Made by a program: the position numbers and the translations under genes
Shown: piece by piece, positions 1-64,000 of the stretch
Numbering within the stretch: position 1 is the first letter of the stretch
How the letters are laid out: every line of letters begins with the position of its first letter
The notes under the pieces: generated by a model
What the model was told of the DNA's origin: nothing
Seen by the model: only the letters and a program-made list of their open reading frames with translations
Database searches by the model: none
NCBI GenBank assembly: GCA_003134785.1
Contig: PLCN01000021.1
Location: 1 to 64,000 of the forward strand
Length of the DNA stretch: 64,000 bases
Source: Spartobacteria bacterium
GTDB taxonomy: Bacteria > Verrucomicrobiota > Verrucomicrobiia > Chthoniobacterales > UBA10450
Reading direction: 5' to 3'

Positions 1-22
1 CCACTTTTTGGGGGTCAGGCCA

Positions 23-88
23 GAGGCGTGAACGATTCGACGAACATAATGGACTCCTACGGAAACAGCCAGTATGATGCGCTCAACC
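23..88 (+). pseudogene. RHS gene, fragment left of the insertion
   Basis: This short stretch encodes an RHS/YD-type segment (reads GVNDSTNIMDSYGNSQYDALN) that is about 90% identical to the DNA at 5765-5828. It is cut at base 88 by the mobile element. Joining base 88 to base 3017 restores a single reading frame (...QYDALN-RPTMWEQ...), so it is the upstream part of the gene that continues at 3017. Bases 1-22 do not match the other RHS copy and were not identified. Confidence 0.75.
81..88. repeat. 8-bp target-site duplication, left copy
   Basis: GCTCAACC directly abuts the left inverted end of the element and is repeated exactly beside its right end. Eight bases is the usual duplication length for the IS1595 family. 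The uninterrupted RHS copy near 5821 holds the sequence only once. Confidence 0.9.
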
Positions 89-112
89 GGCAATAAATGA
101 CTTGACGCACAA
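89..112 (+). repeat. Left terminal inverted repeat of the IS1595-type element
   Basis: This is the outer 24 bp of the element. It pairs with 2985-3008 read on the other strand with two mismatches. The first 13 bases, GGCAATAAATGAC, are identical at both ends. Confidence 0.9.
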
Positions 113-118
113 GCACGA

Positions 119-1123
119 ATGAGACATGATGGAAGGGTGAAAACAGAAATAGAGTTCCCGGAAACCCTTCAAGAAGCAATCAAATACTTCGCCGACGATC
201 AGCGGGCATTTGATTACATGAAGCTGATTCGCTGGCCGGACGGGATTGTCCGTTGCCCTCAGTGTGAGAGCGATCAGGTGAGCTTCATTTCGACGCGGAA
301 ACTCTGGACATGCAAGACCTGCAAAACAAAGAAGCAATTCACTCTTCGCGTCGGAACGATCTTTGAAGATTCCCCCATCAAATACGACAAGTGGATATCT
401 GCGATCTGGCTAATCGCCAACGCGAAGAACGGCATTAGCTCTTACGAGATTGGCCGTGCGCTTGGTGTGTGTCAAAAGACCGGCTGGTTCATGTTGCAAC
501 GTATCAGGCTGGCGATGCAGCAAGGGTCGTTCAAAAAGATGCGCGGCATCGTGGAAGCGGATGAAACCTACATAGGCGCAAAGGCCCGCTACATGCACAA
601 AGACCGGAGAACTGGCGTCGGAGACGCTGGAATCAGGAAAACACCCGTTCAGGGCATTCTGGAGCGCGGGACAAAGAAGAAACACTCTCGCGTCGTGTTG
701 AAAGTTGTTCCCAACACGCGCAGGCCCGAACTGTGCGGGAACGTGCGCGAATACGTTCTGCAAGGCTCTACGGTCTGCACGGACGCGCTCATGTCATACG
801 ACGATCTAGAATCCGATTTTGACCGGCAAATGGTCAATCATGCCGTGACGTATGCTCGCGGCCATGTCCACACGAACGGACTGGAGAATTTCTGGAGTCT
901 GCTAAAGCGGTGCCTCAAGGGAACGTATGTTAACGTCGAGCCCTTCCATTTGTTCCGCTATCTGGATGAGCAAGCGTTTCGATTTAACAATCGCAAAGAT
1001 GAAGGTGGCGATCAGGGCCGATTCGAAAAAGCGATGGCTGGAATCATCGGAAAAAGGGTGACTTGGGCGAACCTGACAGGGAAGGACGTTCAAGCGCAAG
1101 GTCTTCTCCCACTCCCAACCTAA
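119..1123 (+). CDS. IS1595/ISXO2-family transposase
   Basis: A 334-residue transposase, normal length for the family. The N-terminus carries the usual helical part and a zinc ribbon (CPQC at 46-49, CKTC at 65-68). The ISXO2-like catalytic domain follows, with Asp148 (in EADETYIGA), Asp222 (in TDALMSYDD) and the HTNGLENFW signature at about 251-259 that supplies the last acidic residue. The first ATG lies only 7 bp inside the left inverted end with no clear ribosome site; a GTG at 137 is an alternative start. The gene looks intact and should support movement of the whole element and its cargo. It overlaps no other convincing gene on its own strand. Confidence 0.95.
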   Translation: MRHDGRVKTEIEFPETLQEAIKYFADDQRAFDYMKLIRWPDGIVRCPQCESDQVSFISTRKLWTCKTCKTKKQFTLRVGTIFEDSPIKYDKWISAIWLIANAKNGISSYEIGRALGVCQKTGWFMLQRIRLAMQQGSFKKMRGIVEADETYIGAKARYMHKDRRTGVGDAGIRKTPVQGILERGTKKKHSRVVLKVVPNTRRPELCGNVREYVLQGSTVCTDALMSYDDLESDFDRQMVNHAVTYARGHVHTNGLENFWSLLKRCLKGTYVNVEPFHLFRYLDEQAFRFNNRKDEGGDQGRFEKAMAGIIGKRVTWANLTGKDVQAQGLLPLPT

Positions 1124-1191
1124 GAGGCAAGGCAGGGGCAAGCGCAAGAAACGCATTTGCAAGTAACGCTTTCGGTGGCATTGGTTCCACC

Positions 1192-1341
1192 GTGGAGCCA
1201 GTCAAAACGAAACAGGGGCCTACTCCGTTTCAGAAATTTGATGCGCTTGCTCGCCGCATCATCCAAGTTCCAAAGAAGGTTGTAGATAGGAGAGCTAAGG
1301 CCGCTAAGTCGTCACGCGAGCGCAAGCGTGCTGCTAAATGA
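1192..1341 (+). CDS. Small basic protein, element passenger
   Basis: A 49-residue Lys/Arg-rich protein with the motif KQGPTPFQKFDALARRI followed by VPKKVVD and a basic tail. Small proteins with a GPTPFxKFDxLAxxxxxVPK pattern are common short bacterial hypotheticals, so this is a recognisable but unassigned family. I chose GTG 1192 because it removes the overlap with the transposase and begins at the conserved part; the frame is open further upstream to 1063. It lies 68 bp after the transposase on the same strand and may be co-transcribed. Function is unknown; a nucleic-acid or regulatory role is only suggested by its charge. Confidence 0.55.
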   Translation: MEPVKTKQGPTPFQKFDALARRIIQVPKKVVDRRAKAAKSSRERKRAAK

Positions 1342-1373
1342 GTAAGCCCGAACCAGATGGATGCCGAGGTTCT

Positions 1374-1961
1374 TTAGACCACAACATCGGGACTACTGGA
1401 ATCCCACTTACGGACGAGGAAATCCGCGAGAGTTTTGGGAAGATTGGGCGCGAATCGAAGAATGGAGTCGGCCGCAATAGCGTAAAAACGAGGTTCCTCT
1501 TCTCTCAATTGACGAATTATTTTCGGGCCTTGTTCCGAGTATCCGAAAAGAGATGAAATCGCCTCGTAAGCTGCCTTGTAATCAGCTGGAATTTCGCCGG
1601 GGTCTAGGTTGGTGACGCGGCGATAAAAGTCGAAGGCATACCAAGTTGCGACACCTTCTTCTAGATTGTTCGCCGGCGTTCCAATAACAGGGGACAGGAG
1701 ATGAACGCACTCGTGCGCGAGTTCGTGAACGGCAGTATTCCAAAATTCGCTTGCAGCCATCGTTAGCCGAATCAAAACGTGATTGTTGCCGGAGGCTGGG
1801 TAGAAAATGTGTGGCCTTCCTGGTAAAAATTCAAAGCCAACGAACGTGAAGCTCCTATCTCGCGGCCCAAATAGCTCTTCTATTTCCGTCATGATTTCCG
1901 ACATTTGTATTGCGAGTGACACCGGTCGTCCGCTCCATGTTTGCACGATTGTCGGATTCAT
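1374..1961 (-). CDS. Putative zinc metallopeptidase, element passenger
   Basis: A 195-residue protein read against the transposase. Residues 79-87 are HELAHECVH, which contains two overlapping HExxH zinc motifs (H79/E80/H83 and H83/E84/H87). About 19 residues downstream comes LEEGVATWYA, the position and style of the third zinc ligand in gluzincins. No signal peptide or membrane segment is visible, so it is probably cytoplasmic. It is much shorter than M1 enzymes and resembles minimal gluzincin-like domains. The zinc site is seen in the sequence; the substrate is unknown. It is cargo inside the transposable element. Confidence 0.7.
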   Translation of the reverse strand: MNPTIVQTWSGRPVSLAIQMSEIMTEIEELFGPRDRSFTFVGFEFLPGRPHIFYPASGNNHVLIRLTMAASEFWNTAVHELAHECVHLLSPVIGTPANNLEEGVATWYAFDFYRRVTNLDPGEIPADYKAAYEAISSLFGYSEQGPKIIRQLREEEPRFYAIAADSILRFAPNLPKTLADFLVRKWDSSSPDVVV

Positions 1962-2066
1962 CCGACGTACGGATCAGCAGCAACCACGCCAAGACACGCG
2001 TGGCGCGGGTTTTGCTTATTACGGGGGCATGTCGCGTTCCCCTCGCGGGCAATCACCCCGCTGAAA

Positions 2067-2822
2067 ATGCCTACGGTTCATTTTCATGGAGAAGTTCTGC
2101 CGCGAACCGCAATCATCTCAGTCTCCAAGATGCCGGGGGTCGCTTGGAAAATAAAGGAGCGCGGGCTCTCCTTGCATTTTCAGGTGGAAATCGAACGCTC
2201 GCAAATTCACCTGACGGTCAACGCCAACACATACTCTCCCGATGACATTGCCGTGTTGTATAAGCACGCACTCGATATTGCCAGAACCGTCGTGGAACTA
2301 GCGGCATTCAAGAAAGGATATGGCGTATTCGTTTTATTGTCCCGATTCGTGGACCCTGATGGGGTATCGAAGGAACTTGTGCTTGGTTGCAACGAAAATC
2401 TGGCTCGTATTTGCACGGCCTTTGATCTAACAGATGGTTTTCCGCAGATGTGGAGAATCGTCCAACTCAGTCCGGCGATTTTCGCCATACTTAACGACCT
2501 GATCGCATCAATCACTGTGCCACATGTTGCAACAGTGAACTGCGCTAGGGCGATAGACGGCATTAGACAGCTTATTGGCGGCAGCGGTACCGACAAACAA
2601 CAATGGTCCGCAATGCGTCAAACGCTGCGAGTCGATAGGGAATACTTACAGTTTATCACCGATCGTTCAAAAGGCCCTCGACACGGCAACCGGCTTTATC
2701 TTGACGGAGTGGCGGTAACGGAAATCGTGGAGCGCTCATGGACGATAATGAACCGCTTTCTTGAATACAAGAAAAGCGGGGACAAACCTCTCCCGGCGTC
2801 CTTCCCGGAACTTCATGGTTAG
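2067..2822 (+). CDS. Uncharacterised protein, element passenger
   Basis: A 251-residue protein of unknown function. I chose ATG 2067 because the predicted protein becomes well behaved there (MPTVHFHGEVLPRTA...). The open frame reaches back to 1941, where it would run antisense into the metallopeptidase gene. It has a beta-rich N-terminal third (about 1-60), a helical middle, and a C-terminus ending in a W-IMNRFLEYKKSG segment. There is no signal peptide, no membrane helix and no motif I can assign. It is divergent from the metallopeptidase with about 105 bp between them, so the two may share a promoter region. Confidence 0.6.
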   Translation: MPTVHFHGEVLPRTAIISVSKMPGVAWKIKERGLSLHFQVEIERSQIHLTVNANTYSPDDIAVLYKHALDIARTVVELAAFKKGYGVFVLLSRFVDPDGVSKELVLGCNENLARICTAFDLTDGFPQMWRIVQLSPAIFAILNDLIASITVPHVATVNCARAIDGIRQLIGGSGTDKQQWSAMRQTLRVDREYLQFITDRSKGPRHGNRLYLDGVAVTEIVERSWTIMNRFLEYKKSGDKPLPASFPELHG

Positions 2823-2984
2823 TTCGGGAAACTCACGGTAGTTTTTTCATCTCCATTCAACATGCCTACGGTGATGGAAATTGTCTTACCCTTCGCCAAT
2901 CGAAACGAGGTCCTCGCAGATGATGTTTCTGCTTTCGGTCGTAATGTCGCCCTGTCACGGTTCTTCTTTTTAGCATGTGCAGCG

Positions 2985-3008
2985 TTGTGAGTCATGTCAT
3001 TTATTGCC
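2985..3008 (-). repeat. Right terminal inverted repeat of the IS1595-type element
   Basis: Read on the minus strand this begins GGCAATAAATGAC and matches the left end at 22 of 24 positions. It marks the right border of the element. Confidence 0.9.
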
Positions 3009-3016
3009 GCTCAACC
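3009..3016. repeat. 8-bp target-site duplication, right copy
   Basis: GCTCAACC, identical to bases 81-88. The RHS reading frame resumes directly after it. Confidence 0.9.
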
Positions 3017-4656
3017 GGCCGACGATGTGGGAACAGACTGGAACAGTGAACGGAGTCAGTAACACCGCCTTTGCGCGGAGCCACTTCGCTTATGACTCGC
3101 TCAGCCGGCTGACGGGGAGCTGGCGGGACGAACAGGCCAGCAAGGGAGAATGGTACGGGTATGACGCGACGGGGCAATTAACGGGAGTGAGCTACAACGC
3201 GGACCAGGCCTGGAGCAGCACACCGGTGAACGCGAGCCGGACGGTGAGCTACACCATGACCCCCGACACCTTGAACCGCTCGAGCATGAACGACAGCCCG
3301 CCCCAAGCCGGCGAACAGAGTGGGATGAGCAGTTACACGCCCAATGCGCTCAACCAGTACACGAACGTGGCGGGCGGGAATGTGTACTACGACGGGAATT
3401 TCAACCTGATGTGGACGGGCGGGTTCAGCGCCGGGTATGACGCGGAGAATCACCTGACGGGGATCAGCAGCGGCGAGGACTATGCGCAATTCACCTATGA
3501 CGGACTGGGGCGGTGCCTCAAACGGACGGTTGATTGGGAGACAACCCTGATCGCCTATGACGGCTGGAAACCGATCCTGCAATGGGATGAATTTGGAAAC
3601 TTCAAGGCCTGGAACATCTATGGAGCTGGGCCGGATGAGATCTTGTATCGGCGGGATGCGACTCGCGGTGACTTACGCTATCACCTGGACCGGCAGGGCA
3701 ACGTGGCGTTCCTGCTCGATGCGGATGGGGATGGGATCGAGAAATACACCTACGACGCCTTTGGCCAGCCGACGGTGACGGACTGGGATGGGAGTAACCC
3801 GAGAACGTCAAGTTACTACGGGAACCGGTTCATGTTTACCGGAAGAGAATACTTCCCCGAGCTAGGTCTCTACGATTACCGGAATCGATTCTACCAACCC
3901 GTTCTCGGCCGCTTCCTCGAAGGTGATCCAATGGGTTTCGCTGCCGGGGATAACAATCTCTTTCGCTACTGCGGCGGCGACCCCGTGAACCAGATTGATC
4001 CGACGGGCATGGCATCCAGCGGGGGCTCGCCTGGAGTTCCATACAAGCCACTTGAGCCTAAGACCCCGCCCGGATTTTACTATGGCGGTCAACCGGGATA
4101 CGAGGGTGGCAGCGAGAGCAACCCCTCGAACTATGGCTATGACCCAGATACGGGTTTGGGAGAACGGGCGACTGTGGGGTGGCCTAGTGGCACTGGCGCT
4201 TTTGGTGATGCCTGGGAGACCGGATTCGATAGAATTGCGGGAGCTCATGATTATAGTCCCGCCGATCGTGGTTTCAGTAGTGGTGGTCGCGATGGCGGTG
4301 GGGGACCGTATTCCGGCCACTTTACAGTTAATGGATGGCCGCAATGGCTGACGCTGCCCTATACTCCTCCTCCGACGCCCGAGCAAGCTGCCTGGACCGA
4401 CAAAGGTCGCGTTCCCACTCTCGTCGCAACAGCCGTAATTTTCGCTCCGCTGGCGCTGCCGGAGGCAGTTATACCTGTCTTGTACTCTGCGGGGAACGCT
4501 GTGTTAGCCAATCCACAAGTCATTGCTTGGTTCGGTATTGCCTTCAACCAATACATTTCACCGAGCGGACCCGGTGCGACGGTTCGCGAACTAACAGGGG
4601 CTTTCCTACATCAACCCATAACTACTCCTTGGATCATACCGAACTTTGGCCCATAA
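3009..4656 (+). pseudogene. RHS repeat protein, C-terminal part right of the insertion
   Basis: This encodes the C-terminal ~545 residues of an RHS/YD-repeat protein. YD-type repeats (GYDATGQLTGV, GYDAENHLTGI, FTYDGLGRCL) lead into the RHS-associated core signature (GLYDYRNRFYQPVLGRFLEGDP ... NLFRYCGGDPVNQIDPTG, split here). After the core come ~215 Gly/Pro-rich residues that form the variable tip; no toxin domain is recognisable there. The frame is open upstream to an ATG at 2977 inside the element's right end, so a truncated protein could still be made. Without the insertion the gene would continue from bases 23-88. RHS proteins are typically surface or secreted; with its 5' part severed, this one is probably non-functional. 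Confidence 0.8.
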
Positions 4657-4684
4657 GTGAATGCGGGATACGTATAGCTGACAG

Positions 4685-4909
4685 ATGAACCTAAGAAATG
4701 AATCGTTCGAGATTCTGATTCTTGGAACGGTTTTGATCGTTGCGGGAGTAATCGGAGTTAACAAGGCGAAGATCGCCTATATGCAACACGCGCTGATACC
4801 CTTCAAAGGCAGCTCCATGTCACCTCTCCAAGCGGGTATAGCGTCCGTGCTTTGCCTGGCCTTCGGTCTTTTCTGGTTAGCTTTGTGGTGCCAGCGTCGG
4901 AAGAAGTGA
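4685..4909 (+). CDS. Small two-helix membrane protein downstream of RHS
   Basis: A 74-residue protein with two predicted membrane helices (about 9-27 and 48-68) and a basic C-terminus (CQRRKK). It begins 29 bp after the RHS tip, where polymorphic RHS toxins usually have their immunity gene. A role as immunity protein is only inferred from position; nothing in the sequence proves it. Confidence 0.55.
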   Translation: MNLRNESFEILILGTVLIVAGVIGVNKAKIAYMQHALIPFKGSSMSPLQAGIASVLCLAFGLFWLALWCQRRKK

Positions 4910-4924
4910 CACACCGTAATGTAA

Positions 4925-5293
4925 ATGAAAGAACGTAAGGACCTGTTAAATCGAGGCGTGAACGCTCCGATTTTGTGGAAGCTATTTGGGGCCGTGTTCG
5001 TGCTGACCTTGATCGTTTCTCCTACGGGAGCAGAACCTCCCCAGTCGAACCGCGCAGCGGCGCTGTACGCTCCCTACCCCAGGTTCTCATACGAAGTTCG
5101 CCGGGCACGCCCTGCTGACGGCGTTTTCGAACTTCATGTTCGGACTGATGGGACGGTATCGGAGGTCGTGGTATTGAGGTCTACTGGACACAAGGTCGCT
5201 GATATGGAAGCTGGCGCTACCTTTGTGAAATGGCGCTTCAAACCGGGGTCGGTAAAGAGCGTGCGCATTCCCCTATCTTTCAGACGCGGCTAA
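4925..5293 (+). CDS. TonB C-terminal-like periplasmic protein
   Basis: A 122-residue protein with an N-terminal membrane anchor or signal (about 17-37) and a C-terminal domain of TonB type: FELHVRTDGTVSEVVVLRSTG followed by ATFVKWRFKPGS and an end rich in beta residues. This pattern is shared by short 'energy transducer TonB family' proteins with no proline-rich linker. It follows the small membrane protein by 15 bp and may be co-transcribed. No ExbB/ExbD or TonB-dependent receptor is seen nearby, so a true energising role is uncertain. Confidence 0.7.
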   Translation: MKERKDLLNRGVNAPILWKLFGAVFVLTLIVSPTGAEPPQSNRAAALYAPYPRFSYEVRRARPADGVFELHVRTDGTVSEVVVLRSTGHKVADMEAGATFVKWRFKPGSVKSVRIPLSFRRG

Positions 5294-5312
5294 GCGCGCG
5301 TTTCCGGACACG

Positions 5313-5909
5313 TTGAAACGTTCGGAAATAGGCAACCAATCACGGGGCAGGAGAAGGGATCAGAGCCGGGATCAGAGCCTAAGTAATGACACACGGTTAA
5401 CGTCGCGCAATACACGAAACCAGCAGGCTAGGTCAAAAGCCTGGCCTACGATTACGCCAGCCGTGCTGACCATCGTGCAGACCAATGGCGGAGAAACGAC
5501 GGTGGCATTTGGATATGATAACGCCAATCGGAAGCTCTGGGAGGAGCAGACGGTGGCGGGTTACCCGATGCGCCATCTGGACACGGCTCACGACGCCGAT
5601 GGAAACCGTTCCACGCTCCAGGTGCCGGGATCGTATTGTGTCGAGTATGATTACACCCAGCGCCACCAGCTCTGGCACATTAAGGATGGCGGCGGGAGCC
5701 AATGGTTCACTTACAGCTATGACCCGGCCGGGAACATGACCAAACGGCAGGACGTGTATGGAGGCGTGAACGACTCGACGAACATAGTGGACTCCTACGG
5801 CACCAGCCAGTATGATGCGCTCAACCGGCCGACGATGTGGGAGCAGACAGGAACAGTGAACGGAGCGAGTAACACCGCCTTTGCGCGGAGCCACTTCGCT
5901 TATGACTAA
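5313..5909 (+). pseudogene. RHS gene fragment, second copy
   Basis: The reading frame from about 5480 encodes RHS repeats (FGYDNANRKLWEEQ, VEYDYTQRHQLWHI, YSYDPAGNMTKRQDVYGG). From about 5765 to 5906 the DNA is nearly identical to 23-88 joined to 3017-3094. It stops abruptly where the other copy continues into DSLSRLTG. There is no signal peptide and no RHS core, so this is an internal slice and not a gene. The first ~50 codons are basic, low-quality sequence that includes a tandem 12-bp repeat at 5356-5379 (GGGATCAGAGCC twice). It probably arose by duplication and deletion of the interrupted gene. Confidence 0.8.
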
Positions 5910-6477
5910 CGATTACGTGCAACGTTCAAAACCAAATAATCCCGAACCCGCACGGAGGACTATTGCTTTCGAACTCCTTCCCGAGGCCTCGAATCTAAAT
6001 GACGAAAATCACCAACAGGCGGTGCCAAGGCTAATCGCGCTGCTGATGGACGACCTCTTCCGCCTACCCGGCACAAGATTCCGGTTCGGGCTTAATCCAA
6101 TTTTGGACCTGATCCCTGCCGTGGGCGACGGAGCTGCGGCTTTGATTTCCGCGTTAACGCTGTTTGTCGCGGCACGCTACCGCGTGCCCAAGGTGATCAT
6201 TGTCCGAATGGGGGTAAACATCGCCCTTAATGCTCTGATCGGCCTCATTCCCGGAGTCGGCGAAATATTCGCCTTTTGGTTCCGGCCGAGCCATCGCAAT
6301 TATCAATTGCTGAGAACGCACATTCCCGCAGTGGCTAGCGGCCCGGTTCCTTCGAGGACACGAGACTGGCTTTTTGTAATCGCCATCGTGATAGGCCTTT
6401 TATTGTTGTTCTCGTTTTGCGCAGGCGTAGGCGTGTATTTGGTCCTACGACTACTGCACGCAATCTTTGGCACATAG
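5902..6477 (+). CDS. DUF4112 membrane protein
   Basis: A 191-residue protein with a DUF4112 domain: MDDLFRLPGTRFRFGLNP, then DLIPAVGDGAAALISAL, a second LIGLIPGVGEIFAFWF repeat, and a C-terminal membrane helix (about 155-178). The paired 'IPxVGD/E' loops between helices are typical. Function is unknown for the family. The start ATG lies in the last bases of the RHS duplicate (CTTATGACT), so the RHS fragment directly abuts or supplied the first codons. No ribosome site is evident; a TTG at 5881 is an in-frame alternative that would lie wholly in RHS DNA. Confidence 0.8.
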   Translation: MTNDYVQRSKPNNPEPARRTIAFELLPEASNLNDENHQQAVPRLIALLMDDLFRLPGTRFRFGLNPILDLIPAVGDGAAALISALTLFVAARYRVPKVIIVRMGVNIALNALIGLIPGVGEIFAFWFRPSHRNYQLLRTHIPAVASGPVPSRTRDWLFVIAIVIGLLLLFSFCAGVGVYLVLRLLHAIFGT

Positions 6478-6563
6478 CTGATTATTGGAAGATGAACCTG
6501 CACTTCGTCCACCGCGACTGCCAGACAAATAGAAGCGCGAAATTCGATAGCGTGGAGTAAAAG

Positions 6564-7115
6564 GTGCGGCGCGTGACAAACATCCCCGCTTCTCCGCTGC
6601 GGCATCTCGCGAGACTAACGTTTCTTGCGTTTCTGCTGACGTTCGTCGCATCGCGGACACTAGTGATTCTAATCATGACGCGTAGCATGCCGGATCTGTT
6701 TTTGCACACGGGCGGGACGCATGTGCATCATCTGAATTACGGGATTTTCCTGCTCTCGACGGTGGCGGGCGTGTTGCTCTTCGCGCCATTGAACCGGGCG
6801 CAGCGAAGTCTCTCCGCCCTAGCCTATGGCCTCGGTCTGGGGATGACCTTCGATGAATTTGGGATGTGGCTGCATCTCGGCGGAAGCTATTGGCAACGAG
6901 CGAGCTTCGACGCGGTGGTGGTGGTGCTTTGTGTCCTTGGCCTGCTGGCCTTTGCGCCGCGTTGGAAGCGTCTGCGGGCCCATCATTTCGTCGGAGGCGG
7001 TGTGGTGCTCCTCGCCGTGATCGGATTCTCGATGCTGCTGATCAAGTCACTCGACCACGCGCACGAGAAGCTCGCGCCGAAGCTGATCGAGATTGAAAAG
7101 AGCGGACCTGGGTAG
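6564..7115 (+). CDS. Uncharacterised integral membrane protein
   Basis: A 183-residue protein with about five membrane helices. A conserved-looking HVHHLNYGIFLLS segment lies at about 52-64 and FDEFGMWLHLGGSYW at about 95-109. The His/Asp/Glu-rich loops next to the helices suggest metal or proton handling, but that is inference. It starts at a GTG with no ATG available before the first helix. It stands alone on the plus strand. Confidence 0.65.
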   Translation: MRRVTNIPASPLRHLARLTFLAFLLTFVASRTLVILIMTRSMPDLFLHTGGTHVHHLNYGIFLLSTVAGVLLFAPLNRAQRSLSALAYGLGLGMTFDEFGMWLHLGGSYWQRASFDAVVVVLCVLGLLAFAPRWKRLRAHHFVGGGVVLLAVIGFSMLLIKSLDHAHEKLAPKLIEIEKSGPG

Positions 7116-7371
7116 GCGCGCGGACCTCAGTTTGGAGGGTGCTTCCTCCTGCGACTGTCAGACCAGAAAGACGCTGCAAAGAAGCCTGAACCAAAATGCA
7201 TTGCTGAGACGCGAGCGCGGAGGTGATTTCTCACCACTGCCGGTAACACGCTTAACCGGCTCCCATTCCGCGCTCGGGGTCGAACGTGTGCGATGCTCTC
7301 GCTTTCGCCAAGTAGAGTCAAGCCAACACTGATTATTGCAAGCGAGCCAGAGTTCGTCGTATCAACAAAAC

Positions 7372-7686
7372 ATGTCTGATGAAAACATTGATCGGAACCA
7401 GGACATACAACCCGTCACATTGAGCCCTGAAAATAAGGATACTGTGCGGGAGCCGATCACCGCCGTCTGGCTGCATAGGTTCGGCGTGCTCTCCGTGATC
7501 GGCGGGGGAATCTGTTTGATCGCGGCCTTTGCTGATTCGAAGCAATCTGAGTTCACTATTGCGGTTGCAGCGATGACGACTGGATTTATCTTGATCGGGT
7601 TATCGTCCGGCCTCGGGTTGCTGACCAAGAATGCGAGTAAGCGATCACGTTTGGACACTGGACGAAATCGTTGGCCTTCTAGATAG
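7372..7686 (+). CDS. Small two-helix membrane protein
   Basis: A 104-residue protein with an acidic N-terminus and two membrane helices (about 38-55 and 62-80), followed by a basic tail. I chose ATG 7372 because upstream codons back to TTG 7336 read as low-quality sequence. No family was recognised. It is isolated between two intergenic gaps. Confidence 0.5.
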   Translation: MSDENIDRNQDIQPVTLSPENKDTVREPITAVWLHRFGVLSVIGGGICLIAAFADSKQSEFTIAVAAMTTGFILIGLSSGLGLLTKNASKRSRLDTGRNRWPSR

Positions 7687-7690
7687 TTGA

Positions 7691-7945
7691 GTGATGTTGC
7701 CGAATAAGCGGATGCAGCGGGCGGGCGACTCTCTTCTAAAGCATATTCAGTGGCGCTTAGCGATGCGAAAATTCTGCGTTGTTTCTAAGAACGACCTGGA
7801 TCGGGTGTGGCCTATCCGAAGGAGAAATATAGAGAAGCAAGTCTCGGCCATTCAAGCTTTCGCCAAGGCGAATAATATGTCAGCGGTCATTCACGATTCA
7901 GGACTACCCGTGAGGTTTCGGACGCTTCCGGCGCCGGACGGATAG
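7691..7945 (+). CDS. Short hypothetical protein, DUF2188-like C-terminus
   Basis: An 84-residue frame. The second half (VWPIRRRNIEKQVSAIQAF then AKANNMSAVIHDSGLPVRF) has the strand-helix-strand look of DUF2188-type small proteins, where a repeated residue helix is followed by a 'VIHDxxG' strand. The N-terminal part (NKRMQRAGDS) looks like non-coding DNA, so the true start may be the internal ATG at 7763. Weak call. Confidence 0.35.
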   Translation: MMLPNKRMQRAGDSLLKHIQWRLAMRKFCVVSKNDLDRVWPIRRRNIEKQVSAIQAFAKANNMSAVIHDSGLPVRFRTLPAPDG

Positions 7946-8163
7946 AATTTCCATACCGAACCGGCACCAACACCGCCGGTTACTGAGAGATAGCCGTTCA
8001 GGCGAGGGGGTCCACCCGTTTTGCCCCTGACGCAGAAAAAACAAGTCCGTTTCTGACCGCAGAAATCCACACGGTCGAGTAAAGTTAATGCGCGGGAACT
8101 TCTTTTAGCGACCGCACTAATCGCAATCTCGACGTCACTGTGGTTTTAGGATAAAAGCGACCC
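7946..8163. other. Intergenic region
   Basis: No gene is visible on either strand. The last 25 bases (TTTTAGGATAAAAG upstream of the DUF421 start) are AT-rich and could hold its promoter -10 region. Confidence 0.4.
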
Positions 8164-8679
8164 ATGCAAACAACATGGGAGTTTCTAAGTACGGTGCTCG
8201 GTCTGGGCGTTGAGCCGAAGAATCTGACATTCTTTCAAATTTCGCTTCGAGGATTCATCGTGTTTGCCGCTGCTTTGGTAATGCTGCGGATAGGCGATAG
8301 ACGCGCACTATCGCAAAAGACACCATTCGACACTGTTCTCATTGTCCTGCTCGCTGCAGTGTTGTCGCGCGCAATCAATGGAAGTGCCGCGTTCTTTGCC
8401 AGCATTGGCGGCAGCTTCGTCATGGTTGTGCTACATGGAATTTTGGCCAAAGTGTGTTGCCAGTATCATCCCGTCGGGCGATGGCTCAAGGGCGAGCTGT
8501 ATGTTTTGGTGCGGGACGGCCAGCTCTGTTCTGAAACAATGAAGAAAAAGTGCGTCACAGAACATGATATCGAAGAAGACATGCGTCTCAGCGCGAAAAC
8601 CGAGGATTTGACCGATATAAGAACAGCCCGGCTTGAGCGGAGCGGCGATCTCAGCTTTATTCTGAAAACCACAACTTAG
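8164..8679 (+). CDS. DUF421 (YetF/YcaP-type) membrane protein
   Basis: A 171-residue protein. Three membrane helices (about 26-42, 55-75, 82-98) precede a small soluble domain with KGELYVLVRDGQLC and DIEEDMRLSAKTEDLTDI, which is the DUF421 pattern seen in YetF/YcaP proteins. The domain order and length match the family. The soluble part faces the cytoplasm in structural models of relatives. Function is not established. Single gene on the plus strand, convergent with the truncated DUF899 gene. Confidence 0.85.
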   Translation: MQTTWEFLSTVLGLGVEPKNLTFFQISLRGFIVFAAALVMLRIGDRRALSQKTPFDTVLIVLLAAVLSRAINGSAAFFASIGGSFVMVVLHGILAKVCCQYHPVGRWLKGELYVLVRDGQLCSETMKKKCVTEHDIEEDMRLSAKTEDLTDIRTARLERSGDLSFILKTTT

Positions 8680-8707
8680 CCAACGGCTATTCTCGGCCGC
8701 CGTTAGA

Positions 8708-9016
8708 CTACAGCGGCATGCCGACGACGCCGAGGCCGCGTCCATCGAACAGATCGGCGAGCGTCTCCTTACCATTCGGGCCGTCGAAAACGTATTGCTT
8801 GTCGATCTTGACCCAGGGCAGCTCGCGACGATGACGACTCACTTCATCGCGCAACCGAGTTAATTCCTTCTCGCGCGTCAGGAAGTCCTTGCGCGCAATG
8901 AGCCACTCGGCTTCCGACACGATTCTCGGATGATTCATTTGGCTCGGTTCCATTTCGAGTTTTATCTCGCCGATGTCCATTCGCTGACCCGGTCTCCTTG
9001 AAATTGAGGATACCAC
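8708..9016 (-). pseudogene. DUF899 thioredoxin-like protein, 3'-truncated
   Basis: This encodes only the N-terminal ~75 residues of a DUF899 protein: NHPRIVSEAEWLIARKDFL, then KELTRLRDEVSRHRRELPW, then KQYVFDGPNGKETLADLF. Family members run to about 230-250 residues and continue into a thioredoxin-like fold. Here the homology ends after DGRG and a stop follows eight codons later. Translation most likely began at ATG 8938. The missing 3' part should lie below 8708, where only the convergent DUF421 gene is found, so it has been deleted. Confidence 0.75.
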
Positions 9017-9160
9017 AAGCGTTCATTGTATCCCCTATTTGTATCCCCTAAGACCAAAATCAGGCATATTACAGCTAATCACCGCAAAAGCAGAATTATC
9101 GTAAGTGCCTGAGAGTCAATCCATAATCAACGATAGCTAACGTTAGCAAACACCCGTTTT

Positions 9161-9202
9161 CTAATTACGAATCAGCTGCTCTACCAACTGAGCTACTTCG
9201 GC
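9161..9202 (-). pseudogene. 5' half of a tRNA-Thr(CGT) gene
   Basis: Read on the minus strand this is a normal tRNA start: acceptor 5' arm GCCGAAG, D-arm GCTCAGTTGGTAGAGC, anticodon stem CTGA and loop TTCGTAA (anticodon CGT, plus bases 9167-9169). The 3' side of the anticodon stem is degenerate (TTAG). No variable loop, T-arm or 3' acceptor follows. The remaining sequence is AT-rich and leads to a direct repeat of TGTATCCCCT at 9028 and 9041. It looks like the scar of an element that integrated at the anticodon region. Confidence 0.8.
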
Positions 9203-9509
9203 CTGAAAGCAGAACGCGGGAACATGCCACCCACTCGCGACGCCGCAAGCTGTAGCCGCGGCCCTGTGGGCCGCGCGATCTGCCATCGTCCGAGATGAAT
9301 CCCGACGCGCCTCACAAAGGCGCGGCTCCAGGGAGGATAAAGGTCTCGCGGAGTGCGATGCGTTGCGGCTCGCGCTTGGAGCGGTTCTTGTTCGTTCTCG
9401 GCGGGTTCGCCGTCGCGTCCGCCTGGTCGAAGGAACCGTCACGACTAGCGCGGGGTGCCAAGTCCTTGCCCAATCGCTAAGTCATTTAGTCGCTAATTGG
9501 CTAAATGAT
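9203..9509. other. Intergenic region with a palindromic repeat
   Basis: No convincing gene. It contains one copy of the dispersed palindromic repeat (9251-9276), a related inverted pair at about 9308-9334, and a short motif of the CGCTAAG...CTAAATG kind at 9473-9512 that recurs in other gaps (for example near 11150 and 21010). Confidence 0.5.
9251..9276. repeat. Dispersed palindromic repeat (REP-like), copy 1
   Basis: The unit reads TGTAGCCGCGGCCCTGTGGG followed by CCGCGC. The same TGTAGCCGCGnnnnTGTGGG core recurs at 42262, 57752 and 61233. The arms pair into a hairpin with a CCTGTGG loop. Confidence 0.7.
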
Positions 9510-10463
9510 TCAGATTCCCCACGTCTTCACGAACTGGGAGAAGTTTGGCAGAAGATCGGTCGCGGCGTGAATGATCATCACCGCGAAAAGATTTTTCGTT
9601 CGCGCCCAGACAATCCCAAACATGATCCCGCCCACCGACAAGACCGCGATCGCATAAGCGATTGAATCCGCCGGCGAAGGATTCGCCCCGATCGCCTCCT
9701 CCAATCCGGCGTGCCGCAGGATAAATCCCGGCGCGTGCGCCAGGCCGAAGAGCAGCGCCATCAACGCCACGCCGCTCACCTCCGATTTGAACCATGCCGC
9801 CAGGCGCGTTTGGATCAGCGCGCGAAAAAAGAATTCTTCGACCAGGCCCGCCTCGAGAAAGAGCCAGGCGAAACAGAGCGGCAACCCGAGCGCGAGCTGG
9901 CCGGCATGAAATTCACCTCGCCGGATCGGCGCCGCGCCGCCACCCAGGAAATATTGAAAGACGAGAATGGCAGCACTAAGAACGAGGACCACCGGCAGAT
10001 GATTGCCGGCCGACGCGCGCACGCCTGAAAACTGGAGCCCGAAGTCTCGCCAGCGATATCCAAAGAGCGCGCGAAAAAGAATGAAAGGAATCGCGACGAA
10101 GATGATCAGTTTTCGAGTTAAGACGACGAAGAATTTCGCCCGTTCTGAAGCGAGCCAACTGGCGGGCACGAGCATCTCCGAAAGCACGGCGCCCCAAATC
10201 AGATAGAGCGTGACGCCGATCACGCAGGCGAAGAGCGCCAATATTTCCCCGGCGCTGCGGTTGACCGTCAGGCTCAGCGGGCGCGCGCGGAACGTCGCGA
10301 TCCAGGCCAGCAGCGGGAGCGCGAGCCCGAAAATAATCAGCTCAACGATCGCGTCTTCGTGCCCGAAGCTCTTGTTAGGCCAGAGGAGGGCAAGGCTTGC
10401 ACCATAAGCAGCGAGGCCGAGCAGCGCCCAGACATTTCCGAAAACATTCAGCAACGCTCTCAA
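9510..10463 (-). CDS. CPBP-family intramembrane protease
   Basis: A 317-residue polytopic membrane protein with about eight helices. The C-terminal half holds the CPBP/Abi (CAAX protease and bacteriocin-processing) motifs: EEFFFRALIQ at about 210-219, FGLAHAPG at about 240-247, and HAATDLLPN near residue 300. These carry the Glu-Glu, Arg and His residues of the intramembrane active site. Bacterial members mature prenylated or peptide substrates or act in bacteriocin immunity; no peptide gene is seen nearby, so the substrate is unknown. It is followed on the same strand after 12 bp by... the upstream phosphoribosyltransferase gene, whose transcript may run into it. Confidence 0.85.
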   Translation of the reverse strand: MRALLNVFGNVWALLGLAAYGASLALLWPNKSFGHEDAIVELIIFGLALPLLAWIATFRARPLSLTVNRSAGEILALFACVIGVTLYLIWGAVLSEMLVPASWLASERAKFFVVLTRKLIIFVAIPFILFRALFGYRWRDFGLQFSGVRASAGNHLPVVLVLSAAILVFQYFLGGGAAPIRRGEFHAGQLALGLPLCFAWLFLEAGLVEEFFFRALIQTRLAAWFKSEVSGVALMALLFGLAHAPGFILRHAGLEEAIGANPSPADSIAYAIAVLSVGGIMFGIVWARTKNLFAVMIIHAATDLLPNFSQFVKTWGI

Positions 10464-10475
10464 TCGCGTTCCTTC

Positions 10476-11126
10476 CTATTCGTCCTGCGTCGTTCGCGCC
10501 AGCGTTTCCCGCACTTCATCATCGGTGGTTTGCGAGAAATCCTCGTAGAACTGGCCGACACCATGAAAGAATTCCGGCGCGAACGCGCAGATCAATTCGT
10601 CGACTTCCGCCTCGAGTTCCCGGCATGTTTCCGGCGCGCCGACCGGGACTGCGACCACGATTTTCGCGACGCCTTGTTTTCGTAACGCATCCGCAGCGGC
10701 GCGCATCGTTGCACCCGTCGCCAGACCGTCATCGACCAGAATGACAACGCGGCCACGCAAATCCAGAGCGGGCCGCCCCTGCCGATAAAGCGTTTCCCGT
10801 CGGTCCAGCTCCAGTTTTTCCTGAGCTACGACCAACTCGAGAAGCGCTGCTGAATTGGGGACGGCGCGCATCACGTCTTCATTCAACACGCTCACGTTGC
10901 CAGAGGCGATCGCGCCCATGGCCAACTCTTCGTAGCCCGGCACGCCAAGTTTCCGCACTACAAAAACATCGAGTGGCAGTCCCAGTCGCCGCGCCACTTC
11001 ATAAGCGACGGGAACGCCGCCACGCGGCAACCCGAGGACGATGGCATCATCGCGACCGCGATAATGCGTTAATCTCTCCGCCAACCGTCGTCCCGCTTCC
11101 GCGCGGTTTGGAAATGCTCTTTGCAT
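10476..11126 (-). CDS. Phosphoribosyltransferase-family protein
   Basis: A 216-residue type I phosphoribosyltransferase-fold protein. The PRPP-binding loop is VVILVDDGLATGATM at about 128-142. An upstream 'IVLGLPRGGVPVAYEVA' strand-loop (about 29-46) is typical of the predicted phosphoribosyltransferases often found beside erythromycin-esterase or dienelactone-hydrolase genes. The C-terminus is acidic and family-specific. The nucleobase substrate cannot be told from the sequence. It is 12 bp upstream of the CPBP protease on the same strand. Confidence 0.85.
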   Translation of the reverse strand: MQRAFPNRAEAGRRLAERLTHYRGRDDAIVLGLPRGGVPVAYEVARRLGLPLDVFVVRKLGVPGYEELAMGAIASGNVSVLNEDVMRAVPNSAALLELVVAQEKLELDRRETLYRQGRPALDLRGRVVILVDDGLATGATMRAAADALRKQGVAKIVVAVPVGAPETCRELEAEVDELICAFAPEFFHGVGQFYEDFSQTTDDEVRETLARTTQDE

Positions 11127-11175
11127 GCGACCGCCTGTTCTCTTGGAATCGCTAAATCACTAACTGGCCAGTTCG

Positions 11176-11817
11176 CTAAGTACTTTCCCCGTCCACATAT
11201 TGCGGATAGAGCTGCCGCGCGCAATTCGGACAAACACTGTGGCTAAACTGCGCTTCCGAACGCGTGGTGATATATTTTTCCATCACCTCCCACTCCCCGC
11301 GCTCGTTCCGGATTTGTTTGCATGCGGCGCAAATCGGCAGCAGGCCTTCGAGGCGTTTGATCTGCGCCATGGTGGCGAAGAGTTCTGCGTTCAGCTTTTC
11401 CTGGGCGCGCAATTGCCGGCGCACCACTGAGGCGATTCCCGCCACCATGATGCAGGCGGCAAACTGCATCAGCGCATTCCATCCCTGGATCGCCAGGGAA
11501 GAGTAAGGATGGCCCGAGGCATAATCAGCTGCGAACCACGTCCCAGCAGCGAGAAGCGACATGTAGACGCCGCTGCGCAGACCGACCCGCCAGCTGAGCA
11601 GCCATACGGGCAGGAAATAAAACGCGAAGACATGCAGTTCGTATCCAGTCGCGTAGTCGAACCAACCGACCGCGCTGAGAATGACCAGTCCCAACACCCA
11701 GATGAACGCCGCGCTTTGGCGCCAGTGACGCTTCGGATTCGCGGAATCGGTCACTGCGCGAACAAATACCGAAAGCGTCCGCCGGTCAATGCATGCTCGT
11801 GACTCATCACATGTCAC
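11176..11817 (-). CDS. Membrane protein with a C-terminal Cys-rich sensor-tail domain
   Basis: A 213-residue protein. Residues about 35-130 form four membrane helices of sensor type (FIWVLGLVILSAVGWFDY..., VFAFYFLPVWLLSWRVG...). A short coiled segment follows, then the soluble motif LLPICAACKQIRNERGEW ... ITTRSEAQFSHSVCPNCARQLYP. That motif is a known C-terminal domain of many response regulators and PAS proteins, with conserved CxxC and CPxC pairs. There is no kinase, cyclase or output domain. The start overlaps the stop of the upstream gene by 11 bp, so the two are probably translated together. Confidence 0.75.
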   Translation of the reverse strand: MTCDESRACIDRRTLSVFVRAVTDSANPKRHWRQSAAFIWVLGLVILSAVGWFDYATGYELHVFAFYFLPVWLLSWRVGLRSGVYMSLLAAGTWFAADYASGHPYSSLAIQGWNALMQFAACIMVAGIASVVRRQLRAQEKLNAELFATMAQIKRLEGLLPICAACKQIRNERGEWEVMEKYITTRSEAQFSHSVCPNCARQLYPQYVDGEST

Positions 11818-12577
11818 TCATCACTCGCTTCATCTGCCGTTTGCGATAAGTGGAGTAAGCCGGCACGAGAATGGCCATCGAGAAATAGACCCAGCCGCTC
11901 CACGCGATCTCGCGTATGGGCAGGGTCAGCGAGAGAACCAGGGACGCGATCCCCACGCAGGCCGGGACACTCCATCCCACCATCTCACCGCGTGTCATCA
12001 ATCGCTCCCGCGCATTCAACCGCAAGGGCTCGCGCAATTGCCAGGCCCGAAGATTGAGCAGCACGACCTCGATCGCGATGGCGATGAAACCCAAAGCATA
12101 AACGGCAAAAAGAGATCGCGCCTCGGCTTCGGTGCTGGGCCCCAGGGTCTGGCCCACCCAGCCGCCACTGAGCAGGTTCCACATCGCCCCGAAAATCGCT
12201 TTGAGCGGGTAGATGTAGATGAGGATCGTAACCAGCATCGCCCAGCTGATCAGAATCGAAACTCCATCTTCGAGGCCGTAACGCCGGCTCCATAACCAAT
12301 GGCCGCGCCAAAAAATGCTCAGCACCGCGATGCTGCAGATAAAGGTCGGGACATTCCTGAACGCCTTTAGCAGCGTGACGATATCGTCGGGGATTTGCTG
12401 TGCAGCGATCACCAACATGGTAATGGCGAAGGCGAACCCCGCGTCGATAAAGGTTTCCAGCCGCGTCATCTGCATTCCGCGCAATCTGAATCCACGGAGC
12501 CGCGGCAGGGAATCCAGTTGAGCGGGCAATGCCGACGCGATTTCTTCATGCCGCTCTTTCCTCGCGCTCGTGCTCAT
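11807..12577 (-). CDS. TMEM175-like (DUF1211) membrane protein
   Basis: A 256-residue protein with six predicted helices. The first helix carries MTRLETFIDAGFAFAITMLV, close to the RxxxFSDGVFAFAxTLLV signature of bacterial TMEM175/DUF1211 potassium-channel-like proteins. The canonical Ser-Asp is here Ile-Asp, with the Asp and the FAFAIT core kept. I chose ATG 12577; codons upstream to 12652 are arginine-rich and overlap the neighbouring gene. K+ conduction is an inference from the family. Confidence 0.7.
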   Translation of the reverse strand: MSTSARKERHEEIASALPAQLDSLPRLRGFRLRGMQMTRLETFIDAGFAFAITMLVIAAQQIPDDIVTLLKAFRNVPTFICSIAVLSIFWRGHWLWSRRYGLEDGVSILISWAMLVTILIYIYPLKAIFGAMWNLLSGGWVGQTLGPSTEAEARSLFAVYALGFIAIAIEVVLLNLRAWQLREPLRLNARERLMTRGEMVGWSVPACVGIASLVLSLTLPIREIAWSGWVYFSMAILVPAYSTYRKRQMKRVMSDM

Positions 12578-12611
12578 GCTTATGATCGTGCTCGCTTTTT
12601 CTTCCCGTCCA

Positions 12612-13523
12612 TCAACCCTTCGTTCCCCTCGACATCGCTTTCCGATAAACAAGATCCGCCGCCACGATGTCCTCCACCGCTACGCCGACCGATTTGAAGA
12701 GCGTGATCTCTTCTTCGGACTCTCGGCCTCGTTTCGTGCCAGCGATTACCTCGCCGATCTCGGCGAAAATGTCACCGGCTGCAATCACGTCCCCGGATTC
12801 TTTCATCGCAGCTTCCCGCAGCTCGACGTAGATGCGCGCTCTGCGCAGCGCTTCGTCATCCAGCTCGCGCCAGTTAGGTCGCGTCGCGCCCACGGCATTG
12901 ATGTGCGTTCCCGGCGACAACCACTCACCCATCAAGACCGGCGTCGTCGCAGCCGTCGCCACCGCGATCACGTCGGCTCCCCGCACCGCTTCCTCGGCCG
13001 ATGCTGCCGCGGTGACTTTGAACTGTCGCGCGAACTCACTCGAGTTCCGCGGACTCCAGACCCGCACCTCGCGAAATTTTCTCACGATCCGCAACGCTGC
13101 CAAATGGCTCCGTGCCTGCACACCCGACCCGAGAATAGCCAGCACCGACGCATCCTCACGCGCCAGCAGGTCCGTGGCCACAGCCGATACCGCCGCCGTT
13201 CGCATCTCAGTAATAAGCCGCCCGTCCATCGTCACGAGCGGCTCACCTGTCTGCGGACGAAAGAGAAGAATCATCGCATGATGCGTCGGCACTCCGGTGT
13301 TGTTTGGATAGAACGTCACGATCTTGGCACCGAGTGCGCCACCGTAAGCGGGCATCACGGCGAAGAAGCCGTTGTGCTCAGCCACGGGCAGAACCAGCCG
13401 CATGGGTTGCTCGACCTTGCCCGCCGAAAGATCGCGCAAGGCACCCGCCATTGCCGGGATCAGATCCTCCATCCGCAAAACTTCGCGAACCTCTTCTTCA
13501 ACGAGAAACATTGGGAGCGTCAT
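12612..13523 (-). CDS. Ornithine cyclodeaminase / mu-crystallin family enzyme
   Basis: A 303-residue NAD(P)-dependent enzyme of the OCD/mu-crystallin/Delta1-pyrroline-2-carboxylate reductase family. Visible features are the substrate-side RTAAVSAVATDLLA stretch (about 108-121), the nucleotide-binding loop LAILGSGVQARSHLAAL (about 128-144), and the late NAVGATRPNWRELDD segment. Family members act on ornithine, cyclic imines or related amino acids; which one cannot be decided here. Its start codon overlaps the stop of the upstream permease gene in ATGA, so it is the last gene of the exporter operon. Confidence 0.85.
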   Translation of the reverse strand: MTLPMFLVEEEVREVLRMEDLIPAMAGALRDLSAGKVEQPMRLVLPVAEHNGFFAVMPAYGGALGAKIVTFYPNNTGVPTHHAMILLFRPQTGEPLVTMDGRLITEMRTAAVSAVATDLLAREDASVLAILGSGVQARSHLAALRIVRKFREVRVWSPRNSSEFARQFKVTAAASAEEAVRGADVIAVATAATTPVLMGEWLSPGTHINAVGATRPNWRELDDEALRRARIYVELREAAMKESGDVIAAGDIFAEIGEVIAGTKRGRESEEEITLFKSVGVAVEDIVAADLVYRKAMSRGTKG

Positions 13524-14737
13524 TCAAAGCGCAGGCCTTCGATCGGGTCGAGCTGCGAGGCCTTCCGTGCCGGATAGTAACCAAAAAAGATTCCGACCCC
13601 GGCCGAGAAGAAAGCCGCTACCAAGATGATGTTGAGTGATAGATGCATTTGCCAATGCAACGTGCCGCGCAACACGGATGATCCCGCAATCCCGGCCGCA
13701 ACCCCGAGCACTCCGCCGATCAAACTCATGACAATTGCTTCGCTTAGGAACTGCATCTTAATATCCCGGTCCGTCGCGCCGATGGCCATACGAATGCCGA
13801 TCTCGCGCGTGCGCTCCGTCACGGAGACCATCATGATATTCATGATTCCAATTCCGCCCACGAGCAGCGACAACGACGCCGCGCTTCCGAGCAAGAGGGT
13901 AAACACATTCGCCGCCGCCAGTTGAGTGCGAATAATTTCTTCCGGCGTGCGGATGTTGAAATCATCGTCTTCGCCCGGCCGAAGATGATGCCGCTCGCGT
14001 ACGAGCGCGACGATGCGCCGGGCCGCTTCGGGAATATCTTCCCGGCGCGCGGCCGAAAAGTAAACGTCGTCCAGCCAATCCATTCCGGTGACTCTTTTCT
14101 GCGCGGTGGTGATGGGCATGACGAGGAAATCGTCCTGATCCTGCCCCGTCGTGGAAAACCCCTTGCCCTGGAGCACACCCAGGACCTTGAACGGAATTCC
14201 CTGAACTCGGATTACTTCACCGACGGGATTGGCTGTTCCAAACAGGTTCGAGGAGATGGTTTCTCCGATGACGCAGACCGTGGAGGCATGTTCGACATCG
14301 TCCTCAATGAACGGCGCTCCCAGCGCGATGCTCCATTTTCGGATCTCGAAATAGTCCGGGCTCACTCCGCGAAACTGCGTCCCCCAGTTCGAGTTGCCGT
14401 AGATGACCTGAATGTGCCCATCCACGTTAGGCGAAGCGCTTTTGATTCCCGGCACTTGATCGAGCACCGCGCGGCAATCGCCCAGCGTAAGCGTCTTGCT
14501 GCCTCTGCTGCCGACGCGCACTCCGTTCCGGGCCCGGTCGCCCGCCTCGAGCCAGACGAGATTGTCTCCGACGTTGTGCAACTGCTCTTCGACGCGTTTC
14601 GATCCGGCCTCTCCGACACCAACCACGCAGATGAACGAGCCGACGCCGGCAATAATGCCGAGCATCGTCAGCACGCTGCGGACTTTGTTCCGCAGCAACG
14701 CCTTCAGGGCCTCGCGCATGATGGTATCGAAAAACAT
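13520..14737 (-). CDS. MacB-type ABC transporter permease 2
   Basis: A 405-residue permease with one N-terminal helix (MREALKALLRNKVRSVLTMLGI), a large periplasmic MacB-type domain (about 45-270) and a C-terminal FtsX domain with three helices including GGIGIMNIMMVSVTERTREIGIRMAIGA. I chose ATG 14737. It is a paralogue of the next gene upstream, 28 bp away. With the adjacent ATPase and membrane-fusion protein it should form a MacAB-TolC-like exporter in which ATPase and permease are separate chains. Confidence 0.9.
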   Translation of the reverse strand: MFFDTIMREALKALLRNKVRSVLTMLGIIAGVGSFICVVGVGEAGSKRVEEQLHNVGDNLVWLEAGDRARNGVRVGSRGSKTLTLGDCRAVLDQVPGIKSASPNVDGHIQVIYGNSNWGTQFRGVSPDYFEIRKWSIALGAPFIEDDVEHASTVCVIGETISSNLFGTANPVGEVIRVQGIPFKVLGVLQGKGFSTTGQDQDDFLVMPITTAQKRVTGMDWLDDVYFSAARREDIPEAARRIVALVRERHHLRPGEDDDFNIRTPEEIIRTQLAAANVFTLLLGSAASLSLLVGGIGIMNIMMVSVTERTREIGIRMAIGATDRDIKMQFLSEAIVMSLIGGVLGVAAGIAGSSVLRGTLHWQMHLSLNIILVAAFFSAGVGIFFGYYPARKASQLDPIEGLRFE

Positions 14738-14765
14738 TCTTGATCTCGTTAGGCCGAAACGCCGC

Positions 14766-15986
14766 TCATTCGTATCGGAGCGCTTCAATTGGATCCAATC
14801 GCGCTGCCTTCTGCGCTGGATAAAAACCGAAAAACACTCCGATCGCAATCGAGACCAAGGCAGCGATCAAGATTGCAGTCGTCGAGACGGCCACCGGCCA
14901 TCCTGCCGTCGAGGAAATGATAAAGGAAGCGCCGACTCCGGTCAGAATTCCGATGACGCCGCCCAGGAGGCTGATGGCAATCGCTTCAATCAAGAACTGC
15001 CGCTGCACGTCGCCCTCCGTGGCGCCGATCGCAATGCGAATGCCAATCTCGCGGGTTCGTTCCGTGACAGAAACGAGCATGATATTCATGATCCCAAGGC
15101 CACCCACAAAAAGCGAGACGCCGCCGATGGATCCCAGCAGCACGGTCATGACCTTGCTCGCTTCCGAAGCGACATCGGCAATGTCGGCCAGATTGCGCAC
15201 GGTGAAATCATCCGTCTGCCCTGGGCGGATCCGATGCCGATCGCGCAAGAGAGCCTGGATCTGTTGCTGCGCGGCATAGCTCGAAGAGCGGGATCTGGCC
15301 GAGGCCATCGCGAACCGTAACCAGGGTTGTCCGGTCATCTTCTTCTGCACCGTGGTGAGCGGCGCAATGATAGTATCGTCCTGGTCCTCGCTCAGCGCGG
15401 CCGATTGACCTTTCGCCACCAGAACGCCCACCACGAGGAAAGGCAGATTTCCGATTCGGATTTTTTTTCCGACTGCTTCAGTGGAAGCGAACAGATTTTT
15501 GCGAACGGTCTCGCCGATTACCGCCACGTTCGCGGCATTCGTGACATCGTCCCGCGTAAAACTTGTCCCGCTCTGAAACGGCCACGTTCGGATATCGAAG
15601 TATTCAGGCGTTGTCCCGACGACCCGTGTTCCCCAATTGTCTCCCTCATAGACGAGCTGGGCGGAGGTCTGTGTGCCCGGCGCAACCGCGACCACCGCCG
15701 GACATTCCCGCGCGATCGCCGCCACATCCGGCTCGAGCAATGTCTTCGTGCTCCCGTTCCCGACGCGCAGCCCGCCTGAATTCCCCGAACCGGAGCTGAT
15801 GAAAAGCATGTTCGATCCGAGTGTAGCGATCTGCTTCTGCACCGTCTGATCGGCGCCCTGACCGATACCAATCATGGCAATCACCGCGCCGACCCCGATG
15901 ATGATGCCAAGCATCGTCAGGATCGACCGTGTCTTGTTCCGAAGCAGCGCCCGCATGGCGATCTGGAGAGTGGAAAGGAAATCCAT
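14766..15986 (-). CDS. MacB-type ABC transporter permease 1
   Basis: A 406-residue permease with the same layout as its downstream neighbour: N-terminal helix (ALLRNKTRSILTMLGIIIGV), periplasmic MacB core, and an FtsX tail with GGLGIMNIMLVSVTERTREI and ARLDPIEALRYE at the end. The start ATG is 7 bp downstream of the ATPase stop. Two different permeases suggest a heterodimeric transporter; FtsX-type exporters need two permease copies. Substrate unknown. Confidence 0.92.
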   Translation of the reverse strand: MDFLSTLQIAMRALLRNKTRSILTMLGIIIGVGAVIAMIGIGQGADQTVQKQIATLGSNMLFISSGSGNSGGLRVGNGSTKTLLEPDVAAIARECPAVVAVAPGTQTSAQLVYEGDNWGTRVVGTTPEYFDIRTWPFQSGTSFTRDDVTNAANVAVIGETVRKNLFASTEAVGKKIRIGNLPFLVVGVLVAKGQSAALSEDQDDTIIAPLTTVQKKMTGQPWLRFAMASARSRSSSYAAQQQIQALLRDRHRIRPGQTDDFTVRNLADIADVASEASKVMTVLLGSIGGVSLFVGGLGIMNIMLVSVTERTREIGIRIAIGATEGDVQRQFLIEAIAISLLGGVIGILTGVGASFIISSTAGWPVAVSTTAILIAALVSIAIGVFFGFYPAQKAARLDPIEALRYE

Positions 15987-15993
15987 GAACTCT

Positions 15994-16770
15994 CTAATCC
16001 TCCAGCGCCGGCATCGTTTTGATCATCTCTGCGGCCACGGCCCGGTTGGAAATAATTTCGTCGCGCCGAATCGTGCCATCGCGAAAAACGATACTGCGCC
16101 GCGCGAAACGCGCGATATCCGCTTCGTGAGTCACCAGGATGATGGTGAGACCCTTGTCGTTTAACGTCTGAAATATCTCCATCACTTCGACGGAGGTGTG
16201 ACTGTCGAGATTCCCGGTCGGTTCGTCGGCCAGGAGGATCGAAGGTCGATTAACCAAGGCGCGCGCGATGGCCACCCGCTGCTGCTGACCTCCGGAAAGC
16301 TGCGATGGAAAATGGTCCGTTCGCTCTGCTAGCCCGACCAATCGAAGCGACTCAAGGGCGCGCTCTCGGCGTTCCTCTTTGGCGATGCGCGCGTAGAGCG
16401 TCGGGAGCTCGGTGTTCTCGAGCGCGGTCGTGCGGGAGAGAAGATTAAAACCTTGGAAGACGAATCCTATCTTGCGGTTCCGAATGCCGGCCAACTGAAT
16501 CTTGTCGAGCTTGGCTACATCTGTTCCTTCAAGCAAGTAACGACCGGAACTCGGTTTATCGAGACAACCGAGGATGTTCATGAAGGTGGACTTGCCGCTG
16601 CCGCTCGCGCCCATGATCGCGACGAACTCTCCGCGCTTTATCTCCAGGTTCACGCCGCGCAACGCGTGCACTTTATTCTCACCCATCTGATAATACTTAT
16701 GCAGCTCTTCCACATGGAGAACGTTTTCTCCCTGATCGGGACCCGTGAGCGGAGATTCGGAAGGCGCCAC
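15994..16770 (-). CDS. ABC transporter ATP-binding protein, MacB/LolD type
   Basis: A 258-residue ATPase. Walker A is GASGSGKST (about 54-62), the signature is LSGGQQQRVAIARAL, and Walker B is ILLADEPTGNLDS. The N-terminal ~17 residues before VLHVEELHKYY are an extra low-complexity stretch. It powers the two FtsX permeases that follow. Located between the membrane-fusion gene and the permeases in a compact operon. Confidence 0.93.
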   Translation of the reverse strand: MAPSESPLTGPDQGENVLHVEELHKYYQMGENKVHALRGVNLEIKRGEFVAIMGASGSGKSTFMNILGCLDKPSSGRYLLEGTDVAKLDKIQLAGIRNRKIGFVFQGFNLLSRTTALENTELPTLYARIAKEERRERALESLRLVGLAERTDHFPSQLSGGQQQRVAIARALVNRPSILLADEPTGNLDSHTSVEVMEIFQTLNDKGLTIILVTHEADIARFARRSIVFRDGTIRRDEIISNRAVAAEMIKTMPALED

Positions 16771-16805
16771 GGGAAAAGCTTCGCGATTTTTCTCGTGACG
16801 CCCAA

Positions 16806-18155
16806 CTAGGGACGCCGAGGGCCGGCAGATTTGTCGCCGCCAAGACTCTGGGTTACGCCGGTGGTGAGCGCGTCACCGGGCTTCAACGCCCCATTCACGG
16901 TCTGCAATAACTCCGTGTTCGTATGATCGGTGATGCCGGTTTTGATCCTGACCGGTTCAAGTGTCTTGCCTGACACGAGCTTCCAAACAATTCGCGCATC
17001 GCTTCTCGGACCCGAAGCGGGTGCGTCCGGCGCAGGGGAACCGCCAGGGCCTTTCGCCTTTCGGTCTGGAGCTATCGCGTTATTGCCTGAAGGCGCACCC
17101 TCGCCTTCTTCGGGAATTCCGAATTTCCGGTAGAGCGCTTGGATTTCGTTTGCGGGCAGGTCCGGTTTGAAACGCAGCGCGGCGTTAGGAACTTTGACGA
17201 TGTTTTTCGCCGTGGCGACGGGAATGCTCACATACGCCGTCATCCCGGGAAAGAGTTTCAATTCCGGATTATCGAAATCAATCACCGTGTCATACGTGAC
17301 TACGTTCTGCACGACAGTGGAATTCATCCTCACTTGCGACACCGTGCCCGTAAAAGTTTCGCGCGGATAAGCATCGACCTTGAACGTGACCTTTTGGCCG
17401 CGCTTCATCCCGCCCACGTCCGACTCGTCGGTCTTTGCGTAGACCTGCATCTTCGTGAGATCCTGCGCGATGGTGAATAGCGTCGGCGCCTGCAAGGACG
17501 CCGCCACGGTCTGGCCGACATCCACCGTCCGGGCAACCACCGTCCCTTCAATCGGCGCGCGAATCGTGGTGTAATCGAGATTGGTCTGCGCGACTTGAAC
17601 GGCTGCGCGCTTTTGTGCCACTTGTGCGCGCGCCTGCAGCTCCTGTGCTTCTGCCCCCGCGACCTGCGCATCCGCGCTTTCTGCGTTGGCCTTTGCCAGT
17701 TCGAATGCCTGCTGACTCACCGCGCCGCTTTTGGTCAGTCCGATATTGCGTTCATAGTCGGCTTTGGTTTGCGCCTGAGCTGCCTTCGCCTTCGCGGTAT
17801 TGGCAGCAGCGACAGCCACATTCGCCTCCGCATTTTCCAGATCCGCCCTTGCCTGGGCATAGGCACCCTGAAAAAGGGCAGGTGAGATCTGCGCGATCAC
17901 GTCTCCTTTGGAAACGTGCGAGTTGAAATCCGCGTGCAACTCCGAAATCACTCCGGAGACCTGCGATCCCACCTGCACCGTAGTGACAGCGTTGATCGTG
18001 CCGGTCGCATCAACCACTTGGAAGATGTCTCCCTGCTCCACCGGAGAGGTCGAATAAGAAACGCGGTCGCTTCCGCCGAGCCCGAACGCCGCAAACAATG
18101 CGGTGAGAATGAGAAGCGAGGCGACGATGAGAAGAGATTTCTTTGTTATCTTCAA
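16806..18155 (-). CDS. MacA-like periplasmic membrane-fusion protein
   Basis: A 449-residue HlyD/MacA-type adaptor. It has an N-terminal anchor (residues 7-26), a biotinyl-lipoyl half (VQVGSQVSGVISELHADF), a long Ala/Gln-rich coiled coil (about 85-190: ARADLENAEANVAVAAAN...), the second lipoyl half (TTIRAPIEGTVVARTVDVGQ), and beta-barrel domains. An insert of about 55 residues rich in Gly/Pro/Ala (about 340-395) separates the two C-terminal strands and is unusual. It is the first gene of the exporter operon and should bridge the permeases to an outer-membrane TolC-type channel, which is not in this window. Confidence 0.9.
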   Translation of the reverse strand: MKITKKSLLIVASLLILTALFAAFGLGGSDRVSYSTSPVEQGDIFQVVDATGTINAVTTVQVGSQVSGVISELHADFNSHVSKGDVIAQISPALFQGAYAQARADLENAEANVAVAAANTAKAKAAQAQTKADYERNIGLTKSGAVSQQAFELAKANAESADAQVAGAEAQELQARAQVAQKRAAVQVAQTNLDYTTIRAPIEGTVVARTVDVGQTVAASLQAPTLFTIAQDLTKMQVYAKTDESDVGGMKRGQKVTFKVDAYPRETFTGTVSQVRMNSTVVQNVVTYDTVIDFDNPELKLFPGMTAYVSIPVATAKNIVKVPNAALRFKPDLPANEIQALYRKFGIPEEGEGAPSGNNAIAPDRKAKGPGGSPAPDAPASGPRSDARIVWKLVSGKTLEPVRIKTGITDHTNTELLQTVNGALKPGDALTTGVTQSLGGDKSAGPRRP

Positions 18156-18336
18156 TTATTTGTCCTGGCCGCCTCGTGCCGGGCAGAACCTATGACACGG
18201 GAGCCCTCCTGCCGCAATTTTTGCCCTCTGAATGAGACACCGCGCGGATCATGCAAACCGCATCGGGACGCGTTCTCTAAACGGTAAATCGTTCGCTCGC
18301 TAAACGCTTGCGCCTCTGATAGACCGGCAGGCACCT

Positions 18337-18933
18337 ATGACAACGACAAAAATTATTCTGGCTGGCGTCCTCGGTGGAATCGCCATGTTTATCTGGTCAT
18401 CCATCGCGCATATGTTCCTGCCGTTGCGCCATGTCGGCATTCACGAACTGCCTAACGAGCAAGCGGTCCTCGCCGCGATGCAGACCAATCTCGGGGATAA
18501 GTGCGGCCTTTATCTCTTCCCCGGATTAGGCGTAGGCGATAACCCCACGCACGAGCAGGAAAGCGAAGCCATGAAACACATGAATGAAAAGATCGCCAGC
18601 AATCCTTCGGGCCTCCTCATGTATTACGCGACCGGGACAAGGTCGATCAATATGGGGAAATTGTTGACGGTCGAATTCGCCACCGAGCTTCTCGAGGCGA
18701 TCCTCGCCGTCTTCCTCCTGGCGCAGACACGCATCGTCTCTTTCGGTGGGCGCGCTGGCTTCGTCTTCGTCACCGGAATCCTGGCCGCGATCGCGACCAA
18801 CATTTCCTATTGGAACTGGTACGGCTTTCCTGGTGACTACACCGCCTCCTACATGCTTATCCAAATCGTCGGCTTCCTCTGCACCGGCCTGGTCGCCGCG
18901 CTGGTGCTCAGAAGTAAGAGATTAGAAGAATGA
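18337..18933 (+). CDS. Uncharacterised membrane protein
   Basis: A 198-residue protein with a helix at the N-terminus (about 5-27), a soluble loop of ~80 residues (HELPNEQAVLAAMQTNL, LYLFPGLG), and three further helices in the second half (ATELLEAILAVFLLAQ, FVFVTGILAAIATNISYWNWY, YMLIQIVGFLCTGLVAALVL). It resembles hypothetical membrane proteins of similar size in related bacteria; no function is known to me. It is divergent from the MacA-like gene. Confidence 0.7.
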   Translation: MTTTKIILAGVLGGIAMFIWSSIAHMFLPLRHVGIHELPNEQAVLAAMQTNLGDKCGLYLFPGLGVGDNPTHEQESEAMKHMNEKIASNPSGLLMYYATGTRSINMGKLLTVEFATELLEAILAVFLLAQTRIVSFGGRAGFVFVTGILAAIATNISYWNWYGFPGDYTASYMLIQIVGFLCTGLVAALVLRSKRLEE

Positions 18934-18972
18934 AGGAAGCTTTCCAAAGGAAGAAGTTAGAAGGAAGAAAAA

Positions 18973-19326
18973 ATGGAGGAAGAGCGGGATCTTCGGGACC
19001 GCACGAAGGATTTCGCTTTGCGGATTATCAGGATGTTCGCGCAGCTTCCGAAGAGCACAGTGGCGCAAGTCCTGGGCAAACAGGTTCTTCGTTCTGGGAC
19101 GTCCATTGGCGCCAATTACCGGGAGGCCCATCGCGGTCGGAGCAGGGCCGAATTCATCGCAAAGGTCGGTGATGCCTTGCGCGAACTTGAAGAAACCGCC
19201 TATTGGCTTGAACTGCTTGTCGACGCGAAAATCGTCGCACCGGGAAAACTCGATCCGCTCCGCCAAGAAACCAACGAACTCACCGCGATCTTCGTAACGA
19301 TCCTCAAGCGATCGAAGGAATCATGA
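18973..19326 (+). CDS. Four-helix bundle protein (IVP/TIGR02436 type)
   Basis: A 117-residue protein of the 'four helix bundle' family first noticed as reading frames in 23S rRNA intervening sequences. Recognisable parts are LPKSTVAQVLGKQVLRSGTS then IGANYREAHRGRSRAEFIAK and the LEETAYWLELLVDAKI helix. These are common solitary genes in Bacteroidota, Verrucomicrobiota and others, with a possible oligomeric scaffold role. The preceding 40 bp between genes are purine-rich (GGAAG repeated). Confidence 0.92.
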   Translation: MEEERDLRDRTKDFALRIIRMFAQLPKSTVAQVLGKQVLRSGTSIGANYREAHRGRSRAEFIAKVGDALRELEETAYWLELLVDAKIVAPGKLDPLRQETNELTAIFVTILKRSKES

Positions 19327-19357
19327 TCCCAACTTCTTAATTCTTCCTTCCGCCTTC

Positions 19358-20515
19358 TTACTTTTCCTTCAGGTCCTTCAGTGCCTTTTCGTAAGTCGGC
19401 TTGTTAGGTTTCTGGATCTCAGGAACATTCTGGAGCGCTATCTCCCAATTCTTGATCGCCTTCTCCTTATCGCCCATCGCGGTGTATCCGCGAGCCAGTC
19501 CTACATAGGTGTAAAACTTCTCGCTCGGATGCTGTTTGAAGTTGAATTGGAAGATTTCCATCGCCTTCTCCTTCTTTCCGGCTCTCAAGAGGCGCATCGC
19601 ATATTGATGAATGGAGATCGCCTCGGTCGCGGGTAGGCGCATCGCTTTGTCCATCGTGGCGTCAGCTTCTGACTCTCGCCCCATGGCCGTGAGCACCGCC
19701 GCTTTCGTTTGGAAGGTGGAAAAATCCTCGCGTCCCGGACCTGTTCCGCGAAATGGTTCCTTGATCGCCTTGTCCGCCCAGACCAACGCCTCCTCCAGGT
19801 TGACTTTGTTATCCGCGCAAAACTGCGCGGCATTCTGCCAGTTCACGTAATTGAATCCCGGCCAGGACTGAAGATCCTTTCGGATTTGCGCGACATAGAT
19901 GTCGTTCACGTTCGGCACTTCGATCTTGAACGGAACGCGCTTGTTTTCCCATTGGAGGAACGCCACCGCCGAGGCAGGCAGCCGATCTTCAAACCCGTAA
20001 GTTAGATATTCGGTGAACGGAGCGTCCGTCGGGCTTGCCGGAATCCGCAAGGCGTCGTTCTTCGGGTCGTACTGATAACTGCCCCAGCCAGTCGAGTTAT
20101 TCGAGAAGATCCAATTCCACGGTCCCGCTTTCTCTACATCCAGAAACAAGGCGTAGGTCCCTGCTTTGAGATCCCTGCCTTCCACTTTCACATCATGGGA
20201 AAAGGTGATGGCGGTATTTTCATTCGCGCCGGCCCGCCAGGGCATGGCCTTGGATGGACCGAACCCATCATCGAAAAAGCCGTACTGGACTAATTCGCCC
20301 CAGATATGACCGGTGCGTTCTGCTCCTTTGAAGTGAACTCGGGGGCTATGATAGGAGATCGAGATTTTAACGGGACCGATCCATTGCGACACTTCCGCTT
20401 TCTCGTTATCGCCATCCGGCGGCGTGGAAATCTCCGACGATTCCTGCGCCAGCGCGGAGAATCCAGGAAGGCAGAGGAAGAGGTAAAGGAAGCGGATGAG
20501 GATCTTTTTTTTCAT
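19358..20515 (-). CDS. Secreted DUF2911 protein with TPR tail
   Basis: A 385-residue exported protein. A signal peptide (about 1-23, ending ALAQ) precedes a DUF2911 domain (about 40-200; VKISISYHSPRVHFKGAER, WGELVQYG, MPWRAGANENTAITFSHDV, LKAGTYALFLDV). The C-terminal third holds TPR-like helices (ALVWADKAIK..., ATMDKAMRL, LARGYTAMGDKEKAIKNWEIAL). Domain order and length are usual for DUF2911 proteins of this phylum. Role unknown; periplasmic or surface location is inferred from the signal peptide. Confidence 0.9.
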   Translation of the reverse strand: MKKKILIRFLYLFLCLPGFSALAQESSEISTPPDGDNEKAEVSQWIGPVKISISYHSPRVHFKGAERTGHIWGELVQYGFFDDGFGPSKAMPWRAGANENTAITFSHDVKVEGRDLKAGTYALFLDVEKAGPWNWIFSNNSTGWGSYQYDPKNDALRIPASPTDAPFTEYLTYGFEDRLPASAVAFLQWENKRVPFKIEVPNVNDIYVAQIRKDLQSWPGFNYVNWQNAAQFCADNKVNLEEALVWADKAIKEPFRGTGPGREDFSTFQTKAAVLTAMGRESEADATMDKAMRLPATEAISIHQYAMRLLRAGKKEKAMEIFQFNFKQHPSEKFYTYVGLARGYTAMGDKEKAIKNWEIALQNVPEIQKPNKPTYEKALKDLKEK

Positions 20516-20543
20516 GGAATAGCTATCTTGTTGTTTTAGCGCT

Positions 20544-20948
20544 TCAGGGCCATGAAACCAGGATCGCCGCCGCGATCGAGCAACCGAGGAGATGATAACT
20601 CGCGTCGATCATCCAGACCTTGGTCGACTTCTTTTCCCATACGTGCACGATCGTCAACGTCGTGATGGAGAATCCCACGGCGAGGCCGGCGCCGAGTTTC
20701 AGGGCGGTGGAAAGGTCCCCGATTCCCATGCGGCGGAGGAGAAAGGCGATCGCCGCGGAGGCCACGAGGTTCGAGACAAAGTTCGCGAGCAGCATCCCGA
20801 CGAACTCACGCTTACCGGGCCGGGCTCCTTCGCCGCCGCAATGCCCAACCTGCTCCGACGCCCAAATCTTGCCGAAAAGCAGGGAATACCAGACAAAGCC
20901 CAGGAAGAAGTAGGCCACAGCCGCGCAAAGAATAGGTAACCAGTTCAT
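20544..20948 (-). CDS. DUF1761 membrane protein
   Basis: A 134-residue protein with four helices. The first helix and loop (AAVAYFFLGFVWYSLLFGKIW) is the DUF1761 signature, with the typical FxxGxxWYSxLFGKxW spacing. Length is normal for the family. Function unknown. It lies 28 bp upstream of the DUF2911 gene on the same strand and may share its transcript. Confidence 0.88.
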   Translation of the reverse strand: MNWLPILCAAVAYFFLGFVWYSLLFGKIWASEQVGHCGGEGARPGKREFVGMLLANFVSNLVASAAIAFLLRRMGIGDLSTALKLGAGLAVGFSITTLTIVHVWEKKSTKVWMIDASYHLLGCSIAAAILVSWP

Positions 20949-21042
20949 CCCCGGATCGTCTCAGCCGCTCTCGCGATAAACAAGCCTTAAAGCTGTCCCG
21001 ACTGTGTGTTTAGTCACTAAACCGGCCAGCCGCTAAATGTTG

Positions 21043-21104
21043 TTCCGAAAGCGAGCCAACGAAGCTAAAGCAGCTCAGACGCGGGGTTACTTCAGCTTTC
21101 GGAA
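21043..21104. repeat. Inverted repeat with 10-bp arms
   Basis: TTCCGAAAGC at 21043-21052 pairs exactly with GCTTTCGGAA at 21095-21104, with a 42-bp loop. It lies in the gap between two minus-strand genes. A transcript-folding role is possible; there is no T-run, so it is not a classical terminator. Confidence 0.5.
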
Positions 21105-21151
21105 GTGAATAGCCCTGCCAGCCGTACCCTTGCGGAGGGGGGTAAGTGCGC

Positions 21152-21694
21152 CTACCCGCCCTTCTTCCGCCCCTCGGCTTTCATTTCCGCTACTACGTCC
21201 TGCTGCATCCGTTGGATTTTTTGCATAATTGGACCCATCATCTGCTGCATTTCGTTCATCGTATTCTGCATGACCACCGGCATCTTATTGATGACAGCCT
21301 GACCGGCAGGTGTCTTGTAGAACGCGATCATCCCATCGACCTCCTGTTGGCTAAACGACTTCTGATAAACCCGCAGATACATCGGCTCCAGCTTGTTCCA
21401 TTCGAACATTTCCTTCAGAATCGCCATCAACTCTGCTTGTCGCTTATCAATATCTTTTTGGACCTTGGGCGGGATCTGCTGGCCTTGAGTAGCTTGTTGC
21501 ATGGCCTGCTTCATAAACACTTCCGTCTGAGCCATCACCGAGTCCACCATCTTGCGAGCCTGAGCAGTCTCGAGCAGTTGTTTGATCGACGCTTCACTAG
21601 GAGGGTTACTCAGCGCGCCGGAGTTAGCCGAAGGGTTAGCAGCGTAGCTCATCGAGCCGCATAGGCTGAGAATAAGGAAGACCCGCTTTAACAT
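21152..21694 (-). CDS. Secreted DUF2059 protein
   Basis: A 180-residue exported protein. A signal peptide (about 1-18) is followed by a DUF2059 domain with PSEASIKQLLETAQARKMVD and the hallmark VYQKSFSQQEVDGMIAFY then KTPAGQAVINKMPVVMQ. The middle is Gln/Met-rich. DUF2059 proteins are periplasmic with unknown function. The gene is isolated. Confidence 0.9.
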   Translation of the reverse strand: MLKRVFLILSLCGSMSYAANPSANSGALSNPPSEASIKQLLETAQARKMVDSVMAQTEVFMKQAMQQATQGQQIPPKVQKDIDKRQAELMAILKEMFEWNKLEPMYLRVYQKSFSQQEVDGMIAFYKTPAGQAVINKMPVVMQNTMNEMQQMMGPIMQKIQRMQQDVVAEMKAEGRKKGG

Positions 21695-21786
21695 AAGGGG
21701 CTAGCCTATCCGCCCCGACCTCTGCTTGGAAGGGCAAACCTGCTCTTCGTGTCCTCCTCTGATAACCGGTAAACGAAATGCCGCAG

Positions 21787-21815
21787 TTGCAAAACGTTTC
21801 CGTAAAACATAGTAT
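21787..21815 (+). promoter_or_regulatory. Probable promoter of the AbrB-Doc operon
   Basis: TTGCAA (21787-21792) and TAGTAT (21810-21815) are 17 bp apart. Only six bases separate the -10 from the ATG at 21822, so transcription would start at or next to the start codon and give a leaderless message. No ribosome site is present upstream of the ATG, which agrees with that. Confidence 0.45.
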
Positions 21816-21821
21816 TACTGC

Positions 21822-22049
21822 ATGACCAAAACGATTTCGAAAATCGGCAATTCGCAAGGAATCATTTTTGATGCGGCGCTCATGGACCTGGCCCGCGTGA
21901 AAGTTGGCGACCACGTTACTGTCACTCTGCATGAGGGAGGTTCGATTGTTTTGACGCCGATCCGTCCGGCGATCGATCCGAAGAAGGCGGGCGCGGCCGC
22001 CAAGCGGTTGATCAAAAGGAATTCCGCGCTCTTTAAGCGTTTGTCTTGA
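21822..22049 (+). CDS. AbrB/MazE-type antitoxin
   Basis: A 75-residue SpoVT/AbrB-fold protein. The DNA-binding beta-barrel reads TISKIGNSQGIIFDAALM ... VKVGDHVTVTLHEGGSIVLTPI, the pattern of Doc- or MazF-linked antitoxins, and the basic C-terminal tail would wrap the toxin. It overlaps the toxin frame by 4 bp (TTGA), so the two are translationally coupled. It likely represses its own promoter. Confidence 0.9.
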   Translation: MTKTISKIGNSQGIIFDAALMDLARVKVGDHVTVTLHEGGSIVLTPIRPAIDPKKAGAAAKRLIKRNSALFKRLS

Positions 22050-22466
22050 GCGAAGCAATTCTCCATCTCACCGTCGCCGCAGTGAAAGCGATTCACGCCG
22101 AAGTGTTGGCGGCGCACGGGGGGCGCCCGGGGCCTTCGCGACGAAGCATTGCTCGAGTCCGCGGTGGCCGCGCCTCAGGCCACGATGATGGGGCAACCGC
22201 TCATATCCGATCCGATCGAGATCGCCGCGGCGTATTTGTTTTACCTTTGTTGCAATCACGCCTTTATCGACGGTAACAAACGAACCGCGCTGGCCGCTTC
22301 TCTCGTATTTCTAGAGAGCAACGGCCTACTGCCGGGGGTGAAGTTGCCGACCGATGATTGGGAAGAGTTAGTCCTCGACGTAGCCTCACGTAAAATCGAT
22401 CGCGACGCGACTACGCGGCGCTTGCGTAAGTTAGTAAAAGCCGTTCGGAAACGCCAACCCCGATAA
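22046..22466 (+). pseudogene. doc: Doc-type Fic-domain toxin, frameshifted
   Basis: The start (TTG 22046; SEAILHLTVAAVKAIHAEVL) and the rest (LLESAVAAPQATMMGQPL, IEIAAAYLFYLCCNHAFIDG, NKRTALAASLVFLESNG) are in two different frames. The second part holds the Doc catalytic motif HAFIDGNKRT. One extra base in the G/C-rich stretch 22116-22140 (runs of six and four G) breaks the frame between VLAAHGGRPG and LRDEALLES. Doc toxins use ATP to phosphorylate EF-Tu in known cases. A real loss-of-function, a sequencing error in a G-run, and slippage are all possible. Confidence 0.8.
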
Positions 22467-22554
22467 CTAATAACTGCTACCAATACCCACGCCTAGGTGC
22501 CTTGCACGCCTCTTGCTTAGTTATAACTTACGCCAATGTTCCCACACGCCTCCC

Positions 22555-23037
22555 ATGATTGATCAGCAAACATTCGAACACCTTGTCCCGCTTGCATACC
22601 AGTGGGTCAAGGCGCAGGAAGAATTCGTTCTGACCCACGGCACCTCCCTGAATCCGCAGCACATGGCGGATGCGCGGTTGGCCGGTGTTCGAGATTGTGA
22701 GCGCATCAGAGTGCTGGTCGTCGATCGGATGCCACTGCCTGAAAGTGGCGAACTGGCCGAGGCCGCGCGGCGCGCTCGTATTATCACCGAAGACACCCGT
22801 TGCGTCGGATTCGGTCATACGGTCATCATGCGCGCCGACGCGTGGGGCGACCGCGAATTACTTCTGCACAATCTCGTGCACGTCGCGCAATGCGAACGCA
22901 GTGGCGGGCTCGATCCGTGGATTCGAAAATATCTCGGCGATCGTCAAACCGCCGCCATGTTTACCATTGGCACCCTCGAGGATGAAGCGCGCCGGACGGC
23001 CCGCGAAATTTGCTCGATGGAGGCGGTGGCGAATTAA
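22555..23037 (+). CDS. Hypothetical protein with a degenerate HExxH-like motif
   Basis: A 160-residue cytoplasmic protein. The segment RELLLHNLVHVAQCERSGGL followed by DPWIRKYLGDR resembles a widespread group of hypothetical proteins with 'HELVHVAQYERLGG', a zinc-protease-like helix. Here the glutamate is replaced by asparagine (HNLVH), so proteolysis is unlikely. I chose ATG 22555 because the upstream codons lie in sequence with no protein character. Function unknown. Confidence 0.65.
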   Translation: MIDQQTFEHLVPLAYQWVKAQEEFVLTHGTSLNPQHMADARLAGVRDCERIRVLVVDRMPLPESGELAEAARRARIITEDTRCVGFGHTVIMRADAWGDRELLLHNLVHVAQCERSGGLDPWIRKYLGDRQTAAMFTIGTLEDEARRTAREICSMEAVAN

Positions 23038-23216
23038 TCCCGGCGGCGCGTCCGCGGTTTGAGCTCGCTGGCTGGCGATTCAGCAGCAGAGGCCAATTGC
23101 TGCTTTCTAGTCAAAGTGCGCCGTTTTCTGGGCTGGCGGACTCGAAGTAATATTAGACACACGCGTTTTTATCGGCCGCGCCGATTAGGGGATATCCACG
23201 AACGTCACATAAAAAT

Positions 23217-25004
23217 ATGAACCCATCGCGCCGCTTTTCCGCAACCCGTTATTCCGCCAGTTTGCTCTTGCTTCTCGTCAGCCTGTGCAGTGCCCGCCTC
23301 TCCTCTCTAGCTCAGCAACCGGCGCCGCCGCCCTTTAGCCAATTCATCGTCTTTGGCGACAGCCTCTCGGATACGGGCAACGTCCGTGATCGCACGAATT
23401 CAAAAAGCGGCGGCACGATCGACTATCCGAGCCACACTTTTAATTACAGCAACGGCCGGTTCACCAACGACGACGCCACCGATCCGTCGTCGGCCACTTT
23501 CTCCGGCGTATGGCACGAACAGCTCGCACGCACTTTTCTGAACATGCAACCGGCCAGCTTCAGCCTCGGCGGCGGGACGAACTATGCCTTCGGTGGCGCG
23601 ACCACGGAAAACGGCACGACGGACGAGGTCGTCGTCTCCACGAACTTTGGCGACCTTACCATCACGATCGATAACATGGGCAAGCAGATGGACGATTACC
23701 TCGCCGCGCACGCGATTGACCCGAACGCGCTCTACGTCGTCTGGGGCGGCGGCAACGATCTCTTCAATGACGACAGCGCGGCGAACGTAACTGCGACCGC
23801 AGCTCGCGCCACCGCATTGATGGGCCGCCTCGCCCATGCCGGCGCGAAATACATCATGGTGCCGAACGTGCCGCCGCTCGGCGTCATTCCTCAATATGCA
23901 GGCGATTCGGCCAAGCAAAAATCGCTCAGCGCCGCCGCGGCAAGTTATCGCACCGAGCTCAGTGCGGATCTCAACTCGAGCCTGACCTCTCTCGCCTCCC
24001 AAGGGATCACGCCCACGATTTATCCCGTCGACGCCTGGACGAATACGATCCGCGTAATCGCCAGTCCCGCAAAGTATGGGTTTATCGACATCAGCAGTTC
24101 GTCCCAAGGTAAGTCGGACAAGAACCCCGATCAGTTTCTCTTCTGGGACGACAAACATCCCACGACCGCTGGCCATTATCAGACCGCAAAAGGCGCCCAC
24201 GATGCGCTGACGATCCCGCCCACGCCTGCGGGCAAGGCGCTCAATCTCGCGACCCGCCTTTTTGTCGATACGGGCGAGCGAGTTTCCATCGTTGGCTTCA
24301 TCGTAGCGGGCAACGTCTCGAAGAAGGTGCTCATTCGCGGCATAGGTCCCTCGCTCGCTTCCAACGGCGTCCCGAATCCGTTGGCCGATCCGACCCTGAC
24401 GCTATTCGACGAGGCGGGAAACACGTTGAAGGCAAATGATAACTGGATGCAATCGGACCAGGCGGCCGAAATTATGGCCACCGGCATCCCGCCCAAGAAC
24501 GATCTGGAATCCGCGATCGTTGCCACCCTCGCGCCGGGACACTACACCGCGGTCCTCGCCGGCAACAACGCCGGCACCGGCAACGGCCTGGTAGAAGTTT
24601 ACGATCTCGAATCCGGTACCGATTCCACGTTGGGTAATGTGAGCACGCGCGGCTTCGTCGGCGTCGGCGACAACGCCATGATCGGCGGCCTTATCATCGG
24701 GAGCGGCGACACACCCATCGTGGTCCTCCGCGCCATTGGACCCACACTGGCGAGTGCCGGCATTACTAACCCGTTGCTCGATCCCACGATCGAATTGCAC
24801 GATGGCAACGGCACAGTTATCGGCTTCAACGACGACTGGAAAAACGGCCAGGCGCAAGCCGTGGTGGCGACTCAATTCGCGCCGAGCGACGATCGCGAGT
24901 CCGCCATCGTCGCATTCCTCACGCCCGGGAATTACACCGCCGTCGTCCGCGGCAAGGGCAACACCACCGGTGTCGCGCTGGTTGAAGTCTACCGAATTCA
25001 GTAG
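23217..25004 (+). CDS. Secreted GDSL/SGNH hydrolase with two surface modules
   Basis: A 595-residue exported protein. A signal peptide (about 1-33) is followed by an SGNH hydrolase domain (about 40-330): block I FIVFGDSLSDTGN with Ser49, the VVWGGGNDLF asparagine block near 177, and WDDKHPTTAGH near 310-320 with the catalytic Asp/His. The remaining ~255 residues are two tandem ~125-residue modules (from about 341 and 474) that share an RxxGPSL/TL core, ESAIVA and PGxYTAVLxG, and end in LVEVYD/LVEVYR. The same module ends the beta-helix protein at 61.4 kb. The enzyme probably cleaves esters outside the cell, with the modules as anchor or binding parts. Confidence 0.9.
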   Translation: MNPSRRFSATRYSASLLLLLVSLCSARLSSLAQQPAPPPFSQFIVFGDSLSDTGNVRDRTNSKSGGTIDYPSHTFNYSNGRFTNDDATDPSSATFSGVWHEQLARTFLNMQPASFSLGGGTNYAFGGATTENGTTDEVVVSTNFGDLTITIDNMGKQMDDYLAAHAIDPNALYVVWGGGNDLFNDDSAANVTATAARATALMGRLAHAGAKYIMVPNVPPLGVIPQYAGDSAKQKSLSAAAASYRTELSADLNSSLTSLASQGITPTIYPVDAWTNTIRVIASPAKYGFIDISSSSQGKSDKNPDQFLFWDDKHPTTAGHYQTAKGAHDALTIPPTPAGKALNLATRLFVDTGERVSIVGFIVAGNVSKKVLIRGIGPSLASNGVPNPLADPTLTLFDEAGNTLKANDNWMQSDQAAEIMATGIPPKNDLESAIVATLAPGHYTAVLAGNNAGTGNGLVEVYDLESGTDSTLGNVSTRGFVGVGDNAMIGGLIIGSGDTPIVVLRAIGPTLASAGITNPLLDPTIELHDGNGTVIGFNDDWKNGQAQAVVATQFAPSDDRESAIVAFLTPGNYTAVVRGKGNTTGVALVEVYRIQ

Positions 25005-25123
25005 GGCGCGTGTGCGCCGGCGCAGAGAACTAGGAGCCAATCTTCGATAGACCAGCGCGGCGCGCTGGTTTTCCGCGACTAAGTCTTCGTCGCGGTGTTT
25101 TACCTCTCACGCCGACGTCCGAG

Positions 25124-25459
25124 ATGACCGCAACCGCAAAAACCCTGCTTACGATCCTCGCCTTGGCGGCCTTATCCAGCACAGCCTTTGCCAAAACGAA
25201 AAAGGCAGTCGGCGCGCAGGTTAGCTGGAAAGAGGTTCCAGCCGCGGCGCAAACTGCGATTCAAAGCAGCGCAGCTGGCGGCAAGGTCGTACAGGTCGAC
25301 AAGGAAAGCGCGAATAATGTCCTCTTCTATCTGGCGGAAGTAAAAGGAACCGACGGCAAATGGTCGAAGGTCTACGTCACGGATACGGGCAGCTTGATGA
25401 AAGTGGAGCCCGACAAAGCGCGCAATAACCGCAAGCACAAGCCGCTTTTCGGCGGCTAG
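25124..25459 (+). CDS. Small secreted PepSY-like protein
   Basis: A 111-residue exported protein with a signal peptide (about 1-23, ending AFA). The mature part has the PepSY/BLIP-like pattern: WKEVPAAAQTAIQSSAAGGK, VVQVDKES, FYLAEVKGTDGKWSKVYV, TDTGSLMKVEPD. Such proteins often bind or inhibit proteases or act as periplasmic modulators. The basic C-terminus (NNRKHKPLFGG) is notable. Single gene. Confidence 0.75.
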   Translation: MTATAKTLLTILALAALSSTAFAKTKKAVGAQVSWKEVPAAAQTAIQSSAAGGKVVQVDKESANNVLFYLAEVKGTDGKWSKVYVTDTGSLMKVEPDKARNNRKHKPLFGG

Positions 25460-25549
25460 TCTCTAATTAATCGGCCCCTGCTTTCGTGGTCTGCCTGCTC
25501 AGAACGGGGCGAACGCGCAACTCCGCCACCTAAATCGGGTTCAATTTTC

Positions 25550-27037
25550 GTGCTTACTCCTCTTGCGTCTGGCGACTGGAATTACGGGACAGCCGCGCAT
25601 TTGCTAAACCGCGCCGCGTTCGGTGGCGCGCCCGAGGAAATCGAAGCTGCGCGTGCAAAGGGTCTGCCAAAGGTGGTGCGCGAATTAGTCGATACGAGCC
25701 CCGCATTGGAGAACCCACCGGCTCCGGCATGGGCGCTACCGCGAAATATTCGCGAGATTCGCATGGCGATTCGGGAGGAGAAGAACGAGCCCGACGGACG
25801 CAAGGATAAGAGGCGCGAATTTCGTCAGATGGAGGGCGAGAACATCCTTGATCTGCGCCGTTGGTGGCTCGGCCAGATGATGACGACGCCCGTGCCGCTG
25901 GCCGAAAAGATGACGCTTTTCTGGCACGGTCACTTCGCCACCAGCGTCGAGAAAGTGAAGGACGGCTACTGGATGTGGCGCCAGAACGACACGTTCCGCC
26001 GGCACGCACTCGGAAATTTTGCCACGCTCACGAAGGAGATCTCGCGCGACCCGGCCATGATGATCTACCTCGATTTGCAGCAGAGCCGGAAAGAGCACCC
26101 GAACGAAAATTGGGCGCGCGAATTGATGGAACTTTTCACCGTCGGGATCGGTCATTATTCCGAATCGGATATTCGCGAATCGGCCCGCGCGTTCACCGGT
26201 TATCGAATCGACCTGACGAACCAGCAATTTCGATTCGCTCCGAGACAGACCGATGCCGGCCCCAAAACATTCATGGAAAAAACGGGTCCCTGGAACGGCG
26301 ATGACATCATCGATATCTTGATGAAACAGCCGGCGTGCGCGCAGTTTCTCGCCCGGAAACTCTGGCGCTTCTTCGCGGAAGACGAGCCCTCGGCGCAAAT
26401 CGTCGACGCGGTCGCGGCGCGCATTCGCGAGCACAATTTCGAGATGCGTCCCGTCCTGAGCGAGATCTTCCGTTCGCGGGAATTTTATTCAGACGCGGCC
26501 ATGCGCAACCAGATCAAGAGCCCCATCCAGTATCTCATCCAGACCACCAAGCTGCTTGCCGCCGATCCGCCGGCTGCACCTGTGGCGCAAAATGCGATGC
26601 GGCAGATGGGCCAGATACTTTTTGCACCGCCGAATGTGAAAGGCTGGGATGGCGGCAAAGCGTGGGTGAGCACATCGACGCTTCTCTTCCGCTACAACTT
26701 CGCGAACTATCTGATCAACGGCGATTCGATGCGGCCAGAAGCCGATCCCTCAAAACAAAAAGGCGCCGATCTGGGATTTCGCCGCGGCCCATTCTCTGCC
26801 GATATTCCGCGGCGCGACCCGATCGACGTCGGCAAAGTCATACCGTTGGAATTGCGCGGTAAACCAGCTCAGCTCGTGGCCCATCTCAGCACCCGCCTGT
26901 TCCAGGGTCCGGCTCCGGAAACTGAGCGCGAAGCTTTCCTGCAATACTTGAAAGCGCGGGAGCCTGACACCGGCGACGCGACCATGCGCGGATTGCTTCA
27001 CCTCATGATGAGCACACCACAATTCCAACTCGCCTAA
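25550..27037 (+). CDS. DUF1800 protein
   Basis: A 495-residue DUF1800 protein. Typical blocks are AHLLNRAAFGGAPEEIEAAR, LAEKMTLFWHGHFATS, NENWARELMELFTVGIGHYSE, and a C-terminal FRSREFYSDAAMRNQIKSP. DUF1800 proteins are almost always encoded directly before a DUF1501 protein, as here (7 bp gap). The pair is thought to be exported and to act on large extracellular substrates; the reaction is unknown. No classical signal peptide is evident; the start codon at 25550 is GTG, preceded by a weak site. Confidence 0.93.
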   Translation: MLTPLASGDWNYGTAAHLLNRAAFGGAPEEIEAARAKGLPKVVRELVDTSPALENPPAPAWALPRNIREIRMAIREEKNEPDGRKDKRREFRQMEGENILDLRRWWLGQMMTTPVPLAEKMTLFWHGHFATSVEKVKDGYWMWRQNDTFRRHALGNFATLTKEISRDPAMMIYLDLQQSRKEHPNENWARELMELFTVGIGHYSESDIRESARAFTGYRIDLTNQQFRFAPRQTDAGPKTFMEKTGPWNGDDIIDILMKQPACAQFLARKLWRFFAEDEPSAQIVDAVAARIREHNFEMRPVLSEIFRSREFYSDAAMRNQIKSPIQYLIQTTKLLAADPPAAPVAQNAMRQMGQILFAPPNVKGWDGGKAWVSTSTLLFRYNFANYLINGDSMRPEADPSKQKGADLGFRRGPFSADIPRRDPIDVGKVIPLELRGKPAQLVAHLSTRLFQGPAPETEREAFLQYLKAREPDTGDATMRGLLHLMMSTPQFQLA

Positions 27038-27044
27038 CGAATCC

Positions 27045-28370
27045 ATGCATCCCACGCTTCACACTCGCCGGAAATTTCTTCGCACCTCGATGCTCGGCGC
27101 CGCGGCTTCGTGGACGCTCCCCGTCTTTCTCGAGAAGACATTTTTCACGCTGGACGCCATGGCCGCGGAAGCGGTCACGCAAGCTGTCACGGGTAAGGAC
27201 GGAACGATTCTCGTCGTCCTCCAGATGGCCGGTGGAAATGATGGCTTGAACATGGTCGTGCCGTTTGCCGATGACACTTACTACCGTTCGCGGCCGAGGC
27301 TCGGAATTCCCGCGGGCCAGATCCTGAAAATCGATTCTTACGCCGGCCTCAATCCGAAGCTCCCCGGTTTGAAGTCGCTCTTTGACGAAGGCCATCTCTC
27401 CGTTATCCAAGGCGTCGGTTATCCCAATCCGAATCGCTCTCATTTCCGCTCCACGGAAATCTGGCAGACCGCTTCCGACGCGGATCGGAACGAAAACCAA
27501 GGATGGCTCGGGAAGTATTTTGATAGCTGCTGCGCCGGCGCGGACCCAACCGTGGGTGTTGCCATCGGCGACCAGATGCCCCAGGCGTTCGTCGCGCGCA
27601 CGCCCACCGGCGTTACCTTTTCAAAGCCGGAACAATTTCGCTGGGTGCCATCTGAGAAAAGGCACGGCCCCATGAGCGCGGAGGAAACATTTTTCCGGCA
27701 ACTAAGCGGCGTGAACGACGACGCTGCGCCGTCAGCGAATGACGGCGGCTCCATCGGCGCGATCCCCGGTGACACGAAGGCGAATCAAAGCGCCGTCGAT
27801 TTTCTCCAGCGCACCGCCCTGGATGCGCAGCTCAGTTCCGACAAGATCCTGGCCATCGCTCGCAAATACAAATCGAACATGCCTTATCCGCAGGGGCGGC
27901 TGGCCGCGAGCCTCAGCCTCATCGCGCGCATGATCGCGGGCGGTCTGCCGACGCGGGTTTATTATGCGAGCCAGGGCGGATTCGACACGCATGCCGGCCA
28001 ACTGAATACCCATGACCGGCTAATGACCGAGCTAAACGATTCGCTCAACGCGTTCGTGGCCGACTTGAAACAGCAGGGCAACTTCGATCGCGTCCTGCTC
28101 ATGACCTTCAGCGAATTCGGCCGGCGCGTGGCCGAGAATGCAAACGGCGGAACCGACCACGGCGCCGCCGCCCCGATGTTCGTCCTGGGAGGCGCAGTCA
28201 AGCCGGGTCTTTTCGGAAAATATCCGAGCCTGAGCGATCTCGATCACGGCGACTTGAAGTTCAACACCGATTTTCGCAGCGTCTACGGAACGATCCTGGA
28301 CCGCTGGCTGAAAGCTCCGAGCCAGCTTGTGCTCGGCCGCAAATTTTCCGCGCTTCCAATTATCGGTTAG
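27045..28370 (+). CDS. DUF1501 protein with Tat signal
   Basis: A 441-residue DUF1501 (sulfatase-like fold) protein. The N-terminus has a twin-arginine signal (TRRKFLRTSMLGAAAS), so it is exported folded and may carry a metal. Conserved blocks are VVLQMAGGNDGLNMVVPF, NRSHFRSTEIWQTA, GGFDTHAGQL, and TFSEFGRRVAENANGGTDHG AA (Asp/His metal-site style). It is co-transcribed with the DUF1800 gene. Confidence 0.95.
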   Translation: MHPTLHTRRKFLRTSMLGAAASWTLPVFLEKTFFTLDAMAAEAVTQAVTGKDGTILVVLQMAGGNDGLNMVVPFADDTYYRSRPRLGIPAGQILKIDSYAGLNPKLPGLKSLFDEGHLSVIQGVGYPNPNRSHFRSTEIWQTASDADRNENQGWLGKYFDSCCAGADPTVGVAIGDQMPQAFVARTPTGVTFSKPEQFRWVPSEKRHGPMSAEETFFRQLSGVNDDAAPSANDGGSIGAIPGDTKANQSAVDFLQRTALDAQLSSDKILAIARKYKSNMPYPQGRLAASLSLIARMIAGGLPTRVYYASQGGFDTHAGQLNTHDRLMTELNDSLNAFVADLKQQGNFDRVLLMTFSEFGRRVAENANGGTDHGAAAPMFVLGGAVKPGLFGKYPSLSDLDHGDLKFNTDFRSVYGTILDRWLKAPSQLVLGRKFSALPIIG

Positions 28371-28411
28371 CGCTTCTTCCGTTTTTCTCCGTTCGCCAAA
28401 TCGCTAGATGA

Positions 28412-29609
28412 TTACCTGTCGAATCGGAAAAGCCGGGCTGCCGGATTCGGCCGTTGCAGAAGCTGATCGCGGATGATCTCAGCCGCAACGGCTGCGTAAG
28501 TGATGCCATTGCCTCCAAAACCGAGAGCGAATAGGTAGCGCGGAAAGTCGGGAAGGGAACCAATGTAAGCTAGGCCGTCCTTTGTTTCCGCGAAGGTGCC
28601 GGCCCAGGGATACGCCACCTCCAGGTCGATCTTCGGAAACATTTCGCGAAACAGACGGCTAGCTTCTCGGTTTTTTTCGGGATAAGACGGTCTCGGTGGG
28701 CTGGGTTTCGGAACGGTATGTCTTCACCGCCTACCAGCGCGCGGCCGTCCGGAGTAGTGCGCAGATAAAGATAAGGGCGTGCCGTTTCCCAGATGAGGCA
28801 TTCTTCCCACCAGCCCTCGAAACTTGCCAGCGGCCTGCTCACGAAAGCGAACGTGCTTTTCAGCGTCGCGATGTGTCGCGGCAGAAATTGCACCGACTCA
28901 TACCCGATCGCGAAGACCACTTGCCGCGCGGTTACTTTGAAGCCTCGGTCGGTCTCGCTCGAGGTTCCAGTTTCGCTCGCCTCATGTTTCACCACTTCCG
29001 TTCGTTCGAACACTCGCAGTCCACGCTGGCAGGCTTGCGCCAGGAGTTGATGGGTCAGTCGATAAGGATCCACCTCCGCGGCATCTTGCGAGAGCAACGC
29101 GGGCCGTTCGAAAGAAAACATCGAGCTTACTTCGCGCTTATCCAGATACTCGACTGCGATCCCGGCCTTCTTCCGGGCCGCGCATTCTTCCCCCAGCAAT
29201 TTGGCGTCGCGTTTCCGGCTGGCCAGATAGACACTTTTTTTCTCCGGAAGCCGCAGGAATCGTTCAACTCGCGGACGATCGTCTCAATATTTCCGATGCT
29301 GTCGCGGCAGATTCGATAAGCATCCTCGGCCTCACGCTGGCCGATCATTTTCGCCAGCTCCGTCAGCGGGACGTCTATTTCGTACTCCAGGAGCGCCGTG
29401 CTCGCGGCGGTGCTGCCGCGGCCATTATCACGTTTATCCATAACCACGACGTCCAGGCCTTCTTTCACCAAATGATGCGCAATGAAGGCGCCGGTAATTC
29501 CGCCGCCGAGCACGAGGATTTCACAGTTCAAATCCTGTTTGAGCGACGGATAAACGGCGGGCAAGCCGTCTTGCAACGGCCAGAACGGGTGTGCAGAAGT
29601 CAGGTCCAT
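28412..29609 (-). pseudogene. FAD-dependent oxidoreductase (DAO family), two frameshifts
   Basis: Three consecutive frames make one ~400-residue DAO-family oxidoreductase. The first part has the FAD-binding LVLGGGITGAFIAHHLVKEG and an RGSTAASTALLEYEID block. The middle part runs from SVYLASRKRDAKLLGEECA to RLIPKK. The last part is FPKIDLEVAYPWAGTFAETK ... YLFALGFGGNGITYAAVAAEI. Both breaks are single-base losses in A7 runs (minus strand, near 29236-29242 and 28667-28673); one more A in each restores the frame. It could be a young pseudogene or an assembly artefact. Confidence 0.85.
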
Positions 29610-30009
29610 GATCGACGGCAGGTTCCCCTATATACTACCGACCACATCGAAGAGGAATGTCGATTATGCCGTTGGCTTGACCTAGCAAGGACGCGCTAAC
29701 TAGTAGCCGATAACTGCGGTCGCGCGCAGATTCCTCTGGTGTTTCGATCAACCGGCGAACAAAACGAGCTAGTCCCCCAACATGTCCCCCATCCACAGAG
29801 CCAGCCCGACAGAATATTCGCCCCGCCGTCGTCAGCGGTTCGGCGTCGATTTTTATGAGAGCGCGATGACCGGTCTGTTTACGCCCGTCGCTACTACCCT
29901 TCCTGTTCGCGCGGTCGCAGAGTTCGTGCTCGAAGCGCCATGCAAGCCGCGCCATGCGCGTCTTACCAAATGTTTACCGAGATAGTTAAATCCTAAACCA
30001 GGGAGATAG
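29610..30009. other. Intergenic region
   Basis: I see no gene on either strand in these 400 bp. The 3' end (AAATCCTAAACCAGGGAGATAG) has a plausible ribosome site (GGGAGA) for the secreted protein at 30010. Confidence 0.4.
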
Positions 30010-30480
30010 ATGAAAACAAAATGCAGTCTGATGGTCGCTGTTTCAGGTTTATTCCTGATTCTTGCCAACACAGCTTTCGCAGCACCGATACCTTGCACTG
30101 GCGCCGGTTCGATCCGGCGCGTGAGAAACACCGCCATAGGGAACTATGAATACGTTATCTTTGATTATGTTCCGCCGCCGGCCGCGAGCTATTCCGTCAC
30201 TGCGGTGCCGCCTTCCTTTACCGAAGACGAGGGCGCGGATCCCGGCACGGTCAGTGGCAACAAATTCAAACAAATCAGGTTCAAGGCGCTCACGTGGACT
30301 TGCACGATTAACCAAAGCTTTTCCTTACCCAAGACAGCAATAAAAGGCATAAAAAAAACGGGCCAATTCGAAGCAGTGATCACATACGTCGTCGGCTATA
30401 GAACTGCTTCAACGTATCTGAACACCTATTCTTACAATGTCGGTCCCATCAAAAAAGTGGTGATGCAATTCAGGCGTTAG
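30010..30480 (+). CDS. Secreted hypothetical protein
   Basis: A 156-residue exported protein with a clear signal peptide (about 1-24, ending AFA). The mature part is beta-rich with Tyr/Thr-rich strands and two cysteines at about 29 and 97. A GGGAGATAG ribosome site is 5 bp before the ATG. No family was recognised. Confidence 0.65.
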   Translation: MKTKCSLMVAVSGLFLILANTAFAAPIPCTGAGSIRRVRNTAIGNYEYVIFDYVPPPAASYSVTAVPPSFTEDEGADPGTVSGNKFKQIRFKALTWTCTINQSFSLPKTAIKGIKKTGQFEAVITYVVGYRTASTYLNTYSYNVGPIKKVVMQFRR

Positions 30481-30575
30481 CAGCGGGCGACTTCTGGTAC
30501 CAATCTCCCATAACATCGCACGCGCGTTCGCGTCAGTTGCGCGGAATCAAAAAACGCGAACGCAACCCGAAAAAC

Positions 30576-31269
30576 ATGATTGTACCGCGCACCATTGCGA
30601 ATTTGCTCCTCGCTTTCACGTTCCTGCGCGGCACCGGAAGCTTAGTATTCGCTCAGCCCGGCAGCACCGACCTTTACCCAAATCGTTGTGTTTGGCGACA
30701 GCCTCTCCGACACCGGCAGCGTTCGTGACCGCACGAACTCAAAAAGCGGCGGCACGATTCGATAACTGGAAGGATTCACAGGCGGCCGAAATCATGGCCA
30801 CCGGCATTCCTCCGAAAAACGATCTCGAATCCGCGATCGTTCGCAGCCTCCCGCCGGGACACTACACCGCAGTCCTCGCCGGCATAAACGGGCTGTCGGT
30901 AACGGTCTGGTGGAAGTTTACGATCTCGAACCAGGCGCCAGTTCCACGCTGGCGAACCTCAGCACCCGCGGCTTCGTCGGCGCCGGCGATAACGTCATGA
31001 TCGGCGGCCTCATCATCGGCAGCGGCGGGAGTCCGATCGTCGTCCTTCGCGCTATTGGACCTTCACTGGCAAGCTCCGGCATCGCCTTCAACGACGACTG
31101 GAGAATCCCGCAGACATTAGCTGTGCGCGCGACGAACCTCGCTCCGACCGACAATCGCGAAGCAGCGATCGTCGCGCCCTTCCTTACGCCCGGGAACTAC
31201 ACCGCGATCGTCCGCAGTAAAGGCAACACCACCGGACTCGCGCTCGTCGAAGTCTATCGAATCCCGTAG
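30576..31269 (+). pseudogene. Deleted paralogue of the GDSL hydrolase
   Basis: A signal-like start (MIVPRTIANLLLAFTFL...) leads to DNA for FGDSLSDTGSVRDRTNSKSG, matching the 23.2 kb hydrolase in another frame. The sequence then jumps from the region matching 23.4 kb to that matching 24.44 kb, which removes about 1 kb including the Asn and Asp/His catalytic blocks. The first surface module follows (QAAEIMATGIPPKNDLESAI) with a further frame break near 30890. The second module (VEVYDLEP ... ALVEVYRIP) is intact but lacks about 15 residues after ASSGI. It cannot encode an active enzyme. Confidence 0.88.
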
Positions 31270-31403
31270 CCTGCAAAAAAGCCAACTGCGTTGGAGAACC
31301 GGCTTACCGGCGGCTTACTCGCACCGAACTCAGGCTCTGACCTCCGAGGGCTGTCCTGATAACCAATAACTGATAACCGAAATAATCGGCGCACCGCGCC
31401 GCC

Positions 31404-31919
31404 CTACTTCTTCACCTTGATCGACTTGATAATGCCTTCCAGCACGTCCTTGGTGTTGGCGGGAGCGTCGGTGTCATAGTCGGCATAGAAGACCCCGGCC
31501 TTATCTCCTCCTGCCGGGAATATCGCCACCACGAACTGCACCTTGGTGCCTTCGCGTTTATCCAGGCCGCTTCCTTTTACCAGCATGAAATGAACGCCAT
31601 TGATGTCGATCGCTTCCTCTTTGACATCCTTATCCAGGCTCTTGAGCGAGTCCTTCAGGGTCGCATCCAGATCTTTGGCCAGCGCCTTCTGATCCGAAGT
31701 TTTCACCATCCACGCACTGAGATAAGCGTGATTATCGGGCGCTGTCGCCTCCGCACTTTCATCCTCGATGTTGCCCTTCGGGTTCCAGCCCGACGGGACT
31801 TCGAAGGTATACGCGGGCTTCGCCGCGCTGGGCACTGACATCGTCTCGGCGAACGCGGGCAATGCCAGACCAATGGCCGCAGTGATAAGGGTGAATTTGG
31901 AGAAGGTGGCCGTTTTCAT
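31404..31919 (-). CDS. Secreted hypothetical protein
   Basis: A 171-residue exported protein (signal about 1-24, AFAE). The body, YTFEVPSGWNPKGNIEDES ... LSAWMVKTSDQKALAKDLDA ... FVVAIFPAGGDKAGVFYADYD, resembles the PsbP/DUF1795-like fold of small periplasmic or lipoprotein-type proteins that begin 'FxxxxPxGW'. I chose ATG 31919 because the signal peptide starts there. Function unknown. Confidence 0.7.
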   Translation of the reverse strand: MKTATFSKFTLITAAIGLALPAFAETMSVPSAAKPAYTFEVPSGWNPKGNIEDESAEATAPDNHAYLSAWMVKTSDQKALAKDLDATLKDSLKSLDKDVKEEAIDINGVHFMLVKGSGLDKREGTKVQFVVAIFPAGGDKAGVFYADYDTDAPANTKDVLEGIIKSIKVKK

Positions 31920-32384
31920 TTTTTTTGTGGTTGACCACAGGCTGACCGGCGCACCGGCGGATGACAAGAAGTATTGGGCTTGGAAACGCCTGCGCTCTCG
32001 CCGATCACAGACAACCCAACCCCCGATAACCTCTAACCCTCGGTTCCGAGGCGATTTCCCTTCCATCTCAACAGTCGTCCGATAAATGCATCAGTCTCCC
32101 TTATGCCTTCGCCCGAAGAGAATAGTGCTTCTGTGATTTCGCCCCTCAACGACGTGCAGGAAAACGTCTGCCGATTCCAACGCCGACGAAGCCGTCTGCT
32201 CTGTTTCGCCAGGAAGCGTGCGCGGCGAACGCGACTGCGCCGGTTACGCAACGAACTTCAGCGCGCTATTCCGCTTGCTGGAGTTACCTCCGATCACTGA
32301 AGAGCAGCTCGATCAGCTCGATTGGCTTGCCGCCGACCGCGAAGCGAGACCCACCCGGGCGATTGGGAATCTGGATGGCTCCGT
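31920..32384. other. Intergenic region
   Basis: No supported gene. Short frames here (for example 32103-32300) are arginine-rich with no protein-like pattern. A TAACC/GATAAC-type short motif recurs at both ends and near 31355 and 22460. Confidence 0.4.
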
Positions 32385-32564
32385 AAAACACTCCCGATCC
32401 AGGTCGAGCAACGGATCTTTCTCATCCCCGGTCAAAAGGTCATGCTCGATGGCGTAGAAGCGCGCAGCCTGAACCAAGCTGTAGCGAGAAATCGTCAGCG
32501 ATTTCCTGCGGATTTCATGTTTGAGCTCTGGCCCGCCTTCTGCCCGACAACAAATAACCAATAG
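32385..32564 (+). pseudogene. ORF6N-domain gene relic
   Basis: About 50 codons read [20 protein letters not shown] then [20 protein letters not shown] and DFMFEL. This matches the start of ORF6N-domain proteins, phage-type DNA-binding proteins, except that about eight residues (the 'DLAxLYG' part) are missing in the middle. The frame ends soon after. It is a remnant of a once-mobile gene. Confidence 0.65.
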
Positions 32565-32867
32565 AGCTGCTAACTAACAGCTGACCTCTGAAATCAGCGT
32601 TCAGCGCTGAGGAATTGGTGGCGGCAGTGGAGGTGGACCGATCCGGCGTTCATCCGATCCATCTTTGCGTAGACACTCTTCTGTTGGTCGGCCAGTTTCC
32701 ACACGTACGGCAAGTGGACCGTCATCGCGTTGAAGAGTTCCACCAGCTCGGCGAAACCCTGCATTCCTTGGCCGGCGTTGGGCGGCAATCAACGCGATCT
32801 GCGGGAAGTGCTCGACGAGTTGAAGAAATAGGCCAGCTCTCCGAGCGGAAATGGATTAGAGTTGGCC
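32565..32867. other. Intergenic region before lemA
   Basis: A minus-strand frame (32594-32788) has a protein-like composition (FAELVELFNAMTVHLPYVW...) but no match I recognise and no promoter. It may be a gene relic. No other feature is seen. Confidence 0.3.
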
Positions 32868-33518
32868 ATGAACAAATTTGCTCTTGTTGCCGGAAAGGTT
32901 TTTGCCTTCCTGCTGCTCGTTTTTGCATTGAGCGGCTGCGGTTACAATCGATTGGTCGCGCTGGAACAAAACGTGAACAAGAAATGGGCCGACGTGCAGT
33001 CCGTCTACCAGCGGCGCGCCGATCTCATTCCGAACCTCGTCAATACCGTGGCCGGCGCTGCGAACTTCGAAAAATCGACGCTGACGGAAGTGACGAATGC
33101 CCGGGCCAGTGTGGGCCAGGTGAAACTCGATCCAAGCAAGGCGCCGACCGACGCAGCCCAACTTGAGGCATTCCAAAAAGCCCAAGGCCAATTGAGTACA
33201 GCCCTGTCGCGACTGCTGGTGGTGAGCGAAAATTATCCGCAGCTCAAAGCCACCGAAGCGTTCCAGAATCTGCAGGCGCAGCTCGAAGGAACCGAGAATC
33301 GGATCTCGGTCGAACGGAATAATTTCAATGCGGCGGTGCAAGAGTACAACACGGCCATCCAGAGATTTCCGACCAACGTGTTTAACAAGATGTTTGGATT
33401 TCAACCGCGGCCTTACTTCAACGCTCAGCCGAGTGCCGAGAAGGCGCCCGAAGTGAAATTCGATTTCAACAAAGCGCCGGCCACAACGCCTGCGACGTCG
33501 CCGGCTGTAACGCCCTAA
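32868..33518 (+). CDS. lemA: LemA-family protein
   Basis: A 216-residue LemA protein with an N-terminal membrane helix that doubles as a lipoprotein-like signal (LLLVFALSGCGYN, possible lipobox LSGC). The LemA core follows: NRLVALEQNVNKKWADVQSV, QRRADLIPNLVNTVAGAA, a helical middle, and ERNNFNAAVQEYNTAIQRFP then TNVFNKMFGF. The Pro/Ala/Thr-rich tail is an extension. It is followed by two TPM-domain genes, the usual LemA neighbourhood. The start is ATG 32868; ATG 32862 is two codons earlier. Confidence 0.93.
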   Translation: MNKFALVAGKVFAFLLLVFALSGCGYNRLVALEQNVNKKWADVQSVYQRRADLIPNLVNTVAGAANFEKSTLTEVTNARASVGQVKLDPSKAPTDAAQLEAFQKAQGQLSTALSRLLVVSENYPQLKATEAFQNLQAQLEGTENRISVERNNFNAAVQEYNTAIQRFPTNVFNKMFGFQPRPYFNAQPSAEKAPEVKFDFNKAPATTPATSPAVTP

Positions 33519-33555
33519 CGCAAGACGCCCCACGCTCAAAAAGGCGTCTCCACCT

Positions 33556-34311
33556 GTGAAAACGTTCGCGTTGCTGGTTTCGGTGTTGATGGCATTCGGT
33601 GTCGCGGATTTGCGCGCGGCTGAGACTATTCCGCCGAAGCCCGCCGGTTACTTCAATGACTACGCCGGCGTTGTTTCGAAGGAGGCGGCGCTGCGTTTCA
33701 ACGAGCAGCTCGCGCAATTCGAACGCGAAACCTCGAACCAGGTCCTGGTCGCCGTCTTCCGTAAGATGGAAAGCGATTCTTCCATCGAGGATTACGCCCA
33801 GCGCGTGGCGCAAGCGTGGGGCGTCGGCAAGAAAGACCGCAGGAACGGCGTGGTCCTTCTCGTCTTTGTCGACGATCGGAGAATGTCTCTTCAAGTTGGT
33901 TACGGTTTGGAAGGGGCTTTGCCGGATGCGGTCGCGTTCGATATCCGGTCTCGCCACATCAATCCGCGTTTCCGGAACGGGGATTATGAGGGCGGACTCG
34001 CCGAAGGAATTGATCTGATCCTCAAAGCCATCCGCGGCGAATACACCGGGGACGGCAAGACCAACGCGGAGCGCACCTCCAAGAGCAGCGGTGGAGGAAA
34101 CATTCTCTTTCTCGTTATTTTCGTCATCATCGTCTTGATGGTGATGCGATCATCACGGCGCCGTAGCGGATACGGGTACTCGAGTTTTGGGGGACCTTTC
34201 CTCGGCGGATGGTTAAGCGGCGGCGGAAGCTCGTCGGGCGGTTCCTCCGGTGGCGGCTTCAGCGGAGGTGGCGGAAGCTTCGGCGGCGGCGGCTCGAGTG
34301 GAAGCTGGTAG
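33556..34311 (+). CDS. TPM-domain membrane protein with Gly/Ser-rich tail
   Basis: A 251-residue protein. A signal peptide (GTG start 33556; about 1-22) leads to a TPM_phosphatase domain (about 30-165; YFNDYAGVVSKEAALRFNEQ, VLVAVFRKMESDSSIEDYAQ, RRNGVVLLVFVDDRRMSLQV, GYGLEGALPDAVAF). A transmembrane helix (ILFLVIFVIIVLMVMRS) and a tail of Gly/Ser repeats follow. This is the YgcG architecture. TPM proteins bind metals and often act with LemA in the envelope. Confidence 0.9.
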   Translation: MKTFALLVSVLMAFGVADLRAAETIPPKPAGYFNDYAGVVSKEAALRFNEQLAQFERETSNQVLVAVFRKMESDSSIEDYAQRVAQAWGVGKKDRRNGVVLLVFVDDRRMSLQVGYGLEGALPDAVAFDIRSRHINPRFRNGDYEGGLAEGIDLILKAIRGEYTGDGKTNAERTSKSSGGGNILFLVIFVIIVLMVMRSSRRRSGYGYSSFGGPFLGGWLSGGGSSSGGSSGGGFSGGGGSFGGGGSSGSW

Positions 34312-34316
34312 AAGCG

Positions 34317-34754
34317 ATGCGAACAAAGGATTTCCTCGATAAGCTCGAACACGATCGCATCGTCAGCGCGATCAAAACGGCTGAAGCGAATACCTCCGGA
34401 CAGATTCGAGTCTACGTGCAGCGGGGAGAACTAGCGCGCGAGCCGCTGATCGCGGCGCAGAAAAAATTCCAGAAGCTGGGCATGCAAGCGACCAGGGAGC
34501 GAAACGGCATTTTGATTTTTGTGGTTCCGCGGGCGCGCAAGTTTGCGGTGATAGGAGACGAAGGCATCCATCAGAAATGCGGGGATGAATTCTGGGAGCA
34601 GTTGGTGGAAAGGATGCGCGCGCATTTCCAGAAAGAGAATTTCACCGACGCCTTGGTGGAAGCGATCGAAGAAGCCGGCAAACTTCTGTCCCGCCATTTT
34701 CCGAAGACGGCTCCTCCGCAAAACGAGCTATCGGACGAGATCGTCGAAGGCTAA
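34317..34754 (+). CDS. Second TPM-domain protein, soluble
   Basis: A 145-residue protein: KLEHDRIVSAIKTAEANTSG, QIRVYVQRGE, RNGILIFVVPRARKFAVIGD EGIHQKCGDEFW (spaced here). This is the TPM/Psb32-like fold without signal or anchor. I chose ATG 34317; the frame upstream lies in the Gly/Ser-coding tail of the previous gene. It starts 5 bp after that gene, so lemA and both TPM genes form one operon. Confidence 0.85.
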   Translation: MRTKDFLDKLEHDRIVSAIKTAEANTSGQIRVYVQRGELAREPLIAAQKKFQKLGMQATRERNGILIFVVPRARKFAVIGDEGIHQKCGDEFWEQLVERMRAHFQKENFTDALVEAIEEAGKLLSRHFPKTAPPQNELSDEIVEG

Positions 34755-34761
34755 TTCAGGA

Positions 34762-34816
34762 GAGGCGGTTTACAAACCGCCGAACAAAAAAAGAAGGCGG
34801 TTTGTAAACCGCCTCT
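34762..34816. repeat. Two palindromes in tandem after the lemA-TPM operon
   Basis: GGCGGTTTACAAACCGCC and GGCGGTTTGTAAACCGCC, each a near-perfect hairpin, are separated by an A-rich spacer and together also pair with each other. They follow the TPM gene by 10 bp and could end its transcript. Confidence 0.7.
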
Positions 34817-34984
34817 TCTTGATGCCGGCAGACGAGCTTCGCGTTAGGAGAAATCCCTTCTTGCAAAGCGGGCGCACTGGTGTTGATTCCACGTCCCGCA
34901 ACGAGTTTTTGAAGTTGCGCCGTTGGTCCCTGGGTTTCCGTCGCTGGACGTGAGGCCGCACTCGTCAGGGGTAACCCGGTGCTT

Positions 34985-35031
34985 GGAGGATTTCGGATTT
35001 TGGATCTCGGATTTCGGAAGGATTTAACTTT
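34985..35031. repeat. Degenerate GGATTTCGG-type short tandem repeat
   Basis: GGATTTCGGATTTTGGATCT followed by CGGATTTCGGAAGGATT: copies of a GGATTT(C/T)GG unit upstream of rpoA. The same kind of sequence, inverted and diverged, precedes tRNA-Gln at 53585-53670. Confidence 0.55.
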
Positions 35032-35066
35032 CCCGCTATCTGGTTTCCGCTATCCGGTTTTATAAA

Positions 35067-36110
35067 ATGCCAGTTCATTACGGTCGTTTTGAGATGCCGA
35101 AGACTCTCGTGAAAGACGAGAACGGCGCCACGGAAACCTACGCCAGATTTGTCGCCGAACCGTTTGAAGCGGGTTACGGCCACACGGTGGGCAACTCGCT
35201 CCGCCGCGTGCTGCTTTCCTCATTGGAAGGCGCAGCGATTACGGCGGTGAAAATCACCGGCGCGCAACATGAGTTCGCTACTTTGCCCGGTGTGGTCGAG
35301 GACGTGACGGACATCGTGCTCAACCTGAAACGGATCAAATTCAAGGCGGCGGAACACGAGCCGCGCAAGCTTTCGCTCACGATCAACAAGGAAGGCGAAG
35401 TGACCGCGGGCGACATTCAGCTGGTGCAAGGCTACGAGGTGTTGAACCCCGATCAGCTCATCTGCACGATGGACAAGAAACATAAGTTCGATGCCGAGCT
35501 CGAAGTGCGCGTCGGACGCGGTTTCGCCACGGGCGATGAAAACAAGCGCGCCGATCAGCCGATCGGGCTCATTCCGATCGATTCCATTTTCTCGCCGGTC
35601 ACCCGGGTGAAGTATGCGGTGGAAAACACGCGCGTCGGTCAGAGGACCGATTATGACAAGCTCATCCTCGAGGTTTGGACCGACGGCCGCTTAACGCCGG
35701 ACGACGCTTTGCTCCAGGCTTCCGCAATTCTGCGCCATCACCTCGATGTCTTCGTGAACTTTAATGAAGACGTGATCGAATTCGACGAAACGCCGGCGGG
35801 CGTGAGCGAGGAAAACATGAAGCTGAAGAAGCTTCTCAACATGAGCGTGAACGAGATCGAGCTGAGCGTGCGCGCGGCGAATTGCCTCAACAACGCGAAC
35901 ATCACCACGGTCGGTCAGCTCGCGCAAAAGACCGAAGCGGAGATGCTGAAGTATCGCAACTTCGGCAAGAAGTCGCTGAACGAGATCAAGGACAAGCTGC
36001 AGCAGCTGCAATTGGGTCTCGGGATGAAATTCGATCCAGGCTTGGTGGATACGCCGATGGCCAATGACGGCGCCGCCGGGGTCAATGGCTCCGCCGGAGA
36101 AGAAAAGTAA
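35067..36110 (+). CDS. rpoA: RNA polymerase alpha subunit
   Basis: A 347-residue alpha subunit. The N-terminal dimerisation domain (about 12-240) carries YGHTVGNSLRRVLLSSLEGA, and the C-terminal DNA-contact domain is ELSVRAANCLNNANITTVGQ followed by RNFGKKSLNEIKDKL. The C-terminus ends in a Gly/Ala-rich tail. It precedes rplQ as usual. The S13/S11/S4 genes that normally sit just upstream are replaced here by an unrelated TPM gene with a 312-bp gap. An AT-rich TATAAA lies directly at the start codon. Confidence 0.98.
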   Translation: MPVHYGRFEMPKTLVKDENGATETYARFVAEPFEAGYGHTVGNSLRRVLLSSLEGAAITAVKITGAQHEFATLPGVVEDVTDIVLNLKRIKFKAAEHEPRKLSLTINKEGEVTAGDIQLVQGYEVLNPDQLICTMDKKHKFDAELEVRVGRGFATGDENKRADQPIGLIPIDSIFSPVTRVKYAVENTRVGQRTDYDKLILEVWTDGRLTPDDALLQASAILRHHLDVFVNFNEDVIEFDETPAGVSEENMKLKKLLNMSVNEIELSVRAANCLNNANITTVGQLAQKTEAEMLKYRNFGKKSLNEIKDKLQQLQLGLGMKFDPGLVDTPMANDGAAGVNGSAGEEK

Positions 36111-36148
36111 CCACTCGTTAGGCAACTGGCCGCGTTGAGGATGAATCC

Positions 36149-36640
36149 ATGAGACATCAAAAGAAGACTTTGAAACTCGGCCTGACGGCCTCGCATCGGA
36201 AAGCGCTGTTGGCCAATCAGGTTTGCAGTTTGATCGAGCATCAGCGGATCAAGACCACGCTGGCTAAGGCGAAAGCAGTTCGTCCGCTCGCGGAAAAGAT
36301 GGTGACGCTGGGGAAGAAAGGTTCGCTGCATGCGCGGCGGACTGCCTTGGCCGTGCTTCGACAGAAGGGCGCGGTGAAAAAATTGTTTGAAGATATCGCC
36401 CCACGCTCCGCGAGCCGGAATGGCGGATACACGCGAATCGTGAAGCTCGGCGCTCGCAAGAGCGACTCGGCGCCGGTTGCGTTCATCGAATGGGTCGATG
36501 CGCCGCAAGTTGTGGAGGAACCGGTAGCGGAAGAAAAGGGCAAGAAGCGCAAAGCGTCGAAGACGACGCCCGCCGACACCGAGACAAAATCCACGAGCAA
36601 GCCGAAAAAGAGCGAAGCGGACGAGAGCGAAAGTAAGTAG
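36149..36640 (+). CDS. rplQ: Ribosomal protein L17
   Basis: A 163-residue L17 with the ribosomal core in residues 1-~115 ([58 protein letters not shown]). The last ~45 residues are a Lys/Ser/Glu-rich extension not present in E. coli L17 (127 residues). Starts 38 bp after rpoA, in the same operon. Confidence 0.97.
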
Positions 36641-36652
36641 CGGTTTGGATTC

Positions 36653-36718
36653 CTGTAGCGGCGGTCTGTGACCGCCGAAATCTGTGGCCTCGTTGCGCGG
36701 TCAAAGACCGCCGCAACA
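36653..36718. repeat. Palindromic repeat pair after rplQ
   Basis: CTGTAGCGGCGGTCTGTGAC CGCCG and, 25 bp on, GCGCGGTCAAAGACCGCCGC. Two hairpins related to the dispersed CTGTAGCnGC repeat; they could terminate the rpoA-rplQ transcript. Confidence 0.65.
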
Positions 36719-36857
36719 GAAGAAATCTGAGCCCATTTCGCCGTCCCGAAATCGGAACGGCGTAATCCCGCCGCCGGAAAAAAACGCGAATGGTGAAAAA
36801 TCGCATGGCACCCATAAACTGCTGCCACATAGCGTGTTATAAATCTGTTTTAGCTCA

Positions 36858-36873
36858 TGGCACGGGCTTTGCA
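36858..36873 (+). promoter_or_regulatory. Sigma-54 promoter
   Basis: TGGCACGGGCTTTGCA matches the -24/-12 consensus TGGCAC-N5-TTGCW, with GG (36859-36860) and GC (36871-36872) exactly 10 bp apart. Transcription would start near 36884, about 20 bp before the ATG at 36904. An imperfect TGGCA...TGCCA pair (36806-36829) upstream could be an activator site. Confidence 0.8.
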
Positions 36874-36903
36874 TAACGAGAGACTGCAACCAAGAAAATC
36901 CTT

Positions 36904-37134
36904 ATGAAATCAATCGAAACAAACAACGAAGTCCACGAATCGACCTACGCCTTACTCGTTAGGTCGGAAGAAAAAGAACGCAGCCTGTTCGAGACAATTG
37001 CTTACGGCCTCTTTATCTTGAGCGCTGTGGCCGCGATCTGGCAGTTCGCGCAGCAGCCAATTAATCTTCCGCTCGCCACAATGCCTGAGACCGCTTCCAT
37101 CACACAAACGGCAGGCGCAGCGGCACACATTTAA
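36904..37134 (+). CDS. Small single-span membrane protein under sigma-54 control
   Basis: A 76-residue protein with an acidic N-terminus (NNEVHESTY), a Glu/Lys-rich SEEKERSLFETIAYG and one membrane helix (about 29-48), then a short polar end. The start lies about 30 bp downstream of the sigma-54 site. No family was recognised, although short proteins of this layout precede permease genes in related bacteria in my recollection. It is 93 bp upstream of the orphan permease and may be co-expressed with it. Confidence 0.65.
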   Translation: MKSIETNNEVHESTYALLVRSEEKERSLFETIAYGLFILSAVAAIWQFAQQPINLPLATMPETASITQTAGAAAHI

Positions 37135-37227
37135 TCGCGAATTCAAACGCGACCGGAAGGCAATCTCCGGCCGCGCTTTCGGAGAGCGTTTCATTGTCCA
37201 AAGACCCGGACCACTCATGATCGCCCA

Positions 37228-39636
37228 TTGATGAGTACTCTGCTCCAGGACGTTCGCTACGGGCTGCGAATGCTTCGGAAGAATCCGGGTTTCACGATCG
37301 TCGCGCTGATCGCCTTGATCTTGGGCATCGCCAGCACCACCGCGATTTTCACCGTGGTTGATGGAGTTCTTCTCCATTCTCTTCCCTATCCGGACTCGGA
37401 ACGCATCCTGTCGGTGTCGCAGACTGTGCGCAGCACCGGCATTTCGAGCCAGGACTCGAGCCCCGCGAATTATCTCGATTGGGCGGCGCAGAATAATGTG
37501 TTTCTGCAGATGGCCGCGTCGCGAGGTGCCCAAGGCAATCTGACCGAGGGCGACCGCCCGGAGCGCGTCCGTATGACGGTGACGACCGCCAGTTTTTTCC
37601 CACTCTTCGGCGTCAATCCAATTCTGGGACGCACTCTGCTCCCCACGGATGAAAAGGCCGGCAATGCCAATGTGGTCGTGCTGAGTTACGGACTTTGGGA
37701 ACGCCGCTTTGCTTCCAACCGGAATGTGATCGGGCGCGAGATCAAATTGAATGGAGAACCGCACACCGTCGTGGGAGTGATGCCGGCAAATTTTTCACCC
37801 GATGATTATGGCGACCTCTGGCTGCCGTCGCCGTGGGGTGTGCCGGCGAATGCACTCCGGCCAACGGAAGATCCGCGTCCCGTCCGGAGCAGCAACCATC
37901 TCGATGTTTGGGCGCGATTGAAGCCCGGCGTGAGTTTGGAACAGGCGCGAGCCGAGATGAACGCGATGATGCTTCGTTTCGAAACCCAATATCCGAATGA
38001 CGACATGGGAGTCGGAATTGCTTTGACTCCGATGCACGAAGAGATGGTCAGCGGGATTCGCCCGATCTTGCTCGTGTTAGTGGCGGCGGTGGCCTCGCTC
38101 CTTTTGATCGGATGCGCCAACGTGGCGAACCTTCAACTGGCGCGCGCGGCCGCCCGGGCCAAGGAAATTTCAATTCGCGCAGCGTTGGGCGCCAGCCGGC
38201 TTCGTTTGATCCGGCAGATGCTGACGGAAAGTGTTCTGCTTGCGTTGATCGGCGGAATTCTGGGCGTGGTCGTCGCGGCGTGGGCCGTTCCTTTGTTGGT
38301 GGGTCTGAGTCCAGCGGATATTCGCGGTTTCAAAGAGATTGGGCTGAATCGCGAGGTGTTGGCGTTCAGCTTTCTGGCCTCGGTTCTGACGGGGATCGTT
38401 TTCGGGCTGGTCCCCGCTTGGGCCGTCTCATCCGCGAATCCGAACGAGTCGTTAGGCGAAGGAGAGCGGGGAAGCACTTCGAGCCGCAGCCGATCGATTC
38501 TGATCGCCGCCGAAGTCGGTCTCTCGCTCGTCTTGCTTATCGGCGCCGGCCTGATGGTGAAAAGCTTTTCGAAACTAACGCGGGTCGATCCGGGATTCAC
38601 TCCTGAGCGTCTCTTGATTTTCGACGTCGGCCCCTCCTTCACGGATGAAGCGCGCCAGACCATTTTTTATCAACAGATTCTCGGTCGTCTCCAGACAGTG
38701 CCTGGGGTTGAACGCGCCGCCGCCGTGAGTCGGCTCCCGCTTTCAGGCGGAAATAGCAGCCGGTCATTCAATCTTCCTGGAACTACCACTGGCTACACCT
38801 CGGACATCCGGGTCGGGACGCCTGAATATTTTCGCACTCTCGGGATCCCGCTGTTGCAGGGGCGCAATTTCACCGACCACGATTCCAAAAACTCCGCGCC
38901 GGTCGCAATCGTGAACGAAGCTTTCGCGCGGGCCACATTTCCTGGACAGGATCCGATCGGCAAATACATCGTCAACTTTGGCCCCGGCAATGAGAAGCTT
39001 GAGATCGTGGGTGTCGTGGGAAACGTCAGGCACCTGGCGCTGGAGACTGCGCCGCGCGCGGAACTCTATCAGCCTCTCGGCCAGGCGAGCTGGCCCAGAA
39101 TGTTCTTCGCCGTTCGGACGTTGACCTCGAATCCGTTGACACTCGTTCCGGCCATTCAGGATGCCATCTGGAGCGTGGATAAGAACGTCGCGCCCGGAAC
39201 TGCCCGATCAATGGAGATGCTCGTTGCCCGCTCGCTCCTCAAGCGAAAATTCACCATGACTCTGCTGGCAATATTCGCGGGCCTGGCGGTCACGCTCGCT
39301 GCCATCGGATTATACGGCGTGATGTCTTATTCCGTCTCGCAACGCACTCGCGAAATCGGCATTCGCATGGCGCTGGGCGCTCAGCGCGCGCAGGTCCTTA
39401 AGCTAATCGTGAAGCAAGGCATGAAGCTGACGGCCATCGGCGTGCTGTTGGGAATCGGCGCCTCTCTGGGACTGACGCGCTTGATCGCCAATCTTCTTTT
39501 TGGAGTGAGCGCGACGGACCTTGCGACCTTTGGCGCTCTGTCTGTTCTTCTCCTTTCCGTGGCACTGCTCGCCTGTTGGTTGCCGGCGCGGCGCGCCAGC
39601 GGCGTCGATCCGATGGTAGCCTTGCGCACCGATTAA
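37228..39636 (+). CDS. Orphan MacB/FtsX-type permease (ADOP family)
   Basis: An 802-residue permease with the 'acidobacterial duplicated orphan permease' layout. The N-terminal LLQDVRYGLRMLRKNPGFTI and first helix lead to a MacB periplasmic domain, an FtsX unit (ISIRAALGASRLRLIRQMLT), a second periplasmic domain, and a final FtsX unit (YSVSQRTREIGIRMALGAQR). It ends PARRASGVDPMVALRTD. No ATPase gene is adjacent, as usual for ADOPs, so it must borrow one, possibly the MacB-like ATPase at 16 kb. ADOPs are abundant in Acidobacteriota and Verrucomicrobiota. Confidence 0.92.
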   Translation: MMSTLLQDVRYGLRMLRKNPGFTIVALIALILGIASTTAIFTVVDGVLLHSLPYPDSERILSVSQTVRSTGISSQDSSPANYLDWAAQNNVFLQMAASRGAQGNLTEGDRPERVRMTVTTASFFPLFGVNPILGRTLLPTDEKAGNANVVVLSYGLWERRFASNRNVIGREIKLNGEPHTVVGVMPANFSPDDYGDLWLPSPWGVPANALRPTEDPRPVRSSNHLDVWARLKPGVSLEQARAEMNAMMLRFETQYPNDDMGVGIALTPMHEEMVSGIRPILLVLVAAVASLLLIGCANVANLQLARAAARAKEISIRAALGASRLRLIRQMLTESVLLALIGGILGVVVAAWAVPLLVGLSPADIRGFKEIGLNREVLAFSFLASVLTGIVFGLVPAWAVSSANPNESLGEGERGSTSSRSRSILIAAEVGLSLVLLIGAGLMVKSFSKLTRVDPGFTPERLLIFDVGPSFTDEARQTIFYQQILGRLQTVPGVERAAAVSRLPLSGGNSSRSFNLPGTTTGYTSDIRVGTPEYFRTLGIPLLQGRNFTDHDSKNSAPVAIVNEAFARATFPGQDPIGKYIVNFGPGNEKLEIVGVVGNVRHLALETAPRAELYQPLGQASWPRMFFAVRTLTSNPLTLVPAIQDAIWSVDKNVAPGTARSMEMLVARSLLKRKFTMTLLAIFAGLAVTLAAIGLYGVMSYSVSQRTREIGIRMALGAQRAQVLKLIVKQGMKLTAIGVLLGIGASLGLTRLIANLLFGVSATDLATFGALSVLLLSVALLACWLPARRASGVDPMVALRTD

Positions 39637-39656
39637 AATCCAGCGCGGCGTTGCGC

Positions 39657-40109
39657 TTAGCGCAGTTTGATCGTCTGCCAGCTCAGTTTTCCGTCCGCGG
39701 CGATTTCCAAATGCGCCGCGCTCGCTGGTGCGCCTCGATTTGGCCGCGTCACGCATCCGGGATTCAAAAAGAGCACGCCTTCGCGCCGCTCATTTCGCGG
39801 CACATGGGTATGCCCGTGCAGAAGGACATCCACGTTTTCCGGCGCATGGTCTGGTGGAATGTGGACGAGTCGAAAGCGGACGCCGTTTCGTTTCAGATCA
39901 ACGATCAAGGGCCATTCGAAATTGCTGTCGCAATTTCCGCGCGCGATCGTCACCGGCGGTCCGATTTGCTCCACGATTTCCAGAATGCTCGGCGCGCACA
40001 CATCGCCGAGATGCCAGATTTCATCCGCTCCTTCCGCCAGCGTTTCTATGTTCGCCGGCAGATGATTGTGCGTGTCAGCCAGCACGAAGATGCGGAGCGG
40101 CAGCGACAT
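39657..40109 (-). CDS. YfcE/MJ0936-type metallophosphoesterase
   Basis: A 150-residue calcineurin-like phosphodiesterase with metal motifs VLADTHNHL, WHLGDVC, ARGNCD and HGHTHVPRN in normal spacing. The length fits the small YfcE group of bis-pNPP-cleaving enzymes. I chose ATG 40109 over a start eight codons earlier. It is convergent with the permease gene, with 20 bp between stops. Confidence 0.9.
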   Translation of the reverse strand: MSLPLRIFVLADTHNHLPANIETLAEGADEIWHLGDVCAPSILEIVEQIGPPVTIARGNCDSNFEWPLIVDLKRNGVRFRLVHIPPDHAPENVDVLLHGHTHVPRNERREGVLFLNPGCVTRPNRGAPASAAHLEIAADGKLSWQTIKLR

Positions 40110-40228
40110 TTCGAATCCTCGCACAAAGGTCACAAAGGCTCACCACGTTCTAAAGATAATTCTTTCCCAGCCGCCGGGGTCCCTTCGTGGCCGTTGTGCG
40201 AGGCCCAAATGCGCGGTAGTTTGCGCTC

Positions 40229-41446
40229 GTGTCATTCAAAGATTTTGGCCTTTCGTCCGAGGTCGTGCGCGGCACCCAGGCGATGGGTTTCACGGAGCCG
40301 ACGCCGATCCAGCTTCGCGCTTTCCCGATCGTACTCGCCGGCAAAGATCTGATCGGCACCGCACAGACTGGCACCGGCAAGACCGCGGCTTTCGCGCTTC
40401 CGATCCTGACGCTGCTGGCAAAGCATGGGAATTTTCGTTGCCTCGTGCTCGAGCCGACACGCGAGCTGGCCGCTCAAGTCGAAACCGCGTTTCGCGATTA
40501 CGGCCGCTTCACGGACCTGCGTGTCTCAGTCGTGCACGGTGGCGTCGGCTACGGCAAGCAACGGGAAGAAGCGGCGCGTGGGATGGACATCGTGACGGCG
40601 ACTCCCGGCCGCCTGCTTGATTTGCTGGAACAGGGCTCGCTGAATTTGGGGCAGGTGAACATTCTCGTGCTCGATGAAGTGGACCGAATGCTCGACATGG
40701 GTTTTCTGCCGGATGTGCGCCGGATCGTCGAACAAATCTCCACCGATCGCCAGACGCTGCTCTTTTCCGCGACATTGCCCCCGGAAATCGAGCGATTAGC
40801 CGCGTGGGTTCTTCGTGAGCCCGAAGTGGTTGAGATCGGCGCGCGCCGTTCACCGGCCGAGACCGTAACGCATGCCGTTTATCCGGTGGCGGCCGAGCAG
40901 AAATTCGATCTGCTCATGGCATTGCTGGAGCGAACAAATTTCGACAGCGCCTTGATCTTCAGCCGGACGAAACACGGCGCGGACAAGATCGCGGTGAAGT
41001 TGAAGGCAGGCCGCCATTCCGTCGCCGTCATGCATTCCAACCGGACGCAACGCGAACGGGTGGAAGCACTCGAGGGTTTCAAGAGCGGCAAATACGAAAT
41101 CATGGTGGCGACAGACATCGCCGCGCGTGGAATCGATATCGCCGGCGTAAGCCACGTCATCAATTACGATGTCCCCGAGCATCCGGAAGATTATGTGCAT
41201 CGCATCGGCCGGACAGGTCGCGCTCAGAATGTCGGCGATGCGTTTACCTTGATGAACGGCGAGGAGCTCGCTTCGCTGCATGCAATCGAGCGCTTCATGG
41301 GCCAAAAAATTCCGCGTCTGAAATTGGACGGCTTTCCGTATCTGTATACCGCGCTTTTCGAACCGGAATCGAGCGAGGGCGGCAAGCGCTCCATCGGCGG
41401 TGGCCGCACCCATCGCGGCTATTCTTTCGGCCGGCGTCGCCGCTAA
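40229..41446 (+). CDS. DEAD-box RNA helicase
   Basis: A 405-residue helicase with all expected motifs: FTEPTPIQ (Q motif), AQTGTGKTA (I), PTRELA (Ia), TPGRLLD (Ib), DEVDRMLDMG (II; DEVD instead of DEAD), SAT (III), ATDIAARGIDIA (V) and HRIGRTGR (VI). The C-terminus has a short basic Gly/Arg tail (RGYSFGRRRR), as in RhlE-type proteins. GTG start at 40229. It likely remodels rRNA or mRNA structure. Confidence 0.95.
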   Translation: MSFKDFGLSSEVVRGTQAMGFTEPTPIQLRAFPIVLAGKDLIGTAQTGTGKTAAFALPILTLLAKHGNFRCLVLEPTRELAAQVETAFRDYGRFTDLRVSVVHGGVGYGKQREEAARGMDIVTATPGRLLDLLEQGSLNLGQVNILVLDEVDRMLDMGFLPDVRRIVEQISTDRQTLLFSATLPPEIERLAAWVLREPEVVEIGARRSPAETVTHAVYPVAAEQKFDLLMALLERTNFDSALIFSRTKHGADKIAVKLKAGRHSVAVMHSNRTQRERVEALEGFKSGKYEIMVATDIAARGIDIAGVSHVINYDVPEHPEDYVHRIGRTGRAQNVGDAFTLMNGEELASLHAIERFMGQKIPRLKLDGFPYLYTALFEPESSEGGKRSIGGGRTHRGYSFGRRRR

Positions 41447-41450
41447 ATCG

Positions 41451-41900
41451 TCAGCCGGAATAACCGCCGGCGATGTAGCTTTCTAGATGCGCGATCGCGG
41501 CGGACTGGCTGGCGATCACCCACTTCACCAAATCACCGATGGAGATGACGCCGCGCAACGTTTCTCCATCCACTACGGGCAGGTGCCGGATGCGTTTGTC
41601 CGTCATCATTCGGAGGCAGTTCTCGACCGGCTCGCGGGACGTGACGATCGTGAGATCGCTCGACATAATTTCGCGGACCTGAGTTTCGCGCGAACGTTTG
41701 CCGCGCAGCATTACCTTGCGCGTGTAATCGCGCTCCGAAATCATGCCGAGAAGCCGGCCGTCGCCCAGCACGAGCAGCGCGCCCACGTTCTTGTTGGCCA
41801 TCAGTTCGATCGCTTCGAAAACGGTCGCATCGGGCGAGACCGAAAAGATCTCGCTCCCTTTTTGGCCGAGAATCGCGTCGATTGTTCCGCTTACATCCAT
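41451..41900 (-). CDS. CBS-domain protein
   Basis: A 149-residue protein of two CBS domains (about 20-70 and 85-140; SPDATVFEAIELMANKNVGA, MTDKRIRHLPVVDGETLRGV). Such stand-alone pairs bind adenine nucleotides and modulate partners. It is convergent with the helicase, four bp between the stops. Confidence 0.92.
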   Translation of the reverse strand: MDVSGTIDAILGQKGSEIFSVSPDATVFEAIELMANKNVGALLVLGDGRLLGMISERDYTRKVMLRGKRSRETQVREIMSSDLTIVTSREPVENCLRMMTDKRIRHLPVVDGETLRGVISIGDLVKWVIASQSAAIAHLESYIAGGYSG

Positions 41901-42300
41901 AATTGAGAGCGCCGCGTTTACCGCCGAGCCACCAGGTGGAAGGCGAAAGTAACGACGCGCGCCCGGCGTTGCAATACTTCTCTACGCGCCGCTTAGGCTC
42001 TTCTCGAGAGCGCAAAATCGAATTCGCGCTGGTGCGGCCGCTCGGCCGGGGCGCTGGACGCCGCCAAGGATGAGCGAAGCGCGCGCAGAATTCGCAGTCC
42101 GCGCTCGATCCGATCTGGCCGAAACGAAGACGGAACGGTGAGCAAGCTGCGACGCGGATAATGAGTTTTGTATCTTTTCATGGCGCCATCATGAAACAGG
42201 GGGTAGGACAGTGACTGTCCAATGGTAAAAAATAATTTAAGCTTTTTCAGGGTATCTGGCGCTATAGCCGCGCCCCTGTGGGGCGCGTGAGATACAGCCA
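41901..42300. other. Gap holding a palindromic operator-like site and a REP-like repeat
   Basis: No gene is seen. A perfect dyad (GGACAG-TGA-CTGTCC, 42206-42220) is followed by an AT-rich TAAAAAATAATTTAAG stretch that could hold a promoter for the WYL gene. A dispersed palindromic repeat begins at 42262. Confidence 0.5.
42206..42220. promoter_or_regulatory. Dyad-symmetric operator candidate upstream of the WYL regulator
   Basis: GGACAGTGACTGTCC is a 6-bp inverted repeat with a 3-bp spacer, about 80 bp before the reading frame of a helix-turn-helix WYL protein. Autoregulation is common in such genes, so this may be its operator; that is inferred from position and symmetry only. Confidence 0.45.
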
Positions 42301-42350
42301 ATGGCAGCGAACGCGCGAACCGAGCGGCGCACAGGGCCGCTGCTACAGAA
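42262..42350. repeat. Dispersed palindromic repeat (REP-like), copy 2, double unit
   Basis: CTATAGCCGCGCCCCTGTGG GGCGCG and, inverted, GGCGCACAGGGCCGCTGCTA CAG flank a 45-bp centre. The unit matches copies at 9251, 57752 and 61233. It overlaps the first codons of the WYL reading frame. Confidence 0.65.
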
Positions 42351-43332
42351 AGCCGATCATGGATTTTCCCGGCCGCCACTACAGCGAATGATGCGGCTTC
42401 ATGCCGCGCTCAAGTCGCACCACTTTCCGAACTGCCAGAAGATCGCGACCGAGCTCGAGGTTTCGGCCAAGACCATTCAACGCGACATCGATTTCATGCG
42501 CGATCGGCTCGGGTTGCCGATCGGATACGATCCACAGCGATTTGGATTCTATTACACGGAGGCCGTCACCGGCTTTCCGAGCATCGAGGTTTCAGAGGGC
42601 GAGATCACGGCGCTGTTCGTCGCGCAGAAGGCGCTGGCCCAATACAAGGGAACACCGTTCGAGCGTCCGCTTCACTCCGCTTTCCGGAAAATTACCGACG
42701 GCTTGAAGGATCGCGTTTCCTTTTCCTGGACCGATCTCGAAGATGTCATCTCGTTTCGGAGCGCAGGCGCGAGCCCCGCCGACTTGGAGCTTTTCGAAAT
42801 CGTGAGCAAAGGAGTGCTGCGATCCGTCGAATTGAACTTCGAATATCGGAAGTTGAAGAGCAGCGGGTACGAATCGCGACGCGTGCGTCCCTACCATCTC
42901 GGCTGCCTCGAGAATCAATGGTACCTTTTCGCGGAAGATTTGGATCGAGCGCAGTTGCGGACATTCGCGCTCCCGCGCATGCGAAAGGTTTCGCTGACGA
43001 CGAAGGGCTTCCGGCGACCCGCCGACTTTTCGATCACGAAGGTCTTAAGTGGAAGCTTCGGGGTATTTTCTTCCGGCCGAAAGCATCGAATCAGGCTGCG
43101 GTTTGATCCTTATGCAGCGCGGCTGGTGTCAGAACGGACCTGGCATGAATCGCAGCGCATCCGATCGCTGCCCGATGGTTCGATCAAGTTACAGCTCGAG
43201 CTCGGCGGTTTGGAGGAAATCGAGCGCTGGATCTTGAGTTGGGGCAGCCACGTTCGTGTGCTCGAACCACGGACACTCGTCGATCGAATTCGGAAAGAGG
43301 CGGAAGGAATCGCCAAGCTTTACCGAGGCTGA
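42301..43332 (+). CDS. WYL-domain transcriptional regulator
   Basis: A protein of up to 343 residues with an N-terminal winged helix (FSRPPLQRMMRLHAALKSHH, ELEVSAKTIQRDIDFMRDRL) and a WYL ligand-binding domain (VRPYHLGCLENQWYLFAEDL) with a C-terminal WCX part. ATG 42301 lies inside the palindromic repeat, so the first ~17 residues are repeat-encoded. ATG 42388 would cut off the 'SRPPLxRM' segment conserved in relatives. WYL proteins bind nucleic acids or nucleotides and often control stress or defence genes. The target is unknown; the operator-like dyad lies just upstream. Confidence 0.85.
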   Translation: MAANARTERRTGPLLQKADHGFSRPPLQRMMRLHAALKSHHFPNCQKIATELEVSAKTIQRDIDFMRDRLGLPIGYDPQRFGFYYTEAVTGFPSIEVSEGEITALFVAQKALAQYKGTPFERPLHSAFRKITDGLKDRVSFSWTDLEDVISFRSAGASPADLELFEIVSKGVLRSVELNFEYRKLKSSGYESRRVRPYHLGCLENQWYLFAEDLDRAQLRTFALPRMRKVSLTTKGFRRPADFSITKVLSGSFGVFSSGRKHRIRLRFDPYAARLVSERTWHESQRIRSLPDGSIKLQLELGGLEEIERWILSWGSHVRVLEPRTLVDRIRKEAEGIAKLYRG

Positions 43333-43341
43333 TTCTGCAGC

Positions 43342-43363
43342 AGCCCCGAAAGCTTTCGGGGCT
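43342..43363. terminator. Bidirectional hairpin between the WYL gene and sufD
   Basis: An 11-bp perfect palindrome (AGCCCCGAAAG and its complement, no loop) nine bp after the WYL stop. It sits between convergent genes and could end both transcripts. Confidence 0.55.
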
Positions 43364-43391
43364 CGGGAAAGCGCTTGGACAGACAACACAA

Positions 43392-43424
43392 CTCTCGCGC
43401 TTCGCACAGCGAAGCGGCTACAGG
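43392..43424. repeat. Palindromic repeat next to sufD
   Basis: CGCGCTTCGCACAGCGAAGC GGCTACAGG: a hairpin ending in the GGCTACAGG sequence shared with the repeats at 47148-47184 and 61233-61322. Confidence 0.55.
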
Positions 43425-43441
43425 AGATACGCAGTGATGCG

Positions 43442-44809
43442 CTACTCGCGCGGACGGTGCTGGAACTTGTCCTCGATCAATCCGTGGACCAGATCGGTGA
43501 TCGCGGGATGATCCAGGCGATCGACGACTTCGTTCAAGAAACCGCTCACGAGAAGTTGTTTCGCGACCGGAAGGGGAATGCCGCGCGCGAGAAGATAAAA
43601 CATCTCTTCTTCGTTGATCTGACCGGACGTGGCGCCGTGGCTGCACTTCACGTTATCGGCCAGGATCTCCAGCCCCGGCATCGAGTTCGCCTCGGCGTCG
43701 TCGCTCAGCAAAAGATTGCGGACGGTCTGGTAGGCATCGGTGAAATGCGCATGCGGCTCCACCCGGATCAATCCGCCGAAAGTATTTCGCGCGCGATCGG
43801 TGAGCGCGTTCTTGTAAAGGAGGTCGCTTGTGGTGTGCGGAGAGATGTGATCTTGCAGCGTGCGCGCGTCGAATTCCTGCGTGCCGTCGGTGACGGCGAC
43901 CGCGAGCAAATCGCTGCGAGCGCCTTCGCCGGTGAGCCGGCTCAGACTTTCGAAGCGCGAATAAGCTCCGCCGAGATGAACGTTCAAACTCAACCCGGAC
44001 GCTTCCCGCGAAACTGTGGTGGCGTTCATTTGAATCGACAACACTTTGTCGTTCCAGTTCTGCGCGCAAATGTAATTCACCTTCGCGCCCTGGCCGACTA
44101 CGAGATCGTTCACGCCACAGGCAAACCCGGCGCGCTCCCGATGGGCGGAACGAAAATGCTCGATCACGGTCACCTTGGAAAGTTCGTCGGCGATAAGAAG
44201 AATATGCGGAAAGACCGCGGCATTCTCGCCGTGCAGCCAGTGGAAGATTTCGATCGGCAGTTCCACTTCGACGCCCCGCGGCACGTAAACAAACGTTCCG
44301 GAGGTGACCCACGCTTGATGGAGCGCCGCAAATTTCGCCGAGCCGAGCGTGGCCGGCTGCGCCATGAAATGCCGGCGAAACAAATCTTCGTGTTCGAGCA
44401 AGGCCCGCTCGAGCGGCATCAGGAGGACGCCGCGTTTGAGGAGTGGCTCGGGCAGCGGATCGCGCCGCAGCAATTGCTCGTCTGCGAAAATGAGCCGTCC
44501 CGCAACGGCGTCGAGGGCAATGGAGTGATCGAGGATTTTAGTGCGCTCCGTCTCGTTGAGTCTTGGTCCCGGCACGTAGCGAGAAAGATCGAGCGCATCG
44601 ACGCTCGAAAAACGCCAGGGCTGGTCTTTCCGATTTGGGAACGGGAGGGATTCGAACGTAGCCCAAGCCGTGCGCTGCTGATCGCGAAACCAAGCGGGCA
44701 ACTCGGCCCCGCGCGCGCCGGGAGGTCCGGAAAGAATCGCCGGCTCGGAATGTGCAAGCGGCGATTCGAGTTCCATTACTTCATCGAGAACAGCGGTCTG
44801 GTTAGTCAT
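43442..44809 (-). CDS. sufD: SufD, Fe-S cluster scaffold component
   Basis: A 455-residue SufB/SufD-family protein. It has the right-handed beta-helix core (VELPIEIFHWLHGENAAVFP, FACGVNDLVVGQGAKVNYIC) and the family end (GLEILADNVKCSHGATSGQI, LVSGFLNEVVDRLDHPAI). It is the last gene of the sufC-sufB-sufD set, 71 bp after sufB. With SufB and SufC it forms the scaffold complex that builds Fe-S clusters in the cytoplasm. Confidence 0.95.
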   Translation of the reverse strand: MTNQTAVLDEVMELESPLAHSEPAILSGPPGARGAELPAWFRDQQRTAWATFESLPFPNRKDQPWRFSSVDALDLSRYVPGPRLNETERTKILDHSIALDAVAGRLIFADEQLLRRDPLPEPLLKRGVLLMPLERALLEHEDLFRRHFMAQPATLGSAKFAALHQAWVTSGTFVYVPRGVEVELPIEIFHWLHGENAAVFPHILLIADELSKVTVIEHFRSAHRERAGFACGVNDLVVGQGAKVNYICAQNWNDKVLSIQMNATTVSREASGLSLNVHLGGAYSRFESLSRLTGEGARSDLLAVAVTDGTQEFDARTLQDHISPHTTSDLLYKNALTDRARNTFGGLIRVEPHAHFTDAYQTVRNLLLSDDAEANSMPGLEILADNVKCSHGATSGQINEEEMFYLLARGIPLPVAKQLLVSGFLNEVVDRLDHPAITDLVHGLIEDKFQHRPRE

Positions 44810-44880
44810 GCCCGAAAAATTAGACGCAAACGGCGGCCCGAAGACCGCCGCGGCTCGCTCTTGTCTTTGGGGGCGAAACC

Positions 44881-46290
44881 CTAGCCGACCGAGCCTTCCA
44901 TCTCAAGCTCGATCAAGCGCTTGAGTTCGACGCTGTATTCCATCGGGAATTGGCGCACGAGATCGTTGACGAAGCCGTTCACGCTCAAGCTCATCGCCTG
45001 CGCTTCCGTGAGGCCTCGCTGTTGCATGTAGAAAATCTGTTCCGCGCTCACCTGGCTGACGCTCGCTTCGTGCTGCACGGAGTTACCGGTGCCGCGAACC
45101 GTGATCGCGGGATAAGTGTCCGTGCGGCTGGTCGAATTGATCAGGAGCGCGTCGCACTCGGTGTTGTTCTTGCAATTCTTGAGATGCTTTGGGATGTGGA
45201 CGAGGCCGCGATAAGTGGCGCGGCCTTTCCCGATGCTGATGCTCTTGGAAATGATGTTGCTGGTGGTTTCGTCGGCGGCGTGCACCATCTTCGCGCCGGT
45301 GTCTTGGTGCTGTCCGTCACCCGCCAGCGCGATTGAGAGAACCTCGCCACGGGCACGCCGGCCTTTCATGATCACCCCGGGATATTTCATGGTCAGCCGT
45401 GAGCCGATATTGCAATCGATCCATTTTACCTCAGCGTCCTCGTGCGCGATGCCGCGCTTGGTCACCAGATTGAAAACGTTCGCCGACCAGTTTTGGACGG
45501 TGATGTACTGGAGCTTCGCGCCTTTCATTGCGACCAACTCGACCACCGCGCTATGCAAGGTGGCAGTGTTGAACTTCGGCGCTGTGCAACCTTCCATGTA
45601 GGTCAGCTCCGAGCCTTCGTCGCAAATGATGAGGGTGCGCTCGAATTGTCCGAAGTTCTCGGCATTGATTCGGAAGTAGGCCTGGAGTGGATGCTTCACC
45701 TTCACGCCCGGCGGAACGTAGATGAACGAACCGCCGCTGAAAACGGCCGAGTTCAGCGCGCTGAATTTATTGTCGCCAGTTGGGATAACTTTTCCGAACC
45801 ATTTCCGGAAAATTTCCGGATGGTTCTTCAATCCTTCGGCGCTGCCGACAAAGATGACGCCTTGTTCGCCAACGGCTTTCTTGATGTTGGAATAAACGGC
45901 CTCGCTATCGAATTGCGCTTCGACGCCAGCGAGAAATTTCCGTTCCTGCTCCGGGATTCCAAGCCGTTCGAAGGTCCGTTTCACGTCATCGGGCACATCT
46001 TCCCAGTTGCGCTTTGGCTGCGTCCCGCCGCTCAGGTAATAGCGAATATTATCGAAAACGATCGCTTCCAGATCCTTGCTCGCCCAATGCGTCGGCATCG
46101 GCTTGCTCATGAAAGTCTTGTAGGCGTTGAGCCGGAATTCGCGGACCCAATCGGGATCGTCCTTGATGTCGGAGATGTAGTGGATCGTCTTTTCCGTCAG
46201 CCCAACGCCCGCATCGTGCGTGTGCGTCTCGGGATACGCGAAATTCCCCACGTTCCGCTCGATTTCCAAAGGTGATACTTCCTTAACCAT
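44881..46290 (-). CDS. sufB: SufB, Fe-S cluster scaffold
   Basis: A 469-residue SufB with the typical N-terminus ([40 protein letters not shown]), [20 protein letters not shown] and the C-terminal [20 protein letters not shown]. The length is usual. It follows sufC by 13 bp. SufB receives sulfur for cluster assembly; no sufS or sufE/U is present in this window, so the cysteine desulfurase must be encoded elsewhere. Confidence 0.97.
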
Positions 46291-46303
46291 AAAATTCTCC
46301 TAA

Positions 46304-47077
46304 TCAGGCCATCGCCGGTTCGCCGATTTCGTCCTTCACCGTTTCGTAACTTTCGTAACCTTTTTCTTCCAATTCCAGCGCGAGTTCTTTTCCACCGCTC
46401 CGAACGATCCGGCCCTGGACCATGACGTGAACGTGATCGGGTATGATGTAATCGAGCAAGCGCTGGTAGTGCGTGATCAGGATGACGCCGAGATTCGGGC
46501 CGCGCAAGGAATTGACGCCGTGAGCCACGACCTTGAGCGCGTCGATATCGAGACCGCTGTCGGTTTCGTCGAGGACAGCGTATTTCGGCTGCAACATCGC
46601 GAGCTGGAGGATCTCGTTCCGCTTCTTTTCGCCGCCCGAAAAACCCTCGTTGACCGATCGGGAAGTGAAAGAGCGATCCATTTCCAGCAGATCCATTTTC
46701 TCGTAGAGCTTCGCGTAGTAATCCGTCGCCTCGAGTTCCTCTCCTTCAGGCAACCGTGCCTGGACCGCCGCGCGCAGAAAATTCGCGATCGTCACGCCGG
46801 GGATTTCGCTCGGATATTGAAAGGCCAGGAAGAGCCCTTTGCGCGCCCGTTCGTCCGGCGCGAGGGCGAGAATATTTTCGCCATCCATCAGGACTTCGCC
46901 CGCCGTGATTTTGTAATCAGGATGCCCGGTCAGGACTTTCGCCAGCGTGCTTTTCCCGGACCCGTTGGGCCCCATGATCGCGTGGATTTCGCCCTTTGGA
47001 ACGGCGAGCGAAAGGCCGCGAATGATCTCCTGATCGGCGATGGAGACGCGCAGATTAGTAATGGACAATTTGTTCAT
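46304..47077 (-). CDS. sufC: SufC, Fe-S assembly ATPase
   Basis: A 257-residue ABC-type ATPase: Walker [17 protein letters not shown], signature [14 protein letters not shown], and Walker [20 protein letters not shown]. The 'ExDSGLDID' form is specific to SufC. First gene of the suf operon. Confidence 0.97.
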
Positions 47078-47147
47078 TTCTCGGAAATGGAAGCATAGCC
47101 AGTTTCCCAGTATTTGCGAGCGCTGAATACCCCGGCAACAGTGGCAC

Positions 47148-47184
47148 GCCGCTACTCACGCCGCGCACAGCGCGGCGGCTACAG
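47148..47184. repeat. Palindromic repeat at the 3' end of the cyclase gene
   Basis: GCCGCTACTCACGCCGCGCA CAGCGCGGCGGCTACAGG: the hairpin ends in the GGCTACAGG core. On the minus strand its CTGTAG supplies the last codon and the stop of the cyclase gene. Confidence 0.6.
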
Positions 47185-49107
47185 GAGACCGGCTGCGCTC
47201 AAAGTCGCGGGCTGCGGCTCGATCGCGCCCAGGACTTCGAAAATCTCGAGCGGATTTGGCAGGCCCTTGATCGTCGCTTTGCCTAGCGGCCGGAGTTCGA
47301 ACTCCTCGATGACCAGCGCCATCACGTTTTCACCGACAATGAGCTCGGTCCCCAAATCCTTGGTCAACTCCTGGAGTTTCCAGCTCACATTGACGGCGTC
47401 TCCGATCACGGTGAATTCCATCCGCCGCGGCGAACCGATGTTGCCCACCACGACTTCACCGTGATTAATAGCGATGCCGATCCGAAGCGGTGGCAAACCG
47501 CGCGCCACCCAGCTTGCGTTCAACCGGGACAATTCCTCTCGCATGGCGAGAGCGGCGCGCACCGCATTGGCCGCGTCGTTTCGGACGCCTTCGCTATGCG
47601 TGTTGCCCCAAACCGCCATGACCGCATCGCCGATGAATTTGTCGAGCGTGCCGCCGAAACGAAAGACGCATTCCACCATTGCGGTCAGATATTCGTTCAG
47701 TTGCGCGACGAGCGCCTGGGGGTCGCTGCGCGCCGTCACCGAAGAGTAGCCACGAATGTCCGAGAACAGGATCGTGGCCGGTTTGATCACGCCGCCTAAC
47801 GACTGGGCGTAGAGCTTTGGTTGATCGAGCAATTCGCGCACGACGTTTTTGGAGACATATTTTTCCAGCGTCCGTCGGACCCGGTTCTTTTCGACGCGTT
47901 CCCAAGTCAGATCGGCGATGAGCCCGAACAGGACGGTGAGATTGAGTTCGGCCAACGGGGCGACCAGCGGCAATAAGATGGAAGTGCGATTGAACACGAG
48001 CAGAGCCAGCCAGGCGCCTGCGCCGTTTGCGACTGCGAGCGCAAGCAAGCGGAGCCACGGCGATCGGATGAAGAGCGACAAGGCGATCGCAATCAGTCCG
48101 GCCAGGACCGTCAGCATCACCGCAAGAGCGGGCGCGACTTCCCGAATGAACGCGCCGTGCAGCGCGGCGTTGATTGCGTTCAGATGGACTTCCGGCCCGG
48201 GCATGGAACCGAACGGCGTCGCCAATTCGTCGTGCTGCCAGTTCCCTTCCGCCCCGACGAGCACGATTTTGCCGCGAAAGAATTCCCCGGATTGATAGTT
48301 ATGCTGCCAATATTTCGGCACGAAGATTTCGAAGATGGAATGCGGGGGAAAACCCTCGCGAGGCGCGCCGGTGAAGCGGAATCTGCGTTGCCCGAGGTCC
48401 GCTGGAACGGCGGCGCCGAAACCCGCTTTGGTCAGGCCTCGTGCGGCCAGCGACAGAAAAATTTCTGAGTCGCTCTGAGGATTCCCACCGTCGACTTGCT
48501 CGAGAGTCACCCGGTACTGGGCGCTCCGAACGACTTCGTCGGCATCTGGCCAAAAATTAGTGAAGCCGACGCGGTCGTCTATGCTCGTCTCCTGAGGCAC
48601 GAGTGTCTCGGTAGGCCGCGTGTGACTGGCGCGCAGCTCATTTGCCTGGAAAAAATTACTGCCAATGACGACACGGTCGCGAAAGCGGTCCAGCGCCGAC
48701 CGAAACGGTTCGTCTCCGTCGGTGGATGTGGGAAAGGTGAGATCGAAAATGACCACTCGCGCGCCGGCCTGAACGAGCCTTTCGAGGATGAGACCGTAGA
48801 TCTCGCGAGGCCACGGGAACTTCGAACTCATCAACTGCAAGGCGCGTCGCTCCTTGATGTCGTTAGGCGCCAGCTCAAACCCGCGATCGATGTCCAGCTC
48901 GCCCTCCAAGCCCACCGAGTCCGCTTCGATCGCCATGAAAACGAGATCCGGATTCGCCGGCGTTTTTTGACCCGCGCGAGTGAGTGCATCCGCATAGGAT
49001 TTCTCGAGGCGCAGAAACGAATAGGGCTGCCGGAGATCGAGTGCGATCAAACAGACCATCCCCGCAACTGCGAGAGTAAGAATGACGAGAGCGCGCCGAT
49101 TGAACAC
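47179..49107 (-). CDS. CHASE2-domain class III nucleotide cyclase
   Basis: A 642-residue membrane protein: an N-terminal helix, a periplasmic CHASE2 domain (about 30-330; DLVFMAIEADSVGLEGELDI, GARVVIFDLTFPTSTDGDEP), three helices (about 335-415), and a cytoplasmic class III cyclase domain (about 440-625). Metal-binding Asp are in LFSDIRGYS (Asp450) and KFIGDAVMAVWG, and the Lys before FIGD favours ATP as substrate. The transition-state Arg of the usual NxxxR is replaced by Lys (Asn573, Lys577 in VNVSWKLQ), so activity may be altered. It is divergent from the outer-membrane/FecR/kinase operon, 77 bp apart. Confidence 0.93.
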   Translation of the reverse strand: MFNRRALVILTLAVAGMVCLIALDLRQPYSFLRLEKSYADALTRAGQKTPANPDLVFMAIEADSVGLEGELDIDRGFELAPNDIKERRALQLMSSKFPWPREIYGLILERLVQAGARVVIFDLTFPTSTDGDEPFRSALDRFRDRVVIGSNFFQANELRASHTRPTETLVPQETSIDDRVGFTNFWPDADEVVRSAQYRVTLEQVDGGNPQSDSEIFLSLAARGLTKAGFGAAVPADLGQRRFRFTGAPREGFPPHSIFEIFVPKYWQHNYQSGEFFRGKIVLVGAEGNWQHDELATPFGSMPGPEVHLNAINAALHGAFIREVAPALAVMLTVLAGLIAIALSLFIRSPWLRLLALAVANGAGAWLALLVFNRTSILLPLVAPLAELNLTVLFGLIADLTWERVEKNRVRRTLEKYVSKNVVRELLDQPKLYAQSLGGVIKPATILFSDIRGYSSVTARSDPQALVAQLNEYLTAMVECVFRFGGTLDKFIGDAVMAVWGNTHSEGVRNDAANAVRAALAMREELSRLNASWVARGLPPLRIGIAINHGEVVVGNIGSPRRMEFTVIGDAVNVSWKLQELTKDLGTELIVGENVMALVIEEFELRPLGKATIKGLPNPLEIFEVLGAIEPQPATLSAAGLL

Positions 49108-49184
49108 CGGACAAGCGGGGAGCGGAAAGCGTGCCGTGGTGGACGCCGCGCCGAAGGCGGCATAGACCCTGCTAAACCTCGTGC

Positions 49185-50117
49185 GTGGCCTATTTCACGA
49201 AAGGCGTCTGCTGTCTTCTTACTTTGTCGCTCCTCCGAACTGTTCCCGCGCAGGACGCGGGTGCCATCGTGGAGCGCGCGCGTCTCTTGCAGAAAACTCC
49301 GGGCACGACGCCGGAAGCGGTTAACTCGGACGAAGTCACTGCCTCCCCAGACAATTCAACCGAAGACGACAGCTTCGGCCGGCAACTGATCCTCAAAAAG
49401 AAGGAACGGCCGCGTCCATTTACTCTCAGCGGGGACGCCGGGACGTTTTTCACGAACAACGCGGCCCTTATCCGCCACGACACGCAGAGCGATTTCTTAT
49501 TCATGGCCAACGCGGGGCTCAGTTGGAATGGGCAGCTCGCGAACGACGTTACCCTGCAACTCGGAGGCCAGGCCTCAACTTTTCGTTACGCCAGGATGTC
49601 GTCGCTCGACTTCGAGAGCCTCGGGGCTGGCGCCGGCATATCATGGACGCCCGCGCGTTTGAACGGCGTGAGTTTCTCAGCGCGCTACGATTTCATCGAG
49701 CTTTTGAATCGTCACAGCCGGGAAGTGTTGAGCGACCACGAGTGGACGCTGGCGGCGCAAAAAACCTTTACCCTCGGCGGACCGCACGCGTTCACGCTGG
49801 GCGTTGTCGGCATGGCTGGCGTGACCGATCCGCACTCGGCCCAGCGCGATCTGGCCGGCGGTTTCGCCCGGTATCATTTGCAGGTCACACGACGGCTGGA
49901 CACCGATCTCAGCTACCGGCTCTCCCCCTATTTTTACAATTCGGGAGGCCGGACCGACGTGAATCACGTCGCATCCTGGAACGTGCGCTATCGAGTCTCG
50001 CCGGACGTCGAGCTGAACGGCTTTGTCTCCTACGCGAGTAATCGATCGAACCGCCGTGCCTTCAATTACGATGCCGTTACTACTGGGCTGGGTGTGGGAG
50101 TTGTCATCCGCTTCTGA
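49185..50117 (+). CDS. Outer-membrane beta-barrel protein
   Basis: A 310-residue exported protein (GTG start; signal about 1-22). An acidic linker (about 45-65) is followed by alternating aromatic/hydrophobic strands (FLFMANAGLSWNGQ, VTLQLGGQASTFRY, RLDTDLSYRLSPYFYN) ending in VGVVIRF with the C-terminal Phe typical of BAM substrates. It resembles small capsule- or polysaccharide-export-type outer-membrane barrels without an identifiable family. First gene of a four-gene operon with the FecR protein and two signalling proteins. Confidence 0.75.
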   Translation: MAYFTKGVCCLLTLSLLRTVPAQDAGAIVERARLLQKTPGTTPEAVNSDEVTASPDNSTEDDSFGRQLILKKKERPRPFTLSGDAGTFFTNNAALIRHDTQSDFLFMANAGLSWNGQLANDVTLQLGGQASTFRYARMSSLDFESLGAGAGISWTPARLNGVSFSARYDFIELLNRHSREVLSDHEWTLAAQKTFTLGGPHAFTLGVVGMAGVTDPHSAQRDLAGGFARYHLQVTRRLDTDLSYRLSPYFYNSGGRTDVNHVASWNVRYRVSPDVELNGFVSYASNRSNRRAFNYDAVTTGLGVGVVIRF

Positions 50118-50149
50118 CCTTCCTTCTTCTGGAAATTATAAGAGAAGGC

Positions 50150-51691
50150 ATGCCACCTGCTAAATCGAAGGACACCATGGCGCGCCCTTCTTCTCTCCAG
50201 ATTGCTTTGCTGAGCGCGGGTTATTGGCTGGCGGCGACCACACCAGGTTTCGCAGGCCCCTTGCTCGAAGCCCGCGTCACCAAGATTATCAATGTGGTCA
50301 ACGTCGTGGAACCGGCGCGCGGCTCGCATCCGGCCTCATTCAACGAACTGATCAAGGATGAGGTGGCCCTCAAGACCGGTGTAAAATCCCGGTCCGAACT
50401 TTTATTCCAGGACAACACGCTGACCCGCATCGGACCGGAAACGTATTTCAGTTTTAAGGCGGGCACGCGCGACATGACGCTCGAGCAGGGAACGCTTCTG
50501 CTTCAGGTGCCGAAAGGAATTGGCGGAGCAAAGATCCGAACTGCGGCGGTCACGGCCTCCATCACCGGCACGACCATTATGATGGAGTATAGACCCGGCC
50601 ATGATCTGAAAGTGCTCGTGCTCGAAGGCAGCTTGCGTCTTTCCCTCAACGGCAGGTTGGGCGAGCAGATTTCGTTGCGACCGGGGCAGATGATCATGAT
50701 GCCGCCGGACGCCAAGAAGATTCCGCAGCCGGTGCACGTCGACCTCAAGCAGGTGATGAAAACGTCGTCGCTCGTGAACATGTCGAAAAAAGGCAACGCG
50801 CCGTTGCCCAGCGTCGCCTTGATTCAGAAGTCGATCGACGAGCAGACGGTCGAGAAAAGCAATAACACGCTCGTGGCCACGAACCTCACGATCGAAGGAA
50901 AAGGCACGGACGTAGTTGTCGGCACGGATTCGTTGATTGCCGCGGTCAGCCGCCACGACGATGCAACCAGCGGGGTAACCCAGGCGGCGGGAAACCCTCA
51001 GCCCACTCCGGTCCCTGTTGCGACTCCCGCCCTCACTCCAACGCCCGATCTAAATCCAACGCCGAACCCGCAGGGGACGCCAAACCCCTCACCGTCGCCA
51101 GCCTCCAGCGCCACGCCCCAGCCAACCGTTTCTCCGCAACCGACGGCAAGCGCCACCCCGAGATCTACTGCAACGCCGGGACCTACTGCAACGCCGGGAC
51201 CTACTGCGACACCGAGACCTACTGCAACGCCCAGGCCGACCGCAACCCCGCATCCCACCGCCACACCCGGCGATGACGATGATGACGGCAAGGGCGGCAA
51301 AAAGAGGAGACACGAGGAGCATGCGCCGCCGTCCAGTTCGCCGAATGGTCAGAATGGAAACGACTCCAGCGCTGCACCACAGCTCTCCGACGGCAAGAAG
51401 TCCAGAACGAACATGACTCTTCCGCTCCTGGTGAATCGGGACCGCGTCATCCATCTCCGAAACAGCGAACAACTCGTTTCTCTGATGGAAACTTCGACCA
51501 ATGGTCCGGGTGGCCGGGTGCGCGTGCAGCTACCTGCCCCAGGCGTTCGCGGCGCTAATTCCACCAGCCGCAATGCTAATCCCCGAACCGCGAGAGCGGG
51601 ACCGGAATCGGTCCGACTTCCGGGAAAAAATCCTTCCGTGGACCTGTCTCCTGCCATGCGCGAACGCATGCGCTCTGGCCTTTCGCCCTAG
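50150..51691 (+). CDS. Periplasmic FecR-domain protein
   Basis: A 513-residue exported protein (signal about 10-35). The FecR domain (about 70-190) reads LKTGVKSRSELLFQDNTLTR, TYFSFKAGTRDMTLEQGTLL, KIRTAAVTASITGTTIM and VLEGSLRLSLNGRLGEQISL. After ~280 comes a linker of imperfect PTATPG/PTATPR repeats (about 285-375) and an acidic then basic stretch (GDDDDDGKGGKKRRHEEH). In TonB systems FecR links an outer-membrane signal to a sigma factor; here no sigma factor or transporter is present. It starts 32 bp after the beta-barrel gene and ends 4 bp before the receiver gene. Confidence 0.9.
   Translation: MPPAKSKDTMARPSSLQIALLSAGYWLAATTPGFAGPLLEARVTKIINVVNVVEPARGSHPASFNELIKDEVALKTGVKSRSELLFQDNTLTRIGPETYFSFKAGTRDMTLEQGTLLLQVPKGIGGAKIRTAAVTASITGTTIMMEYRPGHDLKVLVLEGSLRLSLNGRLGEQISLRPGQMIMMPPDAKKIPQPVHVDLKQVMKTSSLVNMSKKGNAPLPSVALIQKSIDEQTVEKSNNTLVATNLTIEGKGTDVVVGTDSLIAAVSRHDDATSGVTQAAGNPQPTPVPVATPALTPTPDLNPTPNPQGTPNPSPSPASSATPQPTVSPQPTASATPRSTATPGPTATPGPTATPRPTATPRPTATPHPTATPGDDDDDGKGGKKRRHEEHAPPSSSPNGQNGNDSSAAPQLSDGKKSRTNMTLPLLVNRDRVIHLRNSEQLVSLMETSTNGPGGRVRVQLPAPGVRGANSTSRNANPRTARAGPESVRLPGKNPSVDLSPAMRERMRSGLSP
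51156..51270. repeat. Tandem 18-bp repeats coding PTATPG/PTATPR
   Basis: Six or so imperfect copies of an 18-bp unit (core CCTACTGCAACGCCGGGA) within the FecR gene. They encode the Pro-Thr-Ala linker and are a likely site of copy-number change. Confidence 0.75.
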
Positions 51692-51695
51692 CAAA

Positions 51696-52415
51696 ATGGA
51701 AATTCCATCCGACGGATCAAAACAACCCGCTCAGGACGCCGGAAAAAAAGCGGCGAGCGAGCTAAATAATTTGCTGGAGATCATTTCCGGGACCAGTGCG
51801 GCCATCGAGAATATCTGGGTTGGAAACGACGCCTCGGAAAAATATTTCGGCATGCTGCGCACGAGCGTCGATCGCGCGGCGCAGGTGACGGCGCAGCTCG
51901 TCGAGCACGCGGGTGGTTCGGATAAAAAAGTCTTATTCCATCCCGAGATCACCGCCTTCGCCAAGGCCAGGAAAACACCGCCGCCCACGCCAGTGAAGTC
52001 ACGCCGGCTTTTGGTGGTGGATGACGAACCAATGGCCGTAGTTCTGGGCAAGCGCATTCTGTCGGAAGCCGGCTTCGAGGTCACGACCGCTCAATCGGGT
52101 TTTGAATGCCTCGATCTCTTCCGCAAGCAACCGCACCACTTTGATCTAATCCTGCTCGATCTCTCGATGCCGTTCATGGACGGTGAAGAAACTTTTGGCC
52201 GTCTCCGCGCAATTCGCCCCGATGTCGTCGTTCTTTTGAGCACGGGTTTTATCGCGCAGGAAAGGCTCGACCGTATGCTTGCCGCAGGCATGGCCGGCTT
52301 TTTGCGAAAACCTCATCGCCCCGCTGAACTCGTAGCCTATATCCGCTCCGTGCTGGAAGGCGTGAAGATGTCCCGCGCCGGCTGCGTCGCAGGTCCGCTC
52401 GCCTCCTCTTTTTAG
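51696..52415 (+). CDS. Receiver protein with a degenerate dimerisation domain
   Basis: A 239-residue protein. Residues about 17-75 (SELNNLLEIISGTSAAIENI, DRAAQVTAQLVEHAG) look like the helical dimerisation domain of hybrid kinases but lack the phosphorylatable His (SELNN instead of HDLNN). A full receiver domain follows (about 105-225; LLVVDDEPMAVVLGKRI, LILLDLSMPFMDGEE, LLSTGF, FLRKPH). There is no ATPase or DNA-binding domain. I chose ATG 51696, 4 bp after the FecR stop. It is 9 bp before the kinase gene and is probably its partner. Confidence 0.85.
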   Translation: MEIPSDGSKQPAQDAGKKAASELNNLLEIISGTSAAIENIWVGNDASEKYFGMLRTSVDRAAQVTAQLVEHAGGSDKKVLFHPEITAFAKARKTPPPTPVKSRRLLVVDDEPMAVVLGKRILSEAGFEVTTAQSGFECLDLFRKQPHHFDLILLDLSMPFMDGEETFGRLRAIRPDVVVLLSTGFIAQERLDRMLAAGMAGFLRKPHRPAELVAYIRSVLEGVKMSRAGCVAGPLASSF

Positions 52416-52424
52416 CTGCATGCC

Positions 52425-53552
52425 ATGAGCTCCTCTCTCGCCAAGGCCTTCGATCAGTTATCTCAGAACCGACTCTTCGAAGGGCTCGAATCGGATTTGC
52501 TCAGCGAAATCGCGCCCGATGTTCACGTCGTCCGATTGAGCGCGGGCGAGGTCATTTTTCGCGAAGGTGATCCGGGAGACGTGATGTATTTGGTCGGGGA
52601 AGGCTCAGTGAAGATTTCCAAGTCCGGCCGCGGTGGTCAGCAGGAAACGCTCGGCTTCATTCAATCGGGAAACTTTTTTGGCGAAATGGCGTTACTCGAT
52701 GGCGAGCCGCGCTCCGCCATGGCTACGGCCGCGGAGCCGACGCTTCTCGGCACCGTGGACGAGCCGACCTTTCAGCATATTCTCGAGCTCGCGCCCAGCC
52801 GCTTGCACATGAATTTTTTGCGCTCGGTCTCGGAGCGGCTCCGCACGGTGAATTCGCATTTTATCAGCGAAGTCATGCGCACCGAACGGCTGAGCCTGGT
52901 CGGCTCGATGGCGAATTCCATCATTCACGACCTGAAGAACCCCATTTGCATCATCCGTTGCTGCACGGATTTGATCGCCGGAGAAAGCAAAGATCCCCGC
53001 CTGCTCGAGCTGACGTCGATGGCGGACAAGGCCGTGGATGGAATGCTCGCGATGACCCAAGAGCTGCTCGACTACGCGCGCGGCTCGACCTCGCTTTCCT
53101 GCGAAACCGTTTCGATCTGGCGTCTGCTCGATGAATTGAACCAGCAATCGCTTCGCCTCCTGCCCGGGCAAAACATTCAGTTCGCCAAGAACATCCGTTA
53201 CGACGGGAACGTCATCGTCGATCTTGCGCGCTTCATTCGCGTGCTCTGCAATTTGATCAAGAACGCGCGGGAAGCGATGCCGAGCGGCGGAATTCTGACC
53301 ATCACCACCGATCTCGTCGGCAATCAGGTCGTCATCCGCATCTCTGACACGGGGATCGGGATTCCCGAGGACCTCATGCCGAAACTCTTCGAGCCTTTCG
53401 TCACGCACGGGAAGTCACACGGGACCGGTCTCGGAATGGCGATCGCCAAGTCCGTCGTGACCGCGCACCAGGGAAAGATTTCGATCAGCAGCGTGCAGGG
53501 CAAGGGCACAACCGTCGACATCCGTCTTCCCGCGCCGCCTGCGCCATTGTAG
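52425..53552 (+). CDS. Cyclic-nucleotide-binding sensor histidine kinase
   Basis: A 375-residue soluble kinase. An N-terminal cNMP-binding domain (about 12-130) carries the phosphate-binding cassette NFFGEMALLDGEPRSA (about 82-97) with the Arg-Ser-Ala of cAMP binders. The dimerisation helix has SIIHDLKNPICIIRC (His near 168), followed by a complete HATPase: NLIKNAREAMP (N box, near 276), ISDTGIGIPED, LFEPFVTHGKSHGTGLGMAI. No membrane segment. cAMP from the divergent cyclase is the likely input and the upstream receiver protein the likely output; both links are inferred from context. Confidence 0.93.
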   Translation: MSSSLAKAFDQLSQNRLFEGLESDLLSEIAPDVHVVRLSAGEVIFREGDPGDVMYLVGEGSVKISKSGRGGQQETLGFIQSGNFFGEMALLDGEPRSAMATAAEPTLLGTVDEPTFQHILELAPSRLHMNFLRSVSERLRTVNSHFISEVMRTERLSLVGSMANSIIHDLKNPICIIRCCTDLIAGESKDPRLLELTSMADKAVDGMLAMTQELLDYARGSTSLSCETVSIWRLLDELNQQSLRLLPGQNIQFAKNIRYDGNVIVDLARFIRVLCNLIKNAREAMPSGGILTITTDLVGNQVVIRISDTGIGIPEDLMPKLFEPFVTHGKSHGTGLGMAIAKSVVTAHQGKISISSVQGKGTTVDIRLPAPPAPL

Positions 53553-53584
53553 TCTGACGGTTTCTCGACCCGTCCGAACGAGTT

Positions 53585-53670
53585 GAATTGCGGATTGCGA
53601 TTTGCCGTTTGCGATCTAAGAATGTGAGCGGCGAGCGCCGAAATCCAAAATCGGCAATCGAAAATTCGAA
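53585..53670. repeat. Degenerate short repeats before tRNA-Gln
   Basis: ATTGCGGATTGCGATTTGCC and, further on, CCGAAATCCAAAATCGGC AATCGAAAATTCG: diverged copies of the GGATTTCGG-type unit also seen at 34985-35031. Confidence 0.45.
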
Positions 53671-53744
53671 TACCCCGTGGTGTAACGGTAACACAGCGCC
53701 CTTTGGAGGCGTTATTCATGGTTCGAATCCATGCGGGGTAGCCA
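53671..53744 (+). tRNA. tRNA-Gln(TTG)
   Basis: A complete cloverleaf with 7-bp acceptor (TACCCCG/CGGGGTA), D-arm GTGTAACGGTAACAC, anticodon stem GCGCC/GGCGT with loop CTTTGGA (anticodon TTG, bases 53703-53705), T-arm CATGGTTCGAATCCATG and encoded CCA end. It reads CAA glutamine codons. Confidence 0.93.
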
Positions 53745-54078
53745 ATTACAACCGGCCTAACGAATCTGCTCTGCCTTGCGCGAATGCCGTCGTGTCAAAT
53801 GGCAGCGGATGAAAACGCAAGATCGCTGCGCTCGGTCGTAATAACTGCCGCGTGAGTTCAAACGAAGCGATAAGTGCCGCGAGTCTTCCAGGAGATCGAT
53901 CCACTTCAAGGACGCAGATCGCTGAGTATCGCCTGCGCGCGAGCAGACAAATTGGCGAATCGCGACTAGCGGAAGCTTGCCTGTTCCAACACGATTTGAG
54001 ATAAGAGAAGGTTTGCCGCCGCATCGAGTGGTGCGGGGGTGATGCAACCAACCACAACCAACGGAAGAACAGCAAATT

Positions 54079-54285
54079 ATGGCTGACGAAAAAAGCGGGA
54101 CGAAGCCGGATAAAGAGGGCGGTGCCGGCGCCGAAAAAGATGAAGCCCAGGGGACTGAAGTCGAAGGTCGGCACAGGCACCATCGGATGCTCTACACCTG
54201 CTGGCGCGACGGTACAGGCAACTACGTTCATGGCGACTGGTCATGGTTCACGTGCTGGCGGTGCGGCGCGTTGAACTACATGTAA
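54079..54285 (+). CDS. Small Trp/Cys-rich protein
   Basis: A 68-residue protein. The first half is charged (Lys/Glu/Gly); the second half is YTCWRDGTGNYVHGDWSWFT followed by CWRCGALNYM, with three Cys and three Trp in 29 residues and a repeated TCWR. It has the feel of a small zinc ribbon or nucleic-acid-binding end. No family was recognised. The frame is short but the composition argues for a real gene. Confidence 0.45.
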   Translation: MADEKSGTKPDKEGGAGAEKDEAQGTEVEGRHRHHRMLYTCWRDGTGNYVHGDWSWFTCWRCGALNYM

Positions 54286-55048
54286 TCCGCCTCGGAAGAG
54301 CAGGGTTCCATCCCCTGCGCTTCCGTTCCCCTTCGCCAGCGCGCGAAAAACACCTTCGCCCCAAGGAGGAGCCCTTTCCAAACCGCCTTTCTTCCTATCG
54401 GTGGTCTACTTGACCGCCGGTCCTTTTCTGCTGGTTATCTGGCCTGCCAACAAATGCCGCAAAGCTCAACGCTCTCCAGCTCTAAGTATCAAGTAACCGC
54501 AGGAAGGCAGCGCTACAAACTACCTCCGTGGTCGTGTACTTCACCCACGTCAATTCCGGTGCTGTTTGTTCAGTCCAGCAGCGACGCGGCGTAAGGCCAA
54601 AGTAGGACAACGAGTCAGGCGTGAGGGAAGGCACCTCGGCCGCGAGTCGCGAGTGCTAGCCTCGCCGCCCCCCCTGTGCAGGCGGCGGAAAATGAAATCC
54701 ACCAGCAAGGCAATCATAACCCCTCCAAGAGCTCCACCTAGCGCGCCACCACCAGAAAGACTAAGCCGAATAAAGCCATGGAGGATAGAATGCCGTTAAC
54801 CAGGATGGACCGGACCACCGAATCGTAACATTGGCGGCAGGCCGAAAGGGCGAACGAGTAGCATGAGCGAATCAATAAGATCAGTTATGCCTGATGAGAG
54901 CGAGCATAATCAGAGATCAGAGTCCGGAAGTCAGCGTTCGGTATTTTTGCAATGCCGAACAGCTAGCCTGCTCTCAACGCCTCCACTATTCTCGTTGGCC
55001 GGCAGACGAGGTTTGCATCCGCCAAGCCATCAATGGCATCATTAGCGC
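54286..55048. other. Intergenic region, gene-poor
   Basis: No supported gene in about 760 bp. On the minus strand 54683-54790 reads as a Gly-rich membrane segment (SLSGGGALGGALGG, VMIALLVDFIFRR) with no start codon and an upstream stop; it may be a relic. Confidence 0.4.
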
Positions 55049-55669
55049 ATGTCTGAATCGACCCCGACTTTCCGGAAGAAGCTTGGACGTTGGGCGGCGG
55101 AGTTGCTCCTTGTCTTTCTCGGCGCTTACGCCGCTTTCTCGCTCACCAACTACCGGCAACACCGCCAGGAAGCGCGTCGGCGCGACCAGATCCTCGAGTC
55201 GCTCGAACAAAGAACCCGCGAGACGCTCGCGAATTGTGAAGAACAGGGAGGCAAGGCGCAGCGGGACGCAGCTGAGTTCCGCCGGGCGCTGGCGGCGGGT
55301 GAAATGCCGCCTGTCCGCCCCATCACCTTTTCCTCGGATTACAACGCCAACGATGCCGCGACTCTTTTGCAGTCGGGCGGCCTAGAGCTGCTCGAGGTCA
55401 AAACCATTCTGGCGATGCGCAACGCCGAATCGGCCATACGCGGCGGTCTGAGCCGGCTCGCCCACATCGAAAAATTGAGCGACGAAATGATCATGCCCAA
55501 CCTCGACCAGGAGATCAGCTTCTTTTACGACCCTGCCACGAAACAACTTCGCCACCGTTTCGCGCTCTATCCCGCCGCCCTGCAGATCGAGGCTGATTTC
55601 TTCCGCGACCTGCAACGCGCCGAGACCGAGCTCCAGCAACTACAAGCGGAACGAAAGCGCCAGTGGTAA
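55049..55669 (+). CDS. Membrane-anchored protein of unknown function
   Basis: A 206-residue protein with one N-terminal membrane helix (about 16-32; AAELLLVFLGAYAAFSLTNY) and a helical, charged remainder including LLQSGGLELLEVKTILAMRN. The anchor and the following coil resemble the DUF6090-like group of 'EilxVVxGIxxAL' membrane proteins. No catalytic motif. The next gene downstream on the same strand is a response regulator (89 bp gap). Confidence 0.6.
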   Translation: MSESTPTFRKKLGRWAAELLLVFLGAYAAFSLTNYRQHRQEARRRDQILESLEQRTRETLANCEEQGGKAQRDAAEFRRALAAGEMPPVRPITFSSDYNANDAATLLQSGGLELLEVKTILAMRNAESAIRGGLSRLAHIEKLSDEMIMPNLDQEISFFYDPATKQLRHRFALYPAALQIEADFFRDLQRAETELQQLQAERKRQW

Positions 55670-55758
55670 GCGGACCCCAGTTCCAGCTCATCGGCTGCTC
55701 AACATAGCGCCAGATGTTTCCATCGCCGGTACAAACGCTGCTAGTTGTTAGGTGAAAT

Positions 55759-56130
55759 ATGGACGCATCTCTGAGAATCCTGGCGGTCGATAACGAACCG
55801 TCGGTGACACTCTCCCTGAAGTTTGTCTTCACCGCGCCGCGCTACGAGTTGACCTGCGTTGACAGCGGCCAGGCCGCGCTCGCCAAACTCGATGCCAATG
55901 CGAACCCGTTTGATGTCATCATCGTCGACCAAAAAATGCCGAATCTGAGCGGCGCGGAATTGGTCGGCGCGATAAGGCAACGCGGAATCACCAGTAAGAT
56001 TATCGCCGTATCGGCGCACCTCTCTTCGGAAGTTCGTGAGGCTTACGCACGGATGGATGTGCACGAGATGTTCTCCAAGCCTTTTGACGTTGCCGAACTC
56101 CGTTCCGCCGTCGATCGCCTCGCCGCCTGA
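55759..56130 (+). CDS. Single-domain response regulator
   Basis: A 123-residue receiver (LRILAVDNEPSVTLSLKFVF, VIIVDQKMPNLSGAEL with the phosphoacceptor Asp, IIAVSAHL, MFSKPFDVAELR with the conserved Lys). The acidic pair before the phospho-Asp is VDNE. There is no output domain; it may act by protein contact. Its kinase is not adjacent. Confidence 0.92.
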   Translation: MDASLRILAVDNEPSVTLSLKFVFTAPRYELTCVDSGQAALAKLDANANPFDVIIVDQKMPNLSGAELVGAIRQRGITSKIIAVSAHLSSEVREAYARMDVHEMFSKPFDVAELRSAVDRLAA

Positions 56131-56166
56131 TTTGCCCTTCGCCGATCGAATGCGCAAGACTTTGGC

Positions 56167-57282
56167 CTAGAAACTACTTTTCCGCGCGTGATAAGGCTGG
56201 TGGGACTGGTAGAGGCCCAGCCGAGATTTCGCGCTTCCTCTTTCCTTCTCTCCCAGACTCGGTGTCTCCAGGTATTTCGTCTCGAATTTGATCGCTTGCT
56301 CGAAGTCACCCGCTTCCGCGTAGGCGGCGGCCGTGGTATCCAGCAAGTCGGGATCTTCCGCCTCCGTTAATTCAGCTGCTTTCCGGGCGCATTTCACAGC
56401 CTTTGGTCCATCGCGGATATTCGCCTGGGCGCAGGTGGCCAGAAGCCAGGCGAGGCTTTTGTAACGCCCGGCCACTTTGGGATTCAGCCGCACAGACTCC
56501 TTTAAGTCCGCGACAGCCCATTCATGCTGACCGCTCAATTCGTAGGCAATGCCACGCGAATAGTAGGCCGTATCGTAATCCGCCTTTATTTGTACCGCCT
56601 GCGTGTAATCTGCGATGGCTTTGTCGTATTCAGCCTTATGCCGGTAAGCGAGGCCACGATCGAAGTAGGCGTCCACATCTTTCGGGTCGAGCCGGATCGC
56701 TTCGTTATAATCCGCGATGGCTTTGTCGTATTCGCCCTTGTCATCGTAGATCGTGCCGCGGTTGACGTAGGCGGACGCATATTTGGGGTCCACGCGGATG
56801 GCTTCCGTGTAGTCCGCCAAAGCTTTATCAATCTCATTTTTCTTTCCGTAAATAAGGCCGCGACTTAAGTAGCTCTTCGCGCTTTTCGAATCGAGCCGAA
56901 TCGCTTCGGTGAAGTCCGCGATGGCTTTGTCGTAGTCGCCTCTATTTTTGTAAATGATGCCACGGTTGATGTAGGCGGACGGGTCGCCCGAGTCGAGTAG
57001 GATATCTTCATTGTAATCCGCGAGGGCTTTATCGGTGTCGCCTTTGTGTTCGTAGGCCAGGGCTCGATTGAAAAAGGCCCACGCATTCTTGGAATCAAGC
57101 CGGATAGCCTTGGTATACTCGACTATGGCTTTATCGTAGTCGCCCGCCTTTGAGTATTTGAGGCCGCGGTTATAGGCAGAGTTGGTACTAGGCAGCAGTT
57201 CCAACAACAGGACCGGCACAGCCCCGAGAAGAACAACAACCGAGAAGATTATCCCAAAGGTGAACTTCGATGAAACGGCCAT
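56167..57282 (-). CDS. TPR-repeat membrane-anchored protein
   Basis: A 371-residue protein with an N-terminal membrane helix (about 9-30) and at least seven 34-residue TPR units (from about 34 to 270; typical unit AYxNRGxxYxxKGxYDKAIADYxEAIRLDPK). The repeats are very alike, which gives a visible ~102-bp periodicity in the DNA and hints at recent expansion. The C-terminal ~100 residues are less regular. Likely a scaffold in the periplasm or at the membrane. Confidence 0.88.
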   Translation of the reverse strand: MAVSSKFTFGIIFSVVVLLGAVPVLLLELLPSTNSAYNRGLKYSKAGDYDKAIVEYTKAIRLDSKNAWAFFNRALAYEHKGDTDKALADYNEDILLDSGDPSAYINRGIIYKNRGDYDKAIADFTEAIRLDSKSAKSYLSRGLIYGKKNEIDKALADYTEAIRVDPKYASAYVNRGTIYDDKGEYDKAIADYNEAIRLDPKDVDAYFDRGLAYRHKAEYDKAIADYTQAVQIKADYDTAYYSRGIAYELSGQHEWAVADLKESVRLNPKVAGRYKSLAWLLATCAQANIRDGPKAVKCARKAAELTEAEDPDLLDTTAAAYAEAGDFEQAIKFETKYLETPSLGEKERGSAKSRLGLYQSHQPYHARKSSF

Positions 57283-57316
57283 CAGCTTGTCCTGGTCTAA
57301 GTGCGCAAGCTATCGT

Positions 57317-57703
57317 TTACAAGCTCGATCTACCCGCAAAGCCGCGGTAAGCGATCCACGCGAATCCGGTCAACGCCAGGAGAACGGGCAGGAAAAAGGC
57401 GCCTTCGAAGACATCACTGGGAGGACCGATTCGGATCAACACCAAAACGAGAGCTACAATGTTCAGCGCGAACGCAGCCACTGCGGCGTAAGGCCGCGCC
57501 TCGGTAATACATCCGGCGAGTAGTAGGAGAATAATGATCGCCGCCGCAGTCAGCGGGCCCTAAATTACTCCGAAGAGGAAATCAGTTATTACCTGGAGCG
57601 TGTCACCCGTCGAAAAAGTGTGTTGCCAGATCAGCACCGCCAGCCCTGCGACCAGGTTGAGCAGCGAAAGCAAGAGCGAGACGATATAGAGCGCTATCTT
57701 CAT
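57317..57703 (-). pseudogene. Small membrane protein gene with an in-frame stop
   Basis: On the minus strand an ATG at 57703 opens a 129-codon frame that ends at 57317, interrupted only by one TAG at codon 48 (plus bases 57560-57562). It would read MKIALYIVSLLLSLLNLVAG ... ITDFLFGVI-stop-GPLTAAAIIILLLLAGCI ... VALVLVLIRIGPPSDVFEGA ... LALTGFAWIAYRGF, with four hydrophobic segments. The frame stays protein-like on both sides of the stop, so this is a recently broken gene or a sequence error. Family not recognised. Confidence 0.7.
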
Positions 57704-57751
57704 GCTGCTACTGGTCTACTGCCAATTCCGCTGGGGGCCAGGCAATTCTGC

Positions 57752-57777
57752 TGTAGCCGCGTCGTTGTGGGACGCGT
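57752..57777. repeat. Dispersed palindromic repeat (REP-like), copy 3
   Basis: TGTAGCCGCGTCGTTGTGGG ACGCG, matching copies at 9251, 42262 and 61233. It lies between two gene relics. Confidence 0.65.
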
Positions 57778-57781
57778 GGGA

Positions 57782-57902
57782 ATGAGCCCGATAACGTAAC
57801 AGACCATCGCGATGGTGACGACGGTCTGCGGAGTTCAGCTCGTGGCGGACTCAGGAAGCGTACCGCTCAGTGGGCCAAGCCCAAGAACGAAGCTAGCCCA
57901 GG
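57782..57902 (-). pseudogene. Fragment paralogous to the 94-residue membrane protein
   Basis: The minus strand reads NPWASFVLGLGPLSGTLPES then ATS-stop-TPQTVVTIAMVCYVIGLI. This is clearly homologous to the intact 94-residue protein encoded at 59833-60117 (LGLGLVSGALPPSAVSW then TPQSAVTIAVICYCIGL). A Trp codon has become TGA, and the ends are missing. It is a partial, dead duplicate about 2 kb from the intact gene. Confidence 0.75.
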
Positions 57903-57907
57903 GGTTG

Positions 57908-58735
57908 TTACTTCTGCATCAGGCTCTGGTGCTCGGCTACGATTTGCCATTTGTCGTTGCGGCGAACCCAAATATTTGTCACCACACTGGTGATTGAGAA
58001 CGCCTCACCGTTCGCGCGTTTGCCTGTGTCGATAATGCGCGCCGTATAGACCGCGGTGTCGCCAAACACGCGCACCACCGGGTCGTCCACCTTCGTATCG
58101 CTCTCCTCGCTTTTCTCGACCGCGCGTAACAGGTCGGCTTTGCCTCTTCTCGCTCCTTTGAACGACCAGGCTTGGATGTCATCCGCGATGAGCGGGCTGA
58201 TCGTCGCCACATCGTGCTTCAGCCAGGCTGCGTTTATCATCTCGGTTAACCGCAGGATCTCTTTCTCGTCGGCAGCCGATGACGATGTCGTTTGTGGCTT
58301 CGCTTCCTCCAGGTACACCGCCTGTTCCGTCACAGCGCGCCAGCCTTCCGGCTGTTTCACCCAGACACGCGTCACCCGATCCCGGCCACTCGACCGTTCG
58401 CCCTTAAACTCGATCGTGTTCATCCAACGCGCCGTCACAATCGCAGTCTCACCGTAAAGACGCACCTCTATTTGATCCAACTCGATCGACAGAAACTTTG
58501 CTCTACCCGATTGAAGCGCGTCGATAAATTGCGCTCTTGTCTGTTCTCGGCCGTTGACATGGATCACCTTCCAATCGTCCGCCAGCAGGCGATTCAACGC
58601 AGCCCCATCGTGTTGCAAGAATGCCTGCCGCAGCTCTTCCTCTGCGCGCAAGACTTCATTCCTGTCAGCGTTTGGATCCGCGAAAGCGGGAAGCGTGGCA
58701 ATCAGTAGAACTAAGAGAACAACTCCTGTCTGCAT
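57908..58735 (-). CDS. Secreted two-domain DUF4440/SnoaL-like protein
   Basis: A 275-residue exported protein (signal about 1-19). Two NTF2-like DUF4440 domains lie in tandem (about 25-140 and 155-270): each begins with a helix such as ELRQAFLQHDGAALNRLLAD or MINAAWLKHDVATISPLIAD and ends in RVWVKQPEGWRAVTEQAVYL or NIWVRRNDKWQIVAEHQSL. The internal duplication is clear. Function unknown; periplasmic location from the signal peptide. Confidence 0.9.
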   Translation of the reverse strand: MQTGVVLLVLLIATLPAFADPNADRNEVLRAEEELRQAFLQHDGAALNRLLADDWKVIHVNGREQTRAQFIDALQSGRAKFLSIELDQIEVRLYGETAIVTARWMNTIEFKGERSSGRDRVTRVWVKQPEGWRAVTEQAVYLEEAKPQTTSSSAADEKEILRLTEMINAAWLKHDVATISPLIADDIQAWSFKGARRGKADLLRAVEKSEESDTKVDDPVVRVFGDTAVYTARIIDTGKRANGEAFSITSVVTNIWVRRNDKWQIVAEHQSLMQK

Positions 58736-58855
58736 GCTTCTCTTTTATGCGGCGATAAACCCGCGGACAAGCTTTCCGGAGCAAGAATTCATTCGTGCCT
58801 CGGAAATCTTGAATCCAAACGCATTGGAGATGCATCCAACCGAAAAAAGGCACTT

Positions 58856-59737
58856 ATGAACCTGACATCGACAAACGGCCGTAGAGCAAGCTGGAAATTA
58901 AGGGCGGGTTCATTGGGCCTGGGCGTGCTGGCCGGCCTTCTCGTATTTGGAGTAGGCTTAGCGGTTTCAGAGGACCTTCGTCTTCTTTATGTCAGCGGAG
59001 CGATTCTGCTTTTTTGCGGCGCGACCTGGGTGGGCGCCAAGAGCGGCAGGGATTGGCTGAGCGCTCTTCTCTTCTACGTGCCACTGGCGGGCTTGTTTTG
59101 CTTTTTTGTTCTAGGTCAGTTGCCGTTCCTATGGCCAAATCTCTTGTTCTGGGCTCTCGCCGCCGCCCTCGGTTTGTTTCTACTAGGTACCCGACAGGAG
59201 CGCGGAGCCAGGGTCTCCGGTGTCGTCATCTTGCTCGCTATCTCGACCTGGTATTGCATGTCCTATATTCCAGATCAAATGAAGCGCGCCACGAACCATT
59301 TTAGCGATGGTGCTGCGCCCGCGTTTGTCTTTCAAGCGGTCAGCGAGGGGTCGGTGCCCACCACAGCGACGCCTGGGAAAATTCTGGTGATCGACTTCTT
59401 TGGCACCTGGTGTCCTCCATGTCTCGCGGAGCTGCCGGAAATTGCACTGATGAGGTCAAGCTTACAAGACAGGCGCGACATCGAATTTGTTATCGTGGCC
59501 ACCAACGCGGGTGGAGACACTCCGGAGCGCCTGCGTTCCTTCGGCCGGCTGCGGCATGTTACCCTGCCTCTCGCCTTCGATCCGGCCGGAAAAGCGCACA
59601 CCGCTTTCGGCCTGACCGGATATCCCGGAATAGTGGTCATAGATCGGACTGGCCGGGTCCGACTTACCCGACAAGGATACAACAGCTCCGAAACGAGCTT
59701 CCGCACGGACCTTACCCAACTGTTACAGAGCTTGTAG
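58856..59737 (+). CDS. TlpA-like thioredoxin with membrane anchor
   Basis: A 293-residue protein. Four to five helices (about 18-145) anchor a C-terminal thioredoxin-fold domain (about 165-293). The redox motif is CPPC in DFFGTWCPPCLAELPEI, followed by VTLPLAFDPAGKAHTAF and the cis-Pro GYPGIVVIDRTG. It probably reduces or oxidises thiols on the outer side of the inner membrane. It is divergent from the DUF4440 gene. Confidence 0.92.
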   Translation: MNLTSTNGRRASWKLRAGSLGLGVLAGLLVFGVGLAVSEDLRLLYVSGAILLFCGATWVGAKSGRDWLSALLFYVPLAGLFCFFVLGQLPFLWPNLLFWALAAALGLFLLGTRQERGARVSGVVILLAISTWYCMSYIPDQMKRATNHFSDGAAPAFVFQAVSEGSVPTTATPGKILVIDFFGTWCPPCLAELPEIALMRSSLQDRRDIEFVIVATNAGGDTPERLRSFGRLRHVTLPLAFDPAGKAHTAFGLTGYPGIVVIDRTGRVRLTRQGYNSSETSFRTDLTQLLQSL

Positions 59738-59832
59738 ACTGCTTAGCCCTTATCCCACCGAAGAAATTGCCGAATTCGGAACGGTCTGGAGCGTTTGTTG
59801 ATTCTGCATTCCGCATTCCTGATAGCACCTCC

Positions 59833-60117
59833 CTATAACCCGGTCATGGCCCGAAGGAAAAAGAATAGCACGCCTATGGCCACGAGCGCGAGCGGCGCGC
59901 GCGCCAGAAACTTCGTCACCCCATCAAGACTCTGACCGCGCCGGGATTGCATGAACGCAATTAACGCCAGAACAAGCCCGATGCAGTAACAGATCACCGC
60001 TATGGTGACAGCGCTCTGCGGGGTCCAGCTCACTGCCGAAGGAGGTAGGGCGCCGCTCACCAGACCGAGCCCAAGGAACAAAAACGACGCGAACCCAAGT
60101 TTGCGCAAATGATTCAT
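59833..60117 (-). CDS. Small membrane protein (paralogue of the relic at 57.8 kb)
   Basis: A 94-residue protein with three helices (about 8-25, 35-57, 72-91). A partial, stop-containing copy of its middle lies at 57782-57902. No family recognised. Confidence 0.65.
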   Translation of the reverse strand: MNHLRKLGFASFLFLGLGLVSGALPPSAVSWTPQSAVTIAVICYCIGLVLALIAFMQSRRGQSLDGVTKFLARAPLALVAIGVLFFFLRAMTGL

Positions 60118-60218
60118 GCTAACACTTGCTTACGCGATGCCGCCCGTCCTGCAAGTCCGTCGGGAAAGCTGAAACGCGAAAGCGGCTCGGCCTGGCTCCG
60201 GCCTTATGGTCCCAGGTC

Positions 60219-60280
60219 GTAGACTTCCACCAGGCCGAGACCGGCGCCGTTGTTCACCTTCTCCACAACACCATGGTCTT
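60219..60280 (-). pseudogene. Orphan end of a surface module
   Basis: The minus strand reads EKVNNGAGLGLVEVYDLGP and then a stop. This matches the end of the first surface module of the GDSL hydrolase (GNNAGTGNGLVEVYDLES). Only about 20 residues remain. Confidence 0.6.
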
Positions 60281-60296
60281 TGCTGGGCCGGCCCTA

Positions 60297-61103
60297 TTAG
60301 TTTTTTGTAGGTGCAGGACTTGAAACGCCGGGTGGCGGTGACTCCAGGGTTCCGAAGAACGCCGGCTCGATCGGCGGATTCAGCGTGATCTGACGCGTGG
60401 AGGCTTTCTCCAACACCTTGCCCGTCTTCAAGTCCGTATCGGTGGAGGCGAATGCGAACAGAACCCCGCCTACCTTGCGAAAATCGGTCATGGTCGTCTC
60501 GATCGTCGTCGGCGTCGGATCGATATCGGGATGTAGAGCGCGAACCTCACGCCGGCGCGTGATGAGCCAGCTCTCCGGATCCAGGTAGAGAGTCGTGCTT
60601 ACCCCGTCACCAAAGGTAAGCCGAAGAACGTAGTAATTGATCTTGTCCACCATCTCCCGGCCGGCCAACTCCAGTTTATTCCCGCGCTGCCGCACCTCAT
60701 GCAACCCGAAGAGCTTGTCCGGCAGTTCCACTCCATGGCGGAGCGCGCTCGTCGCCGTCTCGGATTCGTCCACCGCATCGCCCTGGCCCTTCCACTGCCA
60801 GCCTCGTTTCCCGTCGAGAGCCTCCGTGTAAACGTGTTTGCCGCCGACCGTAATATCGATCCGCATTCGCCCCGGCCGCGCAGCGTAGTAAATCCCGTCC
60901 GCCTCGAAACCAGGATCGGCGATATGAAGATCGAACCGGATCGACTGGACCGCTTCGATTGCGGCGGCACCGCCGGCCGCGTTCACGTTGTGTTCGACCA
61001 ACTGATCGAGTGTCAAATCCTGCGCCGACGCCCTTGTGCCTGGGAGCAGGAGCAGAAAGCCAGGCATTAAGGCGATTAGTGCGCGACTGAAGCAAGAGCC
61101 CAT
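60297..61103 (-). CDS. LolA/lipoprotein-carrier-like periplasmic protein
   Basis: A 268-residue exported protein (signal about 1-27). The mature part starts LTLDQLVEHNVNAAGGAAAI, then RMRIDITVGGKHVYTEALDG and TTLYLDPESWLITRRREVRA. This is the outer-membrane-lipoprotein-sorting/LolA-like fold often found in proteins that process or carry lipids. Role unproven. Isolated on the minus strand. Confidence 0.8.
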   Translation of the reverse strand: MGSCFSRALIALMPGFLLLLPGTRASAQDLTLDQLVEHNVNAAGGAAAIEAVQSIRFDLHIADPGFEADGIYYAARPGRMRIDITVGGKHVYTEALDGKRGWQWKGQGDAVDESETATSALRHGVELPDKLFGLHEVRQRGNKLELAGREMVDKINYYVLRLTFGDGVSTTLYLDPESWLITRRREVRALHPDIDPTPTTIETTMTDFRKVGGVLFAFASTDTDLKTGKVLEKASTRQITLNPPIEPAFFGTLESPPPGVSSPAPTKN

Positions 61104-61232
61104 TACTCAAAGACGCCGCTGTCCGCGAGACTTGTCTAGCCTCCCGAGAATGCACAACCGCGAGAGCGTCGCAGGCATTCGCGAAAGACGATGATAGCGG
61201 GCGGCTATCTGATGCGGAGGTGGCGGTTCTCT

Positions 61233-61322
61233 TGTAGCCGCGTTCCTGTGGGACGCGCTCTGCGCCATCTCCCGAGCGCTCCACAGAAGCGCTGCTACAG
61301 CAGAGGTCGACCGCCGCTACAG
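61233..61322. repeat. Dispersed palindromic repeat (REP-like), copy 4, extended
   Basis: TGTAGCCGCGTTCCTGTGGG ACGCGC, then the inverted part GCGCTCCACAGAAGCGCTGC TACAG, then a further CGACCGCCGCTACAGG. Same family as at 9251, 42262 and 57752. Confidence 0.65.
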
Positions 61323-61435
61323 GTCAATTCGTTGATAGCAGCGCCCTGATAAAAAAAGAAACGGCGGAGAAAGCATTGCCTTCTCAAAGGCAAAGGGAAT
61401 ATCCTGCCTCAATAGTCATAGAGAGGATCGCTCCC

Positions 61436-64000
61436 ATGCAAACACTTACTTCGAAACACCCTGAATTTGGAACCAATCGAACGGCAATGCGGCATCTCTC
61501 GCGAGGAGCGGGCAGCGTTATTGGATTGCTCGTCTTGCTGTGGTCCCAAACGGCGCATGCCGCCACCATCACCGTCACGACGGCGGGTGACGACCTTACC
61601 CCTAATAATGGGAGCGTGTCTCTTCGTGAGGCGATGACCGCGATTAATGCCGGAAACAACCTCGGCGATCCGGATATCATTGCGCACACCGTAGGCGCGT
61701 TCGGCACTAACGACACCATCAACTTCAACATCGCGGGCGCGGGCGTGAAGACCATCAACGTTGGCTCCGATGCCAGCGCCAGCGGGATTGCGCTCCCGAC
61801 GATGACCAAGCCGCGTACGATCAACGGCTACACGCAAGGCGTCGCCTCCGTCAACACCCTGGCCAACGGGGACAATGCGGTGATCCTCATCGAGCTTAAT
61901 GGCACCAGCGCCGGCAACGGAAGCAATGGTTTAACTCTCGGAACCGGCAGCGGTGGCAGCACCATCACGGGCTTGGCGATCAATCGCTTCACCAGCAACG
62001 GCCTCGTGGTTCAGAGTAACGGCAACACTATTTCCGGCAACTTCATCGGCACCAATCCCGCTGGCACCACCCGGATGCCCAATGGAACGTTCCCTAATTC
62101 CGGCGACGGCATTCTCATCCAGAACGCCTCGAATAACGTCATCGGCACCCCTGCTACGGCTGACCGGAACGTTATTTCTGGGAACGCGCTCGGTGGGATT
62201 CACATCGCGGGCACTCTCACCACGCCGGCAAGCGGAAACATAATCCAGGGAAACTTTGTCGGCGTTGGCAAGGACGGCGTCAGCAGCGTAGGCAATCGGA
62301 CAGAGCCTGCGCCCGCGCCGGGTGCCGCCGAGGGCAACAACCTCTACGGCATCGAGATTTCCGGTGCAAATAATAATACGGTCGGCGGCACCACGGCGGG
62401 AGCCCGCAACATCGTCGCCCTCAACGCTGACGGGATTGCGATCGACAACGGAGGCCAGGGCAACCTCATTCAGGGGAACTTCGCCGGAGTGGGCGCCAAT
62501 GGCGTGACCCCGGTAGGAAACCTCCTACACGGCATCGCTCTGCGCAGCTCTAACGGCTTCTCTGCTCCCCTCGGCCCCCCGCAGCCCAATGAACCGGGCG
62601 TTTCCTTCAACCTGATCGGTGGCACAGCCGCCGGGGCTGGCAACCTTGTCGAGTTCAATGGCACCGGCGGCATCGCCGTCTTCGGTAACCCAGTGTCGGC
62701 TTCCGGACAGCCGAATCTCGACAACGCGATCCAGGGCAACTCCTTCTTCGAGAATGGCCGAAGCAACGCCAGCCCCGCCCCGCTCGGCATCGACCTGACA
62801 AACCAGTTCGTCTACCCCAAGGATGACGGCGTGACGCCCAACGACTCCAACGGGCACGGCGCACCCAACGATCCTAACAACTTCCAAAACTTTCCGGTGT
62901 TGACGACCGCGACATCGAGCGGCGGCATGACGAACATTGCCGGTACGCTCAGCAGCGACCCGAACTCAACATTCCGCATCGAGTTCTTCGCCAGCGATCC
63001 CGATCCGCTCGGTCTCCCCGCCGAGGGAGAGGAGTTCCTTGGCTTCACTAACGGGAGCACAGACGCTAGCGGCAACGTCTCGTTTAACGTGTCTCTGAAC
63101 GTGCCGGTAGCCAACGGCCGCGTCGTGACGGCCACTGCTACCGAAGCCGCTGGAAACACCTCGGAGTTCTCCACCGGCATTGTGGTGCCGACCCAGGCGC
63201 CTACACCCACCCCTACACCTACACCCACACCTACCGCTACACCTACACCTACTCCTGCATCTACATCTACACCCACACCCACACCAACAGCCACGCCCAC
63301 CCCCCCACCTACCGACGCTCTGAACCTATCCACGCGCGCGCGGGTCGACCTTGGAGACAGGGTGGTGATCGGCGGCTTTATCATCACTGGCAACGCTCCC
63401 AAGAAAGTGGTAGTGCGCGGGCTGGGACCGTCGCTCACCAGGTTCAACCTCAGCGGCGTGTTGCTCGACCCAGTCCTGGAGCTGCGCCAGGCGAATGGCT
63501 CCTTGATCCTAAGGACTGATAATTGGAAGGACAACCAGCGCGCGCAAATTGAAGGTAGCGTCTACCAACCCACCGATGACCGGGAATCGGTGATCCTGGC
63601 CACTCTTCAACCGGCAGCTTACACGGCGACCCTAAGCGGGAAGGACCAGACGACTGGCATAGGAACGGTAGAAGTTTACGATAACGATCAAGAGGCTGAC
63701 TCACAATTGGCCAACATCAGCACCCGCGGTTTCGTCCAGACCGGCGACAATGTGATGATCGGTGGATTCATGCTCGGCTTGGGCAGCAGCAATGTGCAAG
63801 TAGCAGTGCGCGGCTTAGGACCTTCGCTCAGCCAATTTGGACTAAGCAGCGTGCTCGCTGATCCTACTCTGGAATTGCACGACTCTAACGGGGCTACTCT
63901 GGCTGCGAACGACGACTGGCTAAGCGACCCGGTTTCGGCCGCACAGTTAACCGCGAATGGCCTCGCGTTGCCGGACTCAAAAGAATCCGGCATTTTCACT
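61436..64000 (+). CDS. CSLREA-type beta-helix surface protein with C-terminal modules (partial)
   Basis: A protein of at least 855 residues that runs off the window. A signal peptide (about 1-45) is followed by a CSLREA-like start (VTTAGDDLTPNNGSVSLREA), then a long right-handed beta-helix with Asn/Gly-rich repeats (GNxIxGNFIGTNxxG, NVIGT...RNVISGN). A P/T-rich linker (about 587-625) leads to at least two surface modules (from about 627 and 758; LSTRARVDLGDRVVIGGFII and STRGFVQTGDNVMIGGFML). The same modules end the GDSL hydrolase. Extracellular location is likely. No catalytic residues can be assigned. Confidence 0.9.
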   Translation, partial: MQTLTSKHPEFGTNRTAMRHLSRGAGSVIGLLVLLWSQTAHAATITVTTAGDDLTPNNGSVSLREAMTAINAGNNLGDPDIIAHTVGAFGTNDTINFNIAGAGVKTINVGSDASASGIALPTMTKPRTINGYTQGVASVNTLANGDNAVILIELNGTSAGNGSNGLTLGTGSGGSTITGLAINRFTSNGLVVQSNGNTISGNFIGTNPAGTTRMPNGTFPNSGDGILIQNASNNVIGTPATADRNVISGNALGGIHIAGTLTTPASGNIIQGNFVGVGKDGVSSVGNRTEPAPAPGAAEGNNLYGIEISGANNNTVGGTTAGARNIVALNADGIAIDNGGQGNLIQGNFAGVGANGVTPVGNLLHGIALRSSNGFSAPLGPPQPNEPGVSFNLIGGTAAGAGNLVEFNGTGGIAVFGNPVSASGQPNLDNAIQGNSFFENGRSNASPAPLGIDLTNQFVYPKDDGVTPNDSNGHGAPNDPNNFQNFPVLTTATSSGGMTNIAGTLSSDPNSTFRIEFFASDPDPLGLPAEGEEFLGFTNGSTDASGNVSFNVSLNVPVANGRVVTATATEAAGNTSEFSTGIVVPTQAPTPTPTPTPTPTATPTPTPASTSTPTPTPTATPTPPPTDALNLSTRARVDLGDRVVIGGFIITGNAPKKVVVRGLGPSLTRFNLSGVLLDPVLELRQANGSLILRTDNWKDNQRAQIEGSVYQPTDDRESVILATLQPAAYTATLSGKDQTTGIGTVEVYDNDQEADSQLANISTRGFVQTGDNVMIGGFMLGLGSSNVQVAVRGLGPSLSQFGLSSVLADPTLELHDSNGATLAANDDWLSDPVSAAQLTANGLALPDSKESGIFT
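63196..63312. repeat. Low-complexity ACACCT/CACCC repeats coding a Pro-Thr linker
   Basis: About 20 copies of CCNACN-type codon pairs encode alternating Pro-Thr between the beta-helix and the C-terminal modules. It is prone to slippage. Confidence 0.8.

Follow-up and report, generated by a model that had tools for sequence, protein, structure and literature searches.

The five genes at the window locus (the window being the whole 64,000-nucleotide stretch of DNA analyzed, which comes from a Verrucomicrobiota genome) are predicted to encode a circuit that connects a cyclic nucleotide to a phosphorelay, and the circuit looks real because the link between a CHASE2 cyclase and a kinase with a cyclic-nucleotide-binding (cNMP) domain recurs in several lineages. 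A sensor made of an outer-membrane barrel, a FecR protein and a CHASE2 protein would act through a cyclic nucleotide on a cNMP-domain histidine kinase and, through it, on a receiver; we put the probability of this reading at roughly 0.5. The initial annotation had proposed such a circuit. Its genes, the selection on them, the linkage, the motifs and the barrel, FecR and CHASE2 module hold up in our analysis; the unity of the five genes, the FecR relay and the full novelty do not.

The locus and its proteins

Re-derivation of the ORF coordinates reproduced the five genes, their strands and their gaps exactly as first annotated. The minus strand encodes, at 47179-49107, a protein of 642 amino acids that carries both a CHASE2 domain (Pfam, 9e-31) and a class III nucleotidyl cyclase domain (Guanylate_cyc, 8e-17). 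An intergenic region of 77 bp (49108-49184) separates it from a divergent plus-strand operon composed of the barrel gene (49185-50117, start codon GTG) and the genes for the periplasmic FecR-domain protein (50150-51691), the receiver (51696-52415) and the kinase (52425-53552), with successive gaps of 32, 4 and 9 bp. Purifying selection acts on every one of the five genes, with dN/dS values of 0.07-0.20 against the congener G001. The promoter scan found no promoter-like site in the 77-bp region, and the promoter and terminator scans gave chance-level results. The neighbouring genes directly beyond the cyclase form a sufC-sufB-sufD cluster (43442-47077, minus strand), which was missing from the initial annotation. 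Within the family the suf cluster consistently accompanies the receiver-kinase pair, but it is not regarded as belonging to the proposed circuit.

The barrel is assigned from its Pfam match (BBP2_2, 8e-6), a fold search and an AlphaFold2 model with 12 strands and a pLDDT of about 90. The FecR protein, whose gene is conserved beside CHASE2 genes, has FecR as its sole matched domain (Pfam, 2e-9, residues 74-162), a Pro/Thr-rich C-terminal linker and an N-terminus that resembles a signal peptide when read by eye. The combination of a FecR-domain protein with an outer-membrane protein is shared with the Fec-type FecA-FecR-FecI systems. However, the barrel has no TonB receptor domain by Pfam or in the model, Pfam detects no cytoplasmic anti-sigma region in the FecR protein, and no ECF sigma factor was identified in the part of the neighbouring ORFs that was scanned. 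Because neither a TonB-dependent receptor nor a sigma factor was identified, the assignment to Fec-type surface signalling was dropped, and the earlier statement that FecR relays outer-membrane signals survives only as an analogy; the periplasmic domain is all that the FecR protein shows.

The kinase is a soluble histidine kinase with an N-terminal cNMP-binding domain (Pfam cNMP_binding, 9e-24; HisKA, 4e-6; HATPase_c, 8e-27). The segment NFFGEMALLDGEPRSA is its phosphate-binding cassette, with the cyclic-nucleotide-contacting residues Glu87 and Arg96, and the regulatory domains of PKA and PKG are among the closest solved cNMP domains in the PDB. The pocket is intact in sequence, and cyclic-nucleotide binding is predicted. 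In the alignments the H, N and G boxes are likewise intact at the phospho-acceptor His168, Asn280 and Asp308/Gly310.

The receiver (Response_reg, 1e-22) keeps the acidic pair, the Asp, the Thr and the Lys in the alignment, and Pfam detects no DNA-binding domain in it. Alignment and profile comparison show homology between its N-terminal ~65 residues and the adjoining kinase's DHp domain, with Ser where the kinase has His; this pseudo-DHp domain had been overlooked. In the fold search with the receiver model, receiver domains took up the results, so this search is no test of the N-terminal hairpin, which was addressed by the profile comparison instead. Judged by their motifs, the kinase and the receiver are a two-component pair, and phosphotransfer between them is predicted.

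Two modules and a recurrent linkage

In a comparison sample of about 480 genomes, the genes separate into two modules. Module A pairs a CHASE2 gene with divergently oriented genes for a 12-strand barrel and a periplasmic FecR protein, and it recurs across relatives; the window locus, with its CHASE2 enzyme beside a FecR gene and a barrel gene, is one such sensory cluster. The output domain of its CHASE2 protein is a cyclase or, in one sister clade, a histidine kinase. The window-type CHASE2 proteins are sister to these CHASE2 histidine kinases (SH-aLRT 99) in a tree whose branches from wrong-frame ORFs among L026-L050 are disregarded, and the sister-clade kinases also adjoin FecR genes and, several times, barrel genes. 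MBL hydrolases were observed beside type II kinases; the evidence reaches the superfamily level, and their reading as cAMP phosphodiesterases was not retained.

Module B is the receiver with the cNMP-binding histidine kinase, which usually adjoins sufC in divergent orientation, with module A absent. Within the family, the majority of receiver-kinase pairs lack an adjoining cyclase, and the exact five-gene set was found in three sampled genomes only. The five genes are thus not the single conserved unit that had been supposed: the pair mostly stands alone beside suf, and two modules fit the gene distribution better than a conserved five-gene operon as the general form. What the genome search does sustain is the linkage of cyclase and kinase.

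A CHASE2 cyclase lies within about 6 kb of a cNMP kinase in G000, G001, G009 (two loci), G032, G062 and G412. These seven single-contig loci span three families and more than one kinase paralog group, and an eighth, in G044, is split between contigs. Four of the linked loci, in three families, lie beyond the five-gene set, from which they differ in gene order or in the kinase paralog. Across the class, the sample holds 14 kinases of this type, 5 of them linked (simple chance P 2e-7 to 1e-4, relatedness ignored), and none of the class-wide matches listed shows the linkage outside the window's order. A different cNMP-kinase paralog fills the slot near the receiver in G032 and G020. Together, the recurrent linkage and the replacement in the kinase slot indicate a dedicated cyclase-kinase pairing.

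The same distribution could arise if the receiver-kinase pair were a stand-alone, suf-tied unit and module A had settled between sufC and the receiver as a functionally independent passenger. Among family loci with contigs spanning the region, nearly all do have the receiver and sufC side by side in divergent orientation, whether module A is present or not, and the window congeners G002 and G007 have an intact pair without it. We nevertheless consider this explanation unlikely, since linkage is also seen away from suf, where the kinases are other paralogs and no receiver adjoins them (G009:C91, G062 and G412). In these three loci the FecR and kinase genes nearly touch; where the two genes adjoin, the gap is 6-7 bp in G412 and 13 bp in G032. 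Pocket loss is also confined to unlinked kinases: Glu87, Arg96 and His168 are kept in all eight linked kinases (one locus being the one split between contigs), but among the 19 unlinked kinases of the window's own group, Arg96 is gone from 13 and the phospho-His from three. With phylogeny taken into account, linkage and pocket integrity are not significantly associated (independent pairs, median p = 1), and the statistical claim of correlated pocket loss was dropped.

The cyclase and its probable readout

By its residues, the window cyclase is a homolog of the class III family, for which we do not claim catalysis. It keeps the metal-binding Asp450 and Asp494 as well as Lys490, Asp570 and Asn573, and dN/dS for the domain is 0.05 against G001, a sign of strong constraint. 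The transition-state Arg is replaced by Lys577, which leaves Asn573 of the Asn-Arg pair. PMC4215837 cites Yan 1997 for the pair being essential in mammalian adenylyl cyclase; on that account the activity may be low. The predicted product is cAMP, going by residue preference, and the original statement that the cyclase makes it becomes uncertain with the replacement at position 577.

It is conceivable, though distinctly unlikely, that the Lys577 domain is weak or dead and serves dimerization or protein contact, with the kinase reading nucleotide from other cyclases. Six of the eight linked cyclases carry Lys (window, G001, both G009 loci, G032 and G044) whereas unlinked CHASE2 cyclases keep Arg, and the genome has 11 class III cyclase-domain matches over the cut-off. 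On the other hand, Lys could preserve the charge, the linked cyclases of G062 and G412 retain Arg, and both metal Asp residues, Lys490 and Asn573 are present in a domain with low dN/dS. Seven cNMP-domain matches over the cut-off accompany the cyclase matches, so that a private circuit is not guaranteed. Least probable of the explanations is a cell-wide cAMP pool that the cyclase feeds and several cNMP proteins read, among them the adjoining kinase, a cNMP-MscS channel and a cNMP-ferredoxin-like protein; it draws on the further cNMP proteins and cyclases of the genome, but the dedicated pairing indicated above argues against it.

In the preferred reading of a dedicated circuit, the barrel, the FecR protein and the CHASE2 ectodomain would contact one another as an envelope sensor, and a stimulus would lead the cytoplasmic cyclase domain to make the cyclic nucleotide. 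Its binding to the cNMP domain of the adjoining kinase would alter autophosphorylation or phosphatase activity, and the kinase would exchange phosphate with the co-encoded receiver. Since no DNA-binding domain was detected in it, the receiver would work through protein contact. The cNMP-gated kinase is likely the readout of the envelope-sensing cyclase system. More tentatively, and short of even odds, we suggest that one barrel, FecR and CHASE2 sensor has two interchangeable wirings in the same order, one to a direct kinase and the other via a cyclic nucleotide to a cNMP-gated kinase with a pseudo-DHp receiver. In a lineage lacking Crp, the phosphorelay would then be the cAMP readout, a bacterial counterpart of cyclic-nucleotide-controlled kinases.

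No Crp-type cNMP-HTH protein was found in the window's genome (97% complete), which is why the circuit would matter: if the cyclase switches the adjoining kinase, it would be a direct bacterial link from second messenger to phosphorelay. The natural series of CHASE2 cyclase with cNMP kinase, CHASE2 kinase, and degenerate pocket without cyclase makes the proposal testable with few proteins. It also gives a handle on the role of the FecR and barrel partners for CHASE2 sensors, the ligands of which are, to our knowledge, mostly unknown.

Relation to known systems

Titles and abstracts of the open-access papers searched yielded no description of a cAMP-gated bacterial histidine kinase, which is not proof of absence. 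The description of the circuit as undescribed applies to the kinase half only. The sensory half, a CHASE2 cyclase with FecR and an outer-membrane protein, is already known from Sinorhizobium, Burkholderia and Campylobacterota, as CHASE2 cyclase/FecR/OMP clusters (PMC9239204), CHASE2-kinase/FecR operons (PMC5192318) and the barrel-dependent CHASE2 cyclases of S. meliloti (PMC13001267, PMC7529298).

The window cyclase and cNMP domains also score against the PADLOC models of Pycsar anti-phage systems. The locus has no TIR or membrane effector gene and carries a CHASE2 sensor, a kinase and a receiver instead. We rejected Pycsar defence, as the matches reflect common cyclase and cNMP domain homology and the cNMP protein encoded next to the cyclase's barrel, FecR and receiver genes is a histidine kinase.

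In S. meliloti, the CHASE2 cyclases respond through the outer-membrane barrel NsrA (PMC13001267, PMC7529298), and the FecR protein SMc02177 is dispensable for perceiving the tested signal (PMC5498481). The NsrA-CyaD1/CyaD2/CyaK-cAMP-Clr system resembles the window in its barrel-dependent CHASE2 class III cyclases with a FecR-domain gene nearby (PMC5498481, PMC7529298, PMC13001267), a likeness of architecture. The readout there is the Crp-family Clr, whereas the candidate receptor in the window is the cNMP-domain kinase.

The Campylobacterota cluster of CHASE2 adenylate cyclase, phosphodiesterase, FecR OMP and TPR protein shares the CHASE2 cyclase and a FecR-domain envelope protein (PMC9239204); the window cluster, from a different phylum, has no adjoining phosphodiesterase or TPR gene but a cNMP kinase and a receiver. 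The Burkholderia BiofilmReg operon, composed of a receiver, a LysM/FecR protein and a CHASE2 histidine kinase, is alike in joining CHASE2, FecR and a two-component output (PMC5192318). It differs in that the kinase is fused to CHASE2, no cyclic nucleotide step intervenes and the receiver has a DNA-binding domain, and it is comparable to the CHASE2-kinase variant of the relatives, L122-L130.

Gene content and module structure of the locus

Re-reading of the window sequence reproduces the five genes of the initial annotation (47179-53552) together with all of its gaps, and its domain calls are borne out by strong Pfam scores: a CHASE2 cyclase on the minus strand, divergent from plus-strand genes for an outer-membrane barrel, a FecR protein, a receiver and a cNMP-binding histidine kinase. 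Comparison with the congener G001 (G handles denote comparison genomes; C, their contigs; L, loci) indicates purifying selection on all five, with the cyclase domain under the strongest constraint (dN/dS 0.05). The predicted barrel has 12 strands (pLDDT about 90) and resembles solved outer-membrane barrels and porins in a fold search. The FecR protein comprises an N-terminus that looks like a signal peptide by eye, a single FecR domain and a fast-evolving Pro/Thr-rich linker (dN/dS 0.29 vs 0.13 in the N-terminal half). A tRNA-Gln gene (TTG anticodon; 53671-53744, plus strand) lies shortly 3' of the kinase gene, and a stand-alone receiver-domain protein is encoded about 2.2 kb 3' of it (55759-56130, plus strand).

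The first ~75 residues of the receiver are modelled, at moderate confidence, as a two-helix hairpin. This region gives weak HisKA matches in 10 of the 18 members and aligns with the DHp domain of the kinase (hhalign probability 93%); Ser replaces the phospho-acceptor His in the window receiver, while G010 keeps His. Since no output domain was detected in the receiver, it most likely works through protein-protein contact.

When 98 relatives were searched with the kinase, cyclase and FecR protein and the neighbourhoods were then read, two modules emerged. Module A, found across the order, consists of a CHASE2 gene that diverges from those for barrel and FecR; module B, receiver plus cNMP kinase, is directly divergent from sufC in nearly all family loci with a covering contig. 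The exact five-gene set results where module A sits between sufC and the receiver, as it does in the window, G001 and G009:C119. As a conserved neighbourhood the locus recurs in parts; the complete set is rare. Only a FecR fragment occupies the module A site of G039, which suggests decay. Because the linked kinases of G009 and G044 form basal branches of the window's kinase group in a quick tree with several open forks, the combined locus may be ancestral and lost later.

Recurrent cyclase-kinase linkage

CHASE2 cyclases and cNMP kinases also lie close together in G009:C91, G032, G062 and G412. The order barrel-FecR-kinase is divergent from the cyclase in G009:C91, G032 and G412, and the cyclase is convergent in G062. 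In G032 the receiver still adjoins sufC and the cyclase clusters with the window type, while its kinase, whose pocket is intact, is another paralog; in G020, of the same genus, this paralog directly follows a receiver fragment. Linkage to a CHASE2 cyclase is seen for 5 of the 14 kinases of this type in the class-wide sample; its naive chance probability, ignoring shared ancestry, is 2e-7 to 1e-4.

The alignment shows Glu87, Arg96 and His168 kept in all eight linked kinases, including that of G044, whose locus is split between contigs. The window's group also holds 19 unlinked kinases: Arg96 has become His in 13, five of which also lack Glu87, and three have lost the phospho-acceptor His. These losses fit relaxed selection in the absence of the cyclase, but the association of an intact pocket with linkage is not significant by independent pairs on the kinase tree. 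The phospho-acceptor His is Gln or Arg in cNMP kinases at L088, L092 and L098, all loci without a cyclase; in G002 an apparent frameshift divides a second cNMP kinase between two ORFs (L118:9391-10552).

The cyclases retain both metal-binding Asp residues, the purine Lys and the Asn. From the residue roles described previously (PMC4215837), the Lys490/Asp570 pair points to ATP as the putative substrate. The transition-state Arg is Lys in 6/8 linked cyclases (Lys577 in the window) and Arg in those unlinked CHASE2 cyclases that were examined. As the window cyclase lacks this defining residue, we do not claim it as a catalytic member of the family.

A metallo-beta-lactamase-fold gene follows the kinase in G009:C91 and G032. 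Such hydrolases (PF12706) directly follow type II cNMP kinases at L107:142-1107, L105:7031-7972 and L104:1535-2509, and are possibly cyclic-nucleotide phosphodiesterases; homologs in the window genome occur as fusions with receiver domains (L235:7182-8510, L236:4848-6245). In G064, G088 and G017, genes for FHA-domain class III cyclases or cyclase-like proteins lie about 4 kb or less from cNMP kinases (L111:12053-12973, L113:4168-5109, L109:8380-9255).

Sensor output, proposed readout and known systems

In G001:C43, G010, G017, G028, G045, G051 and G053, several of them also with a barrel, the CHASE2 protein beside FecR ends in HisKA-HATPase rather than a cyclase. It resembles the window protein only as far as residue ~415, where the membrane region ends. 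Since the CHASE2 domains of these kinases and of window-type cyclases form sister clades (SH-aLRT 99), one kind of sensor is coupled to a kinase in two ways: directly or, we infer, via a cyclic nucleotide and a kinase encoded separately.

In the 97%-complete genome, the class III cyclase domain has 11 matches and the cNMP domain seven above cut-off, and five proteins carry CHASE2. Besides the kinase, the cNMP proteins examined include an MscS-type channel whose cNMP-binding domain is C-terminal (L235:2551-4242), a protein in which 4Fe-4S ferredoxin domains come after several cNMP-binding domains (L236:10483-12162), two short cNMP-only proteins, a cNMP-thioredoxin-reductase-like protein and one further protein. 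No Crp-type regulator was found among them, and the single HTH_Crp_2 match is, by eye, a MarR-like protein.

The locus is real and is conserved in parts. It stands above the ordinary because the linkage repeats, the kinase is replaced and an output-swap series exists, although precedents for the sensory half, the rarity of the complete set and the atypical active site of the cyclase count against it; the circuit from cyclase to kinase is a reasonable hypothesis, to which we give about even odds.

In S. meliloti, the CHASE2 cyclases CyaD1, CyaD2 and CyaK raise cAMP once a plant signal is sensed by the outer-membrane barrel NsrA, and this cAMP is read by the Crp-family factor Clr (PMC13001267, PMC7529298); for sensing the signal under test, a nearby FecR-domain gene was dispensable (PMC5498481). 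Clusters of CHASE2 cyclase and FecR occur in Campylobacterota (PMC9239204), and FecR/CHASE2-kinase operons in Burkholderia (PMC5192318). The window locus shares its sensory half with these systems, so that this half of the circuit is already known; the new part is the proposed readout by a cNMP kinase and a pseudo-DHp receiver. By analogy, the locus would resemble an envelope-sensing cyclase system in its working.
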